In this document: positions 1-64,000 of the stretch, one piece after another
Layout of the letters: the number at the start of each line of letters is the position of its first letter
How positions within the stretch are numbered: the first letter of the stretch is position 1
From: Phytoactinopolyspora mesophila
GTDB lineage: Bacteria > Actinomycetota > Actinomycetes > Jiangellales > Jiangellaceae
Direction: 5' to 3'
Length of the DNA stretch: 64,000 nucleotides
Assembly (NCBI RefSeq): GCF_010122465.1
Contig: NZ_WLZY01000009.1
Location: 118,729 to 182,728, forward strand
Notes under the pieces: generated by a model
What the model was told of the DNA's origin: nothing
Seen by the model: the letters and a program-made list of their open reading frames with translations, nothing else
Database searches by the model: none
Made by a program: the position numbers and the translations under genes

Positions 1-49
1 GTCCCCCGCCCCCCCCCCCGGTGAGCGCCAGGGGGTTGGGGTTCCCACC

Positions 50-107
50 CGCCACCCACAACCCACTGACGATCACCTGTGAGCAACCACAACCCACTGA
101 CGATCAC
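50..107. repeat. Two direct copies of a 25-nt intergenic repeat
   Basis: Two copies of the same element (50-76 and 81-107) lie 31 bp apart in the same orientation. Read on the minus strand both begin GTGATCGTCAGTGGGTTGTGG. A third copy with the same core lies at 59134-59160, and a diverged palindromic pair lies at 59074-59129. Both loci are just upstream of a plus-strand gene (pta here, a transsulfuration enzyme at 59319). The first 49 bases of the window hold only a C-rich run and nothing recognisable. Confidence 0.75.
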
Positions 108-161
108 GGGGAGGGGTGGGATGGTAGGCGGGCTTACCGCTCGCGGGCTAGCCTCGGGAAC

Positions 162-2245
162 GTGGCCAAGAATGTCTATATCGCTTCAGTGACCGGCGAG
201 ACCGGGAAGTCCACGGTGGCGCTCGGCGTCCTGACCGCGTTGACGCGCAGAGTCGGCCGGGTAGGCGTCTTCCGGCCGATCGTGCGCTCCGCCACCCCCG
301 CGGAGCCCGGCCGGCACCCGGACTACGTGCTGGAACTGTTGCTCGATCACGACGACGCCGACCTGCCGTACGACGTGTGCGCCGGGGTGACCTACGACGA
401 CGTCCACGCCGACCGGGACGCCGCGCTCAGCACCATAGTCGAGCGCTATCACGAAGTAGCTAGGCAATGCGATGCCGTGGTGATCGTCGGCAGCGACTAC
501 ACCGACGTGGACAACCCGACCGAGTTCTCGTTCAACGCCCGGATCGCGGCGAACCTCGGCGCACCGGTGCTTCTGGTGGTGAACGGCCGCGAGCACACCC
601 CGGAGAACGTCCGAGCGGTGGCCGACTCCGCCGTGACCGAGCTGAAGGCCAACTCCGGTCAGCTACTGGGCATCGTGGTGAACCGGGTGGATCCGGGGTC
701 GCTCGATGCCGTACGCGACGCCGTGAGCTCGCCATCGCCGGTATACACCCTGCCCGAGGAGCCATTGCTGTCGGCGCCCACGATGGCCGATCTGATCGGT
801 TTGGCGGCGAACTCTACCGGGGCGCGCCGGACCGGCTAGGCCGGGAAGTACGTGGGTTCGTCGTGGCGGGGATGACTCTGCCGCACGTCCTGGACCGGTT
901 GGTCGAGGATGCCGTGGCCATCACTCCCGCCGACCGCTCAGACGTGCTGCTCGGCCTGCTCATGGCACATGCCTCGAGAACATTCCCGAGCCTGGCCGGC
1001 ATTGTGCTCAACGGCGGATTCGAGCTGCCACAGCAGATCGTCCGGCTGATCGACGGACTCAACGTCAACCTGCCTATCCTCACCATGGATGGAGACACCT
1101 TCGCCACCGCCACCGCCCTGGCCGGGGTGCGGGGCCGGCTCACCAAGGACGCCACCCGCAAGATCGAGACCGCCCGCACCCTGTTCGACGAGCACATCAA
1201 CGACATCGAACTGCTCGACCTGCTGGATGTCACCCGCAGCAATGTCGTGACACCGCTGATGTTCGAGCACAGGATCGTCGACCGTGCCCGCTCGGACCGG
1301 CGGCACATCGTCTTACCCGAAGGCGAAGAGGAACGGATCCTGCGCGCGGCCGATTCCGTGCTCCGCCAAGGCATCGCGGACATCACACTGCTCGGCCGGC
1401 CCGAACGCGTGCAGGCGATTGCCATCAACGCGGGCGCGGACATCTCCGCCGCGCAGATCGTTGACCCGCAGCTCAGCCCATGGCGGGAGCAGTTCGCGGA
1501 GAAATACGCCGAGTTGCGCGCCCACCGGGGTGTGACGCTCGAGGGCGCTCGGGATCAGGTCGCGGATGTCTCCTACTTCGGCACCATGATGGTGCTGATG
1601 GATCTCGCCGACGGCATGGTTTCCGGTGCGGCCCACACCACCGCGCACACCATCCGGCCGGCGTTCGAGGTGGTGAAGACCGACACTGGGGTCTCAACGG
1701 TGTCGAGTGTGTTCTTCATGTGTCTACGCGACCGGGTGCTCGTGTACGGCGACTGCGCCGTCAATCCCGACCCGGATGCCGAACAGCTGGCCGACATCGC
1801 GATCTCGTCGGCCCAGACCGCGGAAGATTTCGGCGTACCCCCGCGCGTGGCCATGCTTTCGTACTCGACCGGCGAGTCCGGTTCCGGCGCCGACGTAGAC
1901 AAAGTGCGGGCCGCCACGGCGCTCGCCCGCGAGCGGCGCCCCGACCTGTCGATCGAGGGACCGATCCAGTATGACGCCGCGGTGGACGCCGGTGTGGCCC
2001 GCACCAAGCTGCCGGACAGCGAAGTAGCGGGCCGCGCTACCGTGTTCATCTTCCCGGACCTGAACACCGGCAACAACACCTATAAGGCGGTGCAGCGCAG
2101 TGCCGGCGCGGTGGCGGTGGGGCCGGTCCTGCAGGGATTGCGCAAACCGGTCAACGACCTCTCACGGGGCGCTCTCGTGTCGGACATCGTCAACACGATC
2201 GCGATCACCGGAATCCAGGCCCAGACCAGCGACGCGGAAGACTAG
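162..2245 (+). pseudogene. pta: Phosphate acetyltransferase, interrupted by a frameshift
   Basis: Phosphate acetyltransferase interconverts acetyl-CoA plus phosphate and acetyl phosphate plus CoA in the cytoplasm, in partnership with acetate kinase. The GTG start at 162 gives MAKNVYIASVTGETGKST, the P-loop-like start of the BioD-like N-terminal domain of long Pta proteins. That frame is convincing to about position 797 (TMADLIG) and then stops at 839. The continuation (FGGELYRGAPDRLGREV, then VAGMTLPHVL) is in the -1 frame from about 800 and runs through the DRTGG and catalytic PTA_PTB domains to 2245, so total length fits the roughly 690-residue family. One missing base in 797-803 would explain it. 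This may be a real mutation, a sequencing error or, less likely, recoding. The 3' part could still be made from ATG 872 as a catalytic-domain fragment. Confidence 0.85.
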
Positions 2246-2246
2246 A

Positions 2247-2346
2247 TGGGCGCGGCACATAGAGTCTCCCCTCGCCCAGCGGACTCGCTCGTGCCTCGCT
2301 CGCCGATGCCCGCCACACCATGGTGAGACTCTATGTGTCACGCCCA
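2247..2346. terminator. Large imperfect inverted repeat between convergent genes
   Basis: Arms 2247-2268 and 2325-2346 (22 bp, outer TGGGCG pairing with CGCCCA, inner ACATAGAGTCTC pairing with GAGACTCTATGT) match except for two G-T wobble positions. The spacer is 56 bp and contains the small palindrome CACCATGGTG. It fills the gap between the ends of pta (plus) and the LLM gene (minus), so a two-way terminator role is likely, although there is no T-run. Confidence 0.5.
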
Positions 2347-2376
2347 GTATGCCTTGCGCCTTCACGTCAGTGCTGG

Positions 2377-3333
2377 TCAGCGACTTGCGAGTGTGATGAC
2401 GTCTTCAAGATCGTGTTTGGCGATATCCGGATCCGGCGCTGGGTACATACCGATGCTATGCACTCCGGCAGCTTCCAGCGCCTCGATGTGCTGCATGGCA
2501 TCGTCCATGGTGCCGATGGGCGCGAGCTCGGTCCACCAGTCCGGCGGCATGGTCACCAGTCCGTCGACGCCGTGCTGGGCAAAGCGCGCCAGGAGGTCGT
2601 CGCAGAATGGGAGCGCCCGGATGCCCGGCGACGGGTCGTCGAGCAGCCCCGCCAGCCACGGCGCCATGGTCCGGTAGGCGCTGCGCCGCTCCTGCTGGAC
2701 ACAGATGACGGAGAAGACGGCCACGTGGAAAGGATCAGGGTGGCCGGCCTGCTCACGGGCCCACCGCACGTAGGACGGGCCGGCCGGTTCGGCGAGGACG
2801 ACGCCCCCGGCGACACGCCCGGCCATGGCCAGGGACTTCGGCCCCCGCACACCGGCGAGCAGCGGCGGCACGGGGTCCGGCGGGTGGTACAACTGGACGT
2901 CGTCGAGATACACGTGCTCACCGTGCATGGTGACCCGTTCTCCGGCGAGCAGCCGCCGCACCGCGACCATCACTTCTTCAAGCGTGCGCACCGGCGACGA
3001 GGGACGTACGCCCATCTGCGCCATCCACGATTGGACGCCGTGCCCGATACCGGGCAGCACCCGTCCCGGCGCCAGATTGCACAACGTGGCGATCTCCATG
3101 GCCGTGACGGCGGAGGTACGGGCGACCGCGGGAAGAATGCCAATGCCTACGGTGAGTCGCTCACTCACCGACAGCGCCGAAGCCGCCAGACTTACCCCTG
3201 CGGTATAGAAACAATCCTCGATCACCCAGAGCTGGTCGGCTCCATGATCGAGGCGTCGGGCAAAATCGGTCACCAATGCGGCCGGGAAAGTCCGGTCGAA
3301 ACACATGCCGATGCGGGTTCGTGTCGTCACCAT
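2377..3333 (-). CDS. LLM-class (F420/FMN-type) oxidoreductase
   Basis: A 318-residue TIM-barrel protein of the luciferase-like monooxygenase superfamily, whose actinobacterial members often use coenzyme F420. Visible family features are the N-terminal strand RIGMCFDR, the segment ATLCNLAPGRVLPGIGHG (equivalent to the conserved N-L-x-PGR-x-x-x-G-x-G turn), and PPLLAGVRGPKSLAMAGRVAGG near residue 165. Substrate and cofactor cannot be told from sequence. The ATG at 3333 has only a weak ribosome binding site. It lies between pta and ackA on the opposite strand. In mycobacteria an F420-dependent dehydrogenase (fgd1) sits immediately before pta-ackA, but this protein does not look like Fgd1. Confidence 0.8.
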   Translation of the reverse strand: MVTTRTRIGMCFDRTFPAALVTDFARRLDHGADQLWVIEDCFYTAGVSLAASALSVSERLTVGIGILPAVARTSAVTAMEIATLCNLAPGRVLPGIGHGVQSWMAQMGVRPSSPVRTLEEVMVAVRRLLAGERVTMHGEHVYLDDVQLYHPPDPVPPLLAGVRGPKSLAMAGRVAGGVVLAEPAGPSYVRWAREQAGHPDPFHVAVFSVICVQQERRSAYRTMAPWLAGLLDDPSPGIRALPFCDDLLARFAQHGVDGLVTMPPDWWTELAPIGTMDDAMQHIEALEAAGVHSIGMYPAPDPDIAKHDLEDVITLASR

Positions 3334-3438
3334 GCCGAGACCGTATCGGGAGAGACTGACAGAATCGGAGAAAGACGCAGAGCCTCGCCATCAGGGCGGC
3401 GAGACAGCTGTTCAGAGACACACATTCGGGGTGTAGTG

Positions 3439-4650
3439 ATGAGCGCAACCGTGCTCGTGCTCAACTGTGGATCGTCGTCGATCAAGTACCAGCTCATCGA
3501 CGCGGACAACGCCAATGTTCTCGCCCGTGGTCTGGTGGAACGCATCGGCGAGGACGGCGGGCACGTTCGCCACGAGGCCGGCGGCTCCGTCGTCGATCAT
3601 GACCTCACGCTCGCCGACCATCAGGCCGGCCTGAGAGCCGTACTCGATACGTTCGAGGAGCACGGCCCGGCGCTGGCCGACTCGAACATCGCCGCCGTGG
3701 GCCATCGAGTGGTGCACGGCGGCGAACAGTTCTCCGGCCCGGTGATCATCGACGACACCGTCGAGGACACCATCGACGGATTGTCATCGCTGGCTCCGCT
3801 GCACAATCCGCCGAATCTCGCCGGCATCCGGGTGGCCCGGCAGGTGCTGGACAACCTGCCGCACGTAGCCGTCTTCGACACCGCTTTCCACCAGAGCCTG
3901 CCGCCCGCGGCCTACACCTACGCGATCGGCCGCGACGTCGCTCGGCGGCACCACGTCCGGCGTTACGGGTTCCATGGAACATCGGTCGCCTACGTCGCCG
4001 GCGAGGCCGTCCGGTTCCTGGAACGCGATGCGCAGAAGACCAATCTGATCGTTCTGCACCTGGGGAACGGCGCGTCGGCCACGGCGGTGCGCTCCGGCCG
4101 CTCGGTGGACACCTCGATGGGACTCACCCCGCTGGAAGGGCTCGTCATGGGATCACGCAGCGGCGACATCGACGCCGGTGTGCTCCTGCACCTCGCCCGG
4201 GAAGCCGGCATGTCGTTCGACGACCTCGACGATCTGCTCAACCGCAACAGCGGCATGGTGGGTCTGACCGGCGAGCGGGATCTGCGCGAGGTTCATCGGC
4301 TGGCGGGAGAAGACGACGAGGACGCCATCCTGGCTCGCGATGTCTATTGCCACCGGATCCGCCGCTACGTCGGGGCCTTCCTGGCCGTTCTCGGTGAGAC
4401 CCACGCCATCGTGTTCACCGGCGGCGTCGGCGAGAACGACGCCTGGGTGCGCTCACGCTCGCTGGCTGGCCTGCGCGGACTGGGAATCGCGGTGGACCAC
4501 GTCCGCAACGCTTCCCAAGGTCCCCGGGCGCGTTACATCTCGCCGGACGGAGCCGGCACGGCGGTGCTCGTCGTTCCCACCGACGAAGAACTGGAGATCG
4601 CCCGGCAGACGTTGTCGACGGTGGGCGAGCTGACCATCAGCCCGGGGTGA
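3439..4650 (+). CDS. ackA: Acetate kinase
   Basis: Converts acetyl phosphate plus ADP to acetate plus ATP (reversible), completing the Pta-AckA pathway. The protein has 403 residues, normal for the family. Motifs in order: VLNCGSSSIKYQL at the N-terminus (adenosine/phosphate loop), GHRVVHGGEQFSGP, VFDTAFHQSLP, LHLGNGASATAV and IVFTGGVGENDAWVRS. The frame is open far upstream to 2320, but homology begins exactly at ATG 3439, preceded by a G-rich CGGGGTG. The 3' end overlaps the 3' end of the convergent manA gene by 14 bp. pta lies upstream but is separated by an opposing gene, so ackA must have its own promoter in or near 3334-3438. Confidence 0.97.
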   Translation: MSATVLVLNCGSSSIKYQLIDADNANVLARGLVERIGEDGGHVRHEAGGSVVDHDLTLADHQAGLRAVLDTFEEHGPALADSNIAAVGHRVVHGGEQFSGPVIIDDTVEDTIDGLSSLAPLHNPPNLAGIRVARQVLDNLPHVAVFDTAFHQSLPPAAYTYAIGRDVARRHHVRRYGFHGTSVAYVAGEAVRFLERDAQKTNLIVLHLGNGASATAVRSGRSVDTSMGLTPLEGLVMGSRSGDIDAGVLLHLAREAGMSFDDLDDLLNRNSGMVGLTGERDLREVHRLAGEDDEDAILARDVYCHRIRRYVGAFLAVLGETHAIVFTGGVGENDAWVRSRSLAGLRGLGIAVDHVRNASQGPRARYISPDGAGTAVLVVPTDEELEIARQTLSTVGELTISPG

Positions 4651-5818
4651 CCGTGAAGGCCGTACCGGTGCCGGAGACGACGACGTCCGGCTCCGAAGCG
4701 GGAACGAACGCGGCCTGCCCGGAGCGCAGCTGGAGGCTATCGCCGGCGTCTTGCGCCGAGCCCGCCCGCACGGCCACCGCGCCGTCGACGACGAGCACAA
4801 CCCGGGGCCCGCTGCCACTCGGGCGGATCTCCTCAGCATCGAGCTGGAGCCGGGCCAGGCGGAACTCGTCGAGCCCGGGAACCGGGTAGACCTGCTCACC
4901 CGCCTGGGTGTCCTGAGGCACGATCAGCATCCCGCCGTCGGGCTCGTAACGCAGAATACGCAACACCTCGGCCGCGTCCACGTGTTTGGGGGTCAAGCCC
5001 GCGCGAAGGGTGTTGTCCGAGCTGGCCTGCGGTTCGACCGCGAACCCGGACAGATACGCATGCGGCACACCTGCCGCCACGAAAGCGGCCTCACCAGGAT
5101 TGAGCCGAATGCGGCGCATCAGCAACGCCAGCAAGAGGCCGCGGTCGTCCGGATACGTCGCCGCCAGTTGGTCCACCACCGCGAACGGCTCATGACTCGA
5201 GTGCGCCCGGGCTTCGTCGGCGAGTGTGCGTGCTATCCGGACAGCTTCGGACTCGGGCAGGCTCAGCCAGGCCGTTACCAAGCGCCGCAGCCCGTCGCCC
5301 TGCCTGAGCATGGCGATGGCTTGGGTGAATTCTTCCCGCCCGCTGAGTTCCAGCGCGGCGGCGACCTCGGCCGGGTCACGGAACCCGAGTAGGGCTTCGA
5401 ACTCGGTGAGCGCCACGACCATCTCGGGTTTGTGGTTACGGTCCTGGTAGGAACGCTTCGGCGACCCCAGCGGTGTACCCGCGGCGTCCTCGGCGTCGAA
5501 CCCCTCGGCGGCCTGCGCGATGGTGGGGTGAGCCTGGATGGACAGCGGACGCTCGATGGCGAGAATCTTCAGCAGGTAGGGCAGCGCGGCCCCGAACCGG
5601 TCGAGGACACCTGGTCCGAGCGCGCCAGCCGGATCGGCGGCGATGTACTGGTCCAGCGTGCGCCCGTCACCCGCGACGACGGAGGGCGAGCCCGGGTGCG
5701 CGCCCACCCACAGCTCGGCTTGAGGGTCGCCGGTCGGGTCCAGCCCGAGCAAATCGGGGATGACCGTCGCCGATCCCCACGCGTACGAACGCACCGGATT
5801 CTCGAGAAGTACAGCCAC
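4637..5818 (-). CDS. manA: Mannose-6-phosphate isomerase, class I
   Basis: Zinc enzyme that interconverts fructose 6-phosphate and mannose 6-phosphate, feeding GDP-mannose, mannolipid and glycan synthesis. It has 393 residues. Zinc ligands are visible: Gln95 and His97 in IQAHP, Glu132 in NHKPEM, and the later His in GVPHAYLSG. In many actinobacteria manA sits directly beside the TobH-like and manB genes. Here two GH31 genes lie in between, with a hairpin at 5870-5895 upstream. The start MAVLLENPVRSYAWGS matches the family N-terminus. Confidence 0.95.
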   Translation of the reverse strand: MAVLLENPVRSYAWGSATVIPDLLGLDPTGDPQAELWVGAHPGSPSVVAGDGRTLDQYIAADPAGALGPGVLDRFGAALPYLLKILAIERPLSIQAHPTIAQAAEGFDAEDAAGTPLGSPKRSYQDRNHKPEMVVALTEFEALLGFRDPAEVAAALELSGREEFTQAIAMLRQGDGLRRLVTAWLSLPESEAVRIARTLADEARAHSSHEPFAVVDQLAATYPDDRGLLLALLMRRIRLNPGEAAFVAAGVPHAYLSGFAVEPQASSDNTLRAGLTPKHVDAAEVLRILRYEPDGGMLIVPQDTQAGEQVYPVPGLDEFRLARLQLDAEEIRPSGSGPRVVLVVDGAVAVRAGSAQDAGDSLQLRSGQAAFVPASEPDVVVSGTGTAFTVTPG

Positions 5819-5869
5819 GGTCTGCCACTCTACTTTGCGCGCTGAGGCCCGCTACCCTCGAATCCCACG

Positions 5870-5895
5870 CCGGGCGCGAAAAGGCTCGCGCCCGG
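5870..5895. terminator. Hairpin after the GH31 operon
   Basis: Perfect 10-bp stem CCGGGCGCGA / TCGCGCCCGG with a six-base loop, 10 bases past the stop codon of the minus-strand GH31 gene and just upstream of manA. No T-run follows, as is usual for actinobacterial terminators. Confidence 0.5.
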
Positions 5896-5905
5896 GGCCG
5901 TGACA

Positions 5906-8824
5906 CTAGAACTGGCCGGTAGTGGTTCCGCCGCTGCCGGAGGCCGGGGTGATCGCGACGTTGTTGGCTCCTGGTTGCCACTGGTCAGCGACCTCCGGAT
6001 AGCCGTCCTCCGCCCGCTTGATGCACTTCCATTCGACGGTGGTGTTCGGCGGGAGATTGCCGATGGTGCCGGTCCAGGTCGGATACGAGCTGGGCTCCAG
6101 CTTGACCGCGCTGGCCGGGGACCACGCGCCGAGCCGTGGCACGCCGCCGACGGCGTACACCGACTGGCCGATAGTGGTGGTGCCGTTCTCGCAGACGAAG
6201 TCCAGCGTCACCGGCTGCTCGCCGAGAGTGAACTCGAAAGTCTTCGATGACGCCACACTCGTTTCGCCGGACTTGGCGACCACCAGATTGCCCCCGGCGT
6301 TGAACCAACCGCTGGCCGCCGCGTCGAAATCGGCCTGGTTGTCGTGCCGGGTGAGAAGTGAACCGTTGAGAGTGACCGACGACGCCTGAGTGTCCTCGAC
6401 CACCAGTTCCACGATGTTGTCCCGTGCGGACGGAGCACCGGCGTAACCGCCGTCGGCCGCCCCTATCGTCACGGTCGCGGTCGATCCGCTGACCTGCTGG
6501 CCCAGCACCGTCGTTCGCACCGCGCCGTCCGCGTAGGCCACGGTTGCGCCGTCGTCCTCGTACAGCGTGAAATCGCTCGCGGTCTCGTCGGCGTAGACGC
6601 GGGTGACGAGCTCGTCGCGGGTGCTCGAGTCCAGCCGCCGGCCGTCGACGTTCATGCTCTGCTCATCGACGTGCATCCGGGGAATCACCGCACCGGCCCG
6701 GGCGAACGCGGGCAGCCGGAAATCCCCGTTCACGTACAGCGGGACGTCCTCGATCCACTCGCCGTCGCTGTGGAACCACTCGTTCGTGTGGTAGTTGATC
6801 CACGAGCCTTCCGGCAGGTAGATGTTCCGCTGCCGCTCACCGGACCCTGCGACGACGCCCACGAGCAGGTCCCGGCCGACCAGCTTCTGGTGGCCCATCT
6901 CGCGGACCTCCGGATCGTCCTGGTGGTAGTACACCAGCGGCGGCACCACCGGCTCGCCGTACCGGTAGGCCCGGTGCGCGAGTGAATAGTAGTAGGGCGT
7001 CAGCTCGTAGCGCTGCCGGATGTTGGCCAGGTTACTGTCCACGTCACCGATCTCGGCCGGCGAGGTGTGCTCGCAATTACACAGATTCTCCGCGTGCGGG
7101 CGCACCGGCACCTCGAACCACGAGCCGTTGGCGAACCATTGTGTGTACAGCTCATCGAGGTCGGAGTCGAGCATCTCACGCCGGAAACCGCCGATGTCCG
7201 AGCCGTAGTAGTCGACGCCGGACATGGACATGTGCATCTGGGTGTTCTGCTGTGCCGCGAGCGCGGTCAGCTTCGTACCGATGTCGGCCGACCACATCGC
7301 GGCTCCGTGCCGCTGGATGCCCGCCGCCCCGGACCGGGTCAGCAGGAACGGGCGCTGCTCCTCCTCCGCCGCCGCGTACCCGCGAGTGATGCTCTCGGCC
7401 CATTTGAGGTTGTACATGTTGTGATAGTCGGCGTGGGCGTGTTTGCCGGGTAGTACCCCGGCCGTCCAGTCGTTCGGGTTGTACATCTCCGGCTCGCCGA
7501 GATCGAGCCAGTGGCCCAGCACCCCGTCGTCTATCAGCGCCTGGCGTTTGGCGGCGTGCCAGTAGTCCCCGGCGGCGTCGCTGGTCCAGTCGATCATTCC
7601 GCCGCGGCCCCACCAGTCGTTGTCGGTCAGGTAGACCGGGCCGCAAGTGGAGCAGCCGTCCCGGACCAGATGACCGCGTGCTTCCATGTCGGCATGCTCG
7701 GCCAGCGCCCGGCCGATATAGGACTCCTCGATGGTCATGATCCCGACGCCGTCGTCGGCTTCGTAGTCAGCAATCCGGCCGGCCGGATCCGGGAACGACG
7801 ACGTATCCCAGGTCATCGACCCCATCGCGGTGTGGTCGGATCCGGAGCTGACGCCACCGAACCAGTACAGGTCCAGCACGAACCCGTCGACCGGGAACTC
7901 CTCGGCCCGCAGCGCGGCCAGCCGGTCGTCGACCTCGGCCCAGCTCTCATAGCCGAACTCCGACACCCAGAGCCCGAACGCCTTCTTCGGCGGCACCGGC
8001 GGGTGACCGGTGAGTTCCATGTAGTCCTGACGCAGGTCGGGCAGATCCGCACCCGTCATGGTGTACCAGCGGATCTCGTCCCCCCACGTGCGCACCGACC
8101 ACGGGTCACCGGTGAGATCCCACTCGGTCTTGTACACCTGGTCGAGAAACAGCCCGTAGCCGGTGCTGTCGGCCCCAACCGCGAACAGCACCGGGATCTG
8201 GGTGTTGCCCACCGGGCCGTTGTCCGGGTCGTAGACCATGGCGTTTCCGAACTGACCACCCGGTGAGCGGACCCGGCCCACCCAGTCGCCGTCCGCGCTG
8301 CCACCCTGGAAGAACTGCTGGCCGAGACCGTAGGCGTTCTCCATCCCTTCCTTGGTGATGGAGAGGCCCTTCCAGTCCTGGGCCAGGTCGAGCGGGCAGA
8401 CGGTGTGCAGCACAACGTCGGGGGTGTGCGTGGTGTCGGTGACGGTGGCGCACAATGTGGAGCTGTCCACGTCGATGCGCATGTCAGCGGTCGACAAGGT
8501 GGTGCCGTTCTGCTGGAAGGAGCTCGGGCCGGCGTAGTCGGTCTTCGCCACCTGGTCGGTGGTGAACAGCGGCGAGCCGGTTCCCGGGCTGGGGCTGACC
8601 CCGGAGACCTCGAAGTGCGCGAGGTCGTCGTCGAGGATCTCGACGATCAGGTAACTGTTCCCGGCCGTGAACTCCACCCGTTCGACGCCGGACTGTTGTG
8701 TGGTCGCCGGAGTGGTTCCAGCCGGCTGGGCCGAGGCATCGGTCGACGACGGCGCCAGCGACACGGCCAGCACGCCGGCTGTCGCGAGAATTGCCAGCGA
8801 CGACGTCCGTCGTAGTGCACGCAT
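5906..8824 (-). CDS. Secreted GH31 alpha-glucan-active enzyme with C-terminal CBM20
   Basis: A 972-residue exported glycoside hydrolase family 31 protein. It has a Sec signal peptide (residues 1-35, arginine-rich start, hydrophobic core, cleavage near ASA-QPA), an N-terminal beta domain, then the (beta/alpha)8 catalytic barrel with the nucleophile region HWLDLGEPE (Asp441) and the acid/base region YYGSDIGGF (Asp543), beta-sheet domains, and a CBM20 starch-binding module (about 865-965: GQSVYAVGG, LGAW, TTVEWKCIK, ADQWQPGANN). CBM20 implies starch or maltodextrin as substrate. GH31 covers hydrolases, alpha-glucosyltransferases and lyases, so the reaction is open. Two cysteine pairs in the barrel insert (CSTCG, NLCNCE) may form disulfides. 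It follows the second GH31 gene by 13 bp, clearly one operon. Confidence 0.9.
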   Translation of the reverse strand: MRALRRTSSLAILATAGVLAVSLAPSSTDASAQPAGTTPATTQQSGVERVEFTAGNSYLIVEILDDDLAHFEVSGVSPSPGTGSPLFTTDQVAKTDYAGPSSFQQNGTTLSTADMRIDVDSSTLCATVTDTTHTPDVVLHTVCPLDLAQDWKGLSITKEGMENAYGLGQQFFQGGSADGDWVGRVRSPGGQFGNAMVYDPDNGPVGNTQIPVLFAVGADSTGYGLFLDQVYKTEWDLTGDPWSVRTWGDEIRWYTMTGADLPDLRQDYMELTGHPPVPPKKAFGLWVSEFGYESWAEVDDRLAALRAEEFPVDGFVLDLYWFGGVSSGSDHTAMGSMTWDTSSFPDPAGRIADYEADDGVGIMTIEESYIGRALAEHADMEARGHLVRDGCSTCGPVYLTDNDWWGRGGMIDWTSDAAGDYWHAAKRQALIDDGVLGHWLDLGEPEMYNPNDWTAGVLPGKHAHADYHNMYNLKWAESITRGYAAAEEEQRPFLLTRSGAAGIQRHGAAMWSADIGTKLTALAAQQNTQMHMSMSGVDYYGSDIGGFRREMLDSDLDELYTQWFANGSWFEVPVRPHAENLCNCEHTSPAEIGDVDSNLANIRQRYELTPYYYSLAHRAYRYGEPVVPPLVYYHQDDPEVREMGHQKLVGRDLLVGVVAGSGERQRNIYLPEGSWINYHTNEWFHSDGEWIEDVPLYVNGDFRLPAFARAGAVIPRMHVDEQSMNVDGRRLDSSTRDELVTRVYADETASDFTLYEDDGATVAYADGAVRTTVLGQQVSGSTATVTIGAADGGYAGAPSARDNIVELVVEDTQASSVTLNGSLLTRHDNQADFDAAASGWFNAGGNLVVAKSGETSVASSKTFEFTLGEQPVTLDFVCENGTTTIGQSVYAVGGVPRLGAWSPASAVKLEPSSYPTWTGTIGNLPPNTTVEWKCIKRAEDGYPEVADQWQPGANNVAITPASGSGGTTTGQF

Positions 8825-8837
8825 CTGGGCTCCCCTC

Positions 8838-11800
8838 CTACGGCCGGGCGAGAACGAGGTGGTCGAGGTTGATCGCGCCGGTGTCGCCTGACTCGTAGCC
8901 GATCCGCACGGTGCGGGATCCCGCGGCGAGGCTCACGTCCAGCGTCGCCTCTCCCCAGTCGCTCCAACTGCCCATACTCGGCAGGGACACCGTGCCCACG
9001 ACCTGTCCGTCCACCCGAACCGTACGGGTGGCGGTGGAACCGGTCGCGTTGGCGTAGCGGAATCGCAGCCGATGCTGGCCGGTGGCGTCGGCGTGCACGT
9101 CGAACTCGACGGCGTCGCCCTGCGCCTCGAACTGGTCAACGAAGCCGGTCCCGGTGAAGCCAGGGTGGTTGTTGTTGGCCGCCGTGCTGACCTGCCCGGC
9201 GAACTCCGCCTCATAGGCGGCTTTGTCCACGCCGGACAGCACGACGTCGCGCACCGTCGAAGCGCTCGGCAGTTTGACGTGGGTCAACTGCTGCACCGGA
9301 TCCCAGTACCAACCGTCGGCCGACGAGACGAGTGCGGCCAGGCTCGACCGCTGCGCCAGCGCACCGCCGCCAACCGTCACAGCGGCCGGTGTAGTGCTGG
9401 CGACCTGCAACGTCACAGCTTCACCCAGCGCGGGCACAGCAACCTCCACCTGCTGCGCGGCCCAGTTCTCGGCGGCTGTGACGCTCCGGTGCACACCCGC
9501 GTCGTCGTCGAAATACTCGTACGACGACGCACCCGACGGGTACACCCGGAACACCAGGTTGGTGTGTGTCTCGACGTCATTGCCGACTCCGCTGCCGAGC
9601 TGGTAATCATCACCCAGATCGAGCGGGATGATGGCGCCCGGCCGGGCGTAGACCGGAATGGTGTCCGTTCCCGCGTGATAGGTCTTGACGCCGGGGCCAC
9701 TGAAGTGGCCACCATTCCAGAGGTCGTACCACTCGCCCTCCGGCACGTACAAGTCCTTCGCCGATGTTCCGGCGCTGGTGATCGGGGCGACCAGCAGCTG
9801 CTCGCCGTACATGTACTGCTGGTCCCAGCCGGCCGCGTCGTTGTCATCCGGGAACGCCAGGCTCATCGCCCGCATCATCGGCACGCCGGAGTCGGCGCTG
9901 CGCACCGCCTCGGTGTACGTGTAGGGCATCAGGTTCATCCGGACGTTGGCGAAGTGCCGGAAGATCGGGATCACGGAGCTGTCGCCGGTGCGGGCCTGCA
10001 CGTTCCATGGGGTACGTGCCTCCGAGGGACTCGGGTCGGCCTTCTCCGAGTGGTACTGCATGATCGGCGAGAACGTGGCCTGGGCGGTGGAGCGTAGATA
10101 CAGTTCCGCGCTGGGGAACGGACCGGTGAATCCGGCCAGGTCCCACGCCCAGAACGGCACACCAGACTGCCCGGCGCTGAGCCCCGCCCGGATCGCCTCC
10201 TGGAACGCGCCGAACGTCGACGTCTGGTCCCCCGCCCAGAAGATCGAGGATGTTTGTGCGCCCGACGTCCCGGCCCGGCTGAAGATGGTGCCGTCGTTGC
10301 CGGTCTTGGCCTGTACCTCGTCGTTGTAGGCGTCGAGGTACGAGTTCGGGTACGCGTTGTGCATCTCAGCGCCGTCCCGGCCGTCGGCGAACTCCAGGTC
10401 ACGACCGAAGATGTGCTCGCCGCCGTCGGTCTTGAACCCGTCGATGCCGATGTCGTCGAACAGGTAGGAGCGTTTGCTCATCCACCAGTCGGTGGCGTCG
10501 GGATCGGTGAAGTCGGGGACCAGACTGTCGCCGAACCACTGACCGCTCGGCACCCGGTAGTCGCCGCCGTGACCGCTGCCGACCACAAAGCCCTCGCTCT
10601 GCGCATAGCTTCGGTCGTTGAGGTGCTGCTGCGGCGGTACGGGCGGATTGGTGTCGAAGTTCTCCTTGAGCACCGGAATCTGCCACAGCAAGACCCGGAT
10701 GCCTTGATCGTGGGCGTCGGCCACCATGGCGGCCGGATCTCGCCAGGCGGTACCCGGTGGGAAGGTCAGATCACCGTAACTCAGGCTGTCGGCGCCGGGC
10801 GTCGGCTGGTACTCGGCGCCGTGCCACACGTAGAACGTGGCCTCGTCACTCCATTGCTCCAGCACCATCACCGAGTGGGGGATGTCGTGCTGTTCGATGG
10901 CGGCCAGCTCGGCCTCGATCTCGTCCTGGGTGTTCCATTCATTGGCCGAGGCCCACAGTCCGAATGACCACTTCGGCGGCAGCAGCGGCCGGCCGGAGAC
11001 CTCGGTGTAGGCGTCGACGATGTCCTCCGGAGAACCGGTGAACACGTAATAGTCGAGGGTAGAGTCCAGCGCGCCCCCGGTGTCGAGGGTGAATCCGGCC
11101 ATGTCGGCCAGGTGGGTGCCGAGGTTGAAGATCGAGTAGCGAGTGCTCGGAATGTACACCCCGTAGCCGGCCGAGTTCAGGAAGAACGGCTTGGACAGAT
11201 AGGTCCGCCCGACGCTGCCCTGGTCGAGGTACTGGTTGTAGACGTAGTTGTGCACGTCATGACCGCGCTGGTCCAACCGGTCGTAGCGCTCGCCGAAACC
11301 CTCGAACCGTTCGCCGCTGGGTGTCAGGTAATGGTCTTCGATCTTGGTGACCGTGGTGGCGCCGTCGCTGGCCCAGCCGATGTTGTGAAAGGCGGCGGGG
11401 TCGTAGTGACGGGTGATCAGCGTGCTGCCGTCGCCCTCGTAGACCGAGAGGCGGAACGGGTTCTTCTGCACGCTGAGCACCAGGTCGCTGGTCGCCATAC
11501 GCAGCTCACTCGCGGAGTCGGTCACCGTGTAGCCGGTGCCGCCGGAGATGTCGAGGCCGTTGCCGGTCGGAGCGACCTGCATGCGGAAGCTGTCCGGGCT
11601 GGGGAATGCGAACCGGATCTTGGGAGTGAAGTCTCCGGCGCTGTCACCGGTGGTCACGTCCACGGACGTGCCGTTGTCCGTCACGGCCGTGACGTCGGTG
11701 ACGTGGCTCCATGACGTGACGGCGAACGAGAACGGCCCGGTGCTCTTCTGGTTGCCTCCGTTGACATCGGCATGGACCGTGTAGGTGATCTGGTCGCCTC

Positions 11801-12170
11801 TGTCGAAGCTGCCCAGATCCACTTTCCAGTAGCTGTTGTTCCCGCTGTTGTAGTCCCAGCTGGCACCGATGGGAGTCTGATCGGCGCCGTTCTTCGTCCA
11901 GGTGACCCATACCGATTGCCCGGTCTCGATGGGCCAGGTGGTGGCGTTGACGACCACGTTGTCCCCGGCCATCGGATCACGCGGCGCCCGCTCGGTGGGT
12001 TCGGCCGAGTAGAGGTCGTCGGTGCCGGTGGGATCGTGGTGGATTCCGTCGAGCGCATGGGCCGTCGTCGTCGGGACGAACATGGCCGCAGGGACGACCA
12101 GGGCGGATATGAGCGCGAGCCTGAGGAGATCGAGGGTTGTGCGGCGAGATCCACGCGGAGTTGCGGGCAT
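8838..12170 (-). CDS. Secreted GH31 enzyme with C-terminal CBM35-like module
   Basis: A 1,110-residue exported GH31 protein. Residues 1-40 are a signal peptide ending near AHA-LDG. Residues 70-155 form a beta-sandwich (NVVVNATTWPIETGQSVWV onward) that looks like a carbohydrate-binding or Ig-like domain. The catalytic barrel shows the nucleophile motif GFKTDGGE (Asp582) and the acid/base candidate FWAGDQTSTF (Asp648). Residues 984-1110 match a CBM35/CBM6-type sandwich (YEAEFAG, GYESGDTGAINLDHL). This architecture and its pairing with a CBM20 GH31 recall the 6-alpha-glucosyltransferase plus 3-alpha-isomaltosyltransferase pairs that make cyclic tetrasaccharide from starch in Arthrobacter and Sporosarcina. 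That is an inference from domain layout only. It is first in a two-gene operon behind the palindrome at 12186. Confidence 0.9.
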   Translation of the reverse strand: MPATPRGSRRTTLDLLRLALISALVVPAAMFVPTTTAHALDGIHHDPTGTDDLYSAEPTERAPRDPMAGDNVVVNATTWPIETGQSVWVTWTKNGADQTPIGASWDYNSGNNSYWKVDLGSFDRGDQITYTVHADVNGGNQKSTGPFSFAVTSWSHVTDVTAVTDNGTSVDVTTGDSAGDFTPKIRFAFPSPDSFRMQVAPTGNGLDISGGTGYTVTDSASELRMATSDLVLSVQKNPFRLSVYEGDGSTLITRHYDPAAFHNIGWASDGATTVTKIEDHYLTPSGERFEGFGERYDRLDQRGHDVHNYVYNQYLDQGSVGRTYLSKPFFLNSAGYGVYIPSTRYSIFNLGTHLADMAGFTLDTGGALDSTLDYYVFTGSPEDIVDAYTEVSGRPLLPPKWSFGLWASANEWNTQDEIEAELAAIEQHDIPHSVMVLEQWSDEATFYVWHGAEYQPTPGADSLSYGDLTFPPGTAWRDPAAMVADAHDQGIRVLLWQIPVLKENFDTNPPVPPQQHLNDRSYAQSEGFVVGSGHGGDYRVPSGQWFGDSLVPDFTDPDATDWWMSKRSYLFDDIGIDGFKTDGGEHIFGRDLEFADGRDGAEMHNAYPNSYLDAYNDEVQAKTGNDGTIFSRAGTSGAQTSSIFWAGDQTSTFGAFQEAIRAGLSAGQSGVPFWAWDLAGFTGPFPSAELYLRSTAQATFSPIMQYHSEKADPSPSEARTPWNVQARTGDSSVIPIFRHFANVRMNLMPYTYTEAVRSADSGVPMMRAMSLAFPDDNDAAGWDQQYMYGEQLLVAPITSAGTSAKDLYVPEGEWYDLWNGGHFSGPGVKTYHAGTDTIPVYARPGAIIPLDLGDDYQLGSGVGNDVETHTNLVFRVYPSGASSYEYFDDDAGVHRSVTAAENWAAQQVEVAVPALGEAVTLQVASTTPAAVTVGGGALAQRSSLAALVSSADGWYWDPVQQLTHVKLPSASTVRDVVLSGVDKAAYEAEFAGQVSTAANNNHPGFTGTGFVDQFEAQGDAVEFDVHADATGQHRLRFRYANATGSTATRTVRVDGQVVGTVSLPSMGSWSDWGEATLDVSLAAGSRTVRIGYESGDTGAINLDHLVLARP

Positions 12171-12185
12171 CCGGACTCCCTTCGG

Positions 12186-12199
12186 AACTAAATTTAGTT
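12186..12199. promoter_or_regulatory. Palindromic operator upstream of the GH31 operon
   Basis: A perfect 14-bp palindrome AACTAAATTTAGTT lies in a strikingly AT-rich patch (12184-12210) 15 bp upstream of the GH31 start at 12170. ACTAAATTTAGT resembles operators of ROK/XylR-type sugar repressors. No such regulator gene is in the window. Confidence 0.55.
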
Positions 12200-12256
12200 A
12201 TAAATTAATGAGCTGATGATCTCCCGTCAATAGATCAACCCAGAGAAATTCGTTCG

Positions 12257-13276
12257 TCAGGCCGGCCGGCCGAGCCCCAAGGCCAGATAAGCCGCCACGT
12301 ACTGCCCCATCGCCAGCAGCGTGGCAAACCGCACGATCTCGGCGCCCTCTGCGGCATGAATCGGGAAGACCCGCACGGACGACGACTCCGCAACCTCCTC
12401 GAGCCGTCGCCGGGCGGCATCCAGCAGCGGCGCCTCCGCGCCGTCGTCGAGCACCAGCAGCACCGGACGCAGCGGGGCGGGGCCGTCCTCGAACGGGTCG
12501 GCGAACACGTCCACTTCCGGCGCATCCGCCAGCAGCGGCACCAGTTGGTCGTCGTCCCCGGCGATGGCCGGCCGGCCGCTGGCCTTACGCAGGTTCTCCG
12601 CGAGCCGCCGGGCCGCCCGGGCCGCCAGCGCCGAACCACCCCACACCACGGGGGTGCCCTCGGCCAAAGCCAGCGCGAGTTCTTTGGCCGGATTCTCGTC
12701 AACACCCACCGATGGGGCGCAACGCTTCGCCACGTCATCCAAGGCCTCAGCCACTGGCTCGGCCTCGACCTCCGGGCCCAACCCGAGCCGATGCAGCGCG
12801 ATCAGCATGGGCACCGCGACGGCGGTCGGATCGGTGCTACCAGCCGGCAAGAAAATGGTGTCGCGGCTCGAGGCGGCCGAGTGCAGCTCCGAGTTCTCCG
12901 GAGCCGCGACCAGCAAGGAACAGCCCCGCCGGCGCGCCTCGGCCACCGCGGATATCTCTTCCGGGCCGGCGCCTCCGGCACACATGACCACGACGAGATC
13001 CAACGGCCCAGCCCAGGCCGGCAGCCCGGGATGCGGCCAAGCGACGAAAGGCACCGGACAGATGGGCTCGAGCACGGCCCGGAAAAGCCGCCCATCCGGG
13101 CCACCCGCAACGATGGCCCGCGGACGGTCATCGGAGTTCAACCCGTCCAATGTCTCGGCCGCAGCCGAGTACGCGCGGCGTACGTGAGCACCCCAGCTGG
13201 CCAGCTCACGCAAGACGCCGTCGATGCTGGCGAGCGCCTCGGGGTCATCAAGCGAGGTATCGAAGAACATGGTCAC
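12257..13276 (-). CDS. TobH-like SIS-domain protein (sugar isomerase-like)
   Basis: A 339-residue protein with two SIS-like halves resembling the bifunctional phosphoglucose/phosphomannose isomerase fold. The first half carries DLVVVMCAGGAGPEEISAVAEARRRGC (SIS core) and the second TPVVWGGSALAARAARRLAENL. It corresponds to the conserved actinobacterial gene between manA and manB (called TobH in some annotations). Isomerase activity is unproven, and the protein lacks clear PGI catalytic motifs. Its start overlaps the end of the Trm112-like gene by 4 bp, which makes translational coupling likely. Its promoter is probably upstream of manB. Confidence 0.8.
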   Translation of the reverse strand: MTMFFDTSLDDPEALASIDGVLRELASWGAHVRRAYSAAAETLDGLNSDDRPRAIVAGGPDGRLFRAVLEPICPVPFVAWPHPGLPAWAGPLDLVVVMCAGGAGPEEISAVAEARRRGCSLLVAAPENSELHSAASSRDTIFLPAGSTDPTAVAVPMLIALHRLGLGPEVEAEPVAEALDDVAKRCAPSVGVDENPAKELALALAEGTPVVWGGSALAARAARRLAENLRKASGRPAIAGDDDQLVPLLADAPEVDVFADPFEDGPAPLRPVLLVLDDGAEAPLLDAARRRLEEVAESSSVRVFPIHAAEGAEIVRFATLLAMGQYVAAYLALGLGRPA

Positions 13277-13515
13277 ACCTTGGACGGGCCAGCACGGTGG
13301 TTGTTGTCGCGCTCGGATTCGGCGTCTCCGAGGGGTTGCGCAAATTCGGCGAGGAGAACCGGGATGCCGTCACGGACCGGATAGGCGAGCGCGCAGCTCG
13401 AACAGGCCAGCACGTTCCGTTCGGTGCCATCGGAACCAGCCACTTCGCGTGGTGCCAGCCCGCCATGACAAGCCGGGCACACGATCACCTCGGCCAGCAT
13501 GGGATCAAGCCACAT
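13273..13515 (-). CDS. Trm112-family zinc-binding protein
   Basis: An 80-residue protein with the Trm112p-like zinc ribbon: CPAC near residue 13, CSSC near residue 38, then ALAYPVRDGIPVLL. In bacteria such proteins are small zinc-binding folds of unclear role. In eukaryotes and archaea Trm112 activates methyltransferases. A strong Shine-Dalgarno (GGAGGAGG) precedes ATG 13515. It sits between manB and the TobH-like gene, the usual actinobacterial arrangement. Confidence 0.9.
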   Translation of the reverse strand: MWLDPMLAEVIVCPACHGGLAPREVAGSDGTERNVLACSSCALAYPVRDGIPVLLAEFAQPLGDAESERDNNHRAGPSKV

Positions 13516-13533
13516 TTCCCCTCCTCCTTCCGC

Positions 13534-13582
13534 TGATCATGAACACTACGTGACCATATCGGTCGTCTAGTGTTCATGATCA
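13534..13582. repeat. TGATCA-tipped palindrome overlapping the manB stop codon
   Basis: Perfect 15-bp inverted repeat TGATCATGAACACTA / TAGTGTTCATGATCA (13534-13548 and 13568-13582) around a 19-bp centre with further GACC/GGTC pairing. On the minus strand the TGA that starts the first arm read is the manB stop codon. It could act as terminator or processing hairpin between manB and the Trm112 gene. It resembles elements at 42644 and 50296. Confidence 0.75.
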
Positions 13583-15025
13583 TGGGGAGCTCTCGGCACC
13601 GCGGACGACGCCAAGAACCTTGTCACGTACACGTTCCATGATGGACCAGTCGGCACCCTCGACGTTCAACCGCAGCAGCGGCTCGGTGTTGGACGGGCGC
13701 AGGTTGAACCACCACATCGGCGATCCGCCGTACTCCACGGTCAGCCCATCCATGTGGTCGACCTCGACGTCCTCGTACTCCGAGAACAGAGCCTCGACGG
13801 TTGCCAGCGTCGCGGCGGTGTCGTCGACCCGGCTGTTGATCTCACCGGAAGCCGCGTACCGGTCGTAGGGCGCCAGCAACGACGAGAGCTCCTGATCCGA
13901 CGAACCCAGCGCGGACAGCGTGTGCAACGCAGCCAGCATGCCGGAGTCGGCCCGCCAGAAGTCGCGGAAGTAGAAATGGGCGGAGTGCTCGCCTCCGAAG
14001 ACGGCATCGGTCTCAGCCATCCGCTGCTTGATCAGCGAGTGCCCCACCGGCGTACGCACCGGGCTGCCGCCGTGCTCGGCGACGATCTCGCGCACGGCAC
14101 GAGAGGTGATGACGTTGTGCACGACGGCTGCTCCCGGCGCCCGCTGCAGCTCCCGGACGGCGATCAGCCCAGTCAACGCCGACGGCGAGACCACCTCACC
14201 CTTCTCGTCGACCACGAAACAGCGGTCCGCGTCGCCGTCGAAGGCCAGCCCGATGTCGGCGCCACGCTCGAGGACCGTGCGCTGCAGATCGACCATGTTG
14301 GCCGGCTCGATCGGGTTGGCCTCATGGTTCGGGAACGTGCCGTCGAGTTCGAAGTACAACGGGATGACCGTCAGCCCGGGAAGGTCCAGGACAGCCGGCA
14401 CCGTGTGTCCGGCCATGCCGTTGCCGGCGTCCACGACGACGGTCACCGGCCGGATGCCGTCCAGGCTCACGAGCTGGTGAAGGTGCTCGGCGTAGTCAGC
14501 CAGCACGTCGCGCCGCTGAATTCGGCCGGGAGCCGGAGCGTCGCTGTGCAGGCCACGCTCGGCGAGGCTTGGCAACCGCGCCACCCAGGTATCACGACGC
14601 GGCCCGTCGGCCCCGGCGAGCGCCTTCTCGGCAAGGTCACGGATTTCGGCCAGGCCGGTGTCGCGGCCGACAGGCATGGCGCCCGCGCGGCAGAACTTGA
14701 TGCCGTTGTACTCCGCCGGGTTATGGCTCGCGGTGAACATGGCACCGGGCAAGCCGAGTGCCCCGCTCGCGTAGTAGAGCTGGTCGGTAGAGGCCAGGCC
14801 GATGTTCACGACGTCTAGCCCGCGGGCCGTCACACCGTCGCAGAAAGCCGCGACGAGACCGGGGGATGTGGGACGCATGTCATGGCCGACGACCAAGGTC
14901 GCGGATTGATCACCGAGAACGTCCGCCGCCGCCGTACCGAAGGCCCGGGCTACGTCCACGTCCCATTGATCGGGTACCACGCCACGTACGTCGTAGGCTT
15001 TGACGACCGCTGCGAGATCGCGCAC
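13580..15025 (-). CDS. manB: Phosphomannomutase/phosphoglucomutase
   Basis: Interconverts mannose 6-phosphate and mannose 1-phosphate (often glucose phosphates as well), the step after ManA on the way to GDP-mannose. It is a 481-residue alpha-D-phosphohexomutase with all four signature loops: active-site phosphoserine Ser100 in TASHNPAEYNG, the Mg-binding loop DGDADR (Asp263 onward), sugar-binding GGEHSAHFYF, and the phosphate-binding RPSNTEPLLR near the C-terminus. It starts with GTG at 15025 and its stop codon lies within the palindrome at 13534-13582. It leads a manB-Trm112-TobH set. Confidence 0.96.
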   Translation of the reverse strand: MRDLAAVVKAYDVRGVVPDQWDVDVARAFGTAAADVLGDQSATLVVGHDMRPTSPGLVAAFCDGVTARGLDVVNIGLASTDQLYYASGALGLPGAMFTASHNPAEYNGIKFCRAGAMPVGRDTGLAEIRDLAEKALAGADGPRRDTWVARLPSLAERGLHSDAPAPGRIQRRDVLADYAEHLHQLVSLDGIRPVTVVVDAGNGMAGHTVPAVLDLPGLTVIPLYFELDGTFPNHEANPIEPANMVDLQRTVLERGADIGLAFDGDADRCFVVDEKGEVVSPSALTGLIAVRELQRAPGAAVVHNVITSRAVREIVAEHGGSPVRTPVGHSLIKQRMAETDAVFGGEHSAHFYFRDFWRADSGMLAALHTLSALGSSDQELSSLLAPYDRYAASGEINSRVDDTAATLATVEALFSEYEDVEVDHMDGLTVEYGGSPMWWFNLRPSNTEPLLRLNVEGADWSIMERVRDKVLGVVRGAESSP

Positions 15026-15085
15026 GTCACGACCATACCGCGAAGCCCGTACGGCACGAACACAGCATCTTCGCCGATCACGCGG

Positions 15086-15541
15086 TCACTCGGCGACCCG
15101 ATGGAGAAATGCCGCGAACCGGTCGAGTTCGCCGTCGTCGAACCGACTGATCAAGTAGTCGCGCACACCGCGCTCATGGGTATCGGCCGCCTCATCGAGC
15201 CGGGCCAGCCCCGCGTCAGCCAGTGCGGCGTATGTGCCACGGGCGTCTTTCTCGGCCGGGACCCTGCGGATCAGGCCGGCATTGATCATCCGATCGATGA
15301 GCCTGGTCATTCCACTGGGCGACAACATCACCATGTCGGCCAGTTGCGACATCCGCAACCGGTGCTCGTCGGCCTCGGCAAGCCGGGCCAAGACTTCGTA
15401 CCAGGCGAGCGGCAGCCTGTGCAGTTCCACCAAGTCTGTCTCTAGTTGCCGGGCCACACTCGCGTGCGCGCGGTCGAACGCCCGCCAGACCTCGAGCTGT
15501 TCGGGGCTGAGGCGCTCCTCGGAGCCGGGAGTGCTGTTCAT
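15086..15541 (-). CDS. MarR-family transcriptional regulator
   Basis: A 151-residue winged-helix regulator. The recognition region LRMSQLADMVMLSPSGMTRLIDRMINAGLIRR is followed by the wing PAEKDARGTYAALADAG, typical of MarR. Ligand and targets are unknown. The start has no clear Shine-Dalgarno, so the mRNA may be leaderless. The short upstream palindrome ATGATCAT (15548-15555) could be its own operator. Downstream is a gap before manB. Confidence 0.9.
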   Translation of the reverse strand: MNSTPGSEERLSPEQLEVWRAFDRAHASVARQLETDLVELHRLPLAWYEVLARLAEADEHRLRMSQLADMVMLSPSGMTRLIDRMINAGLIRRVPAEKDARGTYAALADAGLARLDEAADTHERGVRDYLISRFDDGELDRFAAFLHRVAE

Positions 15542-15588
15542 CGCTAAATGATCATATGACCGATACTTCCAAGATCAACAGGGCGCGC

Positions 15589-16617
15589 CTAGGAGCCCTG
15601 CGCAGAAGTCAGCTCCGTCGGGTACGCGATGACATCGACCATGGCACCGTTGCGGAACGTCGTGATGGCCAGCGCCACGTCTATCGCCTCGGCGAACATG
15701 CGACGCTGCAGCGACTGAGCATTGTCAACCGGCTGCCCAGCGACGGTGACGATCAAGTCCCCGGCTCGCAATCCTGCCTTCTCAGCCGGGCTGCCGGGTT
15801 CGACGTGCGCTATGCGGACCCCAGTCTGCCGGCCGATCCGCTCGGCGAGTTCCGGGGGCACCGGTGCCGGTGACGTCGCGACGCCGAGAAAGGCTCTGCG
15901 CACCTTGCCGTCACGCTGGAGCGTCGCAACGATCCGGGTGGTGGTCGCGTTCACCGGCACCGCCAGTCCGAGGCCCACGCCAGCCACGGCGGTGTTGATG
16001 CCGACAACGCGTGCCGAAGCGTCGGCCAGCGCACCGCCGGAATTGCCAGGATTCAGCGCGGCGTCGGTCTGAATGACGTCCTCGATGATGCGCACCGCTT
16101 GTCCACTCTGCGCCGGCATCGATCGCCCAAGAGCGCTGACCACGCCCACGGTCACCGATCCGGACAACCCCAGTGGGCTTCCGACGGCCACGACCAGCTG
16201 TCCGACCCTCAGGTCATCGGCATTGCCCAGCTGAGCCGGCACGGGCGTCAACCCGTCGGCTTTGAGCACCGCCAGATCAGAGAGCCGGTCCCGGCCGACG
16301 ACGGAGAACCCGGCCTCGACACCGTCGGAGAAGGACACGGTTCCGCCGGCAGCCGAGCCGACAACGTGGGCGTTGGTCAGCAGGAATCCGTCGTCCGTGA
16401 AGACGACCGCCGAGCCGGAGCCGCCCCGCCCACGCCGACCACCACGCTCCCCCGGCACAGCCACGCTGGCCACCGACGGCAGTAGCTGCTGCGCCACCGC
16501 GCTCACCACCCGCGAGTAAGCGTCCAAAGCTTCGCTGTCCGCGTGGTCGTCGCCGCTTGGATTGCCGTCGTGTGGCACCGACTCGTTGCCTGGCTTGTCC
16601 GCTGTCATGGTCTTCAC
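15589..16617 (-). CDS. HtrA/DegP-like serine protease with PDZ domain, no visible membrane anchor
   Basis: A 342-residue trypsin-like protease with one PDZ domain. The triad is visible as His84 (LTNAHVV), Asp114 (RLSDLAVLK) and Ser193 (LNPGNSGGAL). The PDZ domain spans about 245-325 (GVRIAHVEPGSPAEKAGLRAGDLIVTV is split across its start). Family members act in protein quality control, usually outside the membrane. Here the first 45 residues are acidic and polar with no signal peptide or transmembrane helix, so the protein as read would be cytoplasmic. It starts at GTG 16617, with an alternative ATG at 16608. Confidence 0.9.
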   Translation of the reverse strand: MKTMTADKPGNESVPHDGNPSGDDHADSEALDAYSRVVSAVAQQLLPSVASVAVPGERGGRRGRGGSGSAVVFTDDGFLLTNAHVVGSAAGGTVSFSDGVEAGFSVVGRDRLSDLAVLKADGLTPVPAQLGNADDLRVGQLVVAVGSPLGLSGSVTVGVVSALGRSMPAQSGQAVRIIEDVIQTDAALNPGNSGGALADASARVVGINTAVAGVGLGLAVPVNATTTRIVATLQRDGKVRRAFLGVATSPAPVPPELAERIGRQTGVRIAHVEPGSPAEKAGLRAGDLIVTVAGQPVDNAQSLQRRMFAEAIDVALAITTFRNGAMVDVIAYPTELTSAQGS

Positions 16618-16754
16618 CGTCCCGCCGCGCGCGGGCTGGCTCCGCCGGCCGCGCCGTTCTCTCGCAATGAAGGGTCAAACGCACAGCGCACCGGCTGCAC
16701 TCCAACGTACGCCCACAGCGCAATCCGGCCGGTCTCCGGAGAAGCGCAGCCTCC

Positions 16755-18170
16755 TCAGCCGACGTCGAGAGCGAGCAGGTCGTCTTCGGTCTCGCGGCGC
16801 ATGATCACCCGGGCCGCGCCGTCGCGCACAGCGATCACCGGAGGCCGCGGAACGTGGTTGTACGTGCTGGCCATGCTGCGGCAGTACGCGCCCGTGCCCG
16901 GCACGGCGATCAGATCGCCAGGACCGACGTCAGCGGGGAGGAACTCGTCTTTCACGATGATGTCGCCGCTCTCACAGTGTTTCCCGACGACGCGCGCCAG
17001 CACGGCCTCGGCATCCGAGCGGCGCGACGCCAGCGTGCATGAGTAGTCGGCGTCATAGAGCGCCGTACGGATGTTGTCGGTCATCCCGCCGTCGACGGAG
17101 ACGTACCGGCGCACCGCTCCCCCGTCGAGTTCGACGGCTTTCACCGTTCCGACCTCGTACAGCGTGAACGTGCTCGGACCGACGATGGCCCGCCCGGGCT
17201 CGATGCTCAGCCGCGGGACCGACAGGCCGTAGGCTGCGCACTCGTGTTCGACGATGACCGCCATCCCGGCAGCCAGCTCTTCCGGCGGCTGTGGATCGTC
17301 CTGGCTGGTGTAGGCGATGCCGAAGCCACCGCCAAGATCAAGTTCAGGAAGTTCGATGCCGTGCTCGTCGCGGATCTCGGCCTGCAGCCCGAGGACCCGC
17401 CGCGCGGCCACCTCGAAACCTGATGTGTCGTAGATCTGCGAGCCGATGTGCGAGTGCAGCCCGATCAACTCCAGCGATGGCTCGGCGAGAATACGCCGCA
17501 CTGCCTGGGCCGCTGCGCCGCCGGCGATGGAAAAGCCGAACTTCTGGTCTTCATGTGCTGTCGCAATGTACTCGTGGGTGTGGGCTTCTACGCCGACGGT
17601 GGTCCGGATCATCACCCGCGCCCGTACGTCGCGCTCGGCGGCCAGGGTGGTCAGCCGAGAGATCTCGTCGAAGGAGTCGACGATGATCCGGCCGACGCCG
17701 GCATCCAGCGCTCGCGAAAGCTCCGCGACGGATTTGTTGTTGCCGTGCAGCCCGATCCGCTCGGCCGGGAATCCGGCGCGAAGCGCGGTCGCCAGCTCGC
17801 CACCCGAGCAGACGTCGAGCCCCAGTCCCTCGCTGGCCACCCAGCGGGCCACCTCGGTGCACAGGAAAGCCTTGCCCGCATAGAAGACTTCAGCCTCACC
17901 GAACGCGCCGGTGAACGCGTCGCGGAACGCCCGCGCCCGGGACCGGAAGTCGAGTTCGTCCACGACATAGGCCGGCGTGCCGAACTCCGCGGCCAGGGCC
18001 TGCACGTCGATTCCCGCGATCCGGACCACGCCGTCGTCGCCACGATTCACCGTGGCCGGCCACAGGATGGGGACGAGCGCGTTGACGTCGTCCGGAACCT
18101 GCAACCAGGGTGGGCGACGACGATGTCCGGCTTCCGCGTGCAGTGTGCCTGCCTCGTGTGTGTATGTCAC
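16755..18170 (-). CDS. lysA: Diaminopimelate decarboxylase
   Basis: PLP enzyme of fold type III that converts meso-diaminopimelate to L-lysine, the last step of lysine synthesis. It has 471 residues. The PLP lysine is Lys100 in VFYAGKAFL, the glycine-rich phosphate loop is LDLGGGFG, and the catalytic C-terminal segment contains KHCESGDIIV. Its GTG start overlaps the argS stop by 4 bp (GTGA), so it is translationally coupled to argS. In many actinobacteria lysA is followed by homoserine dehydrogenase, but here an HtrA-like gene follows after 137 bp. Confidence 0.96.
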   Translation of the reverse strand: MTYTHEAGTLHAEAGHRRRPPWLQVPDDVNALVPILWPATVNRGDDGVVRIAGIDVQALAAEFGTPAYVVDELDFRSRARAFRDAFTGAFGEAEVFYAGKAFLCTEVARWVASEGLGLDVCSGGELATALRAGFPAERIGLHGNNKSVAELSRALDAGVGRIIVDSFDEISRLTTLAAERDVRARVMIRTTVGVEAHTHEYIATAHEDQKFGFSIAGGAAAQAVRRILAEPSLELIGLHSHIGSQIYDTSGFEVAARRVLGLQAEIRDEHGIELPELDLGGGFGIAYTSQDDPQPPEELAAGMAVIVEHECAAYGLSVPRLSIEPGRAIVGPSTFTLYEVGTVKAVELDGGAVRRYVSVDGGMTDNIRTALYDADYSCTLASRRSDAEAVLARVVGKHCESGDIIVKDEFLPADVGPGDLIAVPGTGAYCRSMASTYNHVPRPPVIAVRDGAARVIMRRETEDDLLALDVG

Positions 18171-19825
18171 ATCCGCTCCGGTGCGAAGACTCCGAGCATG
18201 CCTAGCCCGTTGGCAATGACCACCCTAGTGGCGTCGATCAGCCACAGCCGGGCGCGGTGGATGTCGCCCGCCGGTTCATCACCCATCGGCAGCACCCGGC
18301 ACACGTCGTAGAACTTATGGAAGGTGGACGCGGTCTCTTCGAGGTAGCGGGCGATTCGGTGTGGCTGCCGCTGTTCGGCGGCGGTGGCGACGATGCGCGG
18401 GAACTCACCGAGCGCGGCGAGCAGCAGCGACTCACGCTCGTGGCTCAGCAGTTCGGGCCGGAGCTCGCCGCGCTCGACACCGAGTTCGGTGGCGTTGCGC
18501 AGGATCGACGACAGCCGCGCGTGCGCGTACTGCACATAGAACACGGGGTTGTCCGACGTCTGCTTGGTGATCTGCGCGACATCGAGCGTCAGCGGAGAGT
18601 CGGCCGGCGAGCGGCACAGCGAATAGCGCAGCGCGTCCACTCCCGCCGCGTCGACCACGTCACCCAGGGTGAGCATGGTGCCGGCCCGCTTGGACAGCCG
18701 CAGCTCCTGCCCCTCACGCACGATCTTGACCATCTGACCGATGGGGATCTCGATGTTGTGCTCGGGGTCGTCGCCGGCGCAGGCAGCCATGGCCTTGAGC
18801 CGGCCCACGTACCCGTGGTGGTCGGCGCCGAGGAGGTAGACACACACGTCGAAGCCACGTTCACGTTTGTTGATGTAGTACGCGGTGTCCGAGGCGAAGT
18901 AGGTATACGAGCCGTCCTGCTTGATCAGCACGCGGTCTTTGTCGTCGCCGAAGTCAGTGGTGCGCATCCACAGCGCGCCATCGGACTCGAAGATGTGGCC
19001 CTGCGCACGCAGCACGTCGATGCCGTGCTCGACCTTCCCGGTCTCGTGCAAGGTGCGCTCGGAGAACCACACGTCGAAGTGGGTGCGGAACTCCTCGAGC
19101 TGGCTTTGCTGCTCGGCCAGCTGGAGCCGATACCCCTCCTCCCGGAAAGCCGCGAGCTGCTCGTCCGCGGGAAGGTCCAGGATGGCCGGCCGTGCTTCGA
19201 CGATCGCCTGTGCCAATTCGCCGACGTAGGCACCGTGATAGCCGTCATCGGGAACGTCCTTGCCATGCGCCCGGGCCATCAGGGAGGCACCGAAGGTGTC
19301 CATCTGAGAGCCGCGGTCGTTGATGTAGAACTCGCGGGTGACCTCGGCGCCGGCGGCCTCGATGACCCGCGCGATGGCGTCTCCGACGGCTGCCCACCGC
19401 ACGTGCCCGAGGTGCAGTGGGCCCGTGGGATTCGCGGAGATGAACTCGATGTTCAGCTGAGTTCCCGCCAGCGTGTCGCTGCGGCCGTACGACGATCCGG
19501 CGGCGACGATCGCTTCGGCCAGCGTCCCCTGCGCGACCGCGGAGACGGTGATGTTGAGGAATCCTGGCCCGGCGACGTCCACCGCCTCGATCCCCGTGCT
19601 GCCTCGCAGCCGGCCGGCCAGCGTCTCGGCCAGCTCTCGCGGCGGCATGCCCGACTTCTTGGCCAGCCGCATCGCGATGTTGGTGGCGTAGTCTCCGTGC
19701 TCGCGGTTACGCGGCCGCTCGATCAGCACGTCGTCCGGCACGCCGTCGGCCAGCGTCACCTCACCGTCGTCGACAGCGGCGACGAGAACCTCGCGCACCA
19801 CGCGGGAAAGTTGCTCAGGGGTCAC
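18167..19825 (-). CDS. argS: Arginyl-tRNA synthetase
   Basis: Class I aminoacyl-tRNA synthetase that charges tRNA-Arg with arginine and ATP. It has 552 residues. The HIGH signature appears as HLGH (138-141) in ANPTGPLHLGHV, and the KMSKS-like loop as RLSKRAGT. An N-terminal Arg-tRNA-synt-N domain and a C-terminal DALR anticodon-binding domain (PVFYVQYAHARLSSI onward) are present. It is flanked by 4-bp overlaps on both sides (XRE gene upstream, lysA downstream), which gives an XRE-argS-lysA operon. A tRNA-Arg gene lies 1.2 kb away. Confidence 0.97.
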   Translation of the reverse strand: MTPEQLSRVVREVLVAAVDDGEVTLADGVPDDVLIERPRNREHGDYATNIAMRLAKKSGMPPRELAETLAGRLRGSTGIEAVDVAGPGFLNITVSAVAQGTLAEAIVAAGSSYGRSDTLAGTQLNIEFISANPTGPLHLGHVRWAAVGDAIARVIEAAGAEVTREFYINDRGSQMDTFGASLMARAHGKDVPDDGYHGAYVGELAQAIVEARPAILDLPADEQLAAFREEGYRLQLAEQQSQLEEFRTHFDVWFSERTLHETGKVEHGIDVLRAQGHIFESDGALWMRTTDFGDDKDRVLIKQDGSYTYFASDTAYYINKRERGFDVCVYLLGADHHGYVGRLKAMAACAGDDPEHNIEIPIGQMVKIVREGQELRLSKRAGTMLTLGDVVDAAGVDALRYSLCRSPADSPLTLDVAQITKQTSDNPVFYVQYAHARLSSILRNATELGVERGELRPELLSHERESLLLAALGEFPRIVATAAEQRQPHRIARYLEETASTFHKFYDVCRVLPMGDEPAGDIHRARLWLIDATRVVIANGLGMLGVFAPERM

Positions 19826-20118
19826 CCGGAAAGCGTAGCCACTCCGGCCACGGCGCTGTCATGTGTGTCCGCAACCTGGTCGATGACGTGAGAGAGGACG
19901 TCGTCAAGGGACATCCCGAGCACATCGGCCACGGCAGCGACGGTGAAGAAGGCAGGCGTGGGTATCCGCCCCCGTTCGATCTTGCGCAGGGTTTCCGGAG
20001 AAATGCTGGCAGCTGCGGCGACGTCGGTGATGCTCCGTTCTCCGCGCGCCCGCCGCAACACCTCGCCGAGGTATTGCCCGCGCTCCCGTTCCGATCCGGT
20101 CAACGGCACTCTCACCAT
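19822..20118 (-). CDS. XRE-family helix-turn-helix regulator
   Basis: A 98-residue protein that is essentially one Cro/CI-type helix-turn-helix: YLGEVLRRARGERSITDVAAAASISPETLRKIERG, then AFFTVAAVADVLGMSLDDVL. The frame stays open upstream to 20937, but that part is antisense to map. Homology and the divergent promoter support ATG 20118. The stop overlaps the argS start by 4 bp. The facing gene is map, with the palindrome ATACCGGTAT between them, so it probably represses itself and map. Confidence 0.88.
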   Translation of the reverse strand: MVRVPLTGSERERGQYLGEVLRRARGERSITDVAAAASISPETLRKIERGRIPTPAFFTVAAVADVLGMSLDDVLSHVIDQVADTHDSAVAGVATLSG

Positions 20119-20131
20119 GTCCGTGATACTA

Positions 20132-20141
20132 ATACCGGTAT
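20132..20141. promoter_or_regulatory. Palindrome in the divergent XRE/map promoter
   Basis: Perfect palindrome ATACCGGTAT, flanked by CTA and AG, 14 bp from the XRE start and 31 bp from map. It is the only symmetric site in the 54-bp divergent gap, so it is the likely operator of the XRE regulator. Confidence 0.55.
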
Positions 20142-20172
20142 AGTTATCGGCACCACAGAGGGATGTTTCGAG

Positions 20173-20946
20173 ATGGTCGAGCTGAAGACACCGGGTGAGA
20201 TCGACGCCATGGCCGCCGCCGGGCGCGTCGTCGCCACAGTGCACGCCACGGTGCGCGCGCATGCCGCCGTCGGCGTGTCGCTGAAAGAACTCGACGACGT
20301 CGCGCACGACGTCATCCGCGCAGCCGGGGCGACGTCGTCGTTCCTCGGGTACCAGCCGGGCTTCGCATCCTCCCCATATCCCGGCGTGCTCAACACGTCG
20401 GTCAACGACGTCATGCTGCACGGGCTTCCCACGGCATACCGCCTCCGCGATGGCGACCTGCTGGGCGTCGACTGCGGCGCACACATCGACGGCTGGCACG
20501 CCGATGCCGCCACCACCTTCATCGTCGGGAATCCCGATCCTGCTGACGAGAAGCTGATCGAGACCACCGAACGGATGCTGCACGCCGGCATCGACGCCGC
20601 GCGGCCGGGCGGGCGGATGGGCGACATCAGCCACGCCATGGAGGTGATCGGCCGCGCCGCCGGGTATGGAATCCAGTCCGACTTCGGCGGGCACGGAATC
20701 GGGCGCGCCATGCACGAGGAACCGTTCGTGCCGAACGAGGGCCGGCCCGGGCGAGGCTGGCCGCTGCGGCCCGGCCTGGTGATCGCCATCGAGCCGAGCC
20801 TCATGGCCGGCAGCCACGACCACTACTACATCGCCGACGACGGCTGGTCGATCCGCACCGGCGACGGCAGCCGCGGCGCACACGTGGAGCACACCGTGGC
20901 GATCACCGACGACGGCCCCCGCATCCTGACCGCTCACCTGGACTGA
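20173..20946 (+). CDS. map: Methionine aminopeptidase, type I
   Basis: Removes the initiator methionine from nascent proteins when the second residue is small. It has 257 residues and all five metal ligands of the pita-bread fold: the two Asp in GVDCGAHIDGWHADAATTF, His in GHGIGRAMHEEP, Glu in IAIEPSL and Glu in HVEHTVAIT. The start ATG 20173 is supported by GAGGG ten bases upstream, although the frame is open further. It is divergent from an XRE regulator. Actinobacteria often have several map copies, and this regulated one may be a non-housekeeping paralogue (inference). Confidence 0.95.
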   Translation: MVELKTPGEIDAMAAAGRVVATVHATVRAHAAVGVSLKELDDVAHDVIRAAGATSSFLGYQPGFASSPYPGVLNTSVNDVMLHGLPTAYRLRDGDLLGVDCGAHIDGWHADAATTFIVGNPDPADEKLIETTERMLHAGIDAARPGGRMGDISHAMEVIGRAAGYGIQSDFGGHGIGRAMHEEPFVPNEGRPGRGWPLRPGLVIAIEPSLMAGSHDHYYIADDGWSIRTGDGSRGAHVEHTVAITDDGPRILTAHLD

Positions 20947-21020
20947 TACCCAAACATCACAACCGGCTCAGCCGATTCGGGATCCGTGCCGATGTCCTGG
21001 TAACCTTGAGCGCGGTCCCC

Positions 21021-21096
21021 GCCCTCGTAGCTCAGGGGATAGAGCGTCTGCCTCCGGAGCAGAAAGTCGCAGGTTCGAATCCTGCCGAGGGCACCA
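21021..21096 (+). tRNA. tRNA-Arg (anticodon CCG)
   Basis: Complete cloverleaf: acceptor stem GCCCTCG (21021-21027) with CGAGGGC (21086-21092), D stem GCTC/GAGC, anticodon stem TCTGC/GCAGA with loop CTCCGGA, T stem GCAGG/CCTGC with loop TTCGAAT, discriminator A and an encoded CCA (21094-21096). The anticodon CCG at 21054-21056 reads CGG arginine codons, common in this GC-rich genome. The following 167 bases to the next gene hold nothing recognisable. Confidence 0.97.
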
Positions 21097-21263
21097 GCAG
21101 GTCAGAGCACATGTCGATCATAATTTCAAGATCAGACAACGACTTTACGACCATGATCCACTTCGTCGCGCCGAGGACAGATACGGCGCAGGTGCGCTTG
21201 TTCAGCTCTCGGACGGTGGCCCCGTCCGGGGCGACGAGCAACGACACGAGCCCGGCACTGTGC

Positions 21264-21848
21264 TCAGCGCCTGGTCTCGTACCTGGTCAGCAGCACGCCG
21301 CCGGGAAACGTCCGGGTCTCCGCCAGGCTCAGGTTCACCCAGTTGTCCAGGGCGGTGAAGAATGGCGTGCCGCCGCCCACCAGGACCGGATGGGTGACGA
21401 TCACGTACTCGTCGATCAGCCCGGCCCGCATGGCCGCCGCGGCGAGTGTGGCGCCGGCGATGTCCATGGGGCCGCCGTCGTCGGCCTTGAGCCTGGTGAT
21501 CTCGGTGACCGCGTCGCCGGCGACCAGACGGGTGTTCCAGTCGACCGTGCTGGTCGTCGAGGAGAACACCACCTTCGGCATGTCCCGCCAGCGGCGGGCG
21601 AACTCGATCTCCGCCGGTGTGGCGCCGGGCTGCTGGTCGGCGGTTGGCCAGTGGGAGCTCATCGCCTCCCACAGCTTGCGCCCGTACAGCGCTAAGCCGG
21701 TCGCCCCCACCCGGTCGGACCACCACTGGAACAGCTCGTCGTTCGGCGACGAGTCCGGTCCATCTCCCCCACTCCAGCCGAGGTCGTCGCCGGTCGCGGC
21801 GATGTAGCCGTCCAGGCTCATGTTCATGGCGAAGGTCAGTTTCCGCAT
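21264..21848 (-). CDS. DHFR-like (RibD C-terminal domain) reductase
   Basis: A 194-residue protein of the dihydrofolate reductase-like RibD-C family, predicted to be NAD(P)H-dependent with unknown substrate. Family marks: MRKLTFAMNMSLDGYIA at the start, YGRKLWEAM, PKVVFSST, DIAGATLAAAAMRAGLIDEY and HPVLVGGGTPFF. The frame is open 18 codons further upstream, but ATG 21848 has GAGGGG eight bases before it and begins the homologous region. No operon partner is evident. Confidence 0.88.
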   Translation of the reverse strand: MRKLTFAMNMSLDGYIAATGDDLGWSGGDGPDSSPNDELFQWWSDRVGATGLALYGRKLWEAMSSHWPTADQQPGATPAEIEFARRWRDMPKVVFSSTTSTVDWNTRLVAGDAVTEITRLKADDGGPMDIAGATLAAAAMRAGLIDEYVIVTHPVLVGGGTPFFTALDNWVNLSLAETRTFPGGVLLTRYETRR

Positions 21849-22029
21849 GGCGTCAGCCCCTCGTGAGTCGGTATTCGGTGTACAGACCAGCACGGCGCGC
21901 AAAACTCATCGGTCAGGCCACACCGAGGGCCAGTTGACCGCCACGCCAAGCAGATGCTCCGTACGGAAAGGAGACCTTCGACGTACCGCACACATGACAG
22001 AGGATTCCGCGCCCCGCTTTCGCAGCGTG

Positions 22030-22680
22030 TCACACATTGTCGAGCCAGGCCAGGACAGCGAGGACGCGGCGGTTGCTGTCGAGAGCTGGTGAGAGGTCGA
22101 GTTTGGCGAAGATACGGTTGGTGTGTTTGGCGACGGCTTTCTCGGAGATGACCAGCTTGGCTGCGATCGCGGCGTTGGAGCGGCCTTCGGCCATCAGTAT
22201 GAGCACGTCTCGTTCACGGTCGGTGAGGCGGTCGAGCGGGCCTTCGCGGCGGGTCACGAGCGCGGAGACGACCTGGGGGTCGAGCACGGTCCCGCCGGTG
22301 GCGATCTGACGGACGGCCGCGAGGAAGGCGTCGACGTCGGCGACGCGGTCTTTGAGCAGGTAGCCGATCGAGCCGTTTCCGGAAGCGAGGAGGTCGCGGG
22401 CATACAGGGGTTCGACCCATTGGCTGAGCACCAGCACCGGCAGCGCGGGACGTTCATGCCGGGCATCGATCGCGGCTTGGAGGCCCTCGGTGGTTTGGGT
22501 CGGAGGAAGGCGCACGTCGACGATAGCGATGTCGATGTCCTCGCGAGCCAGACTGGTGGCCAGGGATTCGGCGTCGGTGGCCGTGGCGACGACGTCGATG
22601 TCGCCGGCTTCGAGAATCCGGGTCAGGCCGACGCGTAGCAGTGCCTGGTCTTCGGCGACGAGTGCTCTCAGGTCGGGCAC
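22030..22680 (-). CDS. NarL/FixJ-type response regulator
   Basis: A 216-residue two-component response regulator with an N-terminal receiver domain (phosphoacceptor Asp55 in IAIVDVRLPP, acidic pocket EDQ at 10-12) and a C-terminal LuxR helix-turn-helix (LTDRERDVLILMAEGRSNAAIA). Its start lies inside the 3' end of the histidine kinase gene (13-bp overlap), so they form a cognate pair. It probably regulates the ABC exporter genes upstream in the same operon. Confidence 0.93.
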   Translation of the reverse strand: MPDLRALVAEDQALLRVGLTRILEAGDIDVVATATDAESLATSLAREDIDIAIVDVRLPPTQTTEGLQAAIDARHERPALPVLVLSQWVEPLYARDLLASGNGSIGYLLKDRVADVDAFLAAVRQIATGGTVLDPQVVSALVTRREGPLDRLTDRERDVLILMAEGRSNAAIAAKLVISEKAVAKHTNRIFAKLDLSPALDSNRRVLAVLAWLDNV

Positions 22681-23897
22681 GGGATCTCGATCGTGACGGT
22701 GGTGGGGCCGCCGGCCGGGCTGTCGACGCCGACGACGCCGTCGAACGCCGAGAGCCTTCGGGCGATTCCGGACAGGCCCGAGCCAGCGGCGTCCGCGCCT
22801 CCGCGGCCGTCGTCGCCCACGACGAGTCGCAGCCGGGTGCCGTCATGGGAGCCGGTGACGTAGGCGCGGGTGGCCTCGGCATGTTTGACGGTGTTCGCCA
22901 GACCTTCGGCGACCGCGAAGTAGGCAGCCGACTCGATCGGGTCGGGGAGCCTGCCGCCGACGTTCACGGCCACGGTGACCGGCAGCGCGATCGACATCGC
23001 GAGCGCCTCGATCGCGCCGGTGAGTCCGCGGTCGGCAAGCACCGGAGGGTGAATGTCGCGCACCACCGAACGCAGGTCATCGAGCGAGGCCATGGCGGTG
23101 TCGCGAGCTTCAGTGAGCAGCGCGTCGGCAGCCTCGGGGTCGCTCGCGAGCAGCTTCTTGGCCAAGCCGACCGTCATCCCCACCGAGGCCATCCGCGCCT
23201 GGGCTCCGTCGTGAAGGTCACGTTCGATCCGGCGGATCTCGGCTGCCGAGTGGTCGAGGCCGGCGGCGCGGGTCTCGGTGACCTGCTCGACCCGGCGTTC
23301 GAGCTCGGCGACCCGAGACCCGGCGAGAACGCGGTGATCGGCGCGGGCGCGGGCGCGGACCAGCGCCGGCGTCGCCAGCCACCACACCGGCAACCCCAGC
23401 CCGAGTGCTCCGAGGAACAACACCACCCAGACCGGCCCTGGATCGACGATCAGGCCGGTGAGGTAGACGATCGGCAGGGCGAGCAACACCGGTGGGATCA
23501 CCGACACGAGGAACCCGCCGGTCGCCGAGAACAACAGGAACCCGACATCGCGCCACCGGGCAGGATCGGCGACCCAGCGCAACGGGCGGGCCCATACATC
23601 TACGCCGGTCGTGTCCGCGTAGGCGGCCGGGACACGGCGGTCCAGAAGTTCGCCGCTGACGCGACGGTGCACACCGGTGACCGCCGCGGTGGCCGGCACC
23701 ACAGCGAAGGCGAGGACGAAGCCGACTCCCACCACCCCCAGCACAACGGCGAGCAGTGACAAGACCGCCAGCGGCACAGCCGGCAGGAATGCCAGCACAT
23801 ACCCGAATGACACCCCGGTCAGCCGGAGCCGCTCGGCCAGCCCGGCCCCGCCGAGCGGCCCGGGCCGAACGCCGCGGATCGGATCGAGCATGTTCAT
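22668..23897 (-). CDS. Sensor histidine kinase (HisKA_3 type)
   Basis: A 409-residue membrane kinase. Four hydrophobic helices occupy about residues 29-75 and 118-178. The dimerisation and phosphoacceptor segment ERDLHDGAQARM contains His229. The HATPase region has NTVKHAEA (N-box), VVGDDGRGG and GSGLSGIARRL (G-boxes). It lacks a large extracellular sensor, like intramembrane-sensing kinases associated with ABC exporters. It has a good ribosome binding site (GAGGAAG) before ATG 23897 and partners the response regulator. Confidence 0.93.
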   Translation of the reverse strand: MNMLDPIRGVRPGPLGGAGLAERLRLTGVSFGYVLAFLPAVPLAVLSLLAVVLGVVGVGFVLAFAVVPATAAVTGVHRRVSGELLDRRVPAAYADTTGVDVWARPLRWVADPARWRDVGFLLFSATGGFLVSVIPPVLLALPIVYLTGLIVDPGPVWVVLFLGALGLGLPVWWLATPALVRARARADHRVLAGSRVAELERRVEQVTETRAAGLDHSAAEIRRIERDLHDGAQARMASVGMTVGLAKKLLASDPEAADALLTEARDTAMASLDDLRSVVRDIHPPVLADRGLTGAIEALAMSIALPVTVAVNVGGRLPDPIESAAYFAVAEGLANTVKHAEATRAYVTGSHDGTRLRLVVGDDGRGGADAAGSGLSGIARRLSAFDGVVGVDSPAGGPTTVTIEIPCPT

Positions 23898-23916
23898 GAC
23901 ACTTCCTCGATTCCGA

Positions 23917-25257
23917 TCAGGCCGCTTGGGCCAGTGCTGAGCCCACGACCCTACGGACTGCCCGGCGTGCCGAGAGCACAGTCAGAGCAATCACTGCCGC
24001 CGCCAGCGTGGGCGGTAGCCAGAGTTGACCATCAGGCACCAGCCCCTCGCCCCGGGCAATCGCGAACGGAACCATAGTAGTCAGTGAGGCGATCAACCCG
24101 CTGACGATACCGACAGCCGCGACCACCACGGCCTCGGCCACGACCGAGCCGCGCACCTGGGCAGGCGTCGCGCCCAGCAGCCACAACCGGCGCAGCTCGG
24201 CACGCCGATGCTCGACGAGCACTGCGAACGCGTTGACGACCATGATTGCTGCGAACAGGCACAACATCGCCACCACGACGTTGTTGAGCAGGTTGATCGT
24301 CCGCCCGTCGGGCGTCGACACCGCGAGGGTGCGCCCGTCAATTCCCACCAGCATCAGCGTTCCGACCGAGACCGATGTCAACACGATCACCGGTGCGAGA
24401 ACGCCGGCCAGCAGATGCGACCGGCGCGCGGTGTTGTACGCGGCGAGATAGGTCTCGACGCTGCGACCGCCCGCCACCGGCCGAGCCAAGGCTGCGCCGA
24501 CGCGCAGCAGCAGTGGCGCCAACACAGCCAATCCGATGCCGACCATGATCGAGTTCGACCCTGACGTCGCCATCGCCTCATACGGATCGGCGGAGTTCTT
24601 GGTGACGGTCACGGTGACGATGGCTGGTGCGATCCCACATCCGATCAACCCCAGTGCGACGGCGATCCGCCACCACGGCATGGCCCCCTGGCTGGCCGAG
24701 TCTTCGCGGCCGGCGACCGATGGCGCACCCCGCGTCGCACGCCACCCGGCTATCGCCGCGGCGCCCAGACACACCACCAACACGCCCGCTACCGTGATCG
24801 CCAACGACACGAACCCGCCACGGTACTCGGCCGAGGCGACCAGACCACTCGATCGCAACGCCGACAGCAACACTCTCCCAGCCACCGAAGCCACGAGCGC
24901 CCCGAGGAGCGCGGCGACCAGACACACCACCAGGGTCTCGACCCGCACCAATCGCCGTGCTTGGCCCGGGGTCGCACCGATTGTGCGCAACAACCCGATC
25001 TCGACTCCGCGGCGCTCGACGGTGATCCCGACCGTCGAGGCTACGGAGTACAACACGATCAACGCTCCCCAGCCACCGACCACTGCCCCCATGATCCGCA
25101 ACGCCTCGGCGTCATGCGGCGCCACCGGCCCCGCCGCGACCTCAAAGAGCGTCGCGAACGCCCCGATCACCGCAGTGCCCAACAACACCGACACGAACGT
25201 CGCGCTGAACGCCGCGGAGCGGTACCGCAACGACCGCAAAGCCAGAGCCGGCATCAC
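23917..25257 (-). CDS. FtsX/MacB-type ABC transporter permease
   Basis: A 446-residue membrane protein with two FtsX-like units. Each has a long core such as VERRGVEIGLLRTIGATPGQARRLVRVE or EHRRAELRRLWLLGATPAQVRG followed by transmembrane helices. About eight helices are predictable. It is shorter than the roughly 800-residue actinobacterial permeases of this type because the extracellular loops are reduced. The start overlaps the ATPase gene stop by 4 bp. With the kinase and regulator it makes a four-gene unit of the kind that handles cell-envelope-active peptides. Confidence 0.9.
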   Translation of the reverse strand: MMPALALRSLRYRSAAFSATFVSVLLGTAVIGAFATLFEVAAGPVAPHDAEALRIMGAVVGGWGALIVLYSVASTVGITVERRGVEIGLLRTIGATPGQARRLVRVETLVVCLVAALLGALVASVAGRVLLSALRSSGLVASAEYRGGFVSLAITVAGVLVVCLGAAAIAGWRATRGAPSVAGREDSASQGAMPWWRIAVALGLIGCGIAPAIVTVTVTKNSADPYEAMATSGSNSIMVGIGLAVLAPLLLRVGAALARPVAGGRSVETYLAAYNTARRSHLLAGVLAPVIVLTSVSVGTLMLVGIDGRTLAVSTPDGRTINLLNNVVVAMLCLFAAIMVVNAFAVLVEHRRAELRRLWLLGATPAQVRGSVVAEAVVVAAVGIVSGLIASLTTMVPFAIARGEGLVPDGQLWLPPTLAAAVIALTVLSARRAVRRVVGSALAQAA

Positions 25258-26003
25258 GCCGCCACCAGCTCGTCCAGCCGGCTCAGCTGCCCGGCGACCG
25301 ACTCGGCCGTCGGCTGTGCCATGCGTCCGACTACCCTGCCGTCAACCAGGAACACCACGGTGCCGGCGTATGCGGCGGCGACCGGATCATGGGTGACCAT
25401 CACAACCGTCTGGCCCAGCGAGTCGACGCAATCACGCAACAGGCCCAGCACCGAGGTCGCGTTGACCGAGTCCAGCGCACCGGTCGGCTCATCGGCCAGA
25501 ATCACCTCAGGCTCGGCGACCAACGCCCGCGCGATCGCCACCCGCTGCTGCTGACCACCCGACAACGCCGACGGCAGACGGTCAGCGCGATCACCCAACC
25601 CGACACGATCCAGCAGCCTGGCCACGCGCTCGTGGTCCGCGGGCCGACCGGCCAGCCGCAACGGGAGAGCGACGTTCTGGGCCGCCGTGAGATACGGCAT
25701 CAGATGGAATCCCTGGAACACCAAGCCAATCCGCTCGCGACGCAACCTGGCACGACGAACCTCGTCCCAACCGGCGATGTCCTCGCCCCCGACCAGCACG
25801 CTGCCCGACGACGGCGCCTCCAACCCGGCCGCGCACGCCAACAATGTCGACTTCCCCGACCCCGAGGGCCCCATCACCGCCGTGAACGTCCCCCTGGCGA
25901 AGGCCGCATCGACACCGGCGAGCGCCAACACCGATCCGGCCCCCGCGCCATAGCTGCGCGCCAACGCGCGCACCTCCAGCGCAATCGCGTCGTCAACTGT
26001 CAT
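25254..26003 (-). CDS. ABC transporter ATP-binding protein (MacB/LolD type)
   Basis: A 249-residue ATPase subunit. Walker A is GPSGSGKST, the Q-loop region is VFQGFHLMPYL (typical of the LolD/MacB group), the signature is ALSGGQQQRVAIARAL, Walker B is VILADEPTGALD, and the switch His is in VMVTHDP. Start ATG 26003 follows GAGGAG, and the open frame further upstream lacks homology. It energises the FtsX-type permease next to it. Gene order is ATPase-permease-kinase-regulator. Confidence 0.93.
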   Translation of the reverse strand: MTVDDAIALEVRALARSYGAGAGSVLALAGVDAAFARGTFTAVMGPSGSGKSTLLACAAGLEAPSSGSVLVGGEDIAGWDEVRRARLRRERIGLVFQGFHLMPYLTAAQNVALPLRLAGRPADHERVARLLDRVGLGDRADRLPSALSGGQQQRVAIARALVAEPEVILADEPTGALDSVNATSVLGLLRDCVDSLGQTVVMVTHDPVAAAYAGTVVFLVDGRVVGRMAQPTAESVAGQLSRLDELVAA

Positions 26004-26127
26004 CGGAGCACTCCTCACCTGGGAAAACGTGAACAGTACGACCGTATGAACCCGGCGACGCTGGGTCGATGGCACCAGGAAGCCTCTTCGAGGTAGACCT
26101 AGCACCCCCCATGCGGCGGTTCGTGAG

Positions 26128-27636
26128 TCAGAAGCCCAGTGCCAGCCGGTGGTAGGCCTGATTCCAGCGGATCTCCTTGGCGAACTGCCTGGTGGTAGTG
26201 TCCGCGTCGATCACCAAAAGTTCCGTGCGGAGCATCTCGGCCAGATCGTAGAGCTCTTCGGTGCCCACGGCGCTGGAGAGCACGGTGTGGTGCGGCGCAC
26301 CGGCCATCAGCCACGACTCCGCCGACGTCCGCAGGTTCGGCCGCGGCGTCCACACCGCGCGCGCCACCGGCAGGTTCGGCAGCGGATGGTCCGGAGGCAC
26401 GACGTCGATCTCGTTGGCGACCAGCCGGAACCGGTCTCCCATGTCCGCCATCCCGACGACGGTGGCCGGGCCGGGCGTGGCATCGAAAACCAGCCGGACC
26501 GGGTCTTCCCGGCCGCCGATGCCGAGCGGGTGAATCTCACAGCTCGGCGTGCCGGCGGCGATCGTCGGGCAGACCTCGAGCATGTGCGCGCCGAGAATGC
26601 GTTCCTCGCCGGGAACCAGGTGGTAGGTGTAGTCCTCCATGAACGACGTGCCGCCGGCTCGCCCAGCCGCCATGACCTTGAGCGTGCGCAGCAGCACCGA
26701 GGTCTTCCAGTCGCCCTCACCGCCGAAGCCGTAGCCGTCGGCCATCAGCCGCTGAACGGCGAGCCCGGGCAGCTGCCGCAAGCCACCGAGGTCCTCGAAA
26801 TTGGTGGTGAAAGCGGTGAACCCGCCGTCCACAAGGAAAGTGCGCAGGCCGGCTTCGATCCGGGCCGCGTATCGCAGCGACTCGTGCCGGTCACCACCAA
26901 CGCGCAGCGGCTCGGCGATCCGGTACTGGTCCTCGTAGTCCTTGACGAGCGCATTGATATCCGCGTCGGGCACCGCATCGACGACATCGACGAGGTCGTT
27001 CACCCCGTAGGTATTGACCGACACTCCGAGGCGCAGCTGGGCTTCGACCTTGTCGCCCTCGGTGACCGCGACGTCGCGCATGTTGTCCCCGAACCGGGCA
27101 AGCTTCATCGTGCGCAGCGCCGCACGCCCGCTCGCGGCTCGGGCCCAGACACCGATCCGCTGGGCGACCGCCGGGTTGCTGACGTGTCCCGCCACGGTAG
27201 TGCGAGGCACTCCGAGGCGAGACTGGATGTAGCCGAACTCCCGGTCGCCGTGAGCGGCCTGGTTGAGGTTCATGAAGTCCATGTCGATGTCGGCCCATGG
27301 CAGCTCGACGTTCGCCTGCGTGTGCAGGTGCAGCAGCGGCGTCGTGAGCGCCTCCAGCCCGGCGATCCACATTTTGGCCGGCGAGAAGGTATGCATCCAC
27401 GCGATCACGCCGACGCAATGGTCCGCGGCGTTGGCTTCCAGACACATCCGGCGGATCGCGTCCGGGTCGGTCAGGACCGGCTTCCAGACGACGAGCGGAT
27501 CGATCTCGGCAGAGTCTCCGAGCGCGGCGGCGATCTCTTGGGACTGCGCCGCTACCTGGCGCAGAGTGTCCTCGCCGTACAGCCCCTGGCTACCGGTGAG
27601 AAACCAAATCTCGGGGGACGCTCCTGTCGAGCTCAT
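26128..27636 (-). CDS. araA: L-arabinose isomerase
   Basis: Converts L-arabinose to L-ribulose with Mn2+. It has 502 residues, the usual size. Recognisable segments include [15 protein letters not shown] at the N-terminus, [14 protein letters not shown], the metal-site regions [12 protein letters not shown] and FMEDYTYHL, and [10 protein letters not shown] strong AAGGAGA precedes ATG 27636. It is the last gene of the araB-araD-araA operon, 15 bp after araD. Confidence 0.97.
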
Positions 27637-27651
27637 CTTTGTCTCCTTGGT

Positions 27652-28311
27652 TCAGGGCTGACCGTACGCGTTCTGGTAGCGGTCGTAGAGGCTGTCGATG
27701 TCTTCTTGAGCGATCGGCACGACCGCACCGCCCGAGCGGGCGACGTGCACGGTCCGGGCCACGTCCTCACACATCACCGCGGCCTTGACCGCGGCCGTCG
27801 CGTCCTTGCCGATGGTGAACACGCCGTGGTTCTGCATGAGCACCGCAGGCGAACGATGACCAGTCAGCGTCGAGACGATGCCCTTGCCGATGTCGTCATT
27901 GCCGATCAAGGCGAACGGCCCGACCGGAATCTCGCCACCGAACTCGTCGGCCATGGCGGTCAGCACACAAGGAATCGGCTCGGCACGCGCCGCCCAGGCC
28001 GAGGCATACGTCGAGTGGGTGTGCACCACGCCGCCGACCTCCGGCATGTGCCGATAGACGTAGGCGTGGGCGTCGGTATCGCTCGATGGAGAGAACTCAC
28101 CGTCGACGACGCGGCCATCAAGGGCGCAGACCACCATCGACTCCGGCGTCAGGCCGGTATAGGCGACGCCGCTCGGTTTGATCACGAACAGATCCTGATC
28201 CGGCACCCGCCCGGAGACATTGCCCGCAGTCCATGCCACCAGCTGATAACGGACCAGCTCGTCGTGTAGCCGGCAGACGGTCTCCCGGACCGCATCGACG
28301 GCGGACGTCAT
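27652..28311 (-). CDS. araD: L-ribulose-5-phosphate 4-epimerase
   Basis: Zinc-dependent class II aldolase-fold enzyme that converts L-ribulose 5-phosphate to D-xylulose 5-phosphate for the pentose phosphate pathway. It has 219 residues. Zinc ligands His97 and His99 lie in VVHTHSTYASAW and His162 in LMQNHGVF. The phosphate loop is TAGNVSGRV and the motif KPSGVAYTGL is present. It overlaps araB by 4 bp (ATGA), consistent with coupled translation. Confidence 0.96.
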   Translation of the reverse strand: MTSAVDAVRETVCRLHDELVRYQLVAWTAGNVSGRVPDQDLFVIKPSGVAYTGLTPESMVVCALDGRVVDGEFSPSSDTDAHAYVYRHMPEVGGVVHTHSTYASAWAARAEPIPCVLTAMADEFGGEIPVGPFALIGNDDIGKGIVSTLTGHRSPAVLMQNHGVFTIGKDATAAVKAAVMCEDVARTVHVARSGGAVVPIAQEDIDSLYDRYQNAYGQP

Positions 28312-29978
28312 GTCGTCACCTCGTTTCTCAGCGTGCGCAAGGTGTGTAAGATCTCGGTGCCACCGCGACTCGCGCCGGCGAAGTGATCGTGGAGTTCGGT
28401 GTAGACGTCGAAGAGCCGGTCATAGGCATCGGCGCGGTCCGGGTCCGGCACGTAGGCGGCTTCGGTGCGACGACCCATTGCTTTGGCTGCGACGTTGATG
28501 TCCGGATAAGAGCCCGCGGCCACCGCGGCGTGGATTGCCGAGCCCAGCGCCGGACCTTGGTCCGAACCGATCACCGACAGCGGACGGCGCAGCACGTCGG
28601 CATACACCTGCATGACGAATCGGTTCTTGAGCAGGCCCCCGGCGACGACAAGTTCCGCGACCGGCACTCCCGCATTTTCGAAGGCCTCGACGATGACCCG
28701 CGCGCCGAACGCCGTTGATTCGATCAATGCGCGATAGACGTCCTCGGGCCGGGTCGAGAGCGTCTGGCCGACCATCACCCCGGAGAGGTCGTGGTCCACG
28801 AGCACCGACCGGTTGCCGTTGTGCCAGTCCAGAGCGACGAGCCCGTGCCCGCCGACTGGTTGTTCGCTGGCCAGGGAGGTGAGGTACTCATGCACCGTCT
28901 GGCCCCTGCGGTCAGCTTCCGCGACGTAGGCGGCGGGAACAGCCGTATCGACGAACCAGGCGAAAATGTCCCCGACGCCGGTCTGGCCTGCCTCATATCC
29001 CCACAGGCCAGGCACGATGCCGTCGCGGACCACGCCGCACATGCCGGGAATCTCAGCTAGCTGGTCCGACGGCATCACGTGACACGTCGACGTGCCCATG
29101 ATCGCCACCATCTGCCCGGGACGCACGGCGTCGGCGGCCGCGGCGGTCACATGGGCATCGACGTTGCCGACGGCGACCGCGGTCCCCTCGGACAAGCCCG
29201 TCCAGGCGGCCGCCTGGGCGGTCAGCCGGCCGGCGAGTCCGCCCAGCGGCGATAGCGGATGCTCGAGTTTGTCCACGAAGTCGGCAAATCGCGGATCGAG
29301 CGCCGCCAGATAGTCCCGCGACGGGTAGCCGTCGTCGGTATGGATGCCTTTGTAGCCCGCGGTGCAGACGTTGCGTGTCTCCACCCCGGTGAGCTGCCAG
29401 ACAATCCAGTCCGCCGCTTCGATCCAGCGTTCGGTGCGAGCGTAGATCTCGGGGTCTTCGTCGAGAATCTGCAGCGCCTTCGCGAACTCCCACTCCGACG
29501 AGATCTTGCCGCCGTAGCGAGCCAGCCAGGACTCGCCACGTTGCTCCGCGACCGCGTTGATCCGGTCGGCATGTGCCTGCGCGGCGTGATGCTTCCACAG
29601 TTTCGGCCATGCATGCGGCCGGTCGGCCAGCTCGTCGATCTCACACAACGGCGTGCCGTCGGAAAGCACCGGCAACGGCGTCGAAGCGGTGAAGTCCGTG
29701 CCGATACCGATCACCTGCTCGGCGGGCACGCCGGCCGCCGCCAATGCCTCCGGCACAGCTCTACGAAGCACCTCACGCCAGTCGTCCGGCGACTGCAGGG
29801 CCCAGCTCGGACCTAACGGGACGCCGCTACCCGGGAGGCGGTCCTCGATGACCTCATGCTTGTACTCATGCACCGCGCTGCCGAGCTCCGCGCCGTCGGA
29901 GATCCGCACCACGACCGCACGCCCCGACAGGGTGCCGAAGTCGACGCCGATCACGTAGGCATCTTTGTTAGCGTTCAC
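28308..29978 (-). CDS. araB: Ribulokinase
   Basis: FGGY-family kinase that phosphorylates L-ribulose with ATP. It has 556 residues. Motifs: the N-terminal phosphate-1 loop GVDFGTLSGRAVVV, IGIGTDFTAS, EWEFAKALQ, VAVGNVDAHVTAAAA, and the C-terminal FGGY signature region VAGGLLKNRFVMQVYADVL. It starts at GTG 29978 after GGAGGG. It is the first enzyme gene of the operon and lies 70 bp downstream of the LacI-type regulator on the same strand. Confidence 0.96.
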   Translation of the reverse strand: MNANKDAYVIGVDFGTLSGRAVVVRISDGAELGSAVHEYKHEVIEDRLPGSGVPLGPSWALQSPDDWREVLRRAVPEALAAAGVPAEQVIGIGTDFTASTPLPVLSDGTPLCEIDELADRPHAWPKLWKHHAAQAHADRINAVAEQRGESWLARYGGKISSEWEFAKALQILDEDPEIYARTERWIEAADWIVWQLTGVETRNVCTAGYKGIHTDDGYPSRDYLAALDPRFADFVDKLEHPLSPLGGLAGRLTAQAAAWTGLSEGTAVAVGNVDAHVTAAAADAVRPGQMVAIMGTSTCHVMPSDQLAEIPGMCGVVRDGIVPGLWGYEAGQTGVGDIFAWFVDTAVPAAYVAEADRRGQTVHEYLTSLASEQPVGGHGLVALDWHNGNRSVLVDHDLSGVMVGQTLSTRPEDVYRALIESTAFGARVIVEAFENAGVPVAELVVAGGLLKNRFVMQVYADVLRRPLSVIGSDQGPALGSAIHAAVAAGSYPDINVAAKAMGRRTEAAYVPDPDRADAYDRLFDVYTELHDHFAGASRGGTEILHTLRTLRNEVTT

Positions 29979-30048
29979 ATTCCCTCCAGCGCAAGTTCTG
30001 TGTTGCTGTCGTCATCGGGACACCTCAGGTTCAGGTTACGGCGTTCTT

Positions 30049-31074
30049 CTATGGCCCAGGCGGCCCAGCTGTGCTTTCTCGCTGCACGAACTCCGGAGGG
30101 ACGACGACACGCTCCAGGTCCGCGCTGCCGCTCGAATCCATCTGCCGAAGCAATACATCCAGGCTACGGCTGCCGACCTTAGCAAAGTCCTGGCGCACGG
30201 TGGTGAGCGGCGGACTGAAGAACTCCGACTCCGGAATGTCGTCGAAACCGGCGATACTCACCTCACCCGGGATGTCGCGGCCTGCCTCGGCGAAGGCCCG
30301 CAGCACACCCAGCGCCATCTGGTCGTTGGCGACGAAAACGGCGGTGACATCCGGCATCCGCAGCAACTGACGGCCCGCCTCATACCCCGAGCGAGGACTC
30401 CAGTCACCGGGCAGCGGTTTAGGCGCCGCTCGCCCAGCGGCCTCGAGGACCTCCCGCCAACCCAACAGCCGCGCCTCAGCTTCGAGCCAATCAGGCGGGC
30501 CCGCGACATGCCAGACGGTCTCGTGACCGAGCTCGAGCAGATGCTCGACCACCGCGGTGGCCCCTGCGACCTGATCGACGCACACGACCGACGCGCCGGG
30601 CGCGTGACCGCCTTCGACAGCCACCACCGGTATGCCGTCGGGGATGTCGGCGATGGCTTGCGCCGCGGAGCGCTGCGGCGCCACCACGATGATCCCGTCG
30701 ACGCCTTGGTCGGCGAGATGGTCGATCGCTTCCTGGACGTTGGCGCGGGTGATTTCCTTCAGGCTGACGATACTGATGAAGTAGCCCGCGGCCCTGGCGG
30801 CTTGCTCGATGCCGTAGACGGTACTGGCCGGCCCATAGAGAGTGGTATCGAAACACACCACACCGAGCATCCCGGAATGCCGCGTCACGAGCGCTCGGGC
30901 GGCTGAGTTCCGGCGGTACCCAAGGCTCTTGATCGCCTCCAGGACCCGCTCGCGCGTCTCCGGGCGCACATTCGGATGATCATTGAGCACTCGCGAGACC
31001 GTCTGATGCGACACGCCCACGGCGCGCGCAACATCGGTCATCACAGGAGACCGCCGCGCCTGGCTCAAACTCAT
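30049..31074 (-). CDS. LacI-family regulator of the arabinose operon
   Basis: A 341-residue repressor-type regulator. The helix-turn-helix is VMTDVARAVGVSHQTVSRVLNDHPNV, followed by the hinge region YRRNSAARALV and a periplasmic-binding-protein-like sensor domain (GVDGIIVVAPQ, MALGVLRAFAEAG, SIAGFDDIPESEFFSPPLTTVRQD). It starts at ATG 31074, preceded by GGAAGG. It lies directly upstream of araBDA in the same direction, so it most likely controls them in response to arabinose. The palindrome at 31140 is its probable operator. Confidence 0.92.
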   Translation of the reverse strand: MSLSQARRSPVMTDVARAVGVSHQTVSRVLNDHPNVRPETRERVLEAIKSLGYRRNSAARALVTRHSGMLGVVCFDTTLYGPASTVYGIEQAARAAGYFISIVSLKEITRANVQEAIDHLADQGVDGIIVVAPQRSAAQAIADIPDGIPVVAVEGGHAPGASVVCVDQVAGATAVVEHLLELGHETVWHVAGPPDWLEAEARLLGWREVLEAAGRAAPKPLPGDWSPRSGYEAGRQLLRMPDVTAVFVANDQMALGVLRAFAEAGRDIPGEVSIAGFDDIPESEFFSPPLTTVRQDFAKVGSRSLDVLLRQMDSSGSADLERVVVPPEFVQRESTAGPPGP

Positions 31075-31139
31075 CGACCTTCCAGCCTCTATCCCACTCG
31101 CACCCATGAGAATAGCGGGCGTGGGCACCCATCCGGGAA

Positions 31140-31153
31140 TGTTAACGTTAACA
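31140..31153. promoter_or_regulatory. LacI-type operator upstream of the arabinose regulator
   Basis: Perfect 14-bp palindrome TGTTAACGTTAACA with the central CG typical of LacI-family operators, 66 bp upstream of the regulator start. No equally good site was seen in the 70-bp regulator-araB gap, so control is probably exerted on a common transcript starting upstream of the regulator. Confidence 0.75.
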
Positions 31154-31318
31154 CACGTCCGCGCGTCTCACCTCCCGGCTGGCATCGGGGCTGGTCCGGT
31201 CCTCCCCGCACCTCCACGCGGATAACTCCGCAGGTCACAGGTTCTGGGCATGACGTGGCGGAAGTAAAAACCGCCATGATGACTAGCGGTCATCCCACAT
31301 ACACCGTACATTCCCTCT

Positions 31319-32269
31319 ATGGATCTCGAGCTGAGGCATTTGCGCATCGTGTGCACAATTGCCGAGACCGGCAGCCTCACCAAGGCCGCCGCCGCCCTCG
31401 GACTGGCCCAACCCGCAGTGACGTCCCAGCTCAAGAGGATCGAGCGACTCTTCGGTGGACCAATCTTCGTTCGTGATCGGCTGGGTGCCAGGCCCACCGC
31501 CCTGGGGGAGATCGTGCTGGCGCGCGCCCGGATGTTGCTGCCGGCCGCGCAAGAGCTTCAGAACGACGTCACCCGCCTGGCCAACTCCCCGGCGATCGGC
31601 CACCATTGCCGGATCGGAGCCACCAACAGCCCCATCTTCGGCCCGCTAGTGCATCGCCTGGCCACCGAGAGCCCGACCGCCTCGGTCACCACCCACGCCA
31701 CGTGGTCGGCCGAGGAACTTGCCGCCATGGTCGCCGAAGGGCGCCTTGACTATGCGCTGACCGGCGTATGCGGCGACGCAGTGCCGCCAGGCGACGACAT
31801 CACCTGGAAGACCATCGCCACGGACGCGGTGTTCGTCCTCCTCGACCACTCCCATCCGCTGGCCGCAGCACCGGCGGTGGAGTTATCCGACCTAGCCGAC
31901 GCGCTCTGGGTGGCCATCCCCGGCGACGGCTGCTTCGCCGAGTGCTTCGCGGCCACCTGTGCTCGCGCCGGCTTCACGCCCAAGGCACTACATGAGATGG
32001 ACCCGCCGTCATGTGTGTACATGGTGCAGACCAGCCGTGCCGTCGCGCTGTGCCAACCGACCTTTCGACCGCCTCCGGGTCTGGTCAAGGTTCCCATCGC
32101 CGGGACGCCGTTGCGCTGGCGGCAGCTGATCGGGCACCACTCCTTCAACGCCGTGAACGCAGATGCCGTCGTCGACCGCGCTCGAAGCGCCTATCTCGAC
32201 GTCATCGGCGACAGCACTCGTTACCGCGACTGGCTGCAGCGGCACCGGCAGTTCGGGCTCGCCGCCTAG
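31319..32269 (+). CDS. LysR-family transcriptional regulator
   Basis: A 316-residue regulator. The N-terminal winged helix MDLELRHLRIVCTIAETGSL and KAAAALGLAQPAVTSQLKRIE is classical LysR, followed by an effector domain with LDYALTGVCGD and KVPIAGTPLRW. There is no Shine-Dalgarno before ATG 31319 (CCCTCT), so the mRNA may be leaderless. Targets are unknown. The closest candidate is the EamA-type exporter that ends 64 bp away on the other strand. Confidence 0.92.
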   Translation: MDLELRHLRIVCTIAETGSLTKAAAALGLAQPAVTSQLKRIERLFGGPIFVRDRLGARPTALGEIVLARARMLLPAAQELQNDVTRLANSPAIGHHCRIGATNSPIFGPLVHRLATESPTASVTTHATWSAEELAAMVAEGRLDYALTGVCGDAVPPGDDITWKTIATDAVFVLLDHSHPLAAAPAVELSDLADALWVAIPGDGCFAECFAATCARAGFTPKALHEMDPPSCVYMVQTSRAVALCQPTFRPPPGLVKVPIAGTPLRWRQLIGHHSFNAVNADAVVDRARSAYLDVIGDSTRYRDWLQRHRQFGLAA

Positions 32270-32332
32270 CGCACCCGTTCGGGCACCAGCGCACAACACC
32301 ACGTGGACTCGGACCGGCCCATCCGGTCGCAG

Positions 32333-33238
32333 CTATGGTTGGGTTCTCAGCTGCGCGGAGTCACGCGGCGGAACCTCTCTGGCCGCGCCCCGATTACGTG
32401 CGGTGGCCAGGACTGAACCAGCGAGAATGAGCGCGAAGCCGACCCCGGTGATTGCCGTCGCGGATTCGTTCAACACCACGATCCCCAGCACAAGTGCGAC
32501 AGCTGGATTCACGTAAGTGATGACCGTGGCCCGGGCCGGCCCCACCTCGGCAATGAGCCGATAGAAGACCAGAAATGCCGTAGCCGTGCAGATGAGCCCC
32601 AGCCCACCGGCGGAGAGCCACACCGGGGTACTGAGCGGCTCGGCCGGCCATTGGGCGACACCGACCGGCAGATAGACGACGGCGGCAACAGTGATCGACA
32701 CCGCCATGACACCCAACGCGGGCAGAGCGGCCAAGTACCGGGCCAGAATCACCGGCCCGACGGCATAGCTGACCACAACGCCGGCGACAGCGGCGACCGA
32801 CCACAAACTGGACGCCTCGACATCGAAGCCGACCAGCGCCGCCACACCCGCGAAGCCCACCAACAGTCCGGCCACCCGGCGGCGATCGACCCGCTCCTGT
32901 CTCGTCGTCACCACCAGGATCGCCCCGACCAACGGCACGGCGGCGATCAACAGGCCGGTGAGGGAGCTAGAGAGCTCGTGCTGGGCGTAGCCCAGGAGAA
33001 GCCAGGGAACGCAGATCTCGATGGCGGTGAACGCCAGCAGCGGGCGCCAGTGCTTCAGGACCGGGCGGATCTGATCCTTCGCGATAGCTATCGGCAGCAG
33101 AAGCACGGCCGCTATCGCCGTCCGGGCGAGCACCAACGAAGCGGGCGTGAGCTCGTCGATGGCGACCTTGATGAAGAGATACGGCACGCCCCAGATGAGG
33201 CTCATGGCGATGAACAGAACCCACCCGCGACGCGACAC
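32333..33238 (-). CDS. EamA/DMT-family exporter
   Basis: A 301-residue inner-membrane protein with ten predicted helices in two EamA repeats, starting RRGWVLFIAMSLIWGVPYLFIKVAID. Relatives export amino acids or metabolites, but the substrate is unknown. The start is set by GAGGAGGGCCATA immediately before GTG 33238. An upstream in-frame ATG at 33280 has no such signal. It converges with the LysR gene. Confidence 0.9.
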   Translation of the reverse strand: MSRRGWVLFIAMSLIWGVPYLFIKVAIDELTPASLVLARTAIAAVLLLPIAIAKDQIRPVLKHWRPLLAFTAIEICVPWLLLGYAQHELSSSLTGLLIAAVPLVGAILVVTTRQERVDRRRVAGLLVGFAGVAALVGFDVEASSLWSVAAVAGVVVSYAVGPVILARYLAALPALGVMAVSITVAAVVYLPVGVAQWPAEPLSTPVWLSAGGLGLICTATAFLVFYRLIAEVGPARATVITYVNPAVALVLGIVVLNESATAITGVGFALILAGSVLATARNRGAAREVPPRDSAQLRTQP

Positions 33239-33380
33239 TATGGCCCTCCTCGGCCTATGGCCGACGGACGGCCTGCACAACTACTGCTGAATCATGCACC
33301 CACTGGCCCCGTCGCGGCCATGACGGCCGTCACACAGGGACTTCTTCTGGGCCGCCGGAGCTCAACCATGCCTGTAACGC

Positions 33381-33422
33381 GAACGAGGTCCGCCCCGGAC
33401 GAATCCGGGGCGGACCTCGTTC
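33381..33422. terminator. Strong hairpin terminator
   Basis: Perfect 19-bp stem: left arm 33381-33399 (GAACGAGGTCCGCCCCGGA), four-base loop CGAA, right arm 33404-33422, followed on the plus strand by TCTCTT. It lies 36 bp past the stop of the minus-strand protease gene and upstream of the EamA gene. It is the clearest intrinsic terminator in the window. Confidence 0.85.
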
Positions 33423-33458
33423 TCTTAGTGCGTTGAGTCAGCGCCTAAACGCTGGGCT

Positions 33459-35711
33459 TCACACCGTGGTAGCACTCCGACGGCCACGGATGGCGAACGC
33501 AGCGCCACCGGCGGCCAGCAGGCCGACACCCACGAGGATGAACAGCATGCTGCTCGAACCGGTGTCGGGCAGCTCGTCGCCGTCCTCGTCATCGTCATCG
33601 TCATCACGGGTGACAACGGTGAAGTCGACGGAGGCCTGCGAGTCGGTCAGCTCCGGGTCGCCGTCTTCGGCCGTGGCGAAGGCGGTCAGCGTGTACTCGC
33701 CGTCCTCCAGCGCCTCGTCCGGGGCGAACGACCAGTTGCCGTCCTCGTCGATCTCGAACTCGCCTTCCCAGGTAACCAGGTCCTCGTCCTCGTCGGCCGT
33801 GGCCAACTCGTCCGAGGCGGCACCGAGAGCGGGCTCGGCGTCGTCAGCGGTGATGGTGCCCTCGATCTGCAGACCGACGAGCGCGCCCGGGAACGAAGTC
33901 CCCTCGAAGACGACGTCGCCAGCGACCTCGCCACCGTCCTCAGGCACCGTGATGGTGACCTCAGGCTGGGTGATGCCCAGGTCGGACACCGTGACGCTCT
34001 GGGCGTCGTCACCGGCCACCTGGGTCACGGTGGCGTCGAAACGTGCACCGCGGGGAAGGTCGGAGTCGGGGCTGATCTCCCAGCTGCCTTCGTCGTCGAT
34101 CGTGGCCGCACCGAACTCGTCGTCGCCGACGCTCAGCGTGACGTCCGCGCCGGGCTCGCCGGTGCCCTCGAACGGCGGGCGGGCGTTGCTGGTGGTCTGG
34201 CCGTCGGACGGAGAGTCGACAACCAGGTCCTCGACGTCCGGCTCCGGCTCGCCCTCTTCGATCGTGAAGGAACCGGGGGTGGCCGCGGACTGCGAGTGGT
34301 TGCCGTAGAACGCCTGCGCCGTGTAGTCGTACTCGGCGCCGACCTCGAGCTCCTCCTCGACCTCGATGACGAACTCGCCGTCACCGTCGATCTCGACCTC
34401 GAACTCGCCCAGGCCCTCGATGTTCACCGTGGCGCGGTGGTTGGCACCGGCGTTGGCGACCGAGCCGCGGATGGTGGCGCCGGTCTCGTCGCCGAAGGCC
34501 TCATCGATGACCGGAGCGTTCACCTCGACGTTGAGCTCCCAGTCGGACCCGAACAGGTCAAAGGCGTTGTGGGTGTCGCTGGAGACCGCGTAGCTGATGC
34601 TGAAGTCGCCGCCGCCCCACGTGTCGCAGGTCGTCCGGCCACCATGCGTGGACGCAGAGTTGACGCCAAGCGCGTAGTTTCCTACCACTGTGGAGCCACC
34701 GCTGTCGCCGCCGAGCATGCAGGCCTCGAAGACAAACCCTGCGACGTCAATGCCACCGACATCGATGACCTCGTCGGTAGCCAGGATTTCGCCGCAGGTC
34801 CAGCCCGAGCTGGCACCAGACTTGCATGCCTGAGCACCGACCACGGCGTCAATGGAATCGTGAATGGTCACGGCGCCATCGGCCGGGTTGCCGGTGCCGC
34901 CTCCCCACTCCGAGACCTCGGGAACATTGTCCCAGCCGGCCTCGGTGACATCGATGAGACCAGCATCGTGCGGCTGGTGTTCGCCATCGAATCGGGCCGG
35001 TGCGAGGTGCGTGCCGATCGGGTCACCGAAGTTCTCCGGCCCCAGCTCGCCGTCCAGGACCGGCTCGTCAATGTCGAGGTGGAAAACACCCACGAGTTGT
35101 TCGTCGGTCGTCGGGTGCAAGGCACAGTGCCCGGCGGTCAGGTAGCGGTCGGCCCCGCCGGCGTCATAGCCGGAGAAGGCGAACGAGCAGCGGCTGGCTG
35201 AATTGCCGTCCTCATCCGCGGACACGTAGCCGTACCCGCCTCGCAGGTCCTCGGCTAGCTCGAACTCGGCGTCCCTGAAGTCGTCGTTCGACTGTGGCTT
35301 GCCGACCTCGACCTTGGCTCCGATGGCCGCGACTGCCTCGACGTCGGCCTCGGCCGCGACGTAGATGGTCACGTCCTGGCCGTCGATGGCAACGCCTTCG
35401 ACACCCACGCCGGAGGCGCTGAGCGCCGCGGCCGCGTCAGCGGCTGCCTTGGCAGCCTCCGAGTTGGCCAGGTAGACCTCTGCGGAAATTCCGAGGTCGC
35501 GCTGGATGGCCTCGGTGAGGCCAGCCGGCAGCTCGGCTGCCTGTGCCGCGAAGTCCTCGGCGTTGAAGGTTTCTAATGCTGCTACAGGTGTGGATTCGTC
35601 TGCGTGCGCGATGCCGGTGAAGGCGATCGCGCCCGTACCGACGAGCGCGGAGGCAGCGAGCACGCTCGCGAACCTCCTGGCGCCGCGATAACGGCCGGTG
35701 GAGTTACTCAC
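33459..35711 (-). CDS. Sortase-anchored S1 serine protease with acidic Ig-like repeats
   Basis: A 750-residue cell-wall protein. The signal peptide is residues 1-37 (cut near AHA-DES). A streptogrisin/alpha-lytic-type propeptide spans about 50-150 (LPAGLTEAIQRDLGISAEVYL). The chymotrypsin-fold domain has His195 (LTAGHC), Asp249 (HDAGLIDV) and Ser337 (GGDSGGS). Several acidic bacterial Ig-like domains (about 390-700) end in an Asp/Glu run. The sorting signal is LPDTG at 714-718, a hydrophobic helix and an RGRR tail. GTG 35711 follows GGAG. It is one of three paralogues here. Substrate is unknown, probably surface or matrix proteins. Confidence 0.93.
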   Translation of the reverse strand: MSNSTGRYRGARRFASVLAASALVGTGAIAFTGIAHADESTPVAALETFNAEDFAAQAAELPAGLTEAIQRDLGISAEVYLANSEAAKAAADAAAALSASGVGVEGVAIDGQDVTIYVAAEADVEAVAAIGAKVEVGKPQSNDDFRDAEFELAEDLRGGYGYVSADEDGNSASRCSFAFSGYDAGGADRYLTAGHCALHPTTDEQLVGVFHLDIDEPVLDGELGPENFGDPIGTHLAPARFDGEHQPHDAGLIDVTEAGWDNVPEVSEWGGGTGNPADGAVTIHDSIDAVVGAQACKSGASSGWTCGEILATDEVIDVGGIDVAGFVFEACMLGGDSGGSTVVGNYALGVNSASTHGGRTTCDTWGGGDFSISYAVSSDTHNAFDLFGSDWELNVEVNAPVIDEAFGDETGATIRGSVANAGANHRATVNIEGLGEFEVEIDGDGEFVIEVEEELEVGAEYDYTAQAFYGNHSQSAATPGSFTIEEGEPEPDVEDLVVDSPSDGQTTSNARPPFEGTGEPGADVTLSVGDDEFGAATIDDEGSWEISPDSDLPRGARFDATVTQVAGDDAQSVTVSDLGITQPEVTITVPEDGGEVAGDVVFEGTSFPGALVGLQIEGTITADDAEPALGAASDELATADEDEDLVTWEGEFEIDEDGNWSFAPDEALEDGEYTLTAFATAEDGDPELTDSQASVDFTVVTRDDDDDDEDGDELPDTGSSSMLFILVGVGLLAAGGAAFAIRGRRSATTV

Positions 35712-36091
35712 GCATTTCTCCAGTTCTTAGTCATGAACATCATGTCCCGGATGCCCTCGCCGCCGAAACGACGCCCTACTGTCTCGTTGCCAGTAGACCG
35801 GGACCGGAGTTACCGTACCGGACTCTGCCTGTGGATAGCACCTGGGCCCTCTGATCGATTTAGGTAAACATTTGGTAACGAAGGCCGAAGAGAGGGAACC
35901 TTCAGGCCTTGGCCAGGCAAATGATGCTGAAGTTGCTAAAATCCAACTTTGAGCGTTACGTACCGATATGTCCGGATTTGTTAACTTCCAGTAGGGTTCG
36001 ACCCCGCCGCGAATGTCATGCCGGTGGCCGGGAGGCAAGATCGTCATCCCAGTTACCAGGCGCGGCCGCCGGAGGAACATGATCGACGCGA
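35712..36091. other. Gene-free 380-bp regulatory region upstream of the anchored protease
   Basis: No coding potential was found on either strand. The stretch 35850-36000 is clearly more AT-rich than the surroundings, as expected for a promoter region. It includes a short inverted repeat AAGGCC/GGCCTT (35881-35920) and the direct repeat described at 35863. The remaining 140 bp next to the protease start would be a long 5' leader. No riboswitch consensus was recognised. Confidence 0.5.
35863..35879. promoter_or_regulatory. Candidate MtrA-type direct repeat
   Basis: GGTAAA and GGTAAC are separated by five bases (CATTT). This matches the general GTnAC direct-repeat pattern known for the actinobacterial response regulator MtrA, which controls cell-wall enzymes and surface proteins. 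It lies about 150 bp upstream of the anchored protease. The assignment rests on one imperfect site. Confidence 0.3.
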
Positions 36092-37684
36092 CTACCGGGC
36101 AAGTCTCCGGCACATCACCGCCACTTCGTCCAGGCCCGCACCGTCGTGGCCCCCAAGACCCGCCGAGCCACTCGTGGCGCAGGCTCCCGGGACGACTGGA
36201 TGATCTTCCCGATCGCCGTCCTGCGACCCGGTCACGGACACCGAGCCTGACGCCGGCTCCGACACCGAGTGCCGGCCGTAATGGGCCCGGACCGTGACGG
36301 GATGCGTGGTCCCAGCCGGGAGGTCGTGGTGGACCCGAACCGAGAACCGTCCACCCGCGGTGACGGCGCCCATGTGGGTGCGCCCGTAGACGGCCACGCT
36401 CACCCAATGATTCGGGCCGGCGCGATCCACCACACCCGACACAACCAGGGGCTCGCCTGCTTCCACCTCCAACGGCAGCGAGACGGCCGGCTCGCTCACC
36501 GCTACCGCGAGCTCCCACTCGCCGTCCCGGTAGAAGCTCTCGGCGCTGTGCGCGCCGCCCGCCAAAGCGTAGGCAAAGCTGAAGTTCGTGTCCGGATCCC
36601 AGTGATCACACAGGCCGGAGGCGGGCCCGGCCGCACCGCTCAGAATCCCTACCGCCGCCGTGCCCGAGACATACGGCCCGCCGCTGTCGCCCGGCGAACT
36701 GCAGGCCGACGTGGTGAAACCGGTGACCGCCGCGTGGCCGTGAGCTTCGCCGTAGTCGACCAGGTGGTCGACGGCGGTGACCTCTCCACACTGGTAGCCG
36801 CTGGTCACGCCCGACCGGCAGACCGGCTGACCCACTACCGGGCTGACGTGATCGGTGAGAGTGACCTCCCCACGTCGAGGATCCCCGCTACCGCCGCCCC
36901 ACGTGGTGATGACCGGAACCGGCGTCCATGCCGCATCGTCGACGTTGAGCAGACCAACGTCGTGACCATTCCCGAACAGCCAGGCGCCGCCCACCCCGCG
37001 GCCCAGTGGTGCGCCAGGCGACGGCCATCCCGGAGTATCCGCCGTCCAGGGCTCGTCGATGTCGACGTGTGCCCATCGGGTGTCTTCGCCGGCCCGGGGA
37101 AAGCAGTGTCCCGCACTGAGTGCGACGGCCGAGCCGTCGGCGCCGTGACCGTTGAAACCCGCCGTGCAGTAGCTATGGAGTCCACCCGCGCCGTCAGGCT
37201 CACCGTAGCCGTAGCCCCCCTTGAAGCGCTCCTCATGCGGGATCACGGCCGCATCCAGGTCAGGTTCCGGCGGTGCGGCGGGCAGGACAACCGCGCCGGC
37301 GGCCTCGATCGCGGGATAATCGCCGGGGTCTGCTGAGAAGATCTCGAGGGTCTGAGTGGCACGATCGAACACCGCCGCCCCGACGTCCGCACCTCCGGCT
37401 CGCAGGGCATCGACGACGTGCGCCGCGGATTGACCAGCGGCAGCATCGGCGAGGTAGCGCTCCGCGGGCACCCCTAGGTCGCGTTCAACCGCGATCCGCA
37501 GCCCAGCCGGCAGCTCTAACGCTTCAGCACGAAACTCGGACGGCTCGTATGTCTGGAGGCCGAGCCCGATGTCAAGCAGCGCGTCCTCAGCGGTGGCCGG
37601 AGCGATCCCGCCGAACAAACCCGCCGAAACCAGACATGATGCGACGAGCGCGGCCGGCATCCGCCGGACCGCCGCACGCGCCAC
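36092..37684 (-). CDS. Secreted S1 serine protease without sorting signal
   Basis: A 530-residue paralogue of its two neighbours. The signal peptide ends near ATA-EDA (residue 32). The propeptide has LPAGLRIAVERDLGVPAERYL, and the catalytic domain has His193 (LSAGHC), Asp242 (GHDVGLLNV) and Ser334 (SPGDSGGP), with one bacterial Ig-like domain after it. The C-terminus is polar (SVTGSQDGDREDHPVV, then about 30 residues) with no LPXTG motif and no hydrophobic helix, so it should be released. No sorting signal was found in the other frames downstream. It starts with GTG three bases after the stop of the next protease gene and is probably co-transcribed. Confidence 0.9.
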   Translation of the reverse strand: MARAAVRRMPAALVASCLVSAGLFGGIAPATAEDALLDIGLGLQTYEPSEFRAEALELPAGLRIAVERDLGVPAERYLADAAAGQSAAHVVDALRAGGADVGAAVFDRATQTLEIFSADPGDYPAIEAAGAVVLPAAPPEPDLDAAVIPHEERFKGGYGYGEPDGAGGLHSYCTAGFNGHGADGSAVALSAGHCFPRAGEDTRWAHVDIDEPWTADTPGWPSPGAPLGRGVGGAWLFGNGHDVGLLNVDDAAWTPVPVITTWGGGSGDPRRGEVTLTDHVSPVVGQPVCRSGVTSGYQCGEVTAVDHLVDYGEAHGHAAVTGFTTSACSSPGDSGGPYVSGTAAVGILSGAAGPASGLCDHWDPDTNFSFAYALAGGAHSAESFYRDGEWELAVAVSEPAVSLPLEVEAGEPLVVSGVVDRAGPNHWVSVAVYGRTHMGAVTAGGRFSVRVHHDLPAGTTHPVTVRAHYGRHSVSEPASGSVSVTGSQDGDREDHPVVPGACATSGSAGLGGHDGAGLDEVAVMCRRLAR

Positions 37685-37687
37685 GGC

Positions 37688-40045
37688 TCAGCGCCACCTG
37701 AGCCCACGGAGCCGGAAGGCGACGATGCCCACGGTTCCGAGTCCGAGAAGGACGATTCCCACCATGACGGGCACGAAGACCCGGCTGCCGGTCTCGGCCA
37801 GGTCGTCGTCCAGCTCACCGGTGCGGGCATGACCGTCCGGCGGGCTGGTGACGTGGAGCTGGACTGTGGCCGAGCGCTCCGACGTGAGGTCGTCGACCGC
37901 TTGCACCGCATTGACCGAGTACTGACCAGGAGCGAGGTCATTCAGCTCGACTTCCCAGCGGCCCTCGCCGTCGGCCACAGTCACGTGCTCGCCGACGTTC
38001 GGCTCGTCCTCTATCGTGTCGGCGCTCTCCTCGCGCAGAATCCGCACCGCGACGGTGCTGTCCGGCAACGCCGACCCGGCAATCGCGTAATCGGCTTCCA
38101 CGCCGCCCTCAGGAGCGGCCACCAGAGGTGCTCCCGGCACGATGCCGATGTTCTCGAGCACCACCTCGTCCTCGCCGCTACGGGTCTCCTGGGTGACCGT
38201 GGCTTCAAAGCGCCCGGCCCGCTCGGCCCCGCTGGGCGAGACCGTCCATGTGCCGTCGTCATCGACGACAGCCGAGGTGGTCGAATCGTCGAACTCAAGC
38301 GTGATTCGAGCCCCCGGATCACCCGTGCCGAAGAACCGGGGCTCGGTCGCGTTCGTGGTGTCTCCCTCGGCCGGCGTGTGAACCACCAGGGAGGCGACCT
38401 CCGCGACCTCGAAGGTGCCCTCGACGGTCTCGGACTCCGTCTCGCGAGTGGACGGTGAGGGCGTGTGCTGGGCCCTCACGGTGTAGTTGTGCCGGCCGGG
38501 TGGCAGCGCGTCCTCGATCGGCACTCGCCAGCTGCCGTCGGCTCTGACCACGGCCTCAACGGGTTCATGCCCGCCGACGGTAACGACGACGGTGGACCCA
38601 GCTGCTGCGTCGATGTTGCCCCGGAACGTGGGCTTCTTTCCGGTGACGTCGCCCTCGACAGGTGCGGTCACGGCTGGAGCACCCACGTGGACGGAGAGGT
38701 TCCAGTCATCGCCATACAATGACGCGACGTTCGTATCACCACCGGACAATCGATAGCCGATGGCCACCTGGGGGCTTTGACCGGCGTCGCCGCAGTCGGT
38801 TCCGGTCAGGGTAGAACCTGCGCTGACACCGAGTGCGTAATGGCCGACGACGACGGCCCCTCCCGAGTCACCGGAGACAGTGCAGGCGTCGAACATGAAC
38901 CCGGTGACATCGTCGCCGCCGACCTTGACAGTGCTCTCAGCCGCGACCACATTGCCGCACGTCCATCCCGATGTGATGCCGCTTTTGCAGGCAGGCGCCC
39001 CCGAGATCGGCGCCATCGAGTCGTAGATGGACAGCCCCGCGCTCTGCTCCGGGTCACCGCCGCCAGCAGCGACCTCGGGCCTCAGCCGAGCCTCACCGTT
39101 TATCTCCACCAACGCGGCGGAGTCTCCGCCTCCGACAGTGAGACCGCCCACGAGCAGTTCTCCCGGCTCGTTCTCCTCGTCCTCGGGGTCTTCAGTGCCA
39201 AGAAGACCGTTGGTCAGATCATCGAGCAGCGAGCCATTGCCGTCATCGGCATGGGTATCGCCTTCGGTCTCGTGACCGGTCTCGTCGGTGGTGCCGTCTT
39301 GCAGCGACAGATCCAGCAGATTGATCGGTCCGTCCAACGGCTCCGAATCGGACACCAAGCAATGACCCGCGGTCAGCGACAAGGGCTGCCCGGCAGACGA
39401 CGTGCCGCTGAAAGCCGCCGTGCAGCGGTAATAAGTGTCGGACTCCTCGATGACATATCCGAAGCCACCGCTGAGGGTCTGCGTACTGGAGTTGGCTTCC
39501 GGTGGCGCATCGCCGGATCGGGCCGGTCCGCCCACGAAGTCGGCCTCGATCGGAATGACCTTGTCATTCTGGCGGTCGGCGAAGGCGACCCTGCCTTGGG
39601 ATCGAGCAGCCCGGACGGCATCGAACAGCGCGTCGCCCACGTGCACCTTGGCGCCGGTAGCGGCGACAGCCGCCTGTTCAGAGCGGTTGCCCACGCTGAC
39701 GTGCAGCCTCTGCCCATCGAGCCAGGCCGACTTCACGACGTCTCCCAATGATGCGATGACGTCGTCCGCGGTCTTCGCGGCGGCAGCGTCGGCCAGGTAC
39801 CGCTCGGCCGACATGTCGAGGTCACGTTCGATCGCCTCGACCAGGTCGGACGGGAGCTCGGCCGCCTGAGCGGTGAAGTCACGCGGTTCGAACTCGCGCA
39901 TGACGACGTCGGGGACGGGTTGATCGCCCTCCGATGACTCGTCGTTCAACGCGTCCGCTGCCGTGGCGCCTACCGCCATGATGCAGACGAGCGACGACGC
40001 GAGTGCGGCGAACGTGAGACGCTGCCCGATCACTCGAGCACTCAT
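37688..40045 (-). CDS. Sortase-anchored S1-like protease with acidic insert
   Basis: A 785-residue surface protein. Signal peptide residues 1-31; propeptide LPSDLVEAIERDLDMSAERYL near 64-84; catalytic region with His228 (LTAGHC), probable Asp308 (GGGDSAALVEI) and Ser394 (VSGDSGGAVV). Between His and Asp there is an unusual acidic insert of about 50 residues (250-300, rich in D, E, G). The usual HDAGLI-type motif is changed to GDSAALV, so activity should be confirmed. Ig-like domains follow, then the sorting signal LAETG at 749-753, a membrane helix and a basic tail. ATG 40045 follows GGAG. It is first in an operon with the unanchored paralogue. Confidence 0.9.
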   Translation of the reverse strand: MSARVIGQRLTFAALASSLVCIMAVGATAADALNDESSEGDQPVPDVVMREFEPRDFTAQAAELPSDLVEAIERDLDMSAERYLADAAAAKTADDVIASLGDVVKSAWLDGQRLHVSVGNRSEQAAVAATGAKVHVGDALFDAVRAARSQGRVAFADRQNDKVIPIEADFVGGPARSGDAPPEANSSTQTLSGGFGYVIEESDTYYRCTAAFSGTSSAGQPLSLTAGHCLVSDSEPLDGPINLLDLSLQDGTTDETGHETEGDTHADDGNGSLLDDLTNGLLGTEDPEDEENEPGELLVGGLTVGGGDSAALVEINGEARLRPEVAAGGGDPEQSAGLSIYDSMAPISGAPACKSGITSGWTCGNVVAAESTVKVGGDDVTGFMFDACTVSGDSGGAVVVGHYALGVSAGSTLTGTDCGDAGQSPQVAIGYRLSGGDTNVASLYGDDWNLSVHVGAPAVTAPVEGDVTGKKPTFRGNIDAAAGSTVVVTVGGHEPVEAVVRADGSWRVPIEDALPPGRHNYTVRAQHTPSPSTRETESETVEGTFEVAEVASLVVHTPAEGDTTNATEPRFFGTGDPGARITLEFDDSTTSAVVDDDGTWTVSPSGAERAGRFEATVTQETRSGEDEVVLENIGIVPGAPLVAAPEGGVEADYAIAGSALPDSTVAVRILREESADTIEDEPNVGEHVTVADGEGRWEVELNDLAPGQYSVNAVQAVDDLTSERSATVQLHVTSPPDGHARTGELDDDLAETGSRVFVPVMVGIVLLGLGTVGIVAFRLRGLRWR

Positions 40046-40288
40046 GAACAGCTCCTGTGTCCCCGTAGTCGGCCCCCTGCGTATGCGACCGCGACATTAC
40101 CGACTTGCTGAGCGCCGGTAGGTATCGGGCCGCTGCAAACCTGAGCCAGGCTACCCGTCTTCGGGCAGGCGCGCACCAAGAAGCCGGCAGGCCATCCCAG
40201 GCGCCTTCATCCCCGCAGCACACGGGCACGTCGGGCCCAGTCCGGAAAATCCGGCGGCGAGGCTCGAGTTCTGTGAGCCGTGTCACTG

Positions 40289-41035
40289 TCACGGATCGAG
40301 CAATCCGCGCTGAGTCATCTCGCTCCAGAACACTTCGGGAATCGGGTACTCGAGAAGCGACACGGACTCCACGATCTCCTCGGGCCGTCTCGCCCCGACC
40401 ACCACGGAACCGCCGGACTGATCGAGCAGAGAGTATCGTCCGGCAAGTAAGACACAGTCCGGTCCAGGCGCCTCGGCCTCACGGAGAAACCGGGATGCCA
40501 CGTCGGCATGGTTGACGCCGAGCGATACCGCGCCGACCACACCCTGCTCACGCAGGCCGGCGAGCGCACGATAAGCCTCGGTGACCGCGACCGGATAGTT
40601 CTGCTCCGGATCGTGGATGTGCAGCACATCGATTCGATCCAGACCCAACCGGTCCAGGCTGTCCGAGACCGACCGCAGCACAGCGCGGTGCCCGTAATCA
40701 AGGCGCGGCCCCATCCCCGGAGGAGTCTCGGCCCAGATCGGCTGGGTGTCGGTGCCTCCGGCCTCGATCAGCCTGCCGACCTTGGTACACAGGACGAAGT
40801 CCGCACGGGGCCGCGTGCCCAGCGCAAGACCGGCTCGTCGTTCCGAGAGCCCGTAACCGTAGACCGGGGCCGTATCGAACAGCCGCACCCCCAGCGACCA
40901 CGCCTCGTCAATGGTGGCAATGGCTTGTTCGTGCGGTACCGCGGCGAACATGCCGCCGATGGACGCCAGACCGAGGCCCAGCTTGCTGACTCGCAGGTCG
41001 GTTCTGCCCAGCTGAACAAGATCGTCATCGTCCAT
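40289..41035 (-). CDS. Aldo/keto reductase, internally shortened
   Basis: A 248-residue NADPH-dependent reductase-fold protein related to D-threo-aldose/L-fucose dehydrogenases. The N-terminal barrel is normal: LGRTDLRVSKLGLG, FDTAPVYGYGLSERRAG with the catalytic Asp/Tyr, CTKVG with the Lys, and IHDPEQNY. At about residue 193 the sequence jumps from GRYSLLDQSG straight to GSVVVGARRPEEI, a segment normally some 80 residues further on. Barrel strands 7 and part of 8 are therefore missing through an in-frame deletion, and the product is probably inactive or altered. The frame is open upstream to 41752, but that part is antisense to the ABC ATPase. ATG 41035 is the homologous start. Confidence 0.8.
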   Translation of the reverse strand: MDDDDLVQLGRTDLRVSKLGLGLASIGGMFAAVPHEQAIATIDEAWSLGVRLFDTAPVYGYGLSERRAGLALGTRPRADFVLCTKVGRLIEAGGTDTQPIWAETPPGMGPRLDYGHRAVLRSVSDSLDRLGLDRIDVLHIHDPEQNYPVAVTEAYRALAGLREQGVVGAVSLGVNHADVASRFLREAEAPGPDCVLLAGRYSLLDQSGGSVVVGARRPEEIVESVSLLEYPIPEVFWSEMTQRGLLDP

Positions 41036-41046
41036 GCCGGCCGACG

Positions 41047-41733
41047 TTAACGCCTGCCACTGACATCGCTGCTGGCGATGTCGTCGCCGAGGACGTCGAC
41101 ACGCTCGGCCCAGACATCGAGCAAAGCGTCGTCGTGACTGACCGCGAGTACCCCCATGTCGCGCTCGGCCACCTCGTCGTTGACGACGCGGACCAGGGCG
41201 GCCGTCGTCGAGGCGTCGAGCATGGACGTCATCTCGTCGCATACCAGGTATCGCGGCTGTAGCGCCAGCGCACGGGCCAGGCACGCACGCTGCAACTGCC
41301 CGTCGCTCACCTCGTGCGGCTTCCGGCTCATCAGGTCCGCGGTCAGATCTACCCGCGCGGCCAACGTCTCCACCCGATCCCGGACCTCGCGGGAAGAACG
41401 ATGACTGGCACGAAGCGGCTCGGCCATGACTTCGGCCAGAGTGAACCGCGGATCGACAGAACGCCGTGGCGACTGGAAGACGACCCCGACGGCGGTGCGG
41501 AGCCGGCGCGGCGCCCGGTGCCTGGTTCGGTGCACCCGCTCCCCATCCACCATGACCTCGCCGGACCACGGCGCGAGCAACAACGCCACCACCCGCGCCA
41601 ATGTCGACTTCCCACAGCCGCTCGGTCCGGCCAGGCCGATGACCCGGCCCGGATCGACCGACAGGGTGACGCCGTCCAGCACCGGGCTGCCTCTCCGGTA
41701 CCCGACGGTGATGTCCGTTGCCGTCAGCGACAT
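41047..41733 (-). CDS. Peptide/nickel-type ABC importer ATPase (DppF-like)
   Basis: A 228-residue ATP-binding subunit. Walker A GPSGCGKST; Q-loop VFQSPRRSVDPRFTL, whose DP-R-T segment is typical of Opp/Dpp/Nik ATPases; signature VSDGQLQRACLARAL (S-D-G instead of S-G-G); Walker B YLVCDEMTSMLD, where Met replaces the usual Pro after DE; and His in VSHDD. It lacks the long C-terminal oligopeptide extension. The start overlaps the previous ATPase gene by 10 bp. It is the last gene of the importer operon. Confidence 0.9.
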   Translation of the reverse strand: MSLTATDITVGYRRGSPVLDGVTLSVDPGRVIGLAGPSGCGKSTLARVVALLLAPWSGEVMVDGERVHRTRHRAPRRLRTAVGVVFQSPRRSVDPRFTLAEVMAEPLRASHRSSREVRDRVETLAARVDLTADLMSRKPHEVSDGQLQRACLARALALQPRYLVCDEMTSMLDASTTAALVRVVNDEVAERDMGVLAVSHDDALLDVWAERVDVLGDDIASSDVSGRR

Positions 41734-42743
41734 GCCACCGCCCGTTCTCCATACCAACTCAGTCCCACGTCCCCTGAGCACTCTCCCGGACAACGGCGAT
41801 GAAAAGCGCAACCGGGCGGGAGATCGGTCAAAGACGGTGGCCGGCCTGGAATGGGCACGAGCCCGCCCGCTGGCAACGCCCTCATCAGACCCCGGGTGTA
41901 GTCGTGCCACGGATCGGACACCAGATCGACCGCCGGGCCCAGCTCGAGCAACCGGCCCGCGTACATCACCGCGAGATCATCCGCGACGCGCTCGGCGGCA
42001 GCGAGGTCGTGGGTGATCAGCAGGACCGTGCGGCCGTCGTCGGCCAAGGAACGCAACAGATCCACCGTCCGGTCGACGAGCACGCGGTCCAAACCCGCGG
42101 TCGGTTCGTCAGCCAGGATGACGGGAGGGTCACCGGCCAGGGCCAATGCCGTCGCCACCCGCTGAGCCATCCCTCCGGACAACTCATGCGGGTACAGATC
42201 CAGATCGGCAGGGTCCAGCCCCACCTGCTCGGCAAGCTGTTCGACGCGGCCCGCCTCGCGGCCCTGAAGAAGCCGCACCACCTCCGTGAGCTGGGACCGC
42301 GCCGTGCGCACCGGTGTCAAGTGAGAGGCCGCGGACTGCGGGATCAACCCGATCCGCCGTCCGCGAACGCGGGTGGCCAACTCGTGCTCGCTCGCTCGCA
42401 GCAGATCGGCCGGTCCGTCCTCGCTGGTCAGCATCACCGAGCCGCGTACCTGCGCGTTGCCCGGCAACAGTCCGAGAATCGCCGCGGCCAGCACGGACTT
42501 GCCGCATCCGCTCTCTCCGACCAGAGCGAGGATCCGGCCGCGCCGCAGCGCGAACGACACCTCGTTCACCGCCCGGACCGTGCTGCCGCTGGCCAACCGG
42601 ATGCGTACGGACAGCGCCTCGACCGTCAGAACACCCCCACTCCCCTGTTGATCATGGGCACATGCCACCTTTTGGGGCCCGAGAATGGGAGCCTGCCCAT
42701 GATCAACAGGCGTGGAGGCGTCACCGCGGGGAGCGGGGGTCAT
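41724..42743 (-). CDS. Peptide/nickel-type ABC importer ATPase (DppD-like)
   Basis: A 339-residue ATP-binding subunit. Walker A is GESGCGKS, signature LSGGMAQRVATALAL, Walker B VILADEPTAGLD, and the C-terminal oligopeptide/dipeptide extension has CAFHRRCP. ATG 42743 overlaps the permease stop (ATGA) and has GAGGAAGGG before it, so the N-terminal extension of about 37 residues is probably translated. Residues 12-34 of that extension are encoded by a palindromic repeat (42644-42710), an in-frame addition not seen in the family. The ABC domain proper begins near VLTVEALSVRI. Confidence 0.92.
   Translation of the reverse strand: MTPAPRGDASTPVDHGQAPILGPQKVACAHDQQGSGGVLTVEALSVRIRLASGSTVRAVNEVSFALRRGRILALVGESGCGKSVLAAAILGLLPGNAQVRGSVMLTSEDGPADLLRASEHELATRVRGRRIGLIPQSAASHLTPVRTARSQLTEVVRLLQGREAGRVEQLAEQVGLDPADLDLYPHELSGGMAQRVATALALAGDPPVILADEPTAGLDRVLVDRTVDLLRSLADDGRTVLLITHDLAAAERVADDLAVMYAGRLLELGPAVDLVSDPWHDYTRGLMRALPAGGLVPIPGRPPSLTDLPPGCAFHRRCPGECSGDVGLSWYGERAVACR
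42644..42710. repeat. Palindromic element inside an ABC ATPase coding region
   Basis: Perfect 17-bp inverted repeat CCTGTTGATCATGGGCA / TGCCCATGATCAACAGG (42644-42660 and 42694-42710) with a 33-bp centre. It is read through in frame as part of the N-terminus of the DppD-like ATPase. The arms carry the same TGATCAT core as the palindromes at 13534 and 50296. Confidence 0.85.
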
Positions 42744-43690
42744 GTCAGCCCTTCCTCGCTCTGCCGCCTCGGCAGCGTGTGGTCTCGCCATGCGGCGCCG
42801 CACGCCGCGACGGCGAGCGTGGCGGCCACGAGCATCAGCGACGGAAAGACCAGCGTCCACCACGAACCGAGCAACAACGACTCGCGCGCCTCATCCAGCA
42901 ACGTGCCGAGGCTGGCGCGATGCGGCGGCAAGCCCAGGCCGAGGAAGCTCAGCGCCGACTCATGCCAGACCGCATGCGGGAGCAACAGTACGGCTGCCAG
43001 GACGGCCTGCGGGACCACCGCGGGCAGGTAGTGCCGCCGGATCACCCACCGGCGCGAAGCCCCGCCGGAGATGGCCGCGTCGACGAACTCGCGCTGCCGC
43101 AACGACAGGATCTCCGACCGGATCAGCCGTGCTACCGGCGCCCAGTGAGTCAACGCGATCGAGGCGACGATCGCCACGACGCTCCCGCGGTACAGCGCGA
43201 CGATCACGATGCCGAGCAACAGGTGCGGCACCGCGTTCACGGTGTCGACCAAACGCATCACGATCCGGTCCACCCAACCGCCCGCCGCGCCGGCGAGCGC
43301 CCCGACCGCCACCCCGAGCACCGTCGAGATAACCGCGCACAAGCCCGCGATCAGCAACGATATTCGCAGGCCGGCAGCGGTGCGGACAAAGAGATCCCGG
43401 CCGGCCTGGTCGGTGCCGAACAGGTGGTCGGTGGAGGGCGCGGAGCCGGCCGCTGCCAGGTCGATGACCCGTTCGTCGAGCCCAGCGAGCATCGGCACCA
43501 GGACGGCATACGCGACCAGCGTCACCAGCACACCGATGCCGAAGAACAGACGCTGCCGAGCCGTCAGCCTTGTGCGGCGGCGCCCTGGCCGGGCCCGAGT
43601 CCAGAGCCGGCCGGCATCGATCCACACCCCTGGTGGCGACGCCGATCCAACCGGGTCTCGGGTGGGCTTGCGGGTGCCTGTGTCAGCCAT
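42740..43690 (-). CDS. Peptide/nickel-type ABC importer permease (DppC-like)
   Basis: A 316-residue inner-membrane permease. An N-terminal helix and the OppC N-region (HLFGTDQAGRDLF) are typical of DppC/NikC proteins, followed by about five further helices and the EAA loop RQREFVDAAISGGASRRWVIRRHYLP that docks on the ATPase. The start ATG 43690 overlaps the previous permease gene by 8 bp. Confidence 0.93.
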   Translation of the reverse strand: MADTGTRKPTRDPVGSASPPGVWIDAGRLWTRARPGRRRTRLTARQRLFFGIGVLVTLVAYAVLVPMLAGLDERVIDLAAAGSAPSTDHLFGTDQAGRDLFVRTAAGLRISLLIAGLCAVISTVLGVAVGALAGAAGGWVDRIVMRLVDTVNAVPHLLLGIVIVALYRGSVVAIVASIALTHWAPVARLIRSEILSLRQREFVDAAISGGASRRWVIRRHYLPAVVPQAVLAAVLLLPHAVWHESALSFLGLGLPPHRASLGTLLDEARESLLLGSWWTLVFPSLMLVAATLAVAACGAAWRDHTLPRRQSEEGLT

Positions 43691-44672
43691 CGGTGGCCAC
43701 CCTGGGGTCGAGCACCGCGTACAAGACATCAGCGATCAGCGAGCCGAGCAACACGACCACGGCGGCCAGCAGCGTCAACGCTGCCAGCAAGGGGAAGTCC
43801 ACCTGCATCGCCGAGCGGACCACGGCCTCGGCCACACCGGGCCAGGAGAACACCGCCTCCACCAGGATGGCGCCGGTCACCAGTTCGGGCAGCCGGGCGC
43901 CCACCAGCGTCACGAACGGCAGCAAGGCCGTCGGCAGGGCATGGCGGAGCACCACGGTACGGGCCGGAAGGCCACGTGAACGAGCCCCCGTGACATGGTC
44001 GGAGCCAAATGCCCCGATCAGCGACTGCCGGACGTGTAGCAGCAGCCACGGCAGCTGGGCGATTGCCAGCACACCAGCCGGCAGGACGAGGTGTCGTGCG
44101 ACCTGCCCAACACTGAGCGCTGCCCCGGCGTCGGTCAGCCCAGCGACCGGAAGCCACGACAGTCCCAGGGCGAAGATCCCGATGGCGGCCAGCGCGACGA
44201 CGAACGGCGGCACCCCTTCCAACGCATGGGCCACGGTGGTCGCGACGCGATCGGTGAACCCGCCCTGGCGCCACGCCGTCCACACGCCCAGCACCAGAGC
44301 GACGGCGACGGCCAGTAGCATCGCCGTTCCGGCCAGCAGGACCGTCCAAGGCAGCCGTTCCAAGAGAACGTCGGCCACCGGCTGCCCGTACACCCGGGAC
44401 GTTCCGAGATCGCCGGTCAGCACGCTGCCCGCCCAACGCACATACTGCGCATACCAGGGATCGTCGAGCCCCAGGGTCTCCCGGAGCTGTTCCTGTTCCG
44501 CCGCCCCGGCCGTCAGGTACCGATCCCCCAGGTAGCCAGCGAGTGGATCGAACGGCGACGCCGCCGCCAGCCCGAAGACCACCACCGACGTCAGCACCAG
44601 GACCGGCACGATCATGGCCAGCCGGCGTAGCGCCATGCGGCCGATTTCCCGGCGCCGATCCGTACGTGTCAC
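43683..44672 (-). CDS. Peptide/nickel-type ABC importer permease (DppB-like)
   Basis: A 329-residue permease with six predicted helices. DppB/NikB features are the N-terminal helix LRRLAMIVPVLVLTSVVVFGL, the periplasmic stretch LGLDDPWYAQYVRWAGSVLTGDLGTS, and the coupling loop GSDHVTGARSRGLPARTVVLRHALP. GTG start at 44672. It pairs with the DppC-like permease and is 42 bp downstream of the binding-protein gene. Confidence 0.93.
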   Translation of the reverse strand: MTRTDRRREIGRMALRRLAMIVPVLVLTSVVVFGLAAASPFDPLAGYLGDRYLTAGAAEQEQLRETLGLDDPWYAQYVRWAGSVLTGDLGTSRVYGQPVADVLLERLPWTVLLAGTAMLLAVAVALVLGVWTAWRQGGFTDRVATTVAHALEGVPPFVVALAAIGIFALGLSWLPVAGLTDAGAALSVGQVARHLVLPAGVLAIAQLPWLLLHVRQSLIGAFGSDHVTGARSRGLPARTVVLRHALPTALLPFVTLVGARLPELVTGAILVEAVFSWPGVAEAVVRSAMQVDFPLLAALTLLAAVVVLLGSLIADVLYAVLDPRVATDG

Positions 44673-44714
44673 CCGTCGCCTCGCCGTTCGCGCTCAACCG
44701 TCACGCGCGTCTCC

Positions 44715-46328
44715 TCACTCACTTCGCCGCCACTCGCGGATGTTCCACCACGGCCCCCACTCCACGCCGTGCGCATGGGGTTCGACGATCTGCGTGGTGC
44801 CGGTCCATCGGTCGTCGGCTTTCATGACATAGGTGTGGTCGAGGAAGGCGAGCATGACGTAGGGCGGGTCGTCGACCAGGCGCTGCTGGATCTCGTGATA
44901 CGCCTGTACCCGCTCTTCTTCGTCCAGGCTGCGCCGCCCCAGATCGAGAGCCGCGTCGACGTCGTCGTCCCGGAACGCGGTGGGGTTGAGAAACGGATTG
45001 GCGTCGTCGTAGTCAGCGAACTGGGAATGCAACGCGTTGTACACCTGGGGATCGGGGTCAAAGGGGAAGTCCCCACCGCCGAGCACCCCGGCGTCCTGCG
45101 GAGTGCGAGGACGGAACTCCGGGCGGTCCACGGCCTCCAAGGTCACCTCGATCCCGATAGCGCGCGCATCGGAGGCGAATGCCTGTCCGAGGTCACGCCG
45201 GACCGTCTCCTCGGGGAAGTACATCACCGTGAACTCCGCCCGTTGGCCGTCCTTGACCCGGATGCCGTCGTCGGCCTCGTCCCATCCGGTGTCGTCGAGC
45301 AGCTGGCTCGCGGCCTCCGGATCATGCTGGAAGACGGCGGCGGGATTGTAGTACTGCCCGAACACCTCGGGAATGAGTGTGTGCGCGGGGACTCCGTGTC
45401 CGGCCAGCACCGTTTCGATCATCGCCTCGCGATCCACGGCGAGGTTGAGGGCCATGCGGATGTCCGGGTCGCCGGTGACCGGATGACCCGCGGGCATGGT
45501 GATGCCCCGCCAGTCGGCGCTCGGATTGGTGACCACTTCGGCGTCGTCAGCGTCGGCGAACGTAGCCGCGAGCTTGGGCGGCAACCATGCCCCGTCGAAC
45601 TCGCCCGAGCGCATGCGCTGGGCCCGCGTGTTGTCGTCCGTCGCGGAGGCAATCGTCAGCCGCGTCACGTCTGGCGCGCCGTCCCAGTATTCGTCGTTCG
45701 CTTCGAGCACCACCCGCTCGCCGCGCCGCCACTCGTCCAGCCGATACGGACCGGTGCCGATCGGCTCGGTGTTGAGCGGCGATTCCTCGACCGGTGCCGG
45801 GTCGGCCACAGCGGCAGCGGGGACGATTCCGAGCAGCAGCCGGGTGTCGAACGGTGCGTATGAATACTCTAGGTGGAACCGGACCGTGTGGTTGTCCACC
45901 TTCTCAACCCGATCGAGCATGCCGTACGCCGACGCGAGAGGGGAGGCGAAGGCCGGGTCGATGATGGCCTCGAATGTGGCCACGACGTCGTCGGCGCTGA
46001 ATTCAGAGCCGTCGTGGAATGTGACGTCGTCGCGCAATTCGAGCGTCCACTCGGTGGCGTCGGCGTTCACCTCCGGCCGACCGGTGGCCAGCGCAGGCTC
46101 CAGCTCGGGCGTTGCCTGTTCACCGGCAGCCAGCCGGAGCAGCCCGTCATAGATCTTCGACGAACCGTCCTCGCCGTGACCGGCGACCGGATTGAAGTTC
46201 TCCGGTTCGTACGAGTCGGCCAGCACGATGTGGTGGTCTTGTGCCTCGGCGCCGTCCTCGGCGGGCTCCCCACACGCCGCCAAGACCACGAGCGCAACGG
46301 GCATCACAGCTGTTACTCGAAGCTTCAC
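44715..46328 (-). CDS. Substrate-binding lipoprotein of the peptide/nickel-type importer
   Basis: A solute-binding protein of family 5 (537 residues from GTG 46328), tethered by the lipobox VVLAAC near residue 18. The fold is recognisable from SYEPENFNPVAGHG, TFHDGSEFSADDVVATFEAI, EPIGTGPYRLDEWRRGERV and ALNLAVDREAMIETVLAGHG. The C-terminus ends EPHAHGVEWGPWWNIREW, histidine-containing and common among metal-type members of the family. With the SmtB-like repressor next door this suggests transport of nickel or another metal (perhaps chelated), not peptides. A TTG at 46340 is an alternative start. Confidence 0.9.
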   Translation of the reverse strand: MKLRVTAVMPVALVVLAACGEPAEDGAEAQDHHIVLADSYEPENFNPVAGHGEDGSSKIYDGLLRLAAGEQATPELEPALATGRPEVNADATEWTLELRDDVTFHDGSEFSADDVVATFEAIIDPAFASPLASAYGMLDRVEKVDNHTVRFHLEYSYAPFDTRLLLGIVPAAAVADPAPVEESPLNTEPIGTGPYRLDEWRRGERVVLEANDEYWDGAPDVTRLTIASATDDNTRAQRMRSGEFDGAWLPPKLAATFADADDAEVVTNPSADWRGITMPAGHPVTGDPDIRMALNLAVDREAMIETVLAGHGVPAHTLIPEVFGQYYNPAAVFQHDPEAASQLLDDTGWDEADDGIRVKDGQRAEFTVMYFPEETVRRDLGQAFASDARAIGIEVTLEAVDRPEFRPRTPQDAGVLGGGDFPFDPDPQVYNALHSQFADYDDANPFLNPTAFRDDDVDAALDLGRRSLDEEERVQAYHEIQQRLVDDPPYVMLAFLDHTYVMKADDRWTGTTQIVEPHAHGVEWGPWWNIREWRRSE

Positions 46329-46344
46329 GCTGAGCGACAATAGC

Positions 46345-46362
46345 TGAACAGTTGTTCAACTG
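46345..46362. promoter_or_regulatory. SmtB/ArsR-type operator between importer and repressor
   Basis: TGAACA and TGTTCA are separated by two bases (46345-46358), overlapped by a second 6-2-6 palindrome CAGTTG-TT-CAACTG (46349-46362). The half-site TGAACAGTT is the same as in the classical cyanobacterial SmtB operator. It sits 17 bp from the start of the binding-protein gene and 38 bp before the repressor start, well placed to control both. Confidence 0.75.
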
Positions 46363-46399
46363 TGAAGGTGTGGGTGCCCGGGTTCGAGCTGATGGCAAG

Positions 46400-46759
46400 A
46401 TGGCGAGCGTGAACGACGTCCCGGCGATCGATCCCCACAAACGAGCTGAGGCAACCGCCGCGCTACGCGACGACCACACCATCGACGCCTGGGCCCGACG
46501 CTTCGCCCTGTTGTCCGACCCCAACCGGCTGCGACTGCTGTTCTGCCTGCACCGAGCCCCTGGGATCGCCGTCTCCGACCTCGCCGTCGCCGTCGGCATG
46601 AGCGACACGTCGGTCTCACACGCGCTGCGGCTGCTGCGCAGCAACGGGTGGGTGAGGTCGGAGCGGTCGGGCCGCACCGTTCTCTATTCGCTCGACGACG
46701 ACACGATCCATGACATGCTGCACCGCCTTGGGGCCACCCACGCCGGGGACGACGCCTAG
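46400..46759 (+). CDS. ArsR/SmtB-family metal-responsive repressor
   Basis: A 119-residue winged-helix repressor. The core is ALLSDPNRLRLLFCLHRAPGIAVSDLA with the recognition helix MSDTSVSHALRLLRSNGWV. The C-terminal helix YSLDDDTIHDMLHRLGATH is rich in Asp and His at the alpha5 metal site used by SmtB, CzrA and NmtR, although the canonical D-x-H spacing is shifted. There are no CxC arsenic-type cysteines. ATG 46400 is chosen over the TTG frame opening at 46352. It is divergent from the importer and expected to derepress it or be released by metal. Confidence 0.9.
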   Translation: MASVNDVPAIDPHKRAEATAALRDDHTIDAWARRFALLSDPNRLRLLFCLHRAPGIAVSDLAVAVGMSDTSVSHALRLLRSNGWVRSERSGRTVLYSLDDDTIHDMLHRLGATHAGDDA

Positions 46760-46822
46760 TGTCACTGTCGCCTGGCCTGTCGGGGCGACGGGGGTATCGG
46801 CGCCTGAATCGGGGACGCCGCG

Positions 46823-47731
46823 CTACCGCAGGTACCGGGTCACGGCGTCGTGCCCGAAGTACTCGGCCCAGCCGAGCGGCGCGAGCCCGAACTTCGCGTC
46901 CGTGGCGGCGGTATCGGCACCATGCTCCACCAGGAAGCGCACCTCATCCACGGCGCCGGCACCGGCCGCGTAGTGCAGAGCCGTCGGCGATCCGGCGTTG
47001 ACGTCGAAGCCGTTTCGCACCAGAACCCGAACTACATCCCAGTGCCGCAACGCGGCCACTTCACAGACCAGCTCGGGACGGCTCACCCGCGTCTCGGCCG
47101 CATGGTCCTGGACTTCGCGGGCGCTCGCTTGCGCATCTCCGGCGAGACCGGCCGCCACCAGCGGATTCTTCCGAAGACCGTAGGCCCGATACAGATCGCG
47201 CAACAGGCAGATCTCCGCGCCGTGCGCCATGACTTCGCGGTTCACGTGCAGCACCAGCTGAGCCATCGAGAATTCGGCGAACTCCTCGCCCTTGGCGCCC
47301 AGTGGTGCGCGCAGTTCGCCGTCGCTCAGAGCGGCGACGCCGTCATGCCAGAGCGCGTACGTCTGCTCGAGGAAGGCCAGCGCGTCGTCCGCCGTATCCG
47401 CCAACGGCTCGGGCCAGTGCCGTAGGTCGTACATGCCGGCGTCGTCCGGTGCGGTGGTGGGACCGAAGAAGGCGCGCGCCCGCGTACCGAAGATGTCTCT
47501 GCCGACGTGGACGGTCCTCCAGGCGATAGTGGTCAGGGGCGGGATCGGTGGGTCGGGTGAGAGCTGTTCGAGCTCGTAGACGCCGTCGGGCCCCTTGCGA
47601 ACGCTCCAGCAACCGGGCACCGGCTCCCAGAAGTACTCGTCGTCGGTCAACCCGTCGAGGCGAGGACGCAGATGGGCGTGCCAGTAGAACTCGAGCTGTT
47701 CGAGCAATTCGGTACGCCATGTGTTCGTCAT
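46823..47731 (-). CDS. DinB-like protein fused to ankyrin repeats
   Basis: A 302-residue protein. Residues 1-190 are a DinB/YfiT-type four-helix bundle (WRTELLEQLEFYWHAHLRPRL, WSVRKGPDG, SMAQLVLHVNREVMAHGAEICLLRDLY), a fold that usually binds a metal through histidines and often acts as a thiol-dependent enzyme. Residues about 205-302 form three ankyrin repeats (HWDVVRVLVRNGFDVN, TALHYAAGAGAVDEVRFLVEHGAD, LGWAEYFGHDAVTRYL). The start ATG 47731 follows GAAGGA. It is divergent from a WYL regulator across a palindromic site. Confidence 0.85.
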   Translation of the reverse strand: MTNTWRTELLEQLEFYWHAHLRPRLDGLTDDEYFWEPVPGCWSVRKGPDGVYELEQLSPDPPIPPLTTIAWRTVHVGRDIFGTRARAFFGPTTAPDDAGMYDLRHWPEPLADTADDALAFLEQTYALWHDGVAALSDGELRAPLGAKGEEFAEFSMAQLVLHVNREVMAHGAEICLLRDLYRAYGLRKNPLVAAGLAGDAQASAREVQDHAAETRVSRPELVCEVAALRHWDVVRVLVRNGFDVNAGSPTALHYAAGAGAVDEVRFLVEHGADTAATDAKFGLAPLGWAEYFGHDAVTRYLR

Positions 47732-47749
47732 GTCCTTCACCGTAGAAGC

Positions 47750-47776
47750 CAAATAGGACACCCTGTGTCATATTTG
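47750..47776. promoter_or_regulatory. Operator between the DinB-ankyrin gene and the WYL regulator
   Basis: An 11-bp inverted repeat with one mismatch, CAAATAGGACA and TGTCATATTTG, around CCCTG. It occupies the centre of the 49-bp divergent gap and ends five bases before the WYL start, so it is the likely site of the WYL regulator, affecting both genes. Confidence 0.7.
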
Positions 47777-47780
47777 AGGA

Positions 47781-48770
47781 ATGCGTGCCGACCGGCTCGT
47801 CCAAATCGTCCTCCTGCTACAGACCCGCGGGCGGATGACCGCCGCTGAGCTGGCGCAGCGGCTCGACGTCTCCGCACGCACTATCCAGCGCGACCTCGAC
47901 GCGCTGAGCCTGGCCGGCATCCCGGTGTATGCCGACCGCGGCCGGGCCGGCGGGTGGTCACTCAGCGCCGACTACCGCACCCGGCTGAACGGGCTGAGCC
48001 CGGCGGAGTCCGCGGCGCTGTTCATCGGCACCACCGGGCACGTGCTCTCCGACCTGGGCCTATCCACCGCTTCGACCAGCGCGATCACCAAGCTGCTCTC
48101 TGCCGTACCGGCCAGCGCCCGGCGGGATGCGGACCTCGCCCGCGAGCGGATACTCGTCGACCACGCCGACTGGCAAGGCGCCGGCGAGGCCTCGACCTGG
48201 CTGCCAGTGCTGCAACAGGGTGTGTGGGAGGAGCGAAAGCTACGGCTGCACTACGGACGGGCGCGACGCGCCGTGACGATAGCGCCGCTGGGCCTGGTCG
48301 CCAAAAGGCGCTCGTGGTACCTCGTCGGCCTGCGTGACGACGGCGAGTTCCGCACCTACCGGGTGCAACGGATCAGCCAGGCGCTGCTGACCGACCAAAC
48401 CTTCGACCGCCCTGCTGGCTTCGATCTCGCGGGCCACTGGGAGAACACCAATCGGGAATACTTCGCCAGCCTGCGCGACTGCCCGGTGCGGCTACGAGTG
48501 CGTGGCGAGGTGGGGCACCGGCTTCGGTGGGCGCCGAACGCGGTGATCGACGACGCCACGGAGCGGCCGGATGGATGGTGGGACGTCGTTATGACGTTCG
48601 AGCGGATATACGAGGCCCGGGTCTACCTGCTCGGCCTGGCCGGCGACGTCGTCGTTCTCGAGCCGGCCGAGTTGCGCGCCGACATGCTTGACGCTGCTCG
48701 CGCGCTTCTGGAGGCCCACGATGCTGACCATCTGCCGGGCCGACCATCAGTTGCGGGATTTTTCCAATGA
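47781..48770 (+). CDS. YafY/WYL-domain transcriptional regulator
   Basis: A 329-residue protein with an N-terminal winged helix of the HTH_11/DeoR type (ADRLVQIVLLLQTRGRMTAAELAQRLDVSARTIQRDLDAL) and the WYL domain from about residue 140, with VAKRRSWYLVGLRDDGEFRTYRVQRI containing the W-Y-L motif. WYL regulators respond to ligands or nucleic acid. The ATG directly abuts GAGGA, so leaderless translation is possible. It is divergent from the DinB-ankyrin gene, its likely target. Confidence 0.93.
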   Translation: MRADRLVQIVLLLQTRGRMTAAELAQRLDVSARTIQRDLDALSLAGIPVYADRGRAGGWSLSADYRTRLNGLSPAESAALFIGTTGHVLSDLGLSTASTSAITKLLSAVPASARRDADLARERILVDHADWQGAGEASTWLPVLQQGVWEERKLRLHYGRARRAVTIAPLGLVAKRRSWYLVGLRDDGEFRTYRVQRISQALLTDQTFDRPAGFDLAGHWENTNREYFASLRDCPVRLRVRGEVGHRLRWAPNAVIDDATERPDGWWDVVMTFERIYEARVYLLGLAGDVVVLEPAELRADMLDAARALLEAHDADHLPGRPSVAGFFQ

Positions 48771-48801
48771 CACCGGTCGATGCGCTGTCTACGATGAGGA
48801 C

Positions 48802-49230
48802 GTGGCGCATCAGAAGACCCGGCCGGCCCGGATCGAGGACGTACACGAACTCGCTCTGGCCATGCCACACGTCACCGTCGACTACCCGGACGGTGCCGAC
48901 AACGCGGCATATCGAGTAGGCGGAAAGTTGTTCATCGTCTTCCGCACTCCGCGACCCGATGCCGTCGATCCGGACACCGGCGAGCGATACGACGACGTGA
49001 TCGTCTTCTGGGTCGCTTCCGAAAACGACAAGGATGCGCTGGTCCGGGACGAGTCGACGCCGTTCTTCACCACGCCGCATTTCGACGGCCACAAGTCCGT
49101 GCTGGCGCGAGGCAGCCAGATCCATGAACTCACGCTGGACGAGCTGACCGAGGTGATCCAGGATGCCTGGCTGTGCCGCGCGTCGGCGCGCCGGGCGCGG
49201 GAATGGCTGGCCGCCCACGCTCCTTCGTGA
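48802..49230 (+). CDS. MmcQ/YjbR-family protein
   Basis: A 142-residue protein of the MmcQ/YjbR (CyaY-like fold) family, function unknown, sometimes described as DNA-binding. Features are DVHELALAMPHVTVDYPDG, AAYRVGGKLFIVFRT and SARRAREWLAAHAP. The GTG at 48802 begins the homologous region. The frame is open earlier but overlaps the WYL gene. It follows the WYL regulator by 31 bp and may share its transcript. Confidence 0.8.
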   Translation: MAHQKTRPARIEDVHELALAMPHVTVDYPDGADNAAYRVGGKLFIVFRTPRPDAVDPDTGERYDDVIVFWVASENDKDALVRDESTPFFTTPHFDGHKSVLARGSQIHELTLDELTEVIQDAWLCRASARRAREWLAAHAPS

Positions 49231-49242
49231 TCACCGTGCCGG

Positions 49243-50271
49243 TCAGCTAGTGCCGGTCAGCCACGTCTGGATGTTCAGCGCGGTACGGACGTGTTCAGGA
49301 ACTTCTGCCATCAACTGCGAGATCATCGTGCGGCTCTCGTACTGTCGCTGCGCATCTGCAGCCCGCAATCCCGTGGCCCGTTCCAAGCACAACACCAACC
49401 AATCCACACCGAGCACCAAGTCAACAGCCAGGTCTTGCGGGGACACGGAGGCGGCTTCGCCGCCTGCCGACTGATAGGCCGTGATGACCCACCCGGCGAC
49501 GTCGGGCCGCTCCCAACGCGCAAGCGACATCGCGGTTCTGGCCAGTTCCACTCGCCCGTCCCACGGCATCGCCACGTCCCAGTCACACAGCACTGGACCG
49601 TCGTTGCCGAGGAGTACGTTCTTCTGGTCGATGTCTCCATGGCTCATCGGCAGGCCGTCGACATCATGGTCGGCGGCGTCGAACAGCTCCCCTACGCGGC
49701 CGATCCATGGCGAGATGTCAGCAGCGACGCCGGCGAGGTCTGGATCCACCGCGCGGAGCCGCTCGACGAGTTCGGGCCAGCCGTCCACGTTGTCCCGGGA
49801 TGGCCGCGGGAACACCTCCCGGCGTCGTGGGAAATGCCGCACAGCGTGCATCTTCGCCAAGTCCTGGGCGAGGCGTTCAGCGACGTCTTTGCGCACCGGC
49901 CCCGCTGGACAGGGCGTGGCGTCGGCCCACTCGTGCACCCGCACCGGCAGCAACCGTTCCGCGTCGTCGGACTCGACATCGGCGAGGCATCCCCCATCCG
50001 GGCCGGCAACCGGGCGGGGCATCGACACACCGGCATAGAACGCGGCGAGTTCGAACTCCCACGCCTCCGCCAGCCACAAGCGCCAGGACGGGTCCTCCCA
50101 CGGATCCAGAATCTGCTTGACGGCATACACGTTCACCGACGTCTCCAGCCGGTAGACCCGGTGCGACCACGCACCCGCCACCCGAGTCATCGTCCGCGGA
50201 GTCCCGTCGAGGGAGAACGCGGAAACCACAGCCGTCATGGACGGCTCAAGCTGCTCTGATCGGGCACCCAT
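49243..50271 (-). CDS. Aminoglycoside phosphotransferase-fold kinase
   Basis: A 342-residue APH-family protein kinase-like enzyme. The catalytic loop is MSHGDIDQKNVLLGNDGPVLCDWDVA with the HGD-x4-N and D-W-D features. The N-lobe has VAGAWSHRVYRLE and VYAVKQI. Such proteins phosphorylate sugars, amino alcohols or antibiotics. Nothing here points to resistance. ATG 50271 is preferred. The open frame further upstream runs into a palindromic repeat. Confidence 0.82.
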   Translation of the reverse strand: MGARSEQLEPSMTAVVSAFSLDGTPRTMTRVAGAWSHRVYRLETSVNVYAVKQILDPWEDPSWRLWLAEAWEFELAAFYAGVSMPRPVAGPDGGCLADVESDDAERLLPVRVHEWADATPCPAGPVRKDVAERLAQDLAKMHAVRHFPRRREVFPRPSRDNVDGWPELVERLRAVDPDLAGVAADISPWIGRVGELFDAADHDVDGLPMSHGDIDQKNVLLGNDGPVLCDWDVAMPWDGRVELARTAMSLARWERPDVAGWVITAYQSAGGEAASVSPQDLAVDLVLGVDWLVLCLERATGLRAADAQRQYESRTMISQLMAEVPEHVRTALNIQTWLTGTS

Positions 50272-50295
50272 GCCACGCAATTTTGCCTTCAGCCG

Positions 50296-50347
50296 ATGAT
50301 CATTGGCGGTTAACCCCTGCATGGCGAGGTGAAGTGCCAATGATCAT
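50296..50347. repeat. TGATCA-containing palindrome overlapping a stop codon
   Basis: Perfect 12-bp inverted repeat ATGATCATTGGC / GCCAATGATCAT (50296-50307 and 50336-50347), spacer 28 bp. On the minus strand the arm begins with the TGA stop of the alpha/beta hydrolase gene. It lies between that gene and the APH-like gene on the same strand and could terminate or stabilise the upstream transcript. Compare 13534 and 42644. Confidence 0.7.
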
Positions 50348-51189
50348 GCGGGGCTTGCTGGTTCAGTCGGTGCGTCGAGGAACGTGGTCACGACGTCTAG
50401 AACGAGTGCGGTGCGGCTCAGCCCGTTGAAATGCGTCGTGCCAGGGAACACCGCCAGTTGCGAGGTGGGGACGCCGACGAAGTCGCCGTTGACGTCGCCA
50501 CCGCGCAACCGCAGGAACCGCACGGCATGTTCAAGGGTCACGGCGTCGCAGTCGCCCACGGTGATCAGCGTCGGCGCGGCGATGCCTTCGATCTCCACGT
50601 CAGACCAGCCGTCGAAGCCGTCGTCAAACGCTCCGAGCTTGTCGAGCAGACCTTGCAACTGGTCCGGATTCGGCGATTTGGCCAGGTAGTCCTGTTCCAT
50701 GGGCGTGCCGGCGATCATGTCGACCGACAACTCGCCGACAGCCTCTTTGTTCTCGGGCCGGTCCCCGTCCGGGTGGAACGACACCGACGACACGACCAGC
50801 TTGCGGACCATCTCCGGGTGCTTGATCGTCAGGTGCAAAGCGACCGCACCGCCCACGCTGAAACCGAACACGTCAACCTGGGGAATCCTGAGGTGTTCTA
50901 GTAGTCCGACGATGTCGGAGGCCAGGTTGGCGCTGGTCAGCGGGCGGTCGACATCACCGGTTCGCCCGTGCGCCTGGAAGTCCACGGCGATGACCTGACG
51001 AGTCTTGGCCAGGCCCGGCAGGACCTGGCCGAACTGCAGGTCGATGTTGAACAACCCGCCGTGCAAGAGGAGCAGCGGTGTGCCACCCGAGCCATGGATT
51101 TCGTAGTACATTCGCAGCCCGTTGACCGGCGCGTATCCGGTCTGGGGGGCGGAGGCCGTCTGCCGCGCTTCGTTCGATTCGTCGTTCAC
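50344..51189 (-). CDS. Alpha/beta hydrolase
   Basis: A 281-residue alpha/beta hydrolase-fold enzyme. The oxyanion-hole motif is LLLLHGG, the nucleophile elbow GFSVGG (Ser111), the acid in TLITVGDCDAVT, and the His in FPGTTHFNG. Substrate is unknown. Similar proteins include esterases, haloperoxidase-like and 3-oxoadipate enol-lactonase-like enzymes. GTG 51189 follows GAGGAGA. Confidence 0.9.
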   Translation of the reverse strand: MNDESNEARQTASAPQTGYAPVNGLRMYYEIHGSGGTPLLLLHGGLFNIDLQFGQVLPGLAKTRQVIAVDFQAHGRTGDVDRPLTSANLASDIVGLLEHLRIPQVDVFGFSVGGAVALHLTIKHPEMVRKLVVSSVSFHPDGDRPENKEAVGELSVDMIAGTPMEQDYLAKSPNPDQLQGLLDKLGAFDDGFDGWSDVEIEGIAAPTLITVGDCDAVTLEHAVRFLRLRGGDVNGDFVGVPTSQLAVFPGTTHFNGLSRTALVLDVVTTFLDAPTEPASPA

Positions 51190-51282
51190 CGTTATCTCCT
51201 CATTTGTCGTGATTTGTCGTGTTCAACGCTGTCATCTCTGTTACACACTCGATGAGTCCGGCCGATGATCCGGCCCAGGTCG

Positions 51283-51861
51283 CTACGGCCGCCAGTCGGG
51301 GTCCCGGCCGGTGAGAGCGATCAGCCGGTCGAGGAGCGGCGCGTCGTCCGGCACCGGGACGGGCGGACCGAATAGGCCGGGGGTGCCGTCGGGACTCTCC
51401 GCGACGGACTGCCGCACGAAATCATAGGTCGCTTCGAGCAGTTCAGGGTCGCAGGTGAAGGTCTGTCCGGTGGCGACGGCGACGTCCCACCCATGGACCA
51501 CCACCTCATCCAGGGCGACGACACCAGCGACCTCGCCGGGTAGGTCAACGCCACCTGCCTCGGTCATTCCGGCCCACGACGACTCATCCTTCCAAGCATC
51601 GGCCAGAGCCGCGAGACGCGCGGGGATCCGCGTGCGCCAGTCCGGCCCGAGCCGCGACGCGTCGGCGGATGGACCCGGGCTCCCGCCTTCCGGGGGTGTC
51701 TTCGCTGCGGCCAGGGTGAACGCCAGGGACAAGCCGTCGATGTGGTCGAGCAGATCGCCCAGGCTCCTGCCGGCGCACGGAGTCGGCCCGGGCAGCTGCT
51801 CGTCGCGGACCCCGGTCACGAGGCCGGCCAGCACACGGGTCGCAGGTTCCAGATTGAGCAT
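51283..51861 (-). CDS. TIGR03086-type metal-binding protein (mycothiol-transferase fold)
   Basis: A 192-residue member of the actinobacterial TIGR03086/MDMPI_N group with the DinB-like fold, in which three histidines or carboxylates bind a metal and mycothiol is a likely co-substrate. Visible are CAGRSLGDLLDHIDGL and ALDEVVVHGWDVAVATGQ. ATG 51861 follows GGGGAAGG. The 12-bp palindrome upstream may regulate it. Confidence 0.87.
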   Translation of the reverse strand: MLNLEPATRVLAGLVTGVRDEQLPGPTPCAGRSLGDLLDHIDGLSLAFTLAAAKTPPEGGSPGPSADASRLGPDWRTRIPARLAALADAWKDESSWAGMTEAGGVDLPGEVAGVVALDEVVVHGWDVAVATGQTFTCDPELLEATYDFVRQSVAESPDGTPGLFGPPVPVPDDAPLLDRLIALTGRDPDWRP

Positions 51862-51890
51862 GAATTTCCTTCCCCGATCGATGCACTCTT

Positions 51891-51902
51891 TCGAAGCTTC
51901 GA
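51891..51902. promoter_or_regulatory. 12-bp palindrome upstream of the TIGR03086 gene
   Basis: Perfect palindrome TCGAAGCTTCGA, 30 bp upstream of the start codon at 51861. It is a candidate operator, but no regulator gene is adjacent. The rest of 51903-52024 holds nothing recognisable. Confidence 0.35.
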
Positions 51903-52024
51903 CTTCCCCGGCGCCGGAAACTCATCGGCGCCGGCCGAACCGCCTCGAGCCGGTCGTCGGAAGGGACGTCGAGCACTACGGTGTCCACACCGGACGCCAA
52001 AACGTCGCCCATGGGTGCCGCGCG

Positions 52025-54583
52025 CTATAGCCGCGGGTCGACGGGTTCTGATTCCAGAGCGAGGACAGCGAATACCGGCTCATGCACGCGCCAGAGCGGC
52101 TCGCCGCGAGCCAGCCGATCCAGCGACTCCAAGCCGAGCGCATATTCGCGCAGAGCAAGCGCGCGTTTGTGGCCGAGGTTTCGATCCCGCAATCTGGCCA
52201 GGTGCTGCGGCTCGGTGTAGTCCGGGCCATAGATGATCCGGAGGTACTCGCGGCCACGCACTTTGAGGCCAGGCTGGACAAGTCCCCGACGCGTGCGGGC
52301 GAGGTTGGCGAGCGGTTTGACCACCATTCCCTCCCCGCCGGCCGCAGTGAGCTCCTCCCACCATGCGACTCCGGCCGCCAGTGACTCGGAGCTGGTGGTG
52401 TCCACCTCCAATCGCGTCGTGGTGCGCAGAACTCGCGGCGAGGCGGCGACCAGGCGATCGGCGATCCGCAGGTGCCAGCCATGGTCGCGGTCGTAGTAGG
52501 TCTGTCCCTGGGTAGCGAGCACCTGGAACGGTGCGATGCTCACGCCTTCGAGGCCGGCGGTGGGCCAGCAGTAACGCCGGTAGGCAGCCGTGAATGCCGC
52601 TGCGTTGCTGATGCGAGCGCCGGTACGTTCAAGGAGTTCACCGACGTCGATCCCGCGACCACGCGCAGCCTCGAGGCCGGCGAACGCGGCTGGAAGCGCC
52701 GAGCATGCGGCAGCGCCGACCGTGGCGTATTGATCTCGCAGCAATTCCTCGGCCTTCGCCGACCACGGCAACAGTTCACAGTCCAGCAGGATCCAGTCGG
52801 TGTCGAGATCGTCCCACAGCCCCGCTGCCTCGACCGCCGAGCGAACACTGGTGAGCAGATCCTCGGTCAGTGAAGGAGAGAAGAACGAACGGCCGGTGCG
52901 GGTGTAGACCGCTCCGGTCTCTCCGTCGGTCGCACCGAAGCGTGCCGAAGCGACTGACGCGTCGCGACACACCAGCAGACACGCCCGAGAGCCCATGTGC
53001 TTCTCTTCGCAGATCAGGTTCGTGACCCCGGCCGAGTGATACCAGGCGAAGGCTTCGTCCGGGTGCTCGAGCAGTTCGGGATGCTTCGACGTGGCGACGG
53101 GCGCCATCGTCGGAGGCAAGTAGGGCAGCCAGCGGGGATGAAGCGCGAACCGGCTCATCACCTCCAGCGCGCCGGCGGCGTTCTCCTCACGGACGCTTAC
53201 CCGCCCGTGGTGGGCCGTCTCGACGACCCGCTTGCCGAGCACATCGGTGATGTCGAGCTGGTCGTGTTCGCGGGAAGGTAGGTCGGGCGCGGACTCGGCC
53301 GTGGCGGGGAACGGTTTCAGCGGCTCGTACCAGACCTTCTCGGCCGGCACGGAGACCACCTCTTTCTCCGGATACCGGAGCGCCGAGAGCCTCCCACCGA
53401 ACACGCAGCCGGTGTCCAGGCACATGGTGTTATTCACCCACTCCGCCTGAGGGGTGGGGGTGTGCCCGTACAACACCATCGCCTTGCCCCGGTAGTCGTT
53501 GGCCCAGGGATAGCGGACCGGTAGCCCGAACTCGTCGGTCTCGCCGGTCGAGTCGCCGTACAGGGCGAAACTTCGCACCCGCCCGGACGCGCGACCGTGG
53601 TAGGCCTCCTTGAGGCCGGCGTGCGCGACCACCAGCCGCCCGTCGTCGAGGACCAGGTGGGAGACCAGGTCGTAGCAGAAGTCCGCGACCTCCTGGCGGA
53701 ATTCCTCAGTCTCCTCGGCAAGCTGGGCCAGCGTCTCGGCGAGCCCATGGCTGACCTGAACCTGGCGTCCGCCCAGCGCGCGGACCAGCTTGTTCTCGTG
53801 ATTGCCGGGCACACAGAGCGCGTTGCCGGCTCTCACCATCCCCATCACCAGGCGCAGCACGCCGGGGGAGTCCGGGCCACGGTCTACGAGATCCCCGAGG
53901 AAGATGGGCCGCCGGCCCTCTGGGTGCTCCGCATCGACCGGTCGCCCGTATTCGTCCCGAACGAAGGTGTAGCCGAGAGTTCCAAGCAGGGTTTCGAGTT
54001 CGGACCGGCATCCGTGGATGTCGCCGACGACGTCGAACGGGCCGTGCTCGTGCCGGAGGTCGTTGAGCATCTTCTCCCGCACCACCGTCGCTGCCGCGAC
54101 GTCCTCGGCCGTCCGGAGTACGTGAACCTTCCGGAAGCCTTCCTTGGCGAGGTGCCGCATCGACCGGCGCAGCTGTTCACGCTGTCGCCGCACGACCCGC
54201 GCACCGAAATCCCGGTCCGGCCGTTGCTCGTTCCGCTCGATGCACAGCTGTTCCGGCATATCGAGAACGATCGCGACCGGGAGCACGTCGTGCGCCTTCG
54301 CCAGCTCGACCAGCTGGCGGCGGGCGTCGCGCTGGACGTTGGTGGCATCGACGACGGTGAGCCGGCCGGCCGACAACCGTTTCGCCGCGATGTAGTTGAG
54401 AACGTCGAACGCGTCCGCGGTCGCGGCCTGGTCATTCTCGTCGTCGGAGACGAGGCCGCGGCAGAAGTCGCTGGAGATCACCTCGAACGTTCCGAAGTTC
54501 TCCCGAGCGAAGGTCGACTTGCCCGAGCCGGACACACCGATGAGTGCGACCAGGCTCAGCTCGGGGATGGCCAGTTCCGTCAT
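52025..54583 (-). CDS. pnkp: Polynucleotide kinase-phosphatase-ligase of the RNA repair system
   Basis: An 852-residue three-module protein. The N-terminal kinase has the P-loop GVSGSGKST (16-24). The central metallophosphoesterase starts near residue 183 with DVVGDIHGC, GDLVDRGPDSPG, PGNHENK and VVAHAG. The C-terminal nucleotidyltransferase/ligase-like domain has the lysine motif EEKHMG (Lys528). Bacterial Pnkp heals and, with Hen1, seals ribotoxin-cut RNAs such as tRNAs: it phosphorylates the 5' end, removes 2',3'-cyclic phosphate and adenylates. Its start overlaps the end of hen1 by 4 bp, which gives the standard Hen1-Pnkp cassette. Confidence 0.95.
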   Translation of the reverse strand: MTELAIPELSLVALIGVSGSGKSTFARENFGTFEVISSDFCRGLVSDDENDQAATADAFDVLNYIAAKRLSAGRLTVVDATNVQRDARRQLVELAKAHDVLPVAIVLDMPEQLCIERNEQRPDRDFGARVVRRQREQLRRSMRHLAKEGFRKVHVLRTAEDVAAATVVREKMLNDLRHEHGPFDVVGDIHGCRSELETLLGTLGYTFVRDEYGRPVDAEHPEGRRPIFLGDLVDRGPDSPGVLRLVMGMVRAGNALCVPGNHENKLVRALGGRQVQVSHGLAETLAQLAEETEEFRQEVADFCYDLVSHLVLDDGRLVVAHAGLKEAYHGRASGRVRSFALYGDSTGETDEFGLPVRYPWANDYRGKAMVLYGHTPTPQAEWVNNTMCLDTGCVFGGRLSALRYPEKEVVSVPAEKVWYEPLKPFPATAESAPDLPSREHDQLDITDVLGKRVVETAHHGRVSVREENAAGALEVMSRFALHPRWLPYLPPTMAPVATSKHPELLEHPDEAFAWYHSAGVTNLICEEKHMGSRACLLVCRDASVASARFGATDGETGAVYTRTGRSFFSPSLTEDLLTSVRSAVEAAGLWDDLDTDWILLDCELLPWSAKAEELLRDQYATVGAAACSALPAAFAGLEAARGRGIDVGELLERTGARISNAAAFTAAYRRYCWPTAGLEGVSIAPFQVLATQGQTYYDRDHGWHLRIADRLVAASPRVLRTTTRLEVDTTSSESLAAGVAWWEELTAAGGEGMVVKPLANLARTRRGLVQPGLKVRGREYLRIIYGPDYTEPQHLARLRDRNLGHKRALALREYALGLESLDRLARGEPLWRVHEPVFAVLALESEPVDPRL

Positions 54584-56001
54584 GATGCCTGCCGCTCCGT
54601 CTCGTCGTTGCGGCTGAAGACCGCCATCTGGGTGGGCGGTCCGACCTCAGGGTCGTCGTCGCCGATCGGCACGAACCTGACGTGGTACCCACTGCTTGCG
54701 CACACGCCCTCGGCCCAGCCGGCGAACTCGGCTCGCGTCCACTCGAATCGGTGATCGCGGTGGCGCATCGTCCCGGCCCGGAGACCCTCGTATCGGACGT
54801 TGTGCTCGGCGTTCGGCGTCGTCACGACGACGGTCCCCGGCCGGGCGTGGGTGAACACCGTCTTCTCCAATGCGGGAAGCCGAGCCGGGTCGAGGTGCTC
54901 GATGACCTCCATGAGCACTATCGCGTCGTAGCCCGCGAGACGCTGGTCGCGGTAGGTCAAAGAGGACTGCAACAGCCGCAGCCGGGCTCGCTGGCTATCC
55001 GGCATCCGATCCAGGTTGAGCCGCCGCTCGGCCACCTGGAGCGCACGCGGGGAGACATCCACGCCCAGGATCTCGCTGAATCGCGCGTCTTCGATCAGGT
55101 CCCGGAGGAGCGCGCCCTCACCGCATCCGAGGTCCACGACACGGGCCGCCCCGACAGTATGAAGCGCCTCCAAGACCGCCTGCCTGCGAAGGACCACGAG
55201 AGGCACGGTGTCGTCCGTCCTCGAATCGCCGTCGACTGCGTTGTCCAGCGCTTCCGGCGGCAGATCGTCCGCCTCCGCAAGACGGGCGACAGCCGCTGAG
55301 ACGAGTTCTCGCTGATTCACCAGGAACCGACGCGTGATCAATTCCCGCCGCGGGTGACCGGCCAGCCAGCCGCTCCCGGACCGGATGAGCTTATCGACCT
55401 CGTCGGAGGACACCCAGTAATGCTTGGCGTCGTCCAGCACCGGCAGCAGCACGTACAGGTGGGACAGTGCCTGGGCGAGCACGACCGTTCCACGCAGCCG
55501 CAGGTCGAGGTAACGGGAGTCACCCCAGGCAGGCATGGTCTCGTCCAGCGGGATCGGGCTCGCTTCTACCGACCAACCCAGTGGCTCGAAGAGGTCCGCG
55601 ACCATCGCGGCGCCGCCGACGCTGGGCAGTGCCGGAACGTGGATCTCCAGCGGCAGCGGCAGGTCGACCAGGTCGGGCCTGGCCGCACACTTGCCGGCCA
55701 TCGCCGTGCGGAAGACTTTGCCAAGAGCTACCGCCAACATCGACGACGCGGCGTACGGCCGGTCATTGACGTACTGGCTCAGTGCGAACGCGTCACCGCC
55801 GTGCCTGCGACCACGGACCAGCCCAATCGGATCGACCTCGAGTACCAGCGCCACCGTGCACCGCTCGGGCGTCGCTTCGGGGTAGAACACGTGCACGACA
55901 CCGGTCGAGACGGTGAACTGCTGAGCACGGTCTGGATGCTTGTGAAGCAGGTACCCAAGGTCAGTCGCGGACTCAGCTGTCGAGGTGATCGTCACGTACA
56001 C
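54580..56001 (-). CDS. hen1: RNA 3'-terminal ribose 2'-O-methyltransferase Hen1
   Basis: A 473-residue bacterial Hen1. The N-terminal half (MYVTITSTAESATDLGYLLHKHPDR onward) is the Hen1-specific domain that supports Pnkp ligase activity. The C-terminal methyltransferase has the SAM motif VVDLGCGEGALL and the metal-binding E-x2-E-H motif in LMEVIEHLD, with further His in TPNAEHN and DHRFEW. It methylates the 2'-OH at the cut RNA end before ligation so that the repaired RNA resists re-cleavage. It is transcribed first, then pnkp. Confidence 0.95.
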   Translation of the reverse strand: MYVTITSTAESATDLGYLLHKHPDRAQQFTVSTGVVHVFYPEATPERCTVALVLEVDPIGLVRGRRHGGDAFALSQYVNDRPYAASSMLAVALGKVFRTAMAGKCAARPDLVDLPLPLEIHVPALPSVGGAAMVADLFEPLGWSVEASPIPLDETMPAWGDSRYLDLRLRGTVVLAQALSHLYVLLPVLDDAKHYWVSSDEVDKLIRSGSGWLAGHPRRELITRRFLVNQRELVSAAVARLAEADDLPPEALDNAVDGDSRTDDTVPLVVLRRQAVLEALHTVGAARVVDLGCGEGALLRDLIEDARFSEILGVDVSPRALQVAERRLNLDRMPDSQRARLRLLQSSLTYRDQRLAGYDAIVLMEVIEHLDPARLPALEKTVFTHARPGTVVVTTPNAEHNVRYEGLRAGTMRHRDHRFEWTRAEFAGWAEGVCASSGYHVRFVPIGDDDPEVGPPTQMAVFSRNDETERQAS

Positions 56002-56062
56002 CCGCCCTATTGTTCACGACTACGCCGGGGCCACGCGCCGGCTACGCCGTGGCGAAGATCGT

Positions 56063-56100
56063 TGAGGGGTTGGTGTCGCCCTGGCAACACCAATCCCTCA
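56063..56100. terminator. Hairpin between the FAD oxidoreductase and hen1
   Basis: Arms 56063-56076 and 56087-56100 pair over 14 bases with one G-T mismatch (TGAGGGGTTGGTG with CACCAATCCCTCA), and the loop adds GCC/GGC. It lies 24 bp past the stop of the minus-strand oxidoreductase gene, in the gap before hen1. Probable terminator. Confidence 0.6.
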
Positions 56101-56123
56101 TCCATTCGCGGTGAGGCGGGCGG

Positions 56124-58961
56124 TCACCCAGGTTCGCGGGTCGCTGCCTCGAGCAGTTCGAGCACGTGGTGGTACTCCTCGCCCGTGGCCGCTGACATAC
56201 CCATCTCGCATGTGCGGTTCGACGACGCGTAGGCGTGGACGTCGTGCTGAGCCAGCTCGGCCGCCTCGGCCTCGGTCGCACCACTGGTCAGCTCCGGATA
56301 GAACATCCCACGGTCACCGGCGAAGCCACAGCAACCCCACGCCGCAGGCACGACGACGCGTTCCGCGGCCGCCTCAGCCACGGCACGCACGTCATCGACG
56401 GTGCCCATGTGCACGTTGGAGCACGTCGGGTGGATAGCCAGCGACCGCAGCCGGCGCCACACCGTCAGGTGCGGCAGGACCGCGTCACCCACATAGGTGA
56501 CCGCGTCGAGTACGCGCAACCGGTCGTAGCGCTCCCGGTCCGCGCCGACCAGCGCGGAGCCCAGCTGTTCCAGGCCGTGGGCGCACGACGACGCGTCACA
56601 GACCACCGGCAGGTCTCCACCACGCGACGCGGTCCACACCGCCGCGAACACGCGCCGCGCCATCTCCTCATTCCCACTGGTCAGGCCCTTCGAAGCCCAC
56701 GGCGTGCCACAGCACAGCCCGCCGATGCCGTCCGGGATGGCCACCGGCACTCCGGCCCGCCCGCACAACCGCAGAAACGCCTCCGTCGCCCCAGGCCCGG
56801 CCAGTTCGCCCCCGGCCGGACCGAAGGTCGAAGCGACGCAGGCGGGAAAGAACACCACGGCCGCGTCCGGAGGCGCCTGTGACCGCGGGCGCGCTGGTCC
56901 CGGGCCGGGCAGGCCGGAACCCAACTGCGGAACCGCGGCCGGGCCGAGCACCCGGCGACCGGCAGAGCTGGCTCCGGCAATCAGCCGGTCCGGTACCACC
57001 TCGGCGACTCGCAATCCGGCTCGAAGCCCACGTACCGCCCCGCCCCAGTGTCGCGCCGCGGTGACGCCCGCTCGCTGGCCCAGCGCACCGTGGCGATCGG
57101 CACGCATCTCCTTCATCACCTTGCCCGTATCGATGTTCACCGGGCAGGCCGTGACACACAGGGAGTCGGCCGCACACGTATCGACCGCCGCGTAGTCGTA
57201 TTCCTCCTCCAGCCGCTGCCGCCGCTCGCCAGTGGCGGCAGCGATCTCGCGCATCAGCACGATCCGCTGCCGCGGGGTGGTCGTCGTGTTGCGCGAGGGG
57301 CAGACCGGCTCGCAGTATCCGCACTCGACGCAACTGTCCACCGCGCTGTGCACCGCCGGGACGACCTTGAGGTTCTTCACGTGGGCCTGGGGATCGTCGT
57401 CGATCAGCACTCCGGGGTTGAGCAAGCCGTCCGGATCGAACAGCCGCTTGATCTCACGCATCACGTCGTAGAGCTGATCACCGAACTGGCGGCGCACGAA
57501 CGGAGCCATGATCCGGCCGGTGCCGTGCTCGGCCTTCAACGAACCATCCCGGCCGAGCACCAGATCAACCAGGCCTTCTGTGAACGCTTCGTAGCGGGCC
57601 AGCTCAGCGGGCTCGTCGAGCTTCGGGTTGATCATGAAGTGCAGGTTGCCGTCTTTGGCGTGACCGAAGATGACGGCGTCGTCGTACCCATACTGGCCGA
57701 ACAACCCGATCAGCTCACTCACCGTAGCCGTGAGGACCGGGACCGGAACGACGACGTCCTCCAGCAGCGCGGTCGAGCCGACTGGCCGGGCCCCGGCCAC
57801 CGCCGCATACAAACCCTTGCGCACCCGCCACAGCTGGTTACGCACCGCGGCGTCCTTGGTCAACGTTGCCGGCGCGGCCAAACTCAACGCGTCGAGGGTG
57901 CCGCCCGCGGCGGCCACCAGGTCACTCAGCTCGGCCGCGTTCTCCGCCTGATACTCGACCAGCAAGGCGGTGTGGGCGACGACGTCGACACCGGCGATCG
58001 ACTCCGGCACCGCCGGATCGGACTGGGCCACCCGCAACGACGCCGCGTCCAGCAGCTCGATGGCACGGGCGCCGGAGGCGATCAACGGCTCCAGCGCGTC
58101 GGTGGCGCCTGGCAGAGAATCGAAAACGAGCAGCGTGGTGGCCGCATGGGCCAGCAGCGGGACCGTGCGCAGCGTCACCTCCGCGACGAAGCCCAGCGTG
58201 CCCTCGCTCCCCACCAGCAGATGGGCGAGGATGTCCACCGGGTCGTCGAAGTCCAGCAGGGCGTTGACGCCGTAGCCCATCGTGTTCTTCATCGAGAACT
58301 GATGCTCGATGACGGCGCGCATCGCGGTGCTGCCGCGAACATGATCACGTAGCCGGAGCAGACCTGCGTGCAGCTCTGGCTCAAGTGCCCGCAGGCGTTC
58401 CGTCGCGTCCGCAGCGCCGGTGTCGAGGATGGTGCCGCTGGCCAGAACCAGCACCATCGACTCGACCGTGCGATAGGCGGTGTCAACCGTGCCGCAGGAC
58501 ATTCCGCTGGAGTTGTTCGCGACGACCCCGCCGATGGTGCAGGCGGACTCGCTGGCCGGGTCGGGCCCCAACCTCCGTCCGTACGGGGCCAGCCGGGCGT
58601 TGACCTGGCGCAGCGTCAGCCCTGGTTGGACCCGCACGCGGGCGCCGCCGTCGAGAATCTCGATGTCGCTGAACTGCCGCCTGGTGTCTACCAGCAAACC
58701 GGCCGAGGACGCCTGACCGGACAGGCTGGTGCCGGCCGAGCGGAACGTGACCGGCAGCTGATGCCTCCGCGCGGTATGCATCGCTTCGGCGACGTCCGAA
58801 GCACCGCGTGCGACCAGAACGGCGCGCGGGTGCAGCAGGTAGTGCGAGGCGTCGTGCGCCATCGCGGCCAGGTCCGAGACCGAGGTGCGGACCGCCTCGG
58901 CACCCGCGATATGGCGAAGATCGGCGAGGACAGCATCTTCTCGGGCGAGGGCACCGGTCAT
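56124..58961 (-). CDS. FAD-linked oxidase fused to Fe-S domain (D-lactate/glycolate dehydrogenase type)
   Basis: A 945-residue fusion of GlcD-like and GlcF-like parts. The N-terminal PCMH-type FAD domain has VTFRSAGTSLSGQ and CTIGGVVANNSSGMSCG. The FAD_oxidase_C domain includes IFGHAKDGNLHFMI and KAEHGTGRIMAPF. Two 4Fe-4S clusters follow (CVECGYCEPVCPS from Cys544, then CAADSLCVTACP) and CCG-type cysteine-rich domains (GGLCCGTPW, WGCCGFAGD). Such enzymes oxidise D-lactate or another 2-hydroxyacid and pass electrons to the quinone pool. The substrate is inferred. The start is followed upstream by a 357-bp repeat-rich gap. Confidence 0.92.
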   Translation of the reverse strand: MTGALAREDAVLADLRHIAGAEAVRTSVSDLAAMAHDASHYLLHPRAVLVARGASDVAEAMHTARRHQLPVTFRSAGTSLSGQASSAGLLVDTRRQFSDIEILDGGARVRVQPGLTLRQVNARLAPYGRRLGPDPASESACTIGGVVANNSSGMSCGTVDTAYRTVESMVLVLASGTILDTGAADATERLRALEPELHAGLLRLRDHVRGSTAMRAVIEHQFSMKNTMGYGVNALLDFDDPVDILAHLLVGSEGTLGFVAEVTLRTVPLLAHAATTLLVFDSLPGATDALEPLIASGARAIELLDAASLRVAQSDPAVPESIAGVDVVAHTALLVEYQAENAAELSDLVAAAGGTLDALSLAAPATLTKDAAVRNQLWRVRKGLYAAVAGARPVGSTALLEDVVVPVPVLTATVSELIGLFGQYGYDDAVIFGHAKDGNLHFMINPKLDEPAELARYEAFTEGLVDLVLGRDGSLKAEHGTGRIMAPFVRRQFGDQLYDVMREIKRLFDPDGLLNPGVLIDDDPQAHVKNLKVVPAVHSAVDSCVECGYCEPVCPSRNTTTTPRQRIVLMREIAAATGERRQRLEEEYDYAAVDTCAADSLCVTACPVNIDTGKVMKEMRADRHGALGQRAGVTAARHWGGAVRGLRAGLRVAEVVPDRLIAGASSAGRRVLGPAAVPQLGSGLPGPGPARPRSQAPPDAAVVFFPACVASTFGPAGGELAGPGATEAFLRLCGRAGVPVAIPDGIGGLCCGTPWASKGLTSGNEEMARRVFAAVWTASRGGDLPVVCDASSCAHGLEQLGSALVGADRERYDRLRVLDAVTYVGDAVLPHLTVWRRLRSLAIHPTCSNVHMGTVDDVRAVAEAAAERVVVPAAWGCCGFAGDRGMFYPELTSGATEAEAAELAQHDVHAYASSNRTCEMGMSAATGEEYHHVLELLEAATREPG

Positions 58962-59003
58962 GGTCCAACCGTATCGCCCGCCGCCGGGGCAACCCCGCCC
59001 CGA

Positions 59004-59075
59004 TCAGCCCCGCCGGCCCTGCCCCGTTCAGCCCCGCCGGCCCTGCCCCGTTCAGCCCCGCCGGCCCTGCCCCGT
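59004..59075. repeat. Three tandem 24-bp repeats
   Basis: Three perfect head-to-tail units of TCAGCCCCGCCGG + CCCTGCCCCGT (59004-59027, 59028-59051, 59052-59075). They are part of the gene-free stretch 58962-59318 upstream of the divergent FAD oxidoreductase and transsulfuration genes. No protein is assigned to them. Confidence 0.9.
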
Positions 59076-59160
59076 GATCGACAGTACGTTGTGGTTGCTA
59101 ACCCGCAGCCACGACGTACTGTCGATCACCTCTGCGCGACCACAACCCACTGACGATCAC
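59074..59160. repeat. Composite palindromic repeat: three copies of a 25-nt element
   Basis: Copy A (59074-59098, GTGATCGACAGTACGTTGTGG plus TTGC) and inverted copy B (59105-59129) form a nearly perfect 25-bp hairpin: 16 bp perfect (GTGATCGACAGTACGT), then 8 bp with G-T wobbles and a six-base loop. Copy C (59134-59160, inverted) is the variant also found twice at 50-107. The element lies in the divergent promoter region between the FAD oxidoreductase and the PLP enzyme. Confidence 0.85.
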
Positions 59161-59190
59161 CCGGAGGTGTGGTGGGTGTATCGGTCGTGG

Positions 59191-59250
59191 CCCGTGGTTC
59201 CGTGACCCGTGGTTCCGTGACCCGTGGTTCCGTGACCCGTGGTTCCGGTT
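59191..59250. repeat. Tandem 15-bp repeats before the transsulfuration gene
   Basis: Three perfect copies of CCCGTGGTTCCGTGA (59191-59235) and a degenerate fourth. If the frame open from 59169 were translated they would encode a repeated R-G-S-V-T peptide, but there is no support for that start. They end 69 bp before the gene start chosen here. Confidence 0.85.
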
Positions 59251-59318
59251 CCGTGGGCCGTGGTCGCGCCCGCGGACCCTCCTCGGAGCATCGCGCCGCC
59301 GGGTCAGATACTGGTTTC

Positions 59319-60401
59319 ATGGCAGTTTCGCGCTCTTCGTCTCTCAGCCCGCATACCCGCCTCGTCACCGGCGGGCGCCCCGATGCCGAGGCCGACGCAC
59401 CGCTGAACCACCCGGTCACATTCGCCTCGACCTACCATGCCGGCGGTGAGCGCGGGTACGGCCGCTACGGAAACCCCACGTGGGAAGCGTTCGAAGACGT
59501 GCTCGGCGAGCTCGAAGGCGGGCAGGCGCTGGCCTTCGCCTCCGGCCTGGCCGCTTCGAGTGCGGTGCTGTCCCTGCTGCCGGAGGGCGCGGTGGTCGTC
59601 GCCCCCGAAACTGCCTATCTGGGCGTGCTCGACCAATTGCGCGAACGGCTCAGCACCGAACGCATACAACTACGGCAGGTAGACATCTCGGACACCGCAG
59701 CGCTCGAAGCGGCGACCGACGGCGCCACGATGGTGTGGCTGGAGACCCCGGCCAATCCGAAGCTCGACGTGGCCGATATCGCGGCCGCGGCGTCCGCTGC
59801 CCGCAGAGCCGGAGCCGTCAGCGTCGTCGACAACACTTTCGCCACGCCCCTGCTGCAGCGGCCGCTTGAGCTCGGCGCCGACGTGGTGATCCACAGCGCG
59901 ACCAAGCTGATCGCGGGACATTCCGACGTCCTCCTCGGCGCCACGGTGTCCAACGACGACGACCTCGTGTCCAGACTCGAGCGCCACCGCAAACTCCACG
60001 GCGCGATCCCCGGTCCGATGGACGTCTTCCTCGCCCTGCGCGGCATGCGCACCCTGGGCGTACGTCTGGACCGGGCCCAGGCCAGCGCGGCCGAACTGGT
60101 CGGCCGCCTGGGCACGCATCCAGCGGTGGACGTGGTTCGCTACCCCGGGTTCGGGACCATGTGCTCCATCGAGGTGACCGGCGGCGCCGCCGGCGCGGAC
60201 CGCGTCGTCCAGGCGGTCGAGCTCTGGGTCAACACCACAAGTCTGGGCGGTGTCGAATCCACCCTGGAACGCCGCCGGCGCTGGCCGTCGGAGAGCGAAC
60301 TGGTAGACCCGTCACTGATCCGGCTCTCCGTCGGCATCGAGGACGTGGAAGATCTGTGGGCCGACCTCGCGCGCGCTCTCGATGCCGCGGTCATGGGCTG
60401 A
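59319..60401 (+). CDS. PLP-dependent transsulfuration enzyme (cystathionine synthase/lyase family)
   Basis: A 360-residue Cys/Met metabolism PLP enzyme (fold type I). Motifs: YGRYGNPTWEAFE, ASGLAAS, VVDNTFATPLLQ, and the PLP lysine in IHSATKLIAGHSD (Lys196), with C-terminal SLGGVESTLERR. Members include cystathionine gamma-synthase, gamma-lyase and O-acetylhomoserine sulfhydrylase, and the exact reaction cannot be fixed. The upstream open frame from 59169 encodes only tandem-repeat peptide, so ATG 59319, where homology starts, is used although its ribosome binding site is weak. Confidence 0.93.
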   Translation: MAVSRSSSLSPHTRLVTGGRPDAEADAPLNHPVTFASTYHAGGERGYGRYGNPTWEAFEDVLGELEGGQALAFASGLAASSAVLSLLPEGAVVVAPETAYLGVLDQLRERLSTERIQLRQVDISDTAALEAATDGATMVWLETPANPKLDVADIAAAASAARRAGAVSVVDNTFATPLLQRPLELGADVVIHSATKLIAGHSDVLLGATVSNDDDLVSRLERHRKLHGAIPGPMDVFLALRGMRTLGVRLDRAQASAAELVGRLGTHPAVDVVRYPGFGTMCSIEVTGGAAGADRVVQAVELWVNTTSLGGVESTLERRRRWPSESELVDPSLIRLSVGIEDVEDLWADLARALDAAVMG

Positions 60402-60403
60402 CC

Positions 60404-61153
60404 ATGCGAGAACTCACGACCCTCGCCGATGACGCGGCCGCGAGCGGCGACGACGCACTGATGTGCTGGGCTGCTCAGCGGCTGGGCCGGTCCGGCGCCG
60501 CGTTCGCGCACGGTGACGCCGTGGCCGTGACCGTTCCAGCCTTGAACCGCCACGACCGGTTCGTGTTCCGTGGTGCGGTAGCTGACGCCGAAGTGCTCAT
60601 CCGGCAGCTGTTACCCGCGTTGCCGGATTCATACCGGGCACTCACCGGCGCCGAACTGGCGCACCCGGTTCTGGATCGGGTGCCCGAACTCCAACTCGTC
60701 GCCGAGTTCGGCTGGATGGAGACGAAGTCGATCAATGCGACGGCGTCCGAGACGGTCAGCTGGCTCGGCCCGGATGCCCTGCCGGAGGCGACCGCCCTCA
60801 TCGAACGCGTCTATCCGGGTGCCTACGTCCACCCCGGGGAATCACCGGAACATCGCTGGGCCGGCATGCGCGATGAGACAGGCCGGCTGGTGGCAGTTGT
60901 CTCCGACGCCTGCACTGGCGGTGGTGTCGGATTTATCTCCGGCCTGGTCACCGATCCGGAATTCCGCGGCCGCGGATATGGCCGTGCGGTGACGTCGTTC
61001 GTCGCGAATGAGCTGCTCAACACCTACGGCCGAGTGGCATTGATGGTCGACAACAACAACGACGACGCACTCCGGCTCTACCGGGCCATGGGATTCGTGG
61101 GTGAGACCGTCGCCGCCACGATGTGGGCTCCTGACCCGGCCACTGGCCGCTGA
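60404..61153 (+). CDS. GNAT-family N-acetyltransferase
   Basis: A 249-residue protein whose C-terminal half is a GNAT domain: FISGLVTDPEFRGRGYGRAVTSFVANEL carries the acetyl-CoA pyrophosphate loop (R-G-R-G-Y-G), then RLYRAMGFV. The N-terminal half (about 120 residues) is a divergent GNAT-like or accessory region. Substrate unknown. ATG 60404 begins two bases after the stop of the PLP enzyme, so the two are translationally coupled. Confidence 0.87.
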   Translation: MRELTTLADDAAASGDDALMCWAAQRLGRSGAAFAHGDAVAVTVPALNRHDRFVFRGAVADAEVLIRQLLPALPDSYRALTGAELAHPVLDRVPELQLVAEFGWMETKSINATASETVSWLGPDALPEATALIERVYPGAYVHPGESPEHRWAGMRDETGRLVAVVSDACTGGGVGFISGLVTDPEFRGRGYGRAVTSFVANELLNTYGRVALMVDNNNDDALRLYRAMGFVGETVAATMWAPDPATGR

Positions 61154-61160
61154 TCCACAC

Positions 61161-61231
61161 GACTTCAATACCGCCAGGTAGCCCTGACCGTCGAGTGAAT
61201 CGGTTCACTGCCACCTGGCGGTATCGAAGTC
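61161..61231. terminator. Cruciform-like inverted repeat between convergent genes
   Basis: Outer arms of 19 bp with one mismatch (GACTTCAATACCGCCAGGT at 61161-61179 and its complement at 61213-61231) enclose a second hairpin AGTGAA-TCGG-TTCACT (61194-61209). It lies between the ends of the acetyltransferase (plus) and the ABC permease (minus), so it probably ends both transcripts. It is larger and more regular than an ordinary terminator. Confidence 0.65.
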
Positions 61232-61277
61232 ACCGTCACTCGGACATCCCGTCTACCACCGCACGACGACGCTCCGG

Positions 61278-62438
61278 TCAGGCGCGCGTCAGCGTCAGCC
61301 GGAGGCGCCACGACGCGAGCCCGATGAGGACCACCGCGAAGGCGGCCAGCACCCCGAGCTGCGGCAAGATGTCCAACAGCGTGCCGTCCCGCCGGCTCAG
61401 CTCGGCGAATGCATCGTTCGCCCAGGCGTGCGGCGTGACGTGCGCGACAGTTCGCATCGTCGCGCCGAACAGGTCCAGCGGCAGCATGCTGCCACCCAGC
61501 GCGCCCAGCCCGAGCCCGACCATCACCGTCACGCCGGAGGCTTGCTCGTCGTTGTGCATGACGGCACCGACGAGCATCGCGGCGCCAGCGGCGACGGCCG
61601 CGAACAGCGCCAGCACCACGATCGCGCCAGGGATGTTCCCCCAGGACACACCGAAGATCACCGCCGTGGCGACCATGATGTAGACGGCCTGGAACATGCC
61701 GACGCTCCATCGGCCGGCCCCCTCGCCCACCACGATGGCCCGCAGGCTCGTCGGCGTCGAGAGCATTCGCCTGCTGATCCCGTACTTGCGACTCTGGATC
61801 AGCGCCGCCGCACCGGTGAGGGAGTTCAGGAAGGTCATCAACAGGAGCATGCCGACGGCGATCTGGTCGATGCCGAAGGGCTCGTCGTCCGGATCTCCGC
61901 CGCCGGCAACCGCCCGGTTGATCTCCACCGAGGGCATCTCCGCGGCCACCTGCGCGACGATGCTCATCACCTCGTCAGCCGGCGCTTCCACCTCCGGCAC
62001 CAGCCGGCCCGCGACGTCGGGAACCACCGCTTCGGCCTCGAAAGCCCGGACGACGACCCCTTCCAGCTGCGCCGCGGCATCGCCCGCGCCCAGCAGCACA
62101 GTCAACTCCAAGGGCTCTCCCGTGCCGAGCACCGCCCCGGCGTCGTCCGGAACCACGACGCCCAACGACACCGTGCCGTCCTCGACCAGGTCACGGAGCT
62201 GCGATGCGGTGTCCACCCGGCGAACATCGGCGGCCCCGGTGTCTTCCAGCCGTTCGATGCTCTGGTCGACGAGCTCGCCGGTGCCGCTGACACCGACGTC
62301 GGGTGTGTCGTCACCGGCGAACTGTGTACCGATGACGAAGATGATCAGCAGCGGGAAAACGAGCACGAAGAAGAGGTTCGCTCGTTCGCGGAACATCCGG
62401 ACCAGGTTGTACCTGGCGATCGACAGCACCTTCGTCAC
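61278..62438 (-). CDS. ABC-2 type transporter permease (second subunit)
   Basis: A 386-residue ABC-2 membrane protein: one N-terminal helix (VLSIARYNLVRMFRERANLFFVLVFPLLIIFVIGT is the start region), a soluble extracellular domain of about 150 residues, then five to six C-terminal helices. Start GTG 62438 overlaps the stop of the upstream permease (GTGA) and has GGGAGG eight bases before it, so the open frame beyond is discounted. It forms an exporter with the neighbouring permease and ATPase. Cargo unknown. Confidence 0.88.
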   Translation of the reverse strand: MTKVLSIARYNLVRMFRERANLFFVLVFPLLIIFVIGTQFAGDDTPDVGVSGTGELVDQSIERLEDTGAADVRRVDTASQLRDLVEDGTVSLGVVVPDDAGAVLGTGEPLELTVLLGAGDAAAQLEGVVVRAFEAEAVVPDVAGRLVPEVEAPADEVMSIVAQVAAEMPSVEINRAVAGGGDPDDEPFGIDQIAVGMLLLMTFLNSLTGAAALIQSRKYGISRRMLSTPTSLRAIVVGEGAGRWSVGMFQAVYIMVATAVIFGVSWGNIPGAIVVLALFAAVAAGAAMLVGAVMHNDEQASGVTVMVGLGLGALGGSMLPLDLFGATMRTVAHVTPHAWANDAFAELSRRDGTLLDILPQLGVLAAFAVVLIGLASWRLRLTLTRA

Positions 62439-63589
62439 GGCCGCAACCTCCCGCGCAACAGAATCGCCGCGGGCACACCCGCCACCACCGCGATGATCAC
62501 CATCGCCGCGGCCGGGCCGCCGACGACGGTCCACGTCGTCGCGTCGGTCAGATCCTCCAAGCCGTTGATGAACCAGTAGTGCGGCGTCATTCTGGCCAGC
62601 ACGCCCATCGCGCCCTCACCGGACACCGGGAACCACGAACCGCCCAGCATCGCCAGGCCCACAGCGATGATCGCCTGGGCAGCGCTGGCCCCTTCGGACG
62701 TCTTCGCGATTCCGGCGACAATGGCCATCAACGCGACGGCGGTCAGCACAGCGCACCCCACCAGAACGGACACGCCCAGCCAGGAACCCCATTCCGCGCC
62801 CATTAGCAGGGCCCCGGTGACCATCAAGATCATGGTGGCGATCACGCCGAGCAGAAAGCTCACCGTCCCCTTGGCAGCCGTGATCGCATCACGGGGAATC
62901 GGGGCGGCCAAGAGTCTGGTCAGCGTCCCAGTCTCCTTCTCGCTGAGCAGTGTTGTCACGCCGAACTGCACGGTGAAGAAGACGAACATGACGGCCATCC
63001 CGGCCAGCATCCGGGCGCCGGTGTCGAGTCCCTCGCCGCCCGGCCACTCACGAGTCACCTCGATGCTGGATTCCAGCGCGACCGGTGGCGTCTCGACACC
63101 GAGCTGGCCGCCGGCACCGGCCAGCAACCGGGAGCGCTCGATGTTGGTCACGAACCCGTCCGCGATCGACTCGGCGACGCCGGCCTGGACTGGACGATCC
63201 GGGTTCTCGATCAGGTCGAGCTGGGTCGCGCCTCCTCCTTGACCCGCGACGCTCGGGCCGAAACCTTCCGGAATGATAATCACGGCGTCGTGCCCGTCAG
63301 CGTCGATCGCCGCCTCTGGGTCAGCGCCGGTCTCCAGAGCCGTCACCTCGATGCCGCCCTGGCCGTCCAGCGCCAGGATGCCCTGCTGCAGCTGGCCCGA
63401 CATCTCGGACTGGTCGACGTCCACCACAGCGATGTCGACCTCGAGCTGGCCCTCGCCCAGGTCTCCCATGACAAGATCGAGCACGAACGCGAGGACCAGC
63501 GGGGTGAGGACGCCGAGCAGGAAGAACGACTTGTCCCGCAGCCGCTCTTTGAGGTCCTTGGCCGTGATGGTGCGAACGGCGGAAATCAC
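62435..63589 (-). CDS. ABC-2 type transporter permease (first subunit)
   Basis: A 384-residue paralogue of the next permease with the same layout: a membrane helix at residues 22-40 (SFFLLGVLTPLVLAFVLDLV), an extracellular domain, then helices with FFTVQFGVTTLLSEKETGTLTRLLAAPIP, the typical ABC-2/NatB motif. The start overlaps the ATPase stop by 4 bp. The ATPase, this gene and the second permease make one operon. Confidence 0.9.
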   Translation of the reverse strand: MISAVRTITAKDLKERLRDKSFFLLGVLTPLVLAFVLDLVMGDLGEGQLEVDIAVVDVDQSEMSGQLQQGILALDGQGGIEVTALETGADPEAAIDADGHDAVIIIPEGFGPSVAGQGGGATQLDLIENPDRPVQAGVAESIADGFVTNIERSRLLAGAGGQLGVETPPVALESSIEVTREWPGGEGLDTGARMLAGMAVMFVFFTVQFGVTTLLSEKETGTLTRLLAAPIPRDAITAAKGTVSFLLGVIATMILMVTGALLMGAEWGSWLGVSVLVGCAVLTAVALMAIVAGIAKTSEGASAAQAIIAVGLAMLGGSWFPVSGEGAMGVLARMTPHYWFINGLEDLTDATTWTVVGGPAAAMVIIAVVAGVPAAILLRGRLRP

Positions 63590-64000
63590 TCGCGCAGCGC
63601 CTTCCCGGTCAGATGGAGGAACACCGCTTCCAGGTCCGGGCGCGCCAGGTCAATGGAGCCGATCTGGATGCCGGCGCGGGCGAGCTCGGCGAGGATCGAA
63701 GGCAGCCGGGCCGACCCCGAGTCGACGAGTACGACCACCGCGTGGTCCTCCACAGCGACGTCGGTGACGCCTTCGACGCCGCCGAGGCGATCAGCAGCGT
63801 TCTGAGCTGGGCCCGTCACCTCGATCCGGACCCGTTCCTGCTCACCGATTCCGGCGGTGAGTTCGGCCGGTGTTCCTTCCGCGATGACCCGGCCAGAGTC
63901 GATGATGCCGATCCGGTCACACAGCCGCTCGGCTTCCTCCATGTAGTGGGTCGTATAGAGCACGGCCATGCCTTCACCCGAGAGCGACTCCACGGATTCG
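63586..64000 (-). CDS. ABC transporter ATP-binding protein, C-terminal part (runs off the window)
   Basis: Only the last 137 codons are inside the window and the gene continues past 64000. The visible part begins in the D-loop/switch region: VLYTTHYMEEAERLCDRIGIIDSGRVIAEGTP contains the switch His, followed by a C-terminal regulatory domain (about 90 residues) typical of NatA/DrrA-type drug or antibiotic exporter ATPases. The first Met/Val codon in the window is not a start. It energises the two ABC-2 permeases. Confidence 0.93.
   Translation of the reverse strand, partial: ESVESLSGEGMAVLYTTHYMEEAERLCDRIGIIDSGRVIAEGTPAELTAGIGEQERVRIEVTGPAQNAADRLGGVEGVTDVAVEDHAVVVLVDSGSARLPSILAELARAGIQIGSIDLARPDLEAVFLHLTGKALRE

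Follow-up and report, generated by a model that had tools for sequence, protein, structure and literature searches.

A probable wall-anchored pseudoprotease encoded beside two proteases with intact catalytic triads in Phytoactinopolyspora mesophila

Within the window (the whole stretch of 64,000 nucleotides of DNA analysed here, from the soil actinobacterium Phytoactinopolyspora mesophila) lie three neighbouring genes, A, B and C, for relatives of alpha-lytic protease. The reading favoured here, and a fairly probable one, is that A and B encode active proteases, the first anchored and the second released, and that C encodes a wall-anchored pseudoprotease which is likely a binding partner at the cell surface. 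The cutting machinery of C is broken, not always in the same way, in every genome of its clade that was examined and the protein is kept, which argues that it probably binds some partner, or controls its active neighbour, and does not cut. In the open-licence literature (mostly best-ranked matches) no report on this cluster was found, nor any paper on Jiangellaceae together with serine protease.

The 6.5 Mb genome bearing the cluster belongs to the Jiangellaceae, and relatives of the genes are found in Phytoactinopolyspora and Jiangella. The original prediction of three paralogous protease genes at this place was confirmed: they are same-strand open reading frames with homologous pro-regions and S1 domains of the alpha-lytic/NAPase type (Table 1), each with a hydrophobic N-terminal leader as judged by eye. 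B starts 3 bases past the stop codon of C, and 380 bases separate B from A. Closest among the S1 relatives are NAPase, Thermobifida protease A and alpha-lytic protease. The alpha-lytic/NAPase/streptogrisin group, which we take to be MEROPS S1E, has in common with the cluster the fold (Z about 18 for C), the pro-region, six conserved cysteines and the layout of the Ser loop. Features of the cluster beyond those of the group are Ig-like repeats and the wall anchors of A and C. The triad is complete in A and B; in C it is incomplete, and the His–Asp loop of C is long and acidic. The proposed common architecture holds for leader, pro-region and S1 domain in all three and for Ig-like domains in A and C (Big_13 repeats), but B has a single weak Ig-like stretch, below cut-off. 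The motifs TAGHC (SAGHC), HDxGL and GDSGG are present in A and B which are, by sequence, ordinary proteases of alpha-lytic/streptogrisin type with intact triads. An AlphaFold2 model of C has the chymotrypsin double-barrel fold (mean pLDDT 67.8, pTM 0.72) and matches alpha-lytic protease and SGPB with Z of 17–18. That C is unmatched by Pfam Trypsin was considered as a sign of decay and dropped, because A is likewise unmatched.

Table 1. Features of the protease cluster and its surroundings (positions are those of the window)
Feature	Position	Strand	Remarks
Gene A	33459..35711	minus	750 aa; pro-region, S1 domain, Ig-like repeats, acidic linker, LPDTG
A LPDTG sorting motif	33558..33572	minus	sequence and Gram_pos_anchor profile
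A triad His195-Asp249-Ser337	within 33459..35711	minus	intact by sequence
Gene B	36092..37684	minus	530 aa; pro-region, S1 domain, weak Ig-like stretch, polar tail
B triad His193-Asp242-Ser334	within 36092..37684	minus	intact by sequence
Gene C	37688..40045	minus	785 aa; signal peptide, pro-region, S1 fold, Ig-like repeats, LAETG
C LAETG sorting motif	37787..37801	minus	sequence
C Ala409 (position 214)	38819..38821	minus	Ser in other 18 C proteins
C Ser394 (Ser195 position)	38864..38866	minus	Ser kept, codon TCG
C residue 309 (Asp102 position)	39119..39121	minus	Ser, TCC; Asp in other 18 C proteins
C His-to-Asp loop	39122..39358	minus	longer, acidic (29% Asp/Glu)
C His228 (His57 position)	39362..39364	minus	CAT; kept
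Peptide-type ABC importer	41047..46340	minus	SBP_bac_5 44715-46340; two permeases 42740-44672; two ATPases 41047-42863
Jiangella-group C proteins without LxxTG	L061, L063, L065, L069, L071, L075, L077, L081, L083		

The state of the triad was read from an alignment of 19 C proteins and from the codons in the DNA. Window C has Ser309 in the Asp column, so the altered Asp motif that had been remarked on is a true change; His228 and Ser394 are kept, and Ala409 occupies position 214. With its triad thus incomplete window C is a homologue and not a proven protease, and homology to proteases combined with loss of a catalytic residue fits a pseudoprotease. The Ser at the Asp102 position and the Ala at 214 suggest that it is probably without useful protease activity.

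Window C belongs to a clade (support 100/99) with the C proteins of four genomes of the same genus (G017, G018, G019 and G020) and one of another genus (G021). All six, here called the Phytoactinopolyspora group, are without at least one triad residue. The four congeneric relatives have Gly for the catalytic Ser and G021 has Met; His is additionally lost in G019, to Arg, and in G021, to Gln. (The named records for P. alkaliphila, P. limicola and P. endophytica also have Gly for Ser, but are probably the same as G017, G020 and G018 and so not independent.) Among the 13 sister C proteins the triad is intact in 12, the exception being a change of Ser to Gly in G007; the C record of J. anatolica, probably the same record, has it too. 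Inactivation of C takes a minimum of two changes on the tree. His, Asp and Ser are all kept in each of 38 A/B-type proteins. That the set has a non-catalytic member is the best-supported part of the original prediction. The prediction allowed that this member is perhaps a binder; C is probably non-catalytic, given the triad loss in all six, and binding would be a further step.

It could be held that window C is still, or is again, a working protease, with Ser394 and His228 sufficing or Asp308 substituting, and that its relatives alone are dead. This is unlikely. Its GDSGG and TAGHC motifs are intact and Asp308 sits just one residue ahead of the changed position. However, the alignments put Ser309 in the Asp column, and when the ungapped sequences are compared (GGGDSAALVEI in the window and GDGHDAALISV in a relative), the strand pattern following the site fits occupation of the Asp102 position by Ser309 and not by Asp308. 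Position 214 is changed as well, and every one of the five nearest C proteins is dead.

The retained Ser may itself have a history. Its codon is TCG in window C, and AGC in the 12 triad-intact C relatives. The minimum number of Ser changes on the whole tree is four, one of them in G007, and the remaining three, inside the clade, imply (as worked out by hand) a return of Ser in the window. Loss of Ser on the clade stem and its later return in the window might fit both codon and tree, though the codon evidence is weak because triad-intact A-type genes also switch Ser codon (A/B-type rows have AGC in 36 of 38 and TCC in two). The implied return could mean regained function; TCG rather than AGC is on the other hand as expected after loss and return, and since Ser may have returned, activity cannot be concluded from the intact GDSGG. 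In trypsin, removal of Asp102 lowers the rate by around four orders of magnitude. Some residual or rearranged catalysis may persist in window C because His228 and Ser394 are kept and Asp308 adjoins the changed site; according to one account, so-called pseudoenzymes can regain activity through catalytic residues that have migrated (PMC10211241).

His and the Asp site are separated by 80 residues in window C, 53 in A and 48 in B. The acidic insert earlier put at 50 residues does exist, with a net size of about 27. The loop is 76–89 residues long in the six dead C proteins. For the 12 live sister C proteins the range is 46–54, and the dead G007 protein has 24. Acidic residues make up 28–36% of it in the Phytoactinopolyspora group, where length and charge are shared and the sequence is not fully conserved. 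Confidence of the model is low in the loop of C, so it is probably disordered. Remodelling of the loop hints at an accompaniment to the loss of catalysis, a hint and not a test because there are only two events on the tree. A short motif of hydrophobic and acidic residues recurs in the loop of four of the six (LLDDLTNGLL, LLDDLTDGLL, LLPDDLPDL and LLPDDLLDL; the window, L053, L054 and L055). The loop of G021 is His-rich also, and might bind metal.

A further alternative is that C is merely decaying, a redundant protease under relaxed selection and a pseudogene in the making. The end branches in the six-member clade are long (0.38–0.80 for five of the six), the lesions differ among genomes, and the triad is not the sole site of relaxed constraint, since all six have replacements at two near-invariant positions, aligned at 249 and 328, and five have one at 209. 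Yet in all six the open reading frame is full length and still encodes leader, pro-region, Ig repeats and sorting signal, and the most conserved residues of the fold are mostly unchanged while the triad is hit. Counting was done on 57 rows (L085–L089, L022 and L021 left out). In the columns invariant in 50 triad-intact rows, a set without the G007 protein, the six C proteins have changes in 8 of 18 triad cells versus 7 of 216 other cells, or 7 of 144 within the mature domain. Fisher p is about 1e-6 for all cells and 2e-5 for the mature domain, values that overstate the case because the six proteins share history and the cells are not independent. In the 59 columns that are at least 96% conserved, the counts are 8 of 18 triad cells versus 27 of 336 others; 20 of these columns are in the pro-region, and there none of 120 cells is changed. 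The six cysteines, Gly392 of the oxyanion hole and Asp393 are kept in all six.

The dN/dS ratio points the same way. For whole C it is 0.28 and 0.32 in two pairs vs 0.29, 0.36 and 0.37 in matching A pairs, and by domain it is 0.22–0.41 in the two C pairs, the least constrained domain being the protease part of the G018/G019 pair at 0.41 (all rough values, by NG86 only and with dS near 1, close to saturation). Decay is accordingly held to be decidedly unlikely. Columns identical in all six C proteins number 89 and just four of these are rare elsewhere, so there is no evident new conserved binding site.

A, B and C are ancient paralogues, going by tree and identities, and their duplications predate the genus. 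A shares 63.5% and 64.7% identity with its counterparts in two relatives, vs 37–38% with B and C. B is 55% identical to its G021 orthologue overall, and 63% in the pro-region plus protease part, and the identity of C to the rest of its group, five proteins, is 49–55%. For each of the three genes, an orthologue in another genome is a nearer relative than either neighbour in the cluster. This is literally the outcome named beforehand as counting against the original prediction, but the genes are paralogues nonetheless; what falls is a recent local duplication, for which the higher identities to orthologues leave no support and which the tree also rejects. In the tree (58 of 64 rows, leaving out the five generic S1 loci L085–L089 and Hoyosella L022; two L053 open reading frame fragments had been dropped ahead of alignment) C proteins form one family-wide clade of 19 rows with support 100/100. 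B pairs with its G021 orthologue and, more distantly, with the B-like protease domain of two other genomes; A groups among other LPDTG proteases.

A search with a profile of the three genes found relatives in 20 of 22 family genomes, the two without being 75% and 81% complete. C is present in 19 of the 22, with the 20th (G014) lost off a contig end, and in each of the 18 genomes whose contig permits the check it adjoins an A/B-type gene (in G016 the contig stops just below C). Among 393 genomes of the class, matches to the C profile of more than 100 bits occur only in Jiangellaceae (20 of 22 genomes, of C or A/B type). Outside the family 21 of 371 genomes have weaker matches, the best at 77 bits and mostly to the protease core alone. 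In G012 and G016 the protein in the slot of A (L075:6614-8887 and L037:395-2590) has an A-like start of the pro-region and an LPDTG tail with a B-like protease domain, 43–45% identical to that of window B; their make-up suggests that paralogues have swapped domains or undergone gene conversion.

The C-terminal signals are as first claimed, with LPDTG in A, LAETG in C and no anchor in the middle gene, B. A ends in LPDTG and a membrane segment matched by the Gram_pos_anchor profile. This match and conservation in relatives identify the anchor, and not the DNA pattern, for which one match vs 0.24 expected could be chance if taken alone. A has the features of a sortase substrate (LxxTG, hydrophobic stretch, basic tail, and sortase in the genome). 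C ends in LAETG, a hydrophobic stretch and an Arg tail, recognized by eye and from the alignment of relatives; it was matched by none of the anchor models of Pfam and NCBIfam. A and C are thus probably held at the surface. A-type proteins keep LPDTG wherever their ends are readable (those of G018 are broken by runs of N) and all six C proteins of the Phytoactinopolyspora group keep LxxTG. In 9 of 11 Jiangella-group C proteins LxxTG is replaced by GLPGG or similar; the hydrophobic or membrane segment and Arg-rich tail remain, and so C there is probably membrane-held and not sortase-anchored. Two class E sortases score over cut-off in the window genome, and two class F-like ones fall short of it. 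The usual sortase motif is TLxTC. One class F-like homologue, L093:1255-1911 (C2:144340-144708 of its own genome), appears to have VITSGG at the usual motif site, so its catalytic Cys may be missing, and it is possibly a dead sortase.

The polar tail of B is without an LxxTG signal, and B is probably released from the cell. Its sole clear orthologue, that of G021, ends in LPDTG; release of B, with loss of linker and anchor, is on this comparison the derived state, in one genome. (A frameshifted anchor remnant below B was considered and rejected, as tblastn with the anchored G021 orthologue found none in the 380-base gap.) The suggested division of labour, with proteolysis partly fixed and partly released, therefore extends at most to A versus B in this genome, because the G021 orthologue of B is anchored.

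A peptide-type ABC importer adjoins the cluster. This and the intact triads of A and B are what would be expected if the three genes were simply a set of nutritional proteases, each of them active. For C that is very improbable, as it is without the catalytic Asp and its nearest orthologues are without the Ser. Among the five relatives in the Phytoactinopolyspora group, the importer, whole or in part, is near the cluster in three: G017, G020 (one ATPase only) and G021. The flanks of G018 and G019 have just distant ABC ATPase matches (32–36%), and in the flanks of the five other loci of the 10 examined the importer was not found. Further along in the window an open reading frame with DinB_2 and ankyrin repeats (46823-47761) adjoins a WYL/HTH regulator (47781-48770); in G018 and G019 (L053 and L054) this pair directly adjoins the protease cluster.

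The favoured reading, two active proteases with a wall-anchored pseudoprotease, can be put as a sequence of steps. The C paralogue would have been separate, and active, before the family diversified, and would have lost proteolysis on the stem of the Phytoactinopolyspora group or early within it. Selection would continue to act on the pro-region, the fold, the cysteines, the binding cleft and the anchor of C. With less support, the retained cleft and acidic loop may hold a peptide, an inhibitor or a neighbouring protease, and surface-held C may set where or when A (and B) act. Peptides liberated by the proteases could be taken up through the adjacent importer.

For binding by C there are precedents in UmbA, MamO and CspC, and the role is suggested by analogy with these. 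The trypsin domains of UmbA, of Streptomyces umbrella particles, have an incomplete triad and bind UmbB, with no catalytic activity detected (PMC11062931). UmbA is like C a secreted actinobacterial trypsin fold with an incomplete triad, but C differs in having a wall anchor, pro-region and Ig repeats and in lacking a lectin domain. A family profile search up to E 1 found no lectin family in C, and UmbA is absent among the fold and PDB sequence matches listed for the cluster, though such an absence does not tell against a relationship. MamO is a dead trypsin-like protein required for MamE-dependent proteolysis, both being from one gene island (PMC4794232). It resembles C in being encoded near an active protein. 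It is unlike C in being of HtrA type, at the magnetosome and with a di-histidine metal site. MamO is among the fold matches of C at Z about 13; the best matches are of alpha-lytic type. In Clostridioides difficile the pseudoproteases CspA and CspC stand beside active CspB, CspC keeping its pro-domain, with live forms in other families (PMC6636752). The Csp set, with one live and two dead paralogues, resembles the C cluster in these respects; it differs in having a subtilisin fold and in CspC being a spore protein.

A stronger proposal, possible but doubtful, is that C is a dedicated wall-anchored pseudoprotease, catalysis having been selected against with the gain of the long acidic loop, and that it works with A as surface receptor, decoy or activator. 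Lesions are not the same from species to species, yet cleft, pro-region and anchor persist. That would make C, by analogy, a surface counterpart of MamO/MamE and CspC/CspB.

On the favoured reading of A and B as active proteases and C as a pseudoprotease, this small family seems to preserve the full course of the change from protease to pseudoprotease, with an intact neighbouring paralogue as internal control. Its stages are the intact sister orthologues, the differing lesions in the Phytoactinopolyspora group and one further loss in J. anatolica. With such a series of live and dead proteins, the order of loop extension, triad loss and possible Ser return becomes testable, and pairs of live and dead orthologues are available for asking what a surface pseudoprotease does.
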